DNA of 22,291 bases from positions 1 through 22,291 of the IMG/VR virus record IMGVR_UViG_3300022542_000409; one strand, written 5' to 3'. The first letter of the stretch is position 1. Each line of letters starts with the position of its first letter. Origin of the DNA: a virus. Below, in pieces: positions 1 through 22,291 of this stretch. A model generated the notes under the pieces. It was not told the DNA's origin. It saw nothing but the letters and a program-made list of their open reading frames with translations, and ran no database searches. Both the position numbers and the translations under genes were made by a program.

Positions 1-54
1 AATGCAGTCACCACTAAGGTTGTTCAAGCGATTGTGAAACAGTGGTGTAAATGA
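1..54 (+). CDS. C-terminal end of an upstream gene (partial)
   Basis: Frame 1 is open from the first base to a TGA at 52-54 and gives 17 residues ending in KQWCK. The other two + frames stop earlier. The next gene starts 33 bases later behind its own ribosome binding site, which fits a gene ending here. Too little remains to identify the product. The missing terminase ATPase could lie in this or a further upstream gene, but nothing in these 17 residues shows it. Confidence 0.4.
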   Translation, partial: NAVTTKVVQAIVKQWCK

Positions 55-87
55 TATATTTGACCTAACACAAAATAGGAGGGCAGT

Positions 88-714
88 ATGACTAAGACAG
101 TTGTAAATTTCATATTAGACAGGAGTGGTTCGATGGACATGGTTCGTGATGCCACCATCAGTGGCTTCAATGAATACCTGGGTGAACTACAAAAGAAGGG
201 CGGGATGCTCTTCTCACTCACCACTTTTGATTCCGAAGGCATCGATCTGGTTACAGATCAAGAGGACGTTAAGAAGGTGAAGAAACTCAACAAAGACACC
301 TTCGTTCCTAGAGGTATGACCCCGCTCTACGATGCGGTGTGTCGGACTCTCAGTATCGCTGAGAATGATTCTAGGAAAATTAAGCAGTTGGTCGTCATCA
401 TGACCGACGGGGAAGAGAACTCTTCTCAGGAATACACCGAAAAGCATTTGAACGACATGATTACCCGGCTCAAAAAAGACGGCAACTGGACGTTCGTGTT
501 CTTGGGAGCCAATCAAGACGCATACGCCAACGCTCAGAAGTACGGGATCAGCATGGGCAACACCATGAGTTTCCAATCTACCGCCAAGAGTGTCGGTAAG
601 ACTTTTCGTGCGGTTGCTACTGCTAATGTGGCATATATGAATTCACATGATGTGAGTACGACCAGGTTTTTCAACAATGACGAGGACAAAGATGAAGTCA
701 AAAAGCAAAAATGA
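88..714 (+). CDS. VWA-domain protein with intact MIDAS metal site
   Basis: This 208-residue protein is essentially one von Willebrand factor A domain. The MIDAS metal-binding residues are all visible: DRSGS (D11, S13, S15), T78 in RGMTPLYDA, and D107 in MTDGEENSS. VWA domains bind proteins through a coordinated divalent metal. There is no signal peptide or membrane segment, so it is probably cytoplasmic. The start is chosen because AGGAGGG precedes ATG 88 at good spacing. The C-terminus is highly charged (NNDEDKDEVKKQK). The next small gene starts inside its last 23 bases, so the two are probably translationally coupled. Phages and bacteria use VWA proteins in varied roles, including tellurium-resistance-like and MoxR-linked systems. 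No MoxR-type ATPase is visible in this window, so its partner is unknown. Confidence 0.88.
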   Translation: MTKTVVNFILDRSGSMDMVRDATISGFNEYLGELQKKGGMLFSLTTFDSEGIDLVTDQEDVKKVKKLNKDTFVPRGMTPLYDAVCRTLSIAENDSRKIKQLVVIMTDGEENSSQEYTEKHLNDMITRLKKDGNWTFVFLGANQDAYANAQKYGISMGNTMSFQSTAKSVGKTFRAVATANVAYMNSHDVSTTRFFNNDEDKDEVKKQK

Positions 715-877
715 GCTTGCACTTGCCGAGCGTAGATTCATTGATATAACCAAACAGGTTGACGCTATCATCACTAATATCCTGTTGATGTCAAAGCAAA
801 TGGCTGATATCTACAAAGACGGAATGGAACTCAAACGCATACTTAAAGAGCAACTTGAGGAGGATGAATATGCCTAG
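692..877 (+). CDS. Small helical protein, unknown function
   Basis: A 61-residue protein predicted to be almost entirely helical: a basic N-terminus (MKSKSKNELALAERR), a middle with regularly spaced hydrophobic residues, and an acidic end (EQLEEDEYA). I prefer ATG 692 over ATG 677 because GAGG at 683-686 lies at suitable spacing before 692. It overlaps the end of the VWA gene by 23 bases, and the zinc-protein start at 870 falls inside its own last codons. This is typical of coupled phage genes. I do not recognise the family. It could be a short coiled-coil partner of a neighbour. Confidence 0.6.
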   Translation: MKSKSKNELALAERRFIDITKQVDAIITNILLMSKQMADIYKDGMELKRILKEQLEEDEYA

Positions 878-1358
878 AAGTAGAGGTTGGGTGTGCGAGC
901 GTTGCGGGGCTCAGTTTGAAGCACGTGATGAGTATAAAGCTCACAAGCTAGAACACATGCACGGCAATATCCCGGACAAATCAGTCTCGGAATTGATGGG
1001 AGTCGAGCCTCCCGAGCCCCTGGCACAGGCAGACGATCAGCCGATCGTAGCTGATCCTAACATCGACTACTCTGGAGCAGATGGCAAGAATCCTCCACCT
1101 GCTACCCCGATCCCGCCTGCCGCAAAGGAATTACTAGATCAGGCAAAGGCTCAATGGAATCAGATTCCCGACAAAGATAAGAAAAAGCAGGGAACCAAGC
1201 TGGTTTATCACTTTGAGGGATGGTGCAACAAGTGTGCGGGTGAGGTGGAGACGTTGACGATTGATGGTGTGGTAGAGGATCAGAAGAAACAGGTAGTAAT
1301 TGCCTGGTGTCCGGCTTGTAAGAAACAATTGAAACAACGTACCGTTATTAAATTATAA
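870..1358 (+). CDS. Two-zinc-site protein (C2H2-like finger plus C4 ribbon)
   Basis: A 162-residue protein with two likely zinc sites. The first is C2H2-like: C9 and C12 in CERCG, then H25 and H29 (or H31) in AHKLEHMH. The second is a four-cysteine ribbon: C119/C122 in GWCNKC and C147/C150 in WCPACKK. Between them lies a Pro/Ala/Asp-rich linker at about residues 45-85. Such proteins usually bind nucleic acid or protein. ATG 870 is chosen because AGGAGG sits just upstream at 858-863; the longer TTG 855 frame would place that site inside the coding sequence. It lies with the VWA gene in an apparent accessory operon. A transcription-related role is possible but not shown. Confidence 0.8.
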   Translation: MPRSRGWVCERCGAQFEARDEYKAHKLEHMHGNIPDKSVSELMGVEPPEPLAQADDQPIVADPNIDYSGADGKNPPPATPIPPAAKELLDQAKAQWNQIPDKDKKKQGTKLVYHFEGWCNKCAGEVETLTIDGVVEDQKKQVVIAWCPACKKQLKQRTVIKL

Positions 1359-1370
1359 TAGGAGTCTGTT

Positions 1371-1595
1371 ATGGGCGACCTTGTACCAACTATCGTAGAA
1401 GAGGAACTGGTTAAGTTCCGAGCGGAATATAAAGATCTTGAGCAAAGGATCAAAGCATTTCGTGATAATTTACTTCCTCGGAGCGAAGTGACACGCTATG
1501 TCTCGCTCGCATATACTGAATTAGAAAGTTCCCGTCATTGGCTCGGTGAAGCTCTTGGTGCAGATCAAAGGGAACAGAAAAAAGAACAAAAATGA
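1371..1595 (+). CDS. Candidate Acb2/Tad1-like cyclic-nucleotide sponge (anti-defence)
   Basis: A 74-residue two-helix protein. The second half contains a segment around SLAYTELESSRHWLGEAL, preceded by LLPRSEV. It resembles the Acb2/Tad1-type hairpin domain as I remember it, where a Ser/Arg-rich turn leads to a helix of pattern A-x-T-x-L-E-x-A-x-x-W-x-x-x-A-I. Family members bind the cyclic nucleotides that signal in CBASS and Thoeris and so block those defences. The length suits Acb2. It sits among other small accessory genes, where anti-defence genes are common. ATG 1371 has AGGAG upstream, and the end overlaps the next ATG (ATGA). I recognised the family by pattern only and did not compare binding residues. 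It could instead be an unrelated helical hairpin. Confidence 0.5.
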   Translation: MGDLVPTIVEEELVKFRAEYKDLEQRIKAFRDNLLPRSEVTRYVSLAYTELESSRHWLGEALGADQREQKKEQK

Positions 1596-1813
1596 GCTAT
1601 GGAACAAAGGATGATAAAAAGAAGCTACTCGAAGGGTTGAATCACATTTACAAAACCTTTGGACATAATTATGTGATGGCTCGCTTCAAAGCTGTGGGGA
1701 TGCTTACTGAATATGTAGGCGATGTGGAGATTTGGAAAGCTTGTAACCGTATAATGATGCTAGATAAGGACTTTCACAATGTAGACAAAGGTGAAACATT
1801 AACGACTTACTAA
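1592..1813 (+). CDS. Small hypothetical protein
   Basis: A 73-residue soluble protein, mostly helical by eye, with aromatic-rich central helices (HIYKTFGHNYVMARF, EYVGDVEIWKACNRI). Its ATG overlaps the TGA of the preceding Acb2-like gene (ATGA), so translation is probably coupled and the two products may be made together. I see no catalytic motif, metal site or membrane segment and do not recognise the family. Confidence 0.6.
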   Translation: MSYGTKDDKKKLLEGLNHIYKTFGHNYVMARFKAVGMLTEYVGDVEIWKACNRIMMLDKDFHNVDKGETLTTY

Positions 1814-1830
1814 TTAACGGAGACTACCTG

Positions 1831-1908
1831 GTGTCGCGGCTCGCCTACTTACTCCCCTTCGTTCTCGTAGGGGTACTTCTATCTCAAGTCGTTTGGCTTT
1901 TCTTATGA
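1831..1908 (+). CDS. Candidate 25-residue single-pass membrane peptide
   Basis: Starting at GTG 1831, the frame reads 25 residues, nearly all hydrophobic after SR (core LLPFVLVGVLLSQVVWLFL), then TGA. That is the length of a single membrane helix. ACGGAGA lies about 9 bases upstream as a plausible ribosome binding site. The peptide fills most of a 164-base gap otherwise free of genes. Tiny membrane peptides occur in phages as holin-like or superinfection-related products, but nothing assigns a role here. A 17-codon frame overlapping its stop (1905-1958) may be chance. The GTG start and short length keep confidence low. Confidence 0.35.
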   Translation: MSRLAYLLPFVLVGVLLSQVVWLFL

Positions 1909-1977
1909 AACGATCCAAACAACAATCATGTAATATCCAGGCATTTCTCCAAGTGTAGGAGGGGGGGTGAACGAACA

Positions 1978-2172
1978 ATGAACAGACTAGACGAAAGTAT
2001 CAAACTATCCAAAGCAAAAAATGGTTGGATGGTTACGCACAGCTTTGAAACCGAGTTTACCGATCGTGGTGGACGTAAGGATACTGATTATCACAATGAA
2101 GACTATGTTTTCGATAACCTAGAAACCGCTCTTGAAATGGTGGTAGAGTTAGCTAATAACATAAAGGAATAA
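1978..2172 (+). CDS. Small hypothetical protein preceding terminase
   Basis: A 64-residue protein with a probable beta-hairpin front (NGWMVTHSFETEF) and a C-terminal helix (LETALEMVVELANNIKE). Its stop TAA directly abuts the ATG of the terminase nuclease gene, and that gene's ribosome binding site (AAGGAA) lies inside its last codons, so the two are cotranslated. A run of Gs (AGGAGGGGGGG) lies 8-19 bases upstream of the start. The position is where a small terminase subunit might sit, but I see no DNA-binding helix-turn-helix, and it is shorter than typical TerS proteins. Confidence 0.6.
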   Translation: MNRLDESIKLSKAKNGWMVTHSFETEFTDRGGRKDTDYHNEDYVFDNLETALEMVVELANNIKE

Positions 2173-3084
2173 ATGCCCGCAATTCTGCCCGTTGTTCGTA
2201 ATGAGCAAAACCGCTTCACTATAGTCCGTCTGCATTATTCGGCAGATAGTGAAAAAGCCACGCCCGAATGGATAGAAGAAGCTAGTCGGGGTATGCCGAA
2301 GCGTGGATGGATGCGTGAGTACGAGATCGACTACAGCGTGTATGAAGGCAAGGCATTCTTCCCGGAGTTCAAAGACTTCAACATCAAAGAGGAAACCTAC
2401 CGCAACCGAGAGACAATCTATCGAGGTTGGGATTATGGTTTCCATCGACCGTGCGTTCTCATCACCAAACTCAACCAGTTCGATCAGTGGTCGTGGATTG
2501 ATCTGATCTTGGGTAAGGATGAAGGCATCATGGAGTTCGGGAAGAGAATAAGGAAGTATTGTATTACCAGGTTCCCTGGAGCTTATTACGTGGATGTGGG
2601 TGATCCCGCCGGTGAAGCGATCAGCGATAAAAGTGAGAAGACATCGGTGCAGATCCTCGAGTCGCTCGGGATCTTTGTGCGTTCCCGGAAACAGCCGATC
2701 AAACAGGGAGCTGAGATCATTCGTCAGAAGCTACCGATGCGGGTAGATGGTCGTCCTGGCATCATTGTTCATCCCAAACTCACTTATGTTGTTGATGGGT
2801 TTAAGGGTGGGCTCCACTACCCAGAGCCAAAAGAAGGTCAACCTCAAAGAGAGTTCTACGCAAAGGATGGTTTTTACGATCACATCTTCGATTGTGGTCG
2901 TTACCTTGCTACTGATATGTTCACGGTCATCGGTGAACAGCAAATGCCTAATAAGCTGAATATGGACACTGAGGAGGATCGATATCGCATGGGTCGACCG
3001 GTGGACGAATCACCTGGCAACGATCTCAATGATCTTGCCAGCGAATTAACGAGCGACTCAACGGATTTGGGAGGGTTCTTTTAA
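2173..3084 (+). CDS. terL: Terminase large subunit, nuclease domain only
   Basis: A 303-residue protein matching the C-terminal RNase H-fold nuclease of phage large terminases, which cuts concatemeric DNA during packaging. The acidic metal-binding positions are visible: D87 in RGWDYG, D141/D144 in YVDVGDPAG, and D236/D240 in YDHIFDCGRY. Residues 15-65 (VRLHYSAD, then WMREYEIDY and EGKAFFPEF) match the linker that normally follows the ATPase domain. That ATPase domain, with Walker A and B, is absent; full TerL proteins are usually around 450-600 residues. The start looks genuine: ATG 2173 has AAGGAA at correct spacing and abuts the preceding stop. The acidic Ser/Thr/Asp-rich C-terminal tail overlaps the next gene (TAATG). 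The ATPase is presumably a separate gene upstream. Confidence 0.87.
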   Translation: MPAILPVVRNEQNRFTIVRLHYSADSEKATPEWIEEASRGMPKRGWMREYEIDYSVYEGKAFFPEFKDFNIKEETYRNRETIYRGWDYGFHRPCVLITKLNQFDQWSWIDLILGKDEGIMEFGKRIRKYCITRFPGAYYVDVGDPAGEAISDKSEKTSVQILESLGIFVRSRKQPIKQGAEIIRQKLPMRVDGRPGIIVHPKLTYVVDGFKGGLHYPEPKEGQPQREFYAKDGFYDHIFDCGRYLATDMFTVIGEQQMPNKLNMDTEEDRYRMGRPVDESPGNDLNDLASELTSDSTDLGGFF

Positions 3085-3317
3085 TGTTTGACGAAGAGAA
3101 TTTCTTGGCTTACCTCAAGAAGAATAAGCCATATCTTTATGACATTGAGATACAGGTAAATAAACTCAAAGAGTCTGGCGGATATGGCGACATCTCAATT
3201 GCGATCTCAATGACCAAGAGCGTCGTCGATCGGGGGGAGATAATGATGAGTATCAGACGCTTGTATGTCCCGAGAAAAAACAATCGGATCATTGACAGTG
3301 AAAACAAAGAAGTGTAA
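3084..3317 (+). CDS. Small hypothetical protein after terminase
   Basis: A 77-residue protein starting in a TAATG overlap with the terminase stop. It has a charged, helix-prone N-terminal half (ENFLAYLKKNKPYLYDIEIQ) and a basic C-terminus (YVPRKNNRI). A promoter-like TTGACA (3292-3297) lies within its last codons, so the DNA here may serve two purposes. I do not recognise a family and see no catalytic or metal motif. Confidence 0.6.
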   Translation: MFDEENFLAYLKKNKPYLYDIEIQVNKLKESGGYGDISIAISMTKSVVDRGEIMMSIRRLYVPRKNNRIIDSENKEV

Positions 3318-3321
3318 AAAT
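3292..3321 (+). promoter_or_regulatory. Candidate sigma70-type promoter P1
   Basis: A perfect -35 box TTGACA (3292-3297) is followed by an 18-base spacer ending in TGT and then AAAAAT (3316-3321); TAAAAA at 3315-3320 gives the alternative 17-base spacing. The TG ahead of the -10 resembles an extended -10. It sits in the tail of the preceding gene, just before a hairpin and a terminator-like element. A second TTGACA with the same surroundings occurs at 9647. Confidence 0.5.
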
Positions 3322-3328
3322 ATAGCAG

Positions 3329-3342
3329 AGCCATTAGTGGCT
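3329..3342 (+). other. Leader hairpin in unit 1
   Basis: AGCCA (3329-3333) and TGGCT (3338-3342) form a perfect 5-bp stem with a TTAG loop. It lies between candidate promoter P1 and the AAGGAATAAC motif. The related unit at 9647 lacks this hairpin, which accounts for most of the length difference between the two leaders. Confidence 0.45.
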
Positions 3343-3344
3343 GA

Positions 3345-3380
3345 AAGGAATAACTCCCCTCCAAAGTGTGGGGTTTTTTT
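3345..3380 (+). terminator. Motif plus weak intrinsic terminator in unit 1
   Basis: AAGGAATAAC (3345-3354) is followed by CCCC (3356-3359), a 10-base loop, GGGG (3370-3373) and seven Ts (3374-3380). The stem is short, so as a terminator it is weak. The GGA of the motif could alternatively pair with TCC just downstream (3355-3357), giving a competing structure. The next gene's ATG follows only 7 bases after the T-run. Confidence 0.5.
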
Positions 3381-3387
3381 GTATAAA

Positions 3388-3714
3388 ATGACAGAATATG
3401 ACAATATCAGTGAACTAGAGCTCAAAGCCCAGATCGAGGAGGCGATTGAGGATAATGATCTCGATGAGGCGAAGGAATTGATGCAACAACTTATTTCATT
3501 ACAAGAAGATGCCCCCAAGCTCTCGCTGACAGACGAAGAGCTCTCCGAAATGGGCGTAGATATGATGCTCGTCCAGAAAGAACGCCGTTTAGCTAAAGCT
3601 ATAAAACAAGCTGAGCAGGACGGCGATTTTATTGAGTCAAAGCGATTGATGCGAGAATTAAGAGTTACTCAACAATTACAACCCGTACAACCGGGAGTGA
3701 GGATAGGAAAATGA
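3388..3714 (+). CDS. Charged helical protein upstream of portal
   Basis: A 108-residue, strongly charged protein, probably all helical with coiled-coil character. It contains an internal near-repeat: EEAIEDNDLDEAKELMQQL is echoed by KQAEQDGDFIESKRLMREL about 55 residues later. Both read as a helix, a short acidic turn and another helix, so the protein probably arose by duplication. I chose ATG 3388; the open frame extends upstream to 3265 but passes through the terminator-like element. There is no clear ribosome binding site before 3388, so the start is uncertain. The end overlaps the next gene (ATGA). Function is unknown; a packaging or head-assembly role is only suggested by position. Confidence 0.6.
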   Translation: MTEYDNISELELKAQIEEAIEDNDLDEAKELMQQLISLQEDAPKLSLTDEELSEMGVDMMLVQKERRLAKAIKQAEQDGDFIESKRLMRELRVTQQLQPVQPGVRIGK

Positions 3715-3956
3715 CCAACACGGACAGGGTGGTTACATACATCCTAGAAAATACCAAAGATTTATCTGCCGCCAAAATCAAAGCGATGGCTGAAGTAGTC
3801 AAATCGCTTGGTGGTGAGGTAGAAACAGCACCCAACGAAATGCCTGCCACAGAAGATCCAAACCTGATGGATGAATCCGCACCCATAGATCTAAGCAAAG
3901 TTAAAAAAGTAGAAGTTGATGGGCGTGAAACCCCGCTCAACATATATAAAAATTAG
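3711..3956 (+). CDS. Small acidic hypothetical protein
   Basis: An 81-residue protein with an N-terminal helical part (DRVVTYILENTKDLSAAKIK) and an acidic, Pro-rich centre. It ends in a VKKVEVDGRETPLNIYKN segment that looks like a short strand pair. The start overlaps the previous stop (ATGA). Its stop lies 14 bases before the portal start. No family is recognised; it travels with the portal gene and may be a minor head component. Confidence 0.6.
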   Translation: MTNTDRVVTYILENTKDLSAAKIKAMAEVVKSLGGEVETAPNEMPATEDPNLMDESAPIDLSKVKKVEVDGRETPLNIYKN

Positions 3957-3970
3957 GAAGGCGGTCAATT

Positions 3971-6274
3971 ATGGCTACTCCAGGCAGAGGCGAAATGAAC
4001 TTCGTTGAACCGGGTAATATGACCGACGAAGAGATCCTTTACCGAGCAAAGAAGAGGGATGATCGGCATAAAGCCGAGACCCTGTTCAAGTCCGCTTCGG
4101 ACGCTCGGAAACGATATGATTGGGAATGGCTGACCCGAGACCTCTTTCGTCGGGGTTATCACTTTTCCCGGTACAACCCATCAAATAGAACGGTAGTGTT
4201 GCAGACTCGATCGGTAGCTCGAATCCCTATCAACATCACCAACGCTCAAATGCGTACCATTAAAAATCAGGTGACTTCGGTTAGACCCAAGTGGGAAGTT
4301 CTACCCATTGGTCTATCAGATGAGGCACAAACTAACGCTCGGTATTCCGGGCGGGCTCTTGATTACTACTACGATCATTTGAATCTGAGACGGATGCTGA
4401 AAGAAACAATTATCCAGGGTTTGATGTACTCGGTCGGTGGTCCCTGGCAAGTAGGCTATGATCCTGATGGTGGAGAGAACGGTGAAGGCGATATCTTTAT
4501 TTGGTTGATTGATCCATTTGATTTCTACATTGATCCTGCCGCCATTTCACTCAAAGATGCTGAGTATGTTATCAAAGCGGTGCGTACTTCACTCAATAAA
4601 ATCCGAGCCAACCCGAATTACACATTCGAGGTCAATCCGATGGATTTGAGGGGTGAAATGAGGCTTGCCGCCAGTGAGTACAAGCAGTTTCTACTTCAAG
4701 CTTTGAAGTATTACCAACCTCGGTCAACTGAGGACGAGGATGAGGGTCTTATTCTCAAAGAGGCAATGATTAAAGTCCACATCCGAGAAGACAATCTGGA
4801 AGAGGTAACGGAAGAGCTGAAGCGAAACGACCAAGATACGGACGATTTGAGGATCGGCGAGGTGGTCATGAAAGCGATCACCTATATCGATGAGCAAGAA
4901 AGTCCGCTTGAGTACAAGTTCATTCGTAAATCTCACTTTCCTTATGCTTTGTTTAGTGCTGATGTGAATCCGATGGAGATTTACGGCGAGTCCTGGATCA
5001 AACATGTGATCCCAATGAACCGAGCACTTAACGCCTTGGAGTCTTCTGTGTTCAGATACAACTACAAGTATGCAATTGGTCGGCTTGTTATTGATAAGAA
5101 CTCGGGCGTGAGGATATTCACCAACGAACATGGCGACATCATCGAGAAGAACGCCGGTGCCGAGGTGACATCGCTTGCGTTGCAGTCATTACCCGGTAGC
5201 TACAAAGATCAAATCACCAACATGCGAATGTATATGGAAGATGTGGGCGGAGCTCACGAGGTTTCAATGGGTCGGGTGCCTTCTGGAGTTAAATCCGGGA
5301 TCGGTATCGCTGAGCTGAAAGCCGCCGATGCGGTGAACCAGCAGGATCTCATTGATGGCTTGGAAGAGTTTTTGACTGACGTAGGTCAAAGAGTTCTTGG
5401 TGAGATCGCTGAAAACTTCGACGTTCCTAAGATGATGAAAGTGCTTGGTAAGGGTGGAGACCCAGAACATTTCATGGTCATTGGTGAAGATAATGCTAAA
5501 GGTCGCAAGAATAAACGTGAGGTCAAGATTGGTGCTGACACCTTCGATCTAGCAGTTATCGGCAAAGATAATGAGATTCGGGTCTCAGTTGGATCATGGT
5601 TGGCTTACACTAAAGGAGCTCGAATGGAGCAACTTAAAGAGTGGCACAATGCCGGACTGATTGACCAAAAAACTTTCCTTGAACACGCTGAGTTCGGAGA
5701 TGTGCAGGATATTGTCGATCGCACCAGACAGGAGAAACATTTAGAGCAGTATCAAGAAATCGAAGCCGCTGGTGGTACGGGGGCAACCGATGAAGAGATT
5801 GCCCGACAAGAGAATACGATGATGGTACAAGAGAAACGAACCGATGTGGTTCCGCTCGCTGAAGACCGACATCAGATTCACTTGATGATTCACCAAGAAA
5901 CTCTCGGCTCTGACGGTGATGAAATAGTCGAAGAGCACATGAGTATCCACGAGCAATACATCAAAGAGGGAGTGAAGCCACAAGCTGAAACCGGAGCACA
6001 ACTTCAGCCGCAGGTTGCTACACCAGAGGGATTACCTCCAACTGGTATGGCTCCTGGGTTAGCTATGCCTCCCGGAATGGGTGGCGGAATGGGCGGTGGA
6101 ATGCCCGGAGCATTCGGAGTACCTTCGGGATCTCCTGAAGAGGATGCACTCATACAATCATTAATGGAGGTTATGGCTCCCGCCGCCGGAGGAGGTATGC
6201 CACCAGGTATGCCACCAGGAGGGGGAATGATGGCACCACCAATCCAAGCACCGGTGCCACCGATGCCAATTTAA
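3971..6274 (+). CDS. Portal protein with Gly/Met/Pro-rich tail
   Basis: A 767-residue protein with the features of a phage portal, the dodecameric ring at the capsid vertex through which DNA enters and leaves. The N-terminal part contains an AQMRTIKNQ helix and the typical portal motif DPFDFYIDPAA (181-191). Further on come the stem/crown-like helices (SWIKHVIPMNRALNALESS) and a GAHEVSMGRVPSG segment. Roughly the last 85 residues are low complexity, made of GGGM, PPGM and PP runs, and would be disordered. The start has GGAAGG upstream. The length is at the upper end for portals and resembles podovirus portals. The neighbours (terminase before, scaffold and capsid after) support the call. Confidence 0.88.
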   Translation: MATPGRGEMNFVEPGNMTDEEILYRAKKRDDRHKAETLFKSASDARKRYDWEWLTRDLFRRGYHFSRYNPSNRTVVLQTRSVARIPINITNAQMRTIKNQVTSVRPKWEVLPIGLSDEAQTNARYSGRALDYYYDHLNLRRMLKETIIQGLMYSVGGPWQVGYDPDGGENGEGDIFIWLIDPFDFYIDPAAISLKDAEYVIKAVRTSLNKIRANPNYTFEVNPMDLRGEMRLAASEYKQFLLQALKYYQPRSTEDEDEGLILKEAMIKVHIREDNLEEVTEELKRNDQDTDDLRIGEVVMKAITYIDEQESPLEYKFIRKSHFPYALFSADVNPMEIYGESWIKHVIPMNRALNALESSVFRYNYKYAIGRLVIDKNSGVRIFTNEHGDIIEKNAGAEVTSLALQSLPGSYKDQITNMRMYMEDVGGAHEVSMGRVPSGVKSGIGIAELKAADAVNQQDLIDGLEEFLTDVGQRVLGEIAENFDVPKMMKVLGKGGDPEHFMVIGEDNAKGRKNKREVKIGADTFDLAVIGKDNEIRVSVGSWLAYTKGARMEQLKEWHNAGLIDQKTFLEHAEFGDVQDIVDRTRQEKHLEQYQEIEAAGGTGATDEEIARQENTMMVQEKRTDVVPLAEDRHQIHLMIHQETLGSDGDEIVEEHMSIHEQYIKEGVKPQAETGAQLQPQVATPEGLPPTGMAPGLAMPPGMGGGMGGGMPGAFGVPSGSPEEDALIQSLMEVMAPAAGGGMPPGMPPGGGMMAPPIQAPVPPMPI

Positions 6275-6275
6275 T

Positions 6276-6932
6276 ATGAACCGAGCGAAGCTAATCAAAC
6301 TACGCAATAACATCCAATCGTATTTGGATTTCATTGAGCGTGAGGATAAGTTGGGGAAACTCGACAATATTATCAACGATCATACGTCCGTGCAGATTGC
6401 TTCGCTAATGGAGAGCATTGAGGAAAAGTTTGAAAACTTACCCACAGCCGATGTGGATAACTCGGAGCTGATTGGGGCAATTGAGGGTTTGGGTGATCGG
6501 TTCAAGCCGACAGACATGGAGCCGTTCGTCGAGGCGATTAGTGATATTCGCTTCCCGGAAGTCAACTTCCCCAAGACGATCAGTGTGGATAACTTCCCGG
6601 TGCAGAAATACCCGATGCCAGTTACCAACATAAACATCAACGGGCTCAAGGGACCGATTAAGTCTACCGCCATCACGGTTGGCTCCACAGCCGTTCCGCT
6701 TCCGGCTACTGCTTTGTCTAGTCGTCGTTCGTTGATTGTTTGGAATAACGACAACAGTACGACTCTCTGGATTGGCGGGTCGGATGTAACAGTCGCTAAT
6801 GGAATCCCGGTGAAGAAACAAAACTATTCCCCGGCTCTTGATTTAGCTGACACTGTACATCTGTACGGTATCACCAGTGGATCAGATATTGATGTTAGAG
6901 TATTAGAAAGTAGCATGAGTTCTACCGGATGA
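6276..6932 (+). CDS. Virion protein: helical anchor plus beta domain
   Basis: A 218-residue protein in two parts. Residues 1-55 are helical (KLIKLRNNIQSYLDFIERE) and closely resemble the N-terminus of the small protein at 9459. Residues 128-212 form a beta domain with hydrophobic strands (STAVPLPATALSSRRSL, TTLWIGGSDVTVANGIPV, VHLYGITSGSDIDVRVLE). This type is common in phage head and tail genes and probably decorates the virion. Between them is a Phe/Pro-rich linker (FPEVNFPKTISVDNFPV). It begins one base after the portal stop and overlaps the next gene (ATGA). No enzyme motif is visible. Confidence 0.65.
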   Translation: MNRAKLIKLRNNIQSYLDFIEREDKLGKLDNIINDHTSVQIASLMESIEEKFENLPTADVDNSELIGAIEGLGDRFKPTDMEPFVEAISDIRFPEVNFPKTISVDNFPVQKYPMPVTNININGLKGPIKSTAITVGSTAVPLPATALSSRRSLIVWNNDNSTTLWIGGSDVTVANGIPVKKQNYSPALDLADTVHLYGITSGSDIDVRVLESSMSSTG

Positions 6933-7330
6933 CCAGAATAAGCGGAGCTACCAATTTAGATTTCGATAACATCACCCTCAACATCGATGAGCTTGAGGAA
7001 TTGGCGGGCAAAGTTCTTGTCCACGAGTTCGGTTCTAGCTCCATCGGAGCGTTAAGCACCGTTGTTTTAGCGACCCATACGGTGGGAATCGGTAAGAAGG
7101 TGCGGATTAAGGGAGTATTTATGGAGGGTGAAAATGATGCACTTTACGAACTACTGGTCAACGGCACCGTTGAATGGCAGGGGCGTAACGCATGGACAGA
7201 GCGAAATACGCAAATGGCAGTTGAGGTGGAGGCAGGTGCAGGGTTGGATATTGAACTGCAAGCGACTAATCTCAAAAACCAAATAAATGACTTTAGTGGA
7301 GGATTTTATGGATACGAACTTAACGCTTAA
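6929..7330 (+). CDS. Small beta-sandwich virion protein
   Basis: A 133-residue protein dominated by alternating hydrophobic strands: STVVLATHTVGIGKKVRIKG, then ALYELLVNGTVEWQ, then GLDIELQATNLK. It ends in GGFYGYELNA. The pattern resembles small jelly-roll or decoration-type phage domains and the C-terminal domains of the genes at 7541 and 8288. The start overlaps the previous stop (ATGA), and the end is overlapped by the next gene's start at 7308. It is probably a surface or neck component; which one cannot be told. Confidence 0.55.
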   Translation: MTRISGATNLDFDNITLNIDELEELAGKVLVHEFGSSSIGALSTVVLATHTVGIGKKVRIKGVFMEGENDALYELLVNGTVEWQGRNAWTERNTQMAVEVEAGAGLDIELQATNLKNQINDFSGGFYGYELNA

Positions 7331-7520
7331 ACAGGAGCTAGATCTCGCCGAGCTGGAAGATAAACCAGCAATGTTCAAGTTGAAACAGAGGCAAATCAAG
7401 CGAGAGATTATGAAAATGCAAATTAAAATCAAGGCTTACGAGGAATCAATTGAGCTCCTGGATGGAGAGATTGAGGAAGCCAAAAAAGAATACGCCGATT
7501 ATAAAGCCAGTTTGAAATAG
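7308..7520 (+). CDS. Short coiled-coil protein
   Basis: A 70-residue, highly charged protein, apparently one long helix with heptad-like hydrophobic spacing (LKQRQIKREIMKMQIKIKAY, then ESIELLDGEIEEAKKEY). ATG 7308 is chosen over upstream codons because TGGAGGA ends 5 bases before it. It overlaps the end of the preceding gene by 23 bases. Lys and Glu dominate. It could be a scaffold-like or assembly-helper peptide, but no family is recognised. Confidence 0.6.
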   Translation: MDTNLTLKQELDLAELEDKPAMFKLKQRQIKREIMKMQIKIKAYEESIELLDGEIEEAKKEYADYKASLK

Positions 7521-7540
7521 TTAGGAGGTGAACAGAAAAA

Positions 7541-8197
7541 ATGGCAGATTACGATAGTTCTTTACCAATAAGAACAGAAACAGATGCGGATGTCGGAGCC
7601 GCAATCTTCGACGCAACAGGCACCAATGCCTGGAATATTGATGCTAATAACATTGGTCACGTCAACCTAGACGATGGCACAAATGCCTTAGTGATTGGAC
7701 CAAATGGAGAGATCACAGTCATCATGACTGATGGTACAGACACAGTAGCGATTGATGGAAGTGGGAATCTTTCAACTCTCATTACCGATGGAACCGATGT
7801 CTTGGCAATCAATACCGATGGATCAATTAACGTCAACATCATTGATGCAGTACAAGGTGGAGAAGTCCACGAGTATGCTTTAAGTGCCGCAGTTGCCGCA
7901 GGAGCTACGGTCGATGTAGTTTCTTACACGGTGACAGCCGCAACCACTCTCATTTTGAGGGGTTGGCAGGCATCTAGCTCGGGCAAGGCAAAGGCAGTTT
8001 TGAGTGTTGGACCAGCCACAACCGAGGTTGACCAAGCAGTACGCTTCATTAGTACATCTAACGGTGGATTTAACGAAGCATTGCCGGAGGCGATTGAAGT
8101 TGTTGCCGGTGACAAGGTTTTGGTGACGATGACTAACAACGAACCAGGACAAGCCGTAGATCTATACGCATGGATCAACGGTAGAGAAGTAGCATAG
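7541..8197 (+). CDS. Beta-repeat virion protein (DGTD repeats)
   Basis: A 218-residue protein. Residues 23-99 hold four tandem units of 19-20 residues, the last three on the pattern DGT(D/N)xLxIxxDGSxxV. Such repeats probably stack as a beta-prism or beta-helix, as in phage fibres and spikes. Residues 108-218 form a separate beta-sandwich-like domain (TTLILRGWQASSSG, DKVLVTMTNNEP, VDLYAWINGREVA). TAGGAGGTGA precedes ATG 7541. The gene is followed by a strong hairpin. It is probably a virion surface protein with a stalk and a head domain; the target is unknown. Confidence 0.7.
   Translation: MADYDSSLPIRTETDADVGAAIFDATGTNAWNIDANNIGHVNLDDGTNALVIGPNGEITVIMTDGTDTVAIDGSGNLSTLITDGTDVLAINTDGSINVNIIDAVQGGEVHEYALSAAVAAGATVDVVSYTVTAATTLILRGWQASSSGKAKAVLSVGPATTEVDQAVRFISTSNGGFNEALPEAIEVVAGDKVLVTMTNNEPGQAVDLYAWINGREVA
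7607..7837 (+). repeat. Four tandem 19-20 codon repeats
   Basis: The units cover residues 23-42, 43-61, 62-80 and 81-99 of the preceding protein. The first is degenerate (ATGTNAWNID), and the other three keep DGTN or DGTD at the start of each unit. The DNA copies have diverged, so this is an old protein-level repeat and not a recent slippage product. Confidence 0.7.
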
Positions 8198-8229
8198 TCC
8201 ATCTCTGCCCGAGTGGATTATGTAGCGAA

Positions 8230-8263
8230 GTGGGCGGGGTAGCATTGGCTACCCCTCACCCAC
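8230..8263 (+). other. Strong intergenic hairpin
   Basis: GGGGTAGC (8236-8243) and GCTACCCC (8248-8255) form a perfect 8-bp stem with an ATTG loop. GTGGG (8230-8234) and CCCAC (8259-8263) extend it after a small internal loop. No T-run follows, so it is not a standard intrinsic terminator. Upstream CTGCCC (8205-8210) could pair with GGGCGG (8232-8237) instead, which would break the outer stem and part of the inner one. It may act as an RNA-processing or mRNA-stability element. Confidence 0.65.
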
Positions 8264-8287
8264 ACAATAATGATATAAAAGGAAGTA

Positions 8288-8932
8288 ATGGCAGATTTAC
8301 CATTTCAGACACAAGACGTATCAGTTAAGGATAACTTGACTGGTAAGTTCGGTTTTGTAAATGACAGCAACGAGCAATTAGTTCACGACCAAGACGCACT
8401 AACCACCTTGGAGGAGATTAGGGATGGCACGATTGTTATTTCAGGTAGTGTGACGACAAGTTGGGAATATTATTCTTCAAATGACCAGGCTTATGTAGTT
8501 ACTTATGCGGCTCAAATTACCGGAGGTGCCACCGAACAAGACTTTGTGCTAATAAGAAATCCTGTCGCTAGTGGGGTTCATTGCAGATTAAAAGGGTTTA
8601 CGTTCTCGATAACAACCAACACTACTGGTTCATTTAGGGTTTATCGACAAGCATCCATAACTACCTCTGGAACGACTCTTAATATTGGCAACTTCAGAAC
8701 TAAGACTGCCACTGGAGTTGTTGGTGCTTATAGCATTCCGACTGTTTCAGCTAGAAATAATCTTTTTTGGCAATTTGATCTTAACGCTGGCGGAGTTGGC
8801 ATAGTTCAAGTCGATGCTGGATTATCACTGATTCTTTTGGAGGGTGATGATTTGCTTTTTACACTAGAGCAGGGTTCAAATAATAACAAGTTTTCAATAA
8901 ATATCACCTGGGCGGAGGAGGATATAACGTAA
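8288..8932 (+). CDS. Beta-rich virion protein
   Basis: A 214-residue protein with no enzyme motif. Residues 1-55 are a short lead-in, and residues 60-214 are dominated by strands (DFVLIRNPVASGVHCRLKGF, TGSFRVYRQASITTSGTTL, GLSLILLEGDDLLFTLEQG, NKFSINITWAEE). This fits a jelly-roll or receptor-binding type domain like its neighbours at 6929 and 7541. GGAAG precedes the ATG. It overlaps the next gene (TAATG). Probably a decoration or fibre-associated protein. Confidence 0.6.
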   Translation: MADLPFQTQDVSVKDNLTGKFGFVNDSNEQLVHDQDALTTLEEIRDGTIVISGSVTTSWEYYSSNDQAYVVTYAAQITGGATEQDFVLIRNPVASGVHCRLKGFTFSITTNTTGSFRVYRQASITTSGTTLNIGNFRTKTATGVVGAYSIPTVSARNNLFWQFDLNAGGVGIVQVDAGLSLILLEGDDLLFTLEQGSNNNKFSINITWAEEDIT

Positions 8933-9216
8933 TGTCACAATATTTATATACAACTACTATCTACACAGAAACCGATAATGTGATTGGAATAAATGTAACT
9001 CAAAATAATATTGATTTAACAGATTATGAAAATAACCATCAATCAGATACGGTAAAAGTGACTGAGTTACAGATTGCAGAAACCACATTCAAAAGCGATT
9101 TGAGTTATGTCGATTTTGACGCTTTAATAGTTGCTCCTTATGATTGGGGAGATGTTAAGGAAGTGAATGGTGCTGGTAGTTACAATCTTTATTTAATTAC
9201 TAGCGAACCGATATAG
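8932..9216 (+). CDS. Small hypothetical protein
   Basis: A 94-residue acidic protein rich in Thr, Asn and Asp with short beta-prone segments (YLYTTTIYTETDNVIGINV, YNLYLITSEPI). It starts in a TAATG overlap with the previous gene. Its TAG stop is built into the TAGGAGG ribosome binding site of the next gene. No family is recognised. It is probably translated together with the beta-rich protein before it. Confidence 0.6.
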   Translation: MSQYLYTTTIYTETDNVIGINVTQNNIDLTDYENNHQSDTVKVTELQIAETTFKSDLSYVDFDALIVAPYDWGDVKEVNGAGSYNLYLITSEPI

Positions 9217-9223
9217 GAGGCTT

Positions 9224-9391
9224 ATGGCATCAAAATACGGCTATCAGGTCAAACAAATACCGTCAGGGGCAACTACTCAGCAGATTGAGGATGCTCTTAA
9301 TACATACGGAGCGAAAGGTTGGGAGGTTATTCAGTTTATTCAAATTGGCTCCAATCTTTATGTAACAGCCAAAAAGATATTGGTACAATAA
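9224..9391 (+). CDS. DUF4177-like small protein
   Basis: A 55-residue protein with the DUF4177-type layout: a first strand (YGYQVKQI), a helix (QQIEDALNTYGAKGWEV) containing the characteristic GWEV, then two short strands (IQFIQIGSN, LYVTAKKIL). DUF4177 proteins are small alpha-beta proteins of unknown function found in phages and bacteria. TAGGAGG precedes the ATG at ideal spacing. The last base of its stop is the first base of the next start (TAATG). Confidence 0.7.
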   Translation: MASKYGYQVKQIPSGATTQQIEDALNTYGAKGWEVIQFIQIGSNLYVTAKKILVQ

Positions 9392-9462
9392 TGGGAATAG
9401 CATTGATATTGATATTAGTAGCAGGATTGTTGATGTTAGCTATTTGGAGGCAGGACGAATGA
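9391..9462 (+). CDS. 23-residue single-pass membrane peptide
   Basis: The frame from ATG 9391 gives 23 residues: a hydrophobic stretch (MGIALILILVAGLLMLAIW) followed by RQDE. The positive charge after the helix suggests N-out, C-in. It is locked in by a TAATG overlap with the gene before and an ATGA overlap with the gene after. The GGAGG for that next gene lies within its codons. This tight setting makes it more credible than a random short frame. It could be a holin-like or host-membrane-acting peptide; no function can be assigned. Confidence 0.55.
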   Translation: MGIALILILVAGLLMLAIWRQDE

Positions 9463-9650
9463 AGTATGATATCAATAAGCTTAAAGCTCTTCGGGATAAT
9501 ATCGATCAGTATTTGGAAGTAGAGCGTGATAGAGGGTCGAAGATTGAGGATGAGGTGCAGAAAAGAGTTTCGGAAGTAGTGGATAGTGAGATTAAACCAT
9601 TATTAGAAGAATTTAAGCAATACTTAGACGACAAAGCTGAAAGTAATTGA
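9459..9650 (+). CDS. Small coiled-coil protein sharing an N-terminal module with the 6276 protein
   Basis: A 63-residue, highly charged helical protein. Its start (KLKALRDNIDQYLEVERDR) closely parallels residues 5-23 of the protein at 6276 (KLIKLRNNIQSYLDFIERE). The rest is acidic helix (EVVDSEIKPLLEEFKQYL). It is essentially the helical anchor without the beta domain. The start overlaps the previous stop (ATGA), with GGAGG upstream. Its TGA stop lies inside the TTGACA of candidate promoter P2. It may bind the same virion partner as the longer paralogue. Confidence 0.62.
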   Translation: MKYDINKLKALRDNIDQYLEVERDRGSKIEDEVQKRVSEVVDSEIKPLLEEFKQYLDDKAESN

Positions 9651-9676
9651 CACACTCGAATAGAGTGTGGTACAAC
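9647..9676 (+). promoter_or_regulatory. Candidate sigma70-type promoter P2
   Basis: TTGACA (9647-9652) is followed by an 18-base spacer and TACAAC (9671-9676), with TG at 9668-9669 as an extended -10. The spacer contains the inverted repeat CACACTC/GAGTGTG (9651-9669), which could be an operator since it covers the core promoter. Layout and distances match P1 at 3292. Confidence 0.5.
9651..9669. repeat. Perfect inverted repeat inside promoter P2
   Basis: CACACTC (9651-9657) and GAGTGTG (9663-9669) are perfect 7-base arms around a 5-base centre (GAATA). No T-run follows. Its place between the -35 and -10 elements fits an operator for a dimeric repressor or activator. It would also form an RNA hairpin if transcribed from upstream. 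Confidence 0.5.
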
Positions 9677-9687
9677 TAATAGACAGT

Positions 9688-9731
9688 AAGGGATAACCCC
9701 GCTAGTCCATCGTGGACGAGGCGGGTTTTTT
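9688..9731 (+). terminator. Motif plus intrinsic terminator in unit 2
   Basis: AAGGGATAAC (9688-9697) leads into a long hairpin: CCCGC (9698-9702) pairs with GCGGG (9721-9725), and GTCCA with TGGAC inside, around a TCG loop. Six Ts follow (9726-9731). This is a convincing Rho-independent terminator. The GGG of the motif could instead pair with the first CCC through an ATAA loop, a possible switch. The layout repeats that at 3345. Confidence 0.75.
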
Positions 9732-9768
9732 GCATCTTACGACACTAAAAAGTAGAAAGGTGAACTAT

Positions 9769-9975
9769 ATGTACGTTGACCAAGCCGAGTACAAACGAGC
9801 CAAGCGTGAAGCTAATAAGATGAAGAGGAAGTATGGCTTCGAGTCTGATGTCGAAATGGTCGACAAAGATTATGCCCACGTTCCCTCAAATGTATCTCAA
9901 AGTGCCAAAGGTGGCAAATCAAATCTTCGCAAGGCAAGCGAGATGAATATGAAGCGTTTTGGTTTAGATAGATAG
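9769..9975 (+). CDS. Small basic hypothetical protein
   Basis: A 68-residue basic protein with an N-terminal helix rich in Lys/Arg (EYKRAKREANKMKRKYGF) and a polar Ser/Lys/Gly C-terminus (NVSQSAKGGKSNLRKAS). I chose ATG 9769 because GAAAGGTG lies just upstream. A longer frame from GTG 9712 would read through the terminator hairpin and is unlikely. The stop TAG merges with the next gene's ribosome site (TAGGAG). It is one of four small polar proteins placed just before or after the capsid genes; possibly a minor capsid or DNA-binding component. Confidence 0.6.
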   Translation: MYVDQAEYKRAKREANKMKRKYGFESDVEMVDKDYAHVPSNVSQSAKGGKSNLRKASEMNMKRFGLDR

Positions 9976-9982
9976 GAGACTT

Positions 9983-10168
9983 ATGAAAGATCAACATTTC
10001 GTAGATAAAGAATCATATTGCGGACCAGGTTGCACTAGCGATCATGGAGCAATGAAGAAAGTTGGGAATCAACCCAACATCTCAGATGCCGATAGCACTA
10101 AGGAAATCAGAAGCCAATCCATTCCCAACTATCCAGGGAATCCGTGCAAATCAGGCTCTAGTTATTAA
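9983..10168 (+). CDS. Small Cys-containing hypothetical protein
   Basis: A 61-residue polar protein with three cysteines (SYCGPGCTSDHG and NPCKSG) and almost no hydrophobic core, so it is probably disordered or folded on a partner or metal. It shares a GNQP motif (VGNQPNI) with the next gene (VGNQPKEQ), suggesting the two are related. TAGGAG precedes the ATG. No family is recognised. Confidence 0.55.
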   Translation: MKDQHFVDKESYCGPGCTSDHGAMKKVGNQPNISDADSTKEIRSQSIPNYPGNPCKSGSSY

Positions 10169-10188
10169 ACAATAAATAGGAGGCAGTT

Positions 10189-10419
10189 ATGCCACAAGCA
10201 AAGTATACAGGCAGTCCATCGGGAAGCGGAAATCCCCCTGGCAAGCATTCACCGGGATACACAAGTGATCCTGGAGCGGGTGCAGGTAATTTCAACCGCA
10301 AAAAGTCATATCGAAGTGATATGCACGTTGGCATGTCCGACACCGCACCGGTGGTTGGCAACCAACCCAAAGAGCAGAAATCTAGTGAACCAATGACCAA
10401 TAACCCGGCATTGCGGTAA
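10189..10419 (+). CDS. Small Gly/Pro/Ser-rich hypothetical protein
   Basis: A 76-residue low-complexity polar protein: SGSGNPPGKHSPGYTSDPGAGAG, then a basic stretch (NFNRKKSYRSD), then the GNQP motif shared with the preceding gene. It looks disordered. TAGGAGGCAGTT directly precedes the ATG, an almost exact copy of the leader before the scaffold gene at 10534. Proximity to scaffold and capsid suggests a structural accessory role, but nothing shows it. Confidence 0.55.
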   Translation: MPQAKYTGSPSGSGNPPGKHSPGYTSDPGAGAGNFNRKKSYRSDMHVGMSDTAPVVGNQPKEQKSSEPMTNNPALR

Positions 10420-10533
10420 CTGGATTTTTTAACATTTTTATGTGTCTTAGATTTTATTTCGGGTCGTGGTCGTTACCACAGCGAAATCTCGGGCTCACGT
10501 GTCGCTACGTTATAAGCAGATAAGGAGGCAGTT
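10420..10533 (+). promoter_or_regulatory. Leader of the scaffold/capsid genes with candidate promoter
   Basis: This 114-base gap has no convincing gene. TTAACA (10429-10434), 17 bases, then TTTTAT (10452-10457) is a weak promoter candidate. The transcript would start with a perfect small hairpin, GTGGT (10466-10470), loop CGTT, ACCAC (10475-10479). AAGGAGG lies just before the scaffold ATG. A 27-codon frame from 10440 has no ribosome site and is not called. Confidence 0.35.
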
Positions 10534-11295
10534 ATGGCAGATTTGCCAAAGGCTGACGATAAACAGCCACCGGCTTCGCCACCGGAAGATAAATCAACGG
10601 GTTCAACTGAGCCGGATAAAGCAGGAGAGGGTTCGCAACCTCAATCCGATCCAGAAGAGACCGGGAGTAGTGGAGCTGAATCTCGTATTCGTAAGCTCTC
10701 TGCCGATAAGAAAAAGCTTGGACAAGAAGCAACTTATTGGAAAGAAGTAGCTGAAAGATACGCCAAGACTGACTCACAAAGAGTCACGACACCAGCACCA
10801 CAAACGACACCGCCAACCGATCAATCCGTTCCGGCTTATCAGAACGAAGAGGTTGAGAGGGCGTACAGAACATTAAAAGAGAGAGGCATGGTTACGAAGG
10901 AAGAGCTCGAAGGCTACCTCACTCGCATGGAGTGGGATCGCAAGCATGACCGAAACGTCGTTGAAATCAGTTCTAGGAAGGGTTTACCCGCCTATGATCG
11001 AAACGAAGTAGAAAGTCACGCACGAGAGAAGGGCATTTCCGATCCAATGGCGGCTTATAGAGATCTCTATTTCGATGAGATCCTAGACGCATCCAAACGG
11101 GGCGGAACTAAACCAAAATCGACCAAACCAACCACGCAAAAACCATCCAAACCAGCAGGCGATACTCGCCAGCCGATGGATCTTGATTCGTTTCGAGAGA
11201 AACTCAATGGACCAAAGGGTCGAGAGTTTTACGAGAAACTGAGTCAGAATCCTCAAGAGTTTGACGAGGTTATGAAAGCTCTCTCCGGTTCATAG
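10534..11295 (+). CDS. Capsid scaffolding protein
   Basis: A 253-residue protein with the features of a phage scaffold, which templates procapsid assembly and then leaves or is degraded. The N-terminal 50 residues are acidic, Pro/Ser-rich and disordered. A helical stretch follows (SRIRKLSADKKKLGQEATYW), then a Thr/Pro linker (about 85-100) and mixed charged helices. The C-terminal helix-loop-helix (DLDSFREKLNGPKGREFYEK) may bind the coat protein. A basic Lys/Pro/Thr linker (about 190-210) separates the last part. It directly precedes the major capsid gene, the classic position. AAGGAGG lies before ATG 10534. I see no protease motif. Confidence 0.8.
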   Translation: MADLPKADDKQPPASPPEDKSTGSTEPDKAGEGSQPQSDPEETGSSGAESRIRKLSADKKKLGQEATYWKEVAERYAKTDSQRVTTPAPQTTPPTDQSVPAYQNEEVERAYRTLKERGMVTKEELEGYLTRMEWDRKHDRNVVEISSRKGLPAYDRNEVESHAREKGISDPMAAYRDLYFDEILDASKRGGTKPKSTKPTTQKPSKPAGDTRQPMDLDSFREKLNGPKGREFYEKLSQNPQEFDEVMKALSGS

Positions 11296-11362
11296 AAGTC
11301 GTACTCCAAACAATTTTAACAATCCCATTAACAGCCAATAGAAATGGAGGTGAGAAAGTACA

Positions 11363-12223
11363 ATGGCAAACTTTACCACAACCACATCAGCAGTTTTTAT
11401 TCCCGAGGTATGGTCGGTTGAAACCTTACGTGCCGCTGAGAGAGCCCTAGTTATGGCTCCTTTAGTCAAACGCTACGACACTTTAGTCAAACAACGTGGA
11501 GACACCATTCACGTTCCCCATGTGTCTAATCTGACCGCCAACGATAAAACTCAAGATAGTGAAGTTACTCTACAGACCGTCACTGAGACCGAAACCACAA
11601 TCGCCGTCGATCAATGGAAGGAAGTATCCTTCGAAATCGAAGACATCGTGAAAGTACAGTCACAGTATGATCTCAGGAGTGAATACACCAGTAAAGCCGG
11701 TTATGCAATTGCTCAATCAGTTGATACCGATCTTTTCGGGTTGATTCCTTCACTTACCAGCACTCCAGTTGGAGTTTATGGCACCGACATCGACGATGCA
11801 GAAATCGTGGCAGGACTTCAAGTTCTTGACGTAGAAGACGCTCCTCTCGAGGATCGTTTCTTCATCATCGCTCCAAGTCAAAAAGCCGCAATTATGCAGT
11901 TAGATAAATTTGTGAAAGCAGATTATCTCGGCGAATACGACATGCCAACTCCAGTGAAAAAAGGTCCGAACAACAGATATTTATGGGGCGATATATATGG
12001 AATCCCAACCTACTACACCAACCAGGTTCCTATAGCCGCCGCAACTCCTCTTGAAACATCTAACGTGATGTTCCATAAGGAAGCATTCGCATTAGCTTTA
12101 CAGCTAAGTCCACGAACTCAAGCTTCCTACTGGCAAAAAGACCTAGCATGGCTCGTAACTTGTGACACTATCTACGGCGTAGAAGTGTTACGTGACACCT
12201 TTGGTGTCGAGATTCGATCCTAA
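11363..12223 (+). CDS. Major capsid protein (HK97 fold)
   Basis: A 286-residue protein fitting a phage major capsid protein. The start (SAVFIPEVWSVETLRAAERA) is the usual N-arm. It is followed by the strand pair around RGDTIHVPHVSNLTAND, an E-loop-like VTLQTVTETETTIAVDQWKE, a long helix (SEYTSKAGYAIAQSVDTDLFG) and A-domain strands (DRFFIIAPSQKAAIM, GDIYGIPTYYTNQVP, SNVMFHKEAFALALQL). The pattern matches the coat proteins of many podo- and siphoviruses with a separate scaffold. Length is in range. GGAGGTGAGA precedes the ATG, a strong ribosome site suited to an abundant product. A large hairpin follows the stop. Confidence 0.9.
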   Translation: MANFTTTTSAVFIPEVWSVETLRAAERALVMAPLVKRYDTLVKQRGDTIHVPHVSNLTANDKTQDSEVTLQTVTETETTIAVDQWKEVSFEIEDIVKVQSQYDLRSEYTSKAGYAIAQSVDTDLFGLIPSLTSTPVGVYGTDIDDAEIVAGLQVLDVEDAPLEDRFFIIAPSQKAAIMQLDKFVKADYLGEYDMPTPVKKGPNNRYLWGDIYGIPTYYTNQVPIAAATPLETSNVMFHKEAFALALQLSPRTQASYWQKDLAWLVTCDTIYGVEVLRDTFGVEIRS

Positions 12224-12235
12224 TAGGAGACTGAA

Positions 12236-12282
12236 ACGATAATCGTGGGGAGGCTCCTGTCCGACCTCCCCACACCTATCGT
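12236..12282 (+). other. Two-part hairpin after the major capsid gene
   Basis: The inner stem is a perfect 9 bp: GTGGGGAGG (12245-12253) with CCTCCCCAC (12265-12273) around an 11-base loop. A second perfect 6-bp stem, ACGATA (12236-12241) with TATCGT (12277-12282), encloses it across a symmetric 3x3 internal loop. No T-run follows. It sits 13 bases after the capsid stop, so it could stabilise the capsid mRNA 3' end, terminate weakly, or be a processing site. Confidence 0.75.
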
Positions 12283-12300
12283 AATTATTGAGGGAAACAG

Positions 12301-12492
12301 ATGGCAATATCAGATAGCGACTACAATCGAGGCGGTTACGCAAAGCGTAAGGTCTCGAGAGAGTTTGTGAATGAAGCTCACTCTCGCACTTCAGCACCCA
12401 ATGGCAAGGTTGCTCGAGGTGAAGCAGGCAAACAACTGCTACGTCGCAAGATAGAGAAACAGAAATACTATGAAAGAAATCGGGCAGTATAG
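12301..12492 (+). CDS. Small basic hypothetical protein
   Basis: A 63-residue basic, polar protein (DYNRGGYAKRKVSREF, then LLRRKIEKQKYYERNRAV) with no hydrophobic core at its start and a basic C-terminal helix. GAGGGA precedes the ATG. Its last 23 bases overlap the glycosyltransferase start. It resembles the small polar proteins at 9769 and 13102 in composition. No family is recognised. Confidence 0.55.
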   Translation: MAISDSDYNRGGYAKRKVSREFVNEAHSRTSAPNGKVARGEAGKQLLRRKIEKQKYYERNRAV

Positions 12493-13093
12493 GGTCGTTG
12501 TGGCTCTACCAACCAGAGGTCTCATCTTTGCCCAGACCATTAGCTCTTTAATAGATAACGGGGTACAAGACATTTGCATTGTTGAGGGACTTCCTTTGCC
12601 GGAATGCCACAATGAAGCAGTCAAGCGAGCACTTGAAAAGAAGCCGACTCATGTGTGGATGGTAGAGGAAGACCACTATTACCCACCTGGCACGTTGAAA
12701 AAGATGCTCGATCTCAACGCCGAAGTCGCTTGTGTCAATTATTCAATGCGACCCGGTGGCACGATGCCTGCCATTCAACGCAGAGACAACAGAGTTTGGT
12801 TTTGCGGAACTGGTTGCATGTTGGTTGAGAGTTCTATTTTTGATCGACTACCCGAGCCTTGGTTTGAAACCGATAAGACTTTCGATTTCAGAACCAAGAA
12901 TGTGATTGATCGCCCGAGACCCTATGGAGGTCACGATGTCTACTTTGGAGTCAAAATGGAGCAGATGGGCGTAGAGATCATGCAAGTACCCGATTATCAG
13001 GTGAGCCACCTTCGTTGCACTCAATTAGATAGGATTGAGAATAACGAAGGATGCTACAGCATCAATGAAATAGATAAATTAGTTAGTCCGTGA
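12470..13093 (+). CDS. GT-A type glycosyltransferase
   Basis: A 207-residue protein with a GT-A glycosyltransferase layout. It opens with a nucleotide-binding strand (VVVALPTRGLIFAQTISSL). A DxD-like acidic motif follows at the end of a strand: VWMVEEDHYYPPGTL, with E66, E67 and D68. FCGTGCMLVESSIF (about 111-124) matches the acceptor side, GGHDVYFG (D156) is a candidate catalytic acid, and VSHLR (H180) a metal ligand. No membrane segment is seen. The enzyme would transfer a sugar from an activated donor to an unknown acceptor. Its place right after the capsid gene suggests capsid or fibre glycosylation. There is no strong ribosome site before ATG 12470, so translation may depend on coupling. 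Confidence 0.75.
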   Translation: MKEIGQYRVVVALPTRGLIFAQTISSLIDNGVQDICIVEGLPLPECHNEAVKRALEKKPTHVWMVEEDHYYPPGTLKKMLDLNAEVACVNYSMRPGGTMPAIQRRDNRVWFCGTGCMLVESSIFDRLPEPWFETDKTFDFRTKNVIDRPRPYGGHDVYFGVKMEQMGVEIMQVPDYQVSHLRCTQLDRIENNEGCYSINEIDKLVSP

Positions 13094-13101
13094 AGGAAAA
13101 C

Positions 13102-13275
13102 ATGGCACAGCAACACGTAGGAGCAACTGCCGACCAGAACTTTTCAGCGACCAGAAAACGACCCTTCAGGGGTCGCAGAGTTAAAGGCTATGAATTCAAG
13201 GGCAGGGCGAACAAGAAAGATTCTGGCTTGCATCAATCGTTAGCAGTAGCAATACCAAGTATTAAAGGAAAATAA
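13102..13275 (+). CDS. Small Arg/Lys-rich hypothetical protein
   Basis: A 57-residue basic protein with an Arg/Lys-rich middle (ATRKRPFRGRRVKGYEFKGR) and a mildly hydrophobic end (LHQSLAVAIPSIKG). I chose ATG 13102 because AAGGA lies 4-5 bases upstream. GTG 13090 overlapping the glycosyltransferase stop is the alternative and would add four residues. With the next gene, it gives two consecutive strongly basic proteins, so nucleic-acid contact is possible. Confidence 0.5.
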   Translation: MAQQHVGATADQNFSATRKRPFRGRRVKGYEFKGRANKKDSGLHQSLAVAIPSIKGK

Positions 13276-13277
13276 TT

Positions 13278-13676
13278 ATGGCACGTAAAAAGGGTTTTAT
13301 GATGGACGGGAAGAAAATGGTTTGGGATCGAGGTCGATTCAAGACTGAGGAAAATGTAGGAAGTGTAAGTGAGAAAAAAGGTAAGCCTTCGAAGGCGGGA
13401 AAAGCTAAAAAAAAGAAGGGTCACAAAGCCCGTCCAGAGTCAGCCGAAAAGAAAGCAAGATATGAAGCTAGAGGTGCAGAGCTCAAGAAAAAAGCTAAAT
13501 CTCAAATGAGAAAAGCCAAACTAAGCAAAGCCCTGCGATCCATCGCTAAAGGAGCTGTTTGGGGCGGAATAGAACAAGTTGAGAAGGCAAAAGCTAAAAA
13601 GAGAGGTAAAAAGTCTGGCAAACTGATTACCACCAAAGAACTAAAGAAAATTAAAAAGTCTATACCAAAGAAATAG
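13278..13676 (+). CDS. Very lysine-rich, histone-H1-like basic protein
   Basis: A 132-residue protein in which 39 residues are Lys and 9 are Arg, about 36 percent basic. Ala, Gly and Ser fill much of the rest (KAGKAKKKKGHKARPESAEK, AKAKKRGKKSGK). A short helix with a hydrophobic face (LSKALRSIAKGAVWGGIEQV, about 82-101) interrupts the basic runs. The composition resembles H1-like or AlgP/Hc1-type DNA-condensing proteins. In a phage head module it could neutralise packaged DNA or line the capsid interior; this is inference. The TAG stop is part of TAGGAGG for the next gene. Low complexity limits family assignment. Confidence 0.7.
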   Translation: MARKKGFMMDGKKMVWDRGRFKTEENVGSVSEKKGKPSKAGKAKKKKGHKARPESAEKKARYEARGAELKKKAKSQMRKAKLSKALRSIAKGAVWGGIEQVEKAKAKKRGKKSGKLITTKELKKIKKSIPKK

Positions 13677-13685
13677 GAGGAAATT

Positions 13686-13973
13686 ATGCCAGTAACAGGC
13701 ACATCGGTTGAAAGTCTACAACTCGATTTTACCTCGGGAAGTCCAGCGAGCATTGATTTTCGCTCTGGAACCGTCTCGACAGCAGTTCACCGTCTGGTTA
13801 TTAGTACCGATGCAGACGTGTATATCAATTTTGATGCAGATGCAGTCGACACAAACTTCATCCTGACTCCGGGGTGTGGACAAATCTCGATAGATAACAT
13901 CAAATTTACCAGCTTTTCCGCATTAGGCGTGAATGGTTCAGGTACAGTTTATATATTAGCTCTTAGAAGTTAG
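13686..13973 (+). CDS. Small beta-sandwich virion protein
   Basis: A 95-residue protein with regular alternating strands: SLQLDFTSGSPASIDFRSG, HRLVISTDADVYINFDA, NFILTPGCGQISIDNIKF and SGTVYILALRS. The pattern matches small phage beta domains often found beside capsid or tail genes, and it resembles the C-terminal domain of the protein at 6276 in its order of strands. TAGGAGG precedes the ATG; the TAG stop again joins the next ribosome site. Probably a decoration or head-completion component. Confidence 0.6.
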   Translation: MPVTGTSVESLQLDFTSGSPASIDFRSGTVSTAVHRLVISTDADVYINFDADAVDTNFILTPGCGQISIDNIKFTSFSALGVNGSGTVYILALRS

Positions 13974-13981
13974 GAGGAAAA

Positions 13982-14314
13982 ATGGCTTGTGCATCATTAC
14001 CAATTGGAGCAGTACGCTTCGAGAACACAGTCGCATCCGCCGATGCTTCCACTCCAGTTCAGGTGGTTCCTGCCTCCGGCAGTTTAACTTTTTACCTGAT
14101 CGATGTGGTTATCAGCGTTGAGGATGCACTAACTATGCAACTTCAAGACGACGGCTCTCCGACAGTGATTGTCGAAGATCTATTTATGCCTGCAACAAGT
14201 GTCTGGAGTAAAACCTGGGCGATGGGTCTTCCCGTCACCGCCGGTCAAGACTTGGATTTATTAGCAAGTGGAGCCGGAAACGTAAGTATCACAGTCACAG
14301 GCTACTACAAATAA
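13982..14314 (+). CDS. Small beta-sandwich virion protein
   Basis: A 110-residue all-beta protein: VQVVPASGSLTFYLIDVVIS, ALTMQLQDDGSPTVIVEDLF, GLPVTAGQDLDLLASGAGN, VSITVTGYYK. No catalytic motif. It follows a similar small beta protein and precedes the LamG adhesin. TAGGAGG lies just before the ATG. The VTAGQDLDLLASG and GTVY-like ends resemble receptor-binding or decoration proteins common in phage tail modules. The exact location in the virion cannot be told. Confidence 0.6.
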   Translation: MACASLPIGAVRFENTVASADASTPVQVVPASGSLTFYLIDVVISVEDALTMQLQDDGSPTVIVEDLFMPATSVWSKTWAMGLPVTAGQDLDLLASGAGNVSITVTGYYK

Positions 14315-14328
14315 TTGGAGGTAGCTAA

Positions 14329-16038
14329 ATGGCGAACACTATAGTCTTTGAAGACAACTTTAACAGGGGCGATGGTGGTCTAGGTGCAAACTGGACTACT
14401 TTAATCGCAGGACTAAACATCGTTTCAAATGAAGCGAAGTTTACTATCAGCAATGGTTCGGAAAGAATCACTACAGGCGTTGGCTCTCCTGACCAATATG
14501 TTCAAACAGTGTGGACAACGGTTAGTGGTGGCACTAGCAGAATATCTCTTTTGCTACGGTCTAACTCAACTGGTCTTGATACATACAACGTACAATTTCG
14601 TAAAAATAACACCGACATTGTTCTTTATAGGATAATAGGTGGAGCAACCGACCAAACCTGGGATGGTCCCAATAACTCCCTAGACTGGCAAGATGGCGAT
14701 TTAATTCGTGCAGAGGCAATTACGGTTGGAGTAACTGTTGAAGTAAAAGTTTATCGAAACGATGTACTTGTTGAAAGTTTTGTTGATAGTCACGCAAATA
14801 GAATACTGGTAGAAGGCTACACAGGACTACGTGACCCGGTTATAAATGATGTGTGTGATGATTATTCAACAGGCAGATCCGATGGTAGCGGAGTAATGCC
14901 TACCGAAGATACTTACCCGAATGGTTATACTCATAGGTTCGAGCCTCACGTAGATAACGCAGAGGTTATTGGAAGCGACCACAACAATTTCGCTGTACTT
15001 TACAAATTCACCGACCCTGCTTTCAAAACAACCGCCAATGGCGGGTTTGTTACCGATGCCAATGGTTATGATGTGATATTCACTGATACTTCAAGCACCT
15101 TACTAGACTTTGAAGTTGAGAGTTGGAATGGCACTACGGGTGAAATAATTGCCTGGTTTAGACAACCTATTTTGTTAGATTTAACCGATACACCTTTTTA
15201 TGTTTACATTGGAAATAGCTCAGTATCTACTGACCAAAGCAACCAATCAGGTACTTGGAACTCCAATTATGCGATGGTGCATAACTTTGCCGACACTGTT
15301 ACTACTCTACCGCTAGATAGCACTTCCAATAACAACGATGTAACCGTCAACTATGGCACAACGCTTGATGCGGTTGGTCCAATAAATAGAGCCAGAAATT
15401 ATAATGGGACAACTGGATCATTAGAAATTGCCCATAGTTCCTCAATAAATATAACTGGTGCAATTACTTTTTCAATGTGGGTTAGACCTGATGGAGGGTT
15501 CGCTTCGGGCGGAGGCAATGAGGGCGGAATGTACCGTAATGGGCTTCAACACTTTTCTTCGTTTAATGACAGAATATATGGAATGGCTTGGCTAGGTTCA
15601 ACTGGTTCAGCCACCTGGACTATCGGCGATGGCACAGCACCGGGAATTTCATTCTTGCAAACAACTAAAACGTCCTGGGCTGATGATTGGTGGTTTCTCC
15701 ACGGTACTTGGGATGGTACGACTGGCACGAATGGTTTTAAGATTTATGTCAACGGTATATTAGAAAATCAATCAACTGCTACTACTTCCGCTATTCAATC
15801 AGCAACCCAAGCAATAATGCTCGGTGGTAAAGGTAAGCCTGGTGGAGCAAATTACTACTTCGATGGTAAACAGGCTCAATTGAGATTGCTTAGTACCGAA
15901 TTAAGTGCGGGTTGGATTGAAACTGAATATAACAACCAATCAGCACCAACCACTTTCGTTATCAACGGAACTATTCAAGTGCCAACAGCACCAACCGCAC
16001 AGTGGCGGATATTCGGTGATGAAGGATTAGTAGCATAG
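14329..16038 (+). CDS. Multidomain adhesin: concanavalin-like, DUF2341, LamG
   Basis: A 569-residue protein with three domains in order. Residues 1-180 form a LamG/glucanase-type beta sandwich (VFEDNFNRGDGGLGANWTTL start). Residues about 215-305 match DUF2341 (FAVLYKFTDPAF, GYDVIFTDTS, WFRQPILL, FYVYIGN). Residues about 315-525 form a second LamG domain, with LDSTSNNNDVTV, ITFSMWVRP, WWFLHGTWDGT, GFKIYVNGIL and YFDGKQAQLRLLSTELS. The DUF2341-LamG pair is typical of secreted adhesins that bind glycans. TGGAGG precedes the ATG. In the tail module it probably binds host surface sugar. No polysaccharide-cleaving catalytic motif was noticed. Confidence 0.8.
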   Translation: MANTIVFEDNFNRGDGGLGANWTTLIAGLNIVSNEAKFTISNGSERITTGVGSPDQYVQTVWTTVSGGTSRISLLLRSNSTGLDTYNVQFRKNNTDIVLYRIIGGATDQTWDGPNNSLDWQDGDLIRAEAITVGVTVEVKVYRNDVLVESFVDSHANRILVEGYTGLRDPVINDVCDDYSTGRSDGSGVMPTEDTYPNGYTHRFEPHVDNAEVIGSDHNNFAVLYKFTDPAFKTTANGGFVTDANGYDVIFTDTSSTLLDFEVESWNGTTGEIIAWFRQPILLDLTDTPFYVYIGNSSVSTDQSNQSGTWNSNYAMVHNFADTVTTLPLDSTSNNNDVTVNYGTTLDAVGPINRARNYNGTTGSLEIAHSSSINITGAITFSMWVRPDGGFASGGGNEGGMYRNGLQHFSSFNDRIYGMAWLGSTGSATWTIGDGTAPGISFLQTTKTSWADDWWFLHGTWDGTTGTNGFKIYVNGILENQSTATTSAIQSATQAIMLGGKGKPGGANYYFDGKQAQLRLLSTELSAGWIETEYNNQSAPTTFVINGTIQVPTAPTAQWRIFGDEGLVA

Positions 16039-16047
16039 GAGGATATT

Positions 16048-16803
16048 ATGTCTAAAAATCTTGCTTATTTACGAGCACAAACCAGAACTTATCTCGATGA
16101 GGCTGTTCAGGCAGACTGGAAGGATAATGAGGTTGATAGGGAAATTAACAATGGCTACCAGCGAGTAGCGACTGCCGTGATGGAAACTTACGAAGAGTTC
16201 TATTTGAACAATGATACTTTTAATACTGTCGCCAATCAGCAAGAGTATGGGGTCGTCGATGGCTTGCCTTCCAATCTATTCAAGATTCGTCGACTGGAGA
16301 TCAACTATTCACCCGAGGTCATCAACAGCGTTCTCACTCGAGTCAAGCCAACTCAAATGGATCATGTGTTAGGCAACCTCGCTAACACCAGTAACACTAT
16401 CACCGCATTCAAAGCTCCCGTGTACTACTTCATCGGTGGTGGATCTACCGCTTACAAAGTCGGGCTGATTCCAGTACCGACCAGTGGTGGACCAGACACC
16501 CAAGCAGTTCCAAGCGGGAAGATTTGGTATGTCGAAATGGTGACTGATTTAGTGGACAGCATCGATGAGGTGAATGTTCCTTATCCAGACAGATACGCAC
16601 AACTTTGTGCAAGGTTCGCCGCATCGGTTCTACTCAGTAAGGGTCAGCAAGAAGCGAAGGTCGCTCTAGCTTACATGGAAGTATTCAACCGGGATCTCGG
16701 ACTCATGCAACAACAATTAGAAGATAGAGTTTACGACGGCTCCAAAACTACAGTCGATGTGGTTGGAGCGGATGTGGACTTTTCAAGTTATGGACTAATC
16801 TAA
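16048..16803 (+). CDS. Head-to-tail adaptor protein
   Basis: A 251-residue protein with the layout of phage adaptor proteins that attach to the portal and extend the DNA channel. The N-terminal helices (LAYLRAQTRTYLDEAVQADW, then DREINNGYQRVATAVMETY) are characteristic. They are followed by a beta region (QEYGVVDGLPSNLFKIRRLE, YKVGLIPVPTSGG), a PYPDRYAQLCARFAASVL helix and a long final helix. GGAGG precedes ATG 16048. The stop is one base into the next start (TAATG), coupling it to the propeller-like protein. This pairing is common in podoviruses and in other phages with a neck module. Confidence 0.75.
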   Translation: MSKNLAYLRAQTRTYLDEAVQADWKDNEVDREINNGYQRVATAVMETYEEFYLNNDTFNTVANQQEYGVVDGLPSNLFKIRRLEINYSPEVINSVLTRVKPTQMDHVLGNLANTSNTITAFKAPVYYFIGGGSTAYKVGLIPVPTSGGPDTQAVPSGKIWYVEMVTDLVDSIDEVNVPYPDRYAQLCARFAASVLLSKGQQEAKVALAYMEVFNRDLGLMQQQLEDRVYDGSKTTVDVVGADVDFSSYGLI

Positions 16804-18341
16804 TGGCACAATCGCTCAAACGCATCGTTGAAAGCAACTTCTTAGCAGGCTACAACGATCGAGACAAACCAGAGACACTTCGATTCCCTCGGGAGGGTGT
16901 GTTTTATATGGCTGATGTACTCAACGGGTTTGTAGAAGAGAACAAGATCATCAAACGCAAAGGCTACGATCAGATCGGTGATAACCTGATTGCCAAGCCG
17001 ATTCTCGGGCAGGATCGTCACGAACCCGCCGGTGGATCAAAGTTCATCCTTCGAGCGATAGACAATGCTGGAAGCACCAATTCTCAGGTAGAGGGATGGA
17101 GTGGGGGAACTTTTACCGCTCTAACAGGTGCCACAGCTCAGACTGCCGGAGCCAGACACCAATTTGCTACCGCTAAGAGTGCAACTTACATTTTCAATAC
17201 CGCAGGCGATCCTGTACTCAAAACTACCAACGGAACTACAACTTCAGTGGTCGCCACTGTTCCGCAGGGGATTGATGGTGAGTGGTTTCATAATTACTTT
17301 TTTGTGTTCGGAGTTTCAGGTAATCTTGACCGACTATACTTTTCCGATGTGAACTTGCCAGAAACATTTGATGCAGTCAATGGATACATTGATGTAAACC
17401 CTGGCGACAATGAACCCATCACCGCATTAGATGTACTCAAAGACGAACTCTTGATATTCAAAAACAGCCGAGTTTGGTCACTGACGGGGTTCGGCACCGC
17501 CGACTTCACTCTAAGCGATTTGGGAGAGCGAGTGACTAATATCGGAACTGAAGCATTACGAGGCACCAAGTCTATCGGGAACGATCTCTACTACATTTCA
17601 TTTAGAGGTGACACACCACACATTCGCTCGATCCGACGTACCGACAATGACGATTTACTGGACGGAGGCATCATTTCGGATGTCATCACTGGCACCATGA
17701 AGAGGGTCAACACTTTCGCTCTGGATAAGACCGTGATGGAGTTTGACGGTAGAAGGCTCTGGGTCGCTTTACCTATGGATGGAGCTACCGAGCCAAACGA
17801 AGTGGTCACGTTGGACACTCTCACTCGAGGGTGGACACGCCACACGGGAATGAACATCAACGATATGCACATTTCAACTATTACCGGAGAGCCGAGGATC
17901 TACTTCGGATCGTCTGAAGTTGACGGGAAATCTCATCTGGCTTTGGAAGGCACCAATGACGACGGGGATGCAATTGACTTCCAAGTGTTGACTCCCTACT
18001 ATGCACCTCAACCTGGACACCAGGCTCGCTACAAATACATGTATATCACCGCCGACGTGGAGCAAGATGCCACCTTAGATATCGACTACAGCCGAAACGG
18101 ATTTACTTTCGTTGATCTGGCGACACTTGATATGACAGGTTTGGGAGCTAAGTTCGGAGCGGCAGTTTTTGGTACCAGTAAGTTCGGCGATACAGTTATT
18201 TTCAAGCACCGACTTGATTGGGCGGGAGGTACCGCTTATTACATGCAATATAAATTTGCCAACAATGAAGCTGACGAAAGCATAATCTTACGAGATTGGG
18301 AGTTATTCTATCAAGTAAGAGGCTTACGAGCTCTAAGTTAA
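16803..18341 (+). CDS. Beta-propeller-like tail hub (P22 gp10 / T7 gp12 type)
   Basis: A 512-residue beta-rich protein. The start (NFLAGYNDRDKPETLRFPREG) and the region around residues 170-245 are typical of phage packaged-DNA-stabilisation or tail-tube-B proteins: LYFSDVNLPETFDA, GDNEPITALDVLKDELLIFKN, VWSLTGFG. Further blade-like repeats follow (NDLYYISFRGDTPHIRSI, FDGRRLWVALPMDG, TLTRGWTRHTGM, EPRIYFGSSEVDG). Such proteins plug or extend the DNA channel below the adaptor. Direct overlap with the adaptor gene supports a neck or tail role. The propeller assignment is from motif pattern only. Confidence 0.72.
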   Translation: MAQSLKRIVESNFLAGYNDRDKPETLRFPREGVFYMADVLNGFVEENKIIKRKGYDQIGDNLIAKPILGQDRHEPAGGSKFILRAIDNAGSTNSQVEGWSGGTFTALTGATAQTAGARHQFATAKSATYIFNTAGDPVLKTTNGTTTSVVATVPQGIDGEWFHNYFFVFGVSGNLDRLYFSDVNLPETFDAVNGYIDVNPGDNEPITALDVLKDELLIFKNSRVWSLTGFGTADFTLSDLGERVTNIGTEALRGTKSIGNDLYYISFRGDTPHIRSIRRTDNDDLLDGGIISDVITGTMKRVNTFALDKTVMEFDGRRLWVALPMDGATEPNEVVTLDTLTRGWTRHTGMNINDMHISTITGEPRIYFGSSEVDGKSHLALEGTNDDGDAIDFQVLTPYYAPQPGHQARYKYMYITADVEQDATLDIDYSRNGFTFVDLATLDMTGLGAKFGAAVFGTSKFGDTVIFKHRLDWAGGTAYYMQYKFANNEADESIILRDWELFYQVRGLRALS

Positions 18342-18350
18342 GGAGAAACT

Positions 18351-18950
18351 ATGGCATTCATAACCCAACAGTATGTCGCAATCACGGGTGATACCTTGAC
18401 GGCGGCTATCTGGAATACAGAATTCCAGAACATTATTACCAACTTCAACGGAGGCATTGATAACGCAAACATAGATGTTGCCGCTGGAATCGCTTACACC
18501 AAACTGGCTCTATCGGGAGCAATCTTAAATTCGGATTTAGCAGGTGGTATCGCTAAAGAGAAAATTACCAACATTGCTTTGACTGAGACTGATGCTCAAA
18601 CGATGACTAACAAGACTTTGACTCAACCAGTCAGTACCGCTTCGGTGAATCCACTGACTACAGTGGCTTATGCTGGATCGCTTGTCTACGATTGGGATGA
18701 TTCAAATCATTTCAGAACCCAACTAACAGGTAATCCAACTATCACTTTTAACAATGCCGATAATGGTCAGGCAGTCATCATTCACCTAGAGCAAGATGGA
18801 TCGGGCAATCACACAGTCACGTTCCCGGCGGTCAGATGGGCGGGTGGAACTATACCAACCCTGACAACTACAGGTAATAAGATAGACACATTTGGATTCA
18901 TCTACGATGGTTCCGAGTTTTATGGTTACGTTATAGGACTTAATATCTAA
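18351..18950 (+). CDS. Tail-fibre or appendage protein
   Basis: A 199-residue protein. The N-terminal half contains motifs common in phage fibres: ITGDTLTAAIWNTEFQNII, IDNANIDVAAGIAYTKLAL and DAQTMTNKTLTQP. The last two are repeats of trimeric fibre shafts. The C-terminal half is a beta domain (NPTITFNNADNGQAVIIHL, HTVTFPAVRWAGG, KIDTFGFIYDGSEFYGYVIG), typical of knob-like ends. AAGGAG precedes the ATG. It overlaps the next gene (TAATG). Probably receptor binding or a fibre base. Confidence 0.75.
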   Translation: MAFITQQYVAITGDTLTAAIWNTEFQNIITNFNGGIDNANIDVAAGIAYTKLALSGAILNSDLAGGIAKEKITNIALTETDAQTMTNKTLTQPVSTASVNPLTTVAYAGSLVYDWDDSNHFRTQLTGNPTITFNNADNGQAVIIHLEQDGSGNHTVTFPAVRWAGGTIPTLTTTGNKIDTFGFIYDGSEFYGYVIGLNI

Positions 18951-20278
18951 TGGCAATCAATTACATAGTTGGAGACTTCCAACTTAATACCATCACAGGC
19001 AACCAATCGGTATCCGGTCTCGGATTTCAGCCGAAAGCGGTGATGTTTTTCCATCAGCCACAAACGGTGGCGATCGGGGTGCCTCAAATTGCTAACTGGT
19101 ACGAAATGGTAGGAATGACTGATGGCACTAATACCTATTCAATGTGGTCTCACTCACCTAACGGGAGTGGAACTGAAAGTGCCGGGTATATGCAAACTAC
19201 CCTAGCAATTGTCGGAGGCAATAACTTCTCTACAGTATGGGGAGCTTCTATGATCTCGCTTGATGGAGACGGATTCACAATCAATGTGACTGTTGCTCCA
19301 CCGGTCGGATACATGGTGGGATATCTAGCATTGGGCGGAGGTGACTTGGATGGCGCAGTCGGCACGATGGACGCAAGCGGATCAACCGGACTCCAAGCTG
19401 AAACGGGATTGGGTTTTCAGCCAACTGGATTGATAATGAATACCCTCGGAAGAGCCGAGGCTTATACTGGTACACCTGCTCCCGATTTTACTGCCGCCAA
19501 TGTAGAAGCATCTTTTGGATTTAGTGATGGAAGCATCGACAGAAGTTCAGGATACTCTTTGAGAGATTCTGGGGCTACTATCATGGTGAATGGAGTGACT
19601 CAAAGTAATAGTTCTATTGTTACAAATCCAGTAGCAGGATCGAGCGTAGCTTTGAGAAGTGCCGCCAATGTTTCAAGTCTCGATGCTGACGGATTCACTC
19701 TCAACTGGACGAATAACGCCACTACCAATGCAAAACATATGTATCTTGCAGTAGGAGGAGTTCAAGCCGAAGTCGGTAGTTTCTTTGTGCCGACCTCAAC
19801 CGGAGTCTCAACTGTTGTGAGCGGGCTCGCCTTTGAGCCGAATGCAGTAGTCTTTACTGGAAGCAATCAATCAGCTTTTAACGTGATTGAGGGCAATGGT
19901 CAAATTGCTAGTGGTCAGGGTGCAGAATTCACATATGGATTTGCCACTGGCGGATTGGAACAGTTCAATATAGAAGCGACCGGAGTAGATTTTATCGCCA
20001 CCAGTTATTACGGACATTATGAAAGTGACGTAGCGGTGCAGGCACGATATGAGTACAACAACCGAGCCACTCTGAGAGAACAGTGTGCTTTTGACGCATT
20101 CAGCACAGATGGATTTGATTTCAACGTACTCACCACAGTCGGAAGTGGCAATAGTTTAGTTAGTTATTTAGTTTTGGAAGGTGACGGAGGTGCTCCCAAC
20201 GGAGGAAACCCGACGGGTGGTACCGGTGGACCTGACTCACCCGATAGTCACTTTTTACAAAGATTTATAACCGTATAG
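18950..20278 (+). CDS. Triple-repeat adhesin-like virion protein
   Basis: A 442-residue protein built from three tandem homologous domains of about 125-135 residues (7-130, 137-270, 276-411) and a Gly/Pro/Asp-rich C-terminal tail. Each domain begins with GLGFQP or GLAFEP (GLGFQPKAVMFF, GLGFQPTGLIMN, GLAFEPNAVVFT). Each ends with a D-GF strand and a YLALGG-like strand (LDGDGFTINV, LDADGFTLNW, FSTDGFDFNV). The repeats have diverged, so this is an old expansion. The neighbours are fibre-like, so host-surface binding is likely. No enzyme motif was seen. Confidence 0.72.
   Translation: MAINYIVGDFQLNTITGNQSVSGLGFQPKAVMFFHQPQTVAIGVPQIANWYEMVGMTDGTNTYSMWSHSPNGSGTESAGYMQTTLAIVGGNNFSTVWGASMISLDGDGFTINVTVAPPVGYMVGYLALGGGDLDGAVGTMDASGSTGLQAETGLGFQPTGLIMNTLGRAEAYTGTPAPDFTAANVEASFGFSDGSIDRSSGYSLRDSGATIMVNGVTQSNSSIVTNPVAGSSVALRSAANVSSLDADGFTLNWTNNATTNAKHMYLAVGGVQAEVGSFFVPTSTGVSTVVSGLAFEPNAVVFTGSNQSAFNVIEGNGQIASGQGAEFTYGFATGGLEQFNIEATGVDFIATSYYGHYESDVAVQARYEYNNRATLREQCAFDAFSTDGFDFNVLTTVGSGNSLVSYLVLEGDGGAPNGGNPTGGTGGPDSPDSHFLQRFITV
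18968..20182 (+). repeat. Three tandem protein-domain repeats
   Basis: The domain boundaries are approximately 18968-19339, 19358-19759 and 19775-20182. They share the GLGFQP/GLAFEP opening and D-GF closing strands. DNA identity is not obvious by eye, so duplication is old; the third copy is the most divergent. Confidence 0.65.
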
Positions 20279-20285
20279 GAGAAAT

Positions 20286-21392
20286 ATGGCATTTATCAAA
20301 ATACCAACAATCAGCTCAATCACAGAAGGATACAAACAGGTCAAAAGTACCATTGACAATACTGTAGCCGATTGGTTGGGTCAGACACCTATGGGTCAAT
20401 ACTACCAACAGCAAGAGCTCGATCGGATTCAGAGACAGAGACAGCAACAGTACGCTGGTGACATTACAACTGCTACAAGCAAGCTCGGTGCGATCTCTTC
20501 TGGATATCCTACTACGGAGGCAGAGAGAATCAGTTTATTAAATATGGTCAGACCTGACATTGCCGCAATCAACCAAGTACCCGCATTGCGTGAACAATAT
20601 CTGGCAGGTAGGGATGGTGGCGGTGCTCCTCCAACCATGAGAGATGTCCCGCCCCAACAACTCGCTCAAGAAATTCCCGGCGTTGACCCATTCACTTTTG
20701 ATTATGATACTCAAGTTAGAAAGGCTTACGATAGCTTGGCAAAGTTCTACGAGAAACTAATCGGATTCGCTAAAGGCGACTTGGATCTTGCTAAACGGAT
20801 GCTTGAATACACCTATCAGCAGGGGATGAGAGAAACCACCTCAGAGTTCGCTGAACGAACTGCTGATGTAATAAGGGAAGAGACAATCGAAGTCCCCAAG
20901 CTAATCACCGCACTTCCCAGGCGGGGAGTATTGGCTTCTGGATTCGGCGGAGAGCAGAAACGAGTTCAAGAAGAGGGCTACCAAGCTCGAAAAGATGTGC
21001 TAAGTAGAGTGAAAGCAGACACCGAAAGTAGGCTTTCAAAAGAGCGTGAATTCACCTTAGAAGAGAGAGAGACGGGTTACGAGAAACGAGGCTTTGACCT
21101 AGAGCGAGAGAGACGCAAAGAGTCGCAAGAAATGGCTCGAACAGAGCGAGGTGTAGCATCTGATGTGTACACCGCACAGCTACAGAAGCAATCTCAAGAA
21201 GAAGCTAGGCGTACCACGAATATCCAAACTCGTTATACAGGAGGTATCATTGGAGATGCCGGAGGCGGAGATACTTCTGACAAATGGCAGGGTAAAGACG
21301 CTCAAGGTCGTGAATACGGCGGATGGTATTGGAAACCCGAACTCAATAAAGCCCAAAGATATTGGGGTGGTGATACTTGGACAGATCAATAA
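20286..21392 (+). CDS. Internal virion (ejection-type) coiled-coil protein
   Basis: A 368-residue, Gln/Arg/Glu-rich, mostly helical protein. The N-terminus has a short amphipathic region, then QYYQQQELDRIQRQRQQQ. Long helices follow (VRKAYDSLAKFYEKLIGFAK, DLDLAKRMLEYTYQQGMRET), and a highly charged coiled coil at about 230-320 (SRLSKEREFTLEERETGY, DLERERRKESQEMARTE). The C-terminus is Gly- and Trp-rich (GREYGGWYWKPELN). Position after fibre genes and composition fit internal proteins that are ejected ahead of the DNA, but sequence homology is not recognised. TAGGAG precedes the ATG. Confidence 0.55.
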   Translation: MAFIKIPTISSITEGYKQVKSTIDNTVADWLGQTPMGQYYQQQELDRIQRQRQQQYAGDITTATSKLGAISSGYPTTEAERISLLNMVRPDIAAINQVPALREQYLAGRDGGGAPPTMRDVPPQQLAQEIPGVDPFTFDYDTQVRKAYDSLAKFYEKLIGFAKGDLDLAKRMLEYTYQQGMRETTSEFAERTADVIREETIEVPKLITALPRRGVLASGFGGEQKRVQEEGYQARKDVLSRVKADTESRLSKEREFTLEERETGYEKRGFDLERERRKESQEMARTERGVASDVYTAQLQKQSQEEARRTTNIQTRYTGGIIGDAGGGDTSDKWQGKDAQGREYGGWYWKPELNKAQRYWGGDTWTDQ

Positions 21393-21405
21393 TTAGGAGG
21401 CAACT

Positions 21406-22291
21406 ATGGCACTCGATACACAAGAAGCACAGGCAATACAAGCCAGCAATAATCCAAACATAGTCTCCCCGACTTATACAGGTGCGGGAGGCACTACTAC
21501 TGCTGGAACTACGTTGCAAGCACCGCCCCCGCAGGCGATGGCAATTCCCGGAATGGAGCAAGCAACTAATGTAGCGACTCAAATGGGAGGAGAGCTTTAC
21601 GGCTCACAAATGGTTCCAGGAATGGAATCACAACGTAATGCAATGATCCAAGAGTTGATGGATTATGATGGGATGCTCGATAAAATTTATGCAGGGCAAT
21701 CTTATTTCCCGCAAGTTGAAGGGTATGTGGATAATCCCGCCGACCTTTTCCAAGGAGTAGGGGCAATCTCTGGTCAGACTTCGGGCGATATTACTCGCAC
21801 CGCATCTACTATTGATGCTACTGAGCGAGCCTACAATATGGCAATCGGCAACGTAATGGATCGGATGATGGATTTCATGTCGATGCAACAAGAGCAGTCA
21901 CGATGGGAAAAGGAATTTGAGCTTGAAAAAGCCAAAGTCTCGGGTACAGGGGGAGACGCTAGAGCCGATCAGATGGCGATGGCAGTCTTATTCGGAGCCG
22001 ATCCACAAATGGTAGCAACGGGCGATGTAGCTCAAGCAATGGCTTCGGCAACTGGAGCACCCACACCTCAATCACTAGCTCAAGCGTCTATGCTTAACAC
22101 GGGCGGATCAGCTAAGTATTTATCATTATTCCAAGCATTTAACCAGGGTGGCGGGCAATTAACTGCTTCTGAGGCACAGGTTATTAGAACTAATCAAGCT
22201 ACCAAGCGACAAGTTGAAGACCTTTGGAGTTTATACAAAAGAGTTCCTTCATATCAAAAAGGTCCATTAGGTCAAGGTCAGTTGGGTGGAC
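21406..22291 (+). CDS. Internal virion-type protein, 3' end cut by the window
   Basis: From ATG 21406, after TTAGGAGG, 295 codons are open to the window edge with no stop. The first 50 residues are low complexity (Gly/Thr/Ala/Pro with TTTAGTTLQAPPPQAMA). A helical, Met/Gln-rich part follows (NMAIGNVMDRMMDFMSMQQE, then RWEKEFELEKAK), then an Ala/Gly/Gln-rich stretch (MVATGDVAQAMASATGAPT). It resembles internal ejection proteins or long tape-like structural proteins in composition. No family is recognised and the full length is unknown. Confidence 0.55.
   Translation, partial: MALDTQEAQAIQASNNPNIVSPTYTGAGGTTTAGTTLQAPPPQAMAIPGMEQATNVATQMGGELYGSQMVPGMESQRNAMIQELMDYDGMLDKIYAGQSYFPQVEGYVDNPADLFQGVGAISGQTSGDITRTASTIDATERAYNMAIGNVMDRMMDFMSMQQEQSRWEKEFELEKAKVSGTGGDARADQMAMAVLFGADPQMVATGDVAQAMASATGAPTPQSLAQASMLNTGGSAKYLSLFQAFNQGGGQLTASEAQVIRTNQATKRQVEDLWSLYKRVPSYQKGPLGQGQLGG

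Follow-up and report, generated by a model that had tools for sequence, protein, structure and literature searches.

We detected two compact promoter–terminator units, at 3292–3380 and 9647–9731, in the 22,291-nt window, a fragment of an uncultured tailed phage (IMG/VR virus record IMGVR_UViG_3300022542_000409), and in both the conserved signal is an exact 11-nt element, i.e. three Watson–Crick pairs and a 5-nt loop, that abuts or overlaps a predicted intrinsic terminator. Unit 1 precedes g9, g10 and the portal gene and unit 2 precedes g19, the putative scaffold gene and the capsid gene, and each could well be an attenuated late promoter at which binding of a trans-acting factor to the mini-hairpin overrides the terminator.

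The two units lie where the original prediction had placed them and share one order: TTGACA is followed, after an 18-nt spacer, by a −10 with a TG extension, then by a short leader, GGRATAACYCC, and a GC stem with 6–7 T. The −35 hexamer of unit 1 (TTGACA, 3292–3297, + strand) falls within the 3′ end of g8 (3084–3317), at a junction where relatives also keep the promoter, and is followed after 18 nt by the −10-like AAAAAT with its TG extension (3316–3321, + strand; alternative TAAAAA at 3315–3320), so placed that RNA would be expected to start near 3328. Downstream on the same strand are AAGGAATAAC (3345–3354), which is this unit's form of AAGGRATAAC, the mini-hairpin GGA(AUAAC)UCC (3347–3357) and the putative intrinsic terminator (3356–3380), with a CCCC/GGGG stem at 3356–3373 and 7 T. 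Unit 1 also contains an extra hairpin, AGCCA-ttag-TGGCT (3329–3342), which is not clearly conserved. The −35 of unit 2 (TTGACA, 9647–9652, + strand) overlaps the stop codon of g18 (9444–9650), and its extended −10, TACAAC preceded by TG (9671–9676, + strand), again follows an 18-nt spacer, with an expected RNA start near 9683. The AAGGRATAAC form of this unit, AAGGGATAAC, occupies 9688–9697, and on the + strand it is accompanied by the mini-hairpin GGG(AUAAC)CCC (9690–9700) and by a putative terminator (9698–9731) with a CCCGC...GCGGG stem at 9698–9725 and 6 T. Both mini-hairpins are supported by the covariation and enrichment given below. Between the −35 and −10 of unit 2 lies an inverted repeat, CACACTC-gaata-GAGTGTG (9651–9669, no strand assigned), read directly from the sequences, which is similar in L094 and L137 and weaker or absent elsewhere.

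All of the genes that follow the units are on the + strand. Unit 1 is followed by g9 (3388–3714), which starts 7 nt past the T run without a Shine–Dalgarno sequence, by the small conserved gene g10 of the portal block (3711–3956) and by the portal protein gene (phrog_156; 3971–6274). After unit 2 come g19 (9769–9975), a putative scaffold gene (10534–11295) named from its position, kept in relatives and without a family match, and the gene for the major capsid protein (phrog_267; 11363–12223). TTGACA is depleted in the window (6 observed on both strands against 16 expected), in agreement with its noted rarity; on the + strand it occurs at 3292, 9647 and 20353, and the claim of a single further site had missed three on the − strand. 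Compared with shuffled sequence, the window alone is enriched neither in promoter-like sites (30 against 32 expected) nor in terminator-like sites (17 against 16 expected), so that the case for the units rests on relatives.

Searches with the portal and capsid proteins retrieved 14 and 58 viral loci, and then 48 and 80 with alignments. Among these uncultured IMG/VR relatives the unit was found again, its order kept, at the g8/g9 (portal) and g18/g19 (scaffold/capsid) junctions, which bears out the conservation on which the original prediction depended. Both copies are present in the window and in five other contigs (G001, G002, G003, L005 and L101), and the two units are the two top-scoring promoters both in the window and in the 50.9-kb relative G001. 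In the early regions of G001 and G002, the top promoters (at 40234 and 34865, respectively) are directly followed by a start codon, without a terminator. The same holds for the pre-portal promoter of L009/L092, L011 and L014, which is kept and, lacking both terminator and hairpin, leads straight to a start codon; the switch is thus dispensable in some lineages; the distant promoter–terminator units of L143, L144, L149, L150 and L151 are without the exact hairpin. An attenuated promoter ahead of the portal and capsid blocks fits this conserved anatomy and synteny; promoter activity and termination are what we infer. The proposed shared motif ATAG(A)CAG is absent from the relatives, and terminators are too variable across units for alignment. 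A stricter promoter pattern search found nothing, and a prophage-based search for the host found no relative among 84,980 genomes. Five large phages matched by DNA patterns (L205, L207, L214, L219 and L225) each have one site, by the patterns tried, that combines a promoter with GGGATAACCCC and is without a terminator; these were set aside as probably unrelated.

The mini-hairpin is strongly associated with promoter-linked terminators and with one loop length. Among 28 non-redundant promoter–terminator pairs, chosen blind to the hairpin, 18 carry a 3-bp hairpin with a 5-nt loop at the terminator (3.7 expected; 0 of 20,000 simulations), and loops of 3, 4, 6 or 7 nt are at chance level in the same pairs. 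A second count, with a slightly wider position window and with terminators split by promoter presence, gave 18/30 at promoter-linked terminators (4.7 expected) and 22/116 at promoterless ones (17 expected); given this lack of excess at promoterless terminators, we rejected the mini-hairpin as a general terminator feature. The latter count also weighs against the units being insulators, in which the terminator would end upstream transcription and the promoter-like match and the hairpin would be incidental. The unenriched promoter- and terminator-like sites of the window would agree with such an insulator, but promoter, hairpin and terminator recur jointly and in the same order in relatives, and we regard this explanation as very improbable.

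Pairing is what has been conserved, rather than the letters. AAGGRATAAC is present at both sites of the window as predicted, but it is not retained as such in relatives, where the 11-nt pairing is: stems are GGA, GGG, GAG, AGA, GCG and GTA, to which distant units add GTG, GGT, CGG and TGG. The change at R that had been matched to a change in pairing is real and extends to many other stems. A Shine–Dalgarno role for AAGGRA was rejected on the same grounds, as its letters become GAG, GCG, GTA or AGA in relatives with pairing kept. In 18 close units anchored by the loop alone, all 54 pair cells are Watson–Crick, with 18 double-sided changes and no G–U pair, and a fourth stem pair is formed in 0/18, a result that answers the proposed check for covariation positively. 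The covariation score of these 18 units is 0.876 against 0.351 when shuffled, and collapses when the alignment is slid by 1–3 columns. On the portal and capsid trees the stem pairs need at least 8 and at least 5 changes respectively (at least 13 in total) with pairing kept, totals that are less strict than the 18-unit test because distant tree rows were assigned from hairpins already found.

The loops of close relatives are AUAAC, AGAAC and UUAAC (ANAAC/UUAAC), and distant relatives have other A-rich loops. In 6/6 cases the two units of a genome have the same letters at loop positions 2–5, the stems mostly differing (P = 0.017; 0.05 after dropping one near-duplicate), a weak signal but in the direction that a genome-specific, loop-reading factor would produce. 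The loop, as the best conserved part, would also suit units that are genes for trans-acting small RNAs of ∼45–55 nt, whose ANAAC-loop hairpin would bind a target or chaperone and whose terminator would be the normal RNA end, and closely spaced promoter and terminator are typical of such genes. Yet the units always stand directly before late operons, where no other promoter is evident, and the unit sequence outside the hairpin shows no conservation in relatives, where the terminator loops change freely, so we consider small RNA genes unlikely.

In the window and its close relatives, the 3′ arm of the mini-hairpin overlaps the outermost 1–3 bases of the terminator 5′ arm, and the two structures are therefore mutually exclusive. 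This part of the predicted competing hairpin stands, and it speaks for simple attenuation in cis as first proposed, where the hairpin would compete with the terminator and its strength would set a fixed readthrough with no factor involved. In L096, L105, L111, L122, L131 and one L101 unit, however, the mini-hairpin is 1–3 nt clear of the terminator stem and nevertheless remains paired, which argues that the pairing is conserved for its own sake and not for competition in general. Furthermore, the terminator wins most folds, and loop length and letters are more constrained than competition requires, making attenuation without a factor an improbable account. The mini-hairpin is weak on its own and seldom found in minimum-energy folds, so it would have to act during transcription or be stabilized by a protein.

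The 11-nt element could in principle act as DNA, its non-template strand forming a hairpin within the bubble at a promoter-proximal pause and recruiting a factor, like ops/RfaH. Its exact 3 + 5 + 3 nt, the missing G–U pairs (54 cells) and fourth pair (18 units) and its location 8–34 nt past the −10 are compatible with this, and the transcription bubble is of about that length. Its placement, always against the terminator and not at a fixed distance from the promoter, points instead to RNA, and no NusG paralog was found among the scanned proteins of G001; a DNA element appears quite unlikely to us.

Taken together, the anatomy, the presence of two units and the agreement of their loops favour a late-gene antitermination switch. 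A strong promoter with a block to its transcript after ∼50 nt would be pointless unless that block could be removed, and the occurrence of such a unit before each of the two structural operons points to a factor common to both. According to this model, a strong host-type sigma-70 promoter would fire without need of activation and the intrinsic terminator ∼50 nt downstream would halt nearly all transcripts as short RNAs. The mini-hairpin, emerging just ahead of the terminator, would be recognized by the trans-acting factor, probably a protein that the phage produces at an earlier stage of infection. Binding would stabilize the weak mini-hairpin and block completion of the terminator stem, or would modify RNA polymerase; in close relatives the bound hairpin would trap the outer bases of the terminator 5′ arm, and in distant ones it would sit directly against the stem. 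RNA polymerase could then transcribe the portal and scaffold/capsid operons together. More tentatively, we suggest a form of antitermination in which the 11-nt hairpin, joined to the terminator, is the sole signal in cis. An undescribed phage protein would recognize it and keep the portal and capsid operons in step, and in each phage this protein would have evolved together with the loop.

No NusG, sigma factor, RNA polymerase or known antiterminator family was found in the late-end, early and replication region of G001 (best 25 of 59 PHROG families), the proteins scanned including DnaB, RusA, methyltransferases, SAM synthetase and ParB-like proteins. A zinc-ribbon protein (855–1358) was considered as the factor and not retained, the argument for it being its conservation beside the terminase in unit-bearing phages. 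A strictly conserved 11-nt hairpin placed at a terminator behind a strong promoter, ahead of both structural operons, can be tested directly as a switch and offers a lead to a new antiterminator. Few antitermination signals would be smaller if 3 bp of stem prove to be enough, and such a signal would help in the study of termination and serve as a compact genetic part.

Among known systems, the boxB hairpin of lambda has a 5-bp stem and a GNRNA pentaloop. Like this element of N/nut, the mini-hairpin is a small RNA structure in a phage operon leader, with an A-rich loop of 5 nt, and two distant relatives have loops, GAAAA (L122) and GGAAA (L124), similar to those of boxB. It differs in its stem of 3 bp rather than 5, its ANAAC/UUAAC loop and the adjacent terminator, and no boxA-like element was recognized by eye in the units. 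The RAT of LicT/SacY is a protein-stabilized hairpin of ∼30 nt with internal loops that overlaps the terminator 5′ arm in host sugar operons; the mini-hairpin shares such an overlap, which amounts here to only 0–3 nt. Searches against Rfam gave 0 matches above the gathering score in 90 kb, and at a permissive threshold the best sub-threshold matches in the units were at chance level.

At lambda pR′/tR′, an intrinsic terminator separates the late promoter from the late genes, and readthrough needs the phage factor Q, which binds DNA between the −35 and −10 and requires a −10-like pause element (PMC6606751). The proposed switch would function like pR′/tR′, and in the units, too, a putative late-gene promoter leads directly to an intrinsic terminator. 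What is conserved in them, however, is a transcribed 3-bp hairpin lying next to the terminator; their leader measures ∼50 nt, and each genome has two of them. Compared by eye with the Q pause element, ATAAC/AGAAC does not end in the T of a −10 element and lies at varying distances from the promoter, and no Q-like protein was found in the scanned region of G001 (best 25 of 59 PHROG families). The put RNA of HK022, ∼70 nt with two long stem-loops, acts without a protein (PMC9378689); the units are likewise promoter-proximal phage RNA structures expected to suppress termination, built on a single 11-nt hairpin instead of two long stem-loops. In the dfn system, LoaP, a NusG paralog, binds a UNCG-tetraloop hairpin in a 417-nt leader and thereby allows readthrough of a downstream intrinsic terminator (PMC12691694). 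The combination of a small leader hairpin and a downstream intrinsic terminator is common to both, the units differing in their ANAAC pentaloop, in a leader of ∼50 nt and in that no NusG domain occurs in the scanned proteins of G001. The defining structural features of LoaP/dfn, boxB and put are not matched; the units, judged from their sequences, probably belong with phage antitermination or attenuation.

In the relatives that lack the unit before the portal block (viral loci L092, L011 and L014), a promoter upstream of this block is followed within a few bases by an ATG, which suggests that their late mRNA is leaderless or near-leaderless there. G001 and G002, relatives that carry both units, have early promoters of the same appearance. 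In the window, g9, the first gene of the portal block, starts at 3388, 7 nt past the T run and without a Shine-Dalgarno sequence, an arrangement like that seen in several relatives. The portal-match reading frame of locus L013 (8001-9122) contains two stop codons (standard code), possibly reflecting a frameshift or a sequencing error.

The terminase large subunit gene (window 2173-3084; G001 1864-2772) encodes the nuclease part alone (303 aa), and the ATPase part may be encoded by a separate conserved gene upstream. The candidate in G001, chosen by position only, is the gene at 48918-49658 (246 aa), which is kept in G002 and in G003, a further relative with both units. A zinc-ribbon protein (window 855-1358) is kept next to the terminase among the unit-bearing phages and is a weak candidate for the putative trans factor that would bind the mini-hairpin and override the terminator. 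An S-adenosylmethionine synthetase, DNA methyltransferases and a ParB-like protein are all phage-encoded (L075-L076, corresponding to G001 34.7-50.8 kb).

Other, larger phages (L205, L207, L214, L219 and L225) have a promoter of the TTGAC type with a GGGATAACCCC hairpin after it but no terminator, at one site per phage with the patterns tried. In some capsid-block units the -35/-10 spacer is occupied by an inverted repeat (window 9651-9669; L094 9942-9959; L137 5501-5520) whose arm sequences vary between them. By analogy, this repeat could be a protein site within the promoter spacer, comparable to that of the lambda late antiterminator Q, which binds DNA between the -35 and -10 elements.
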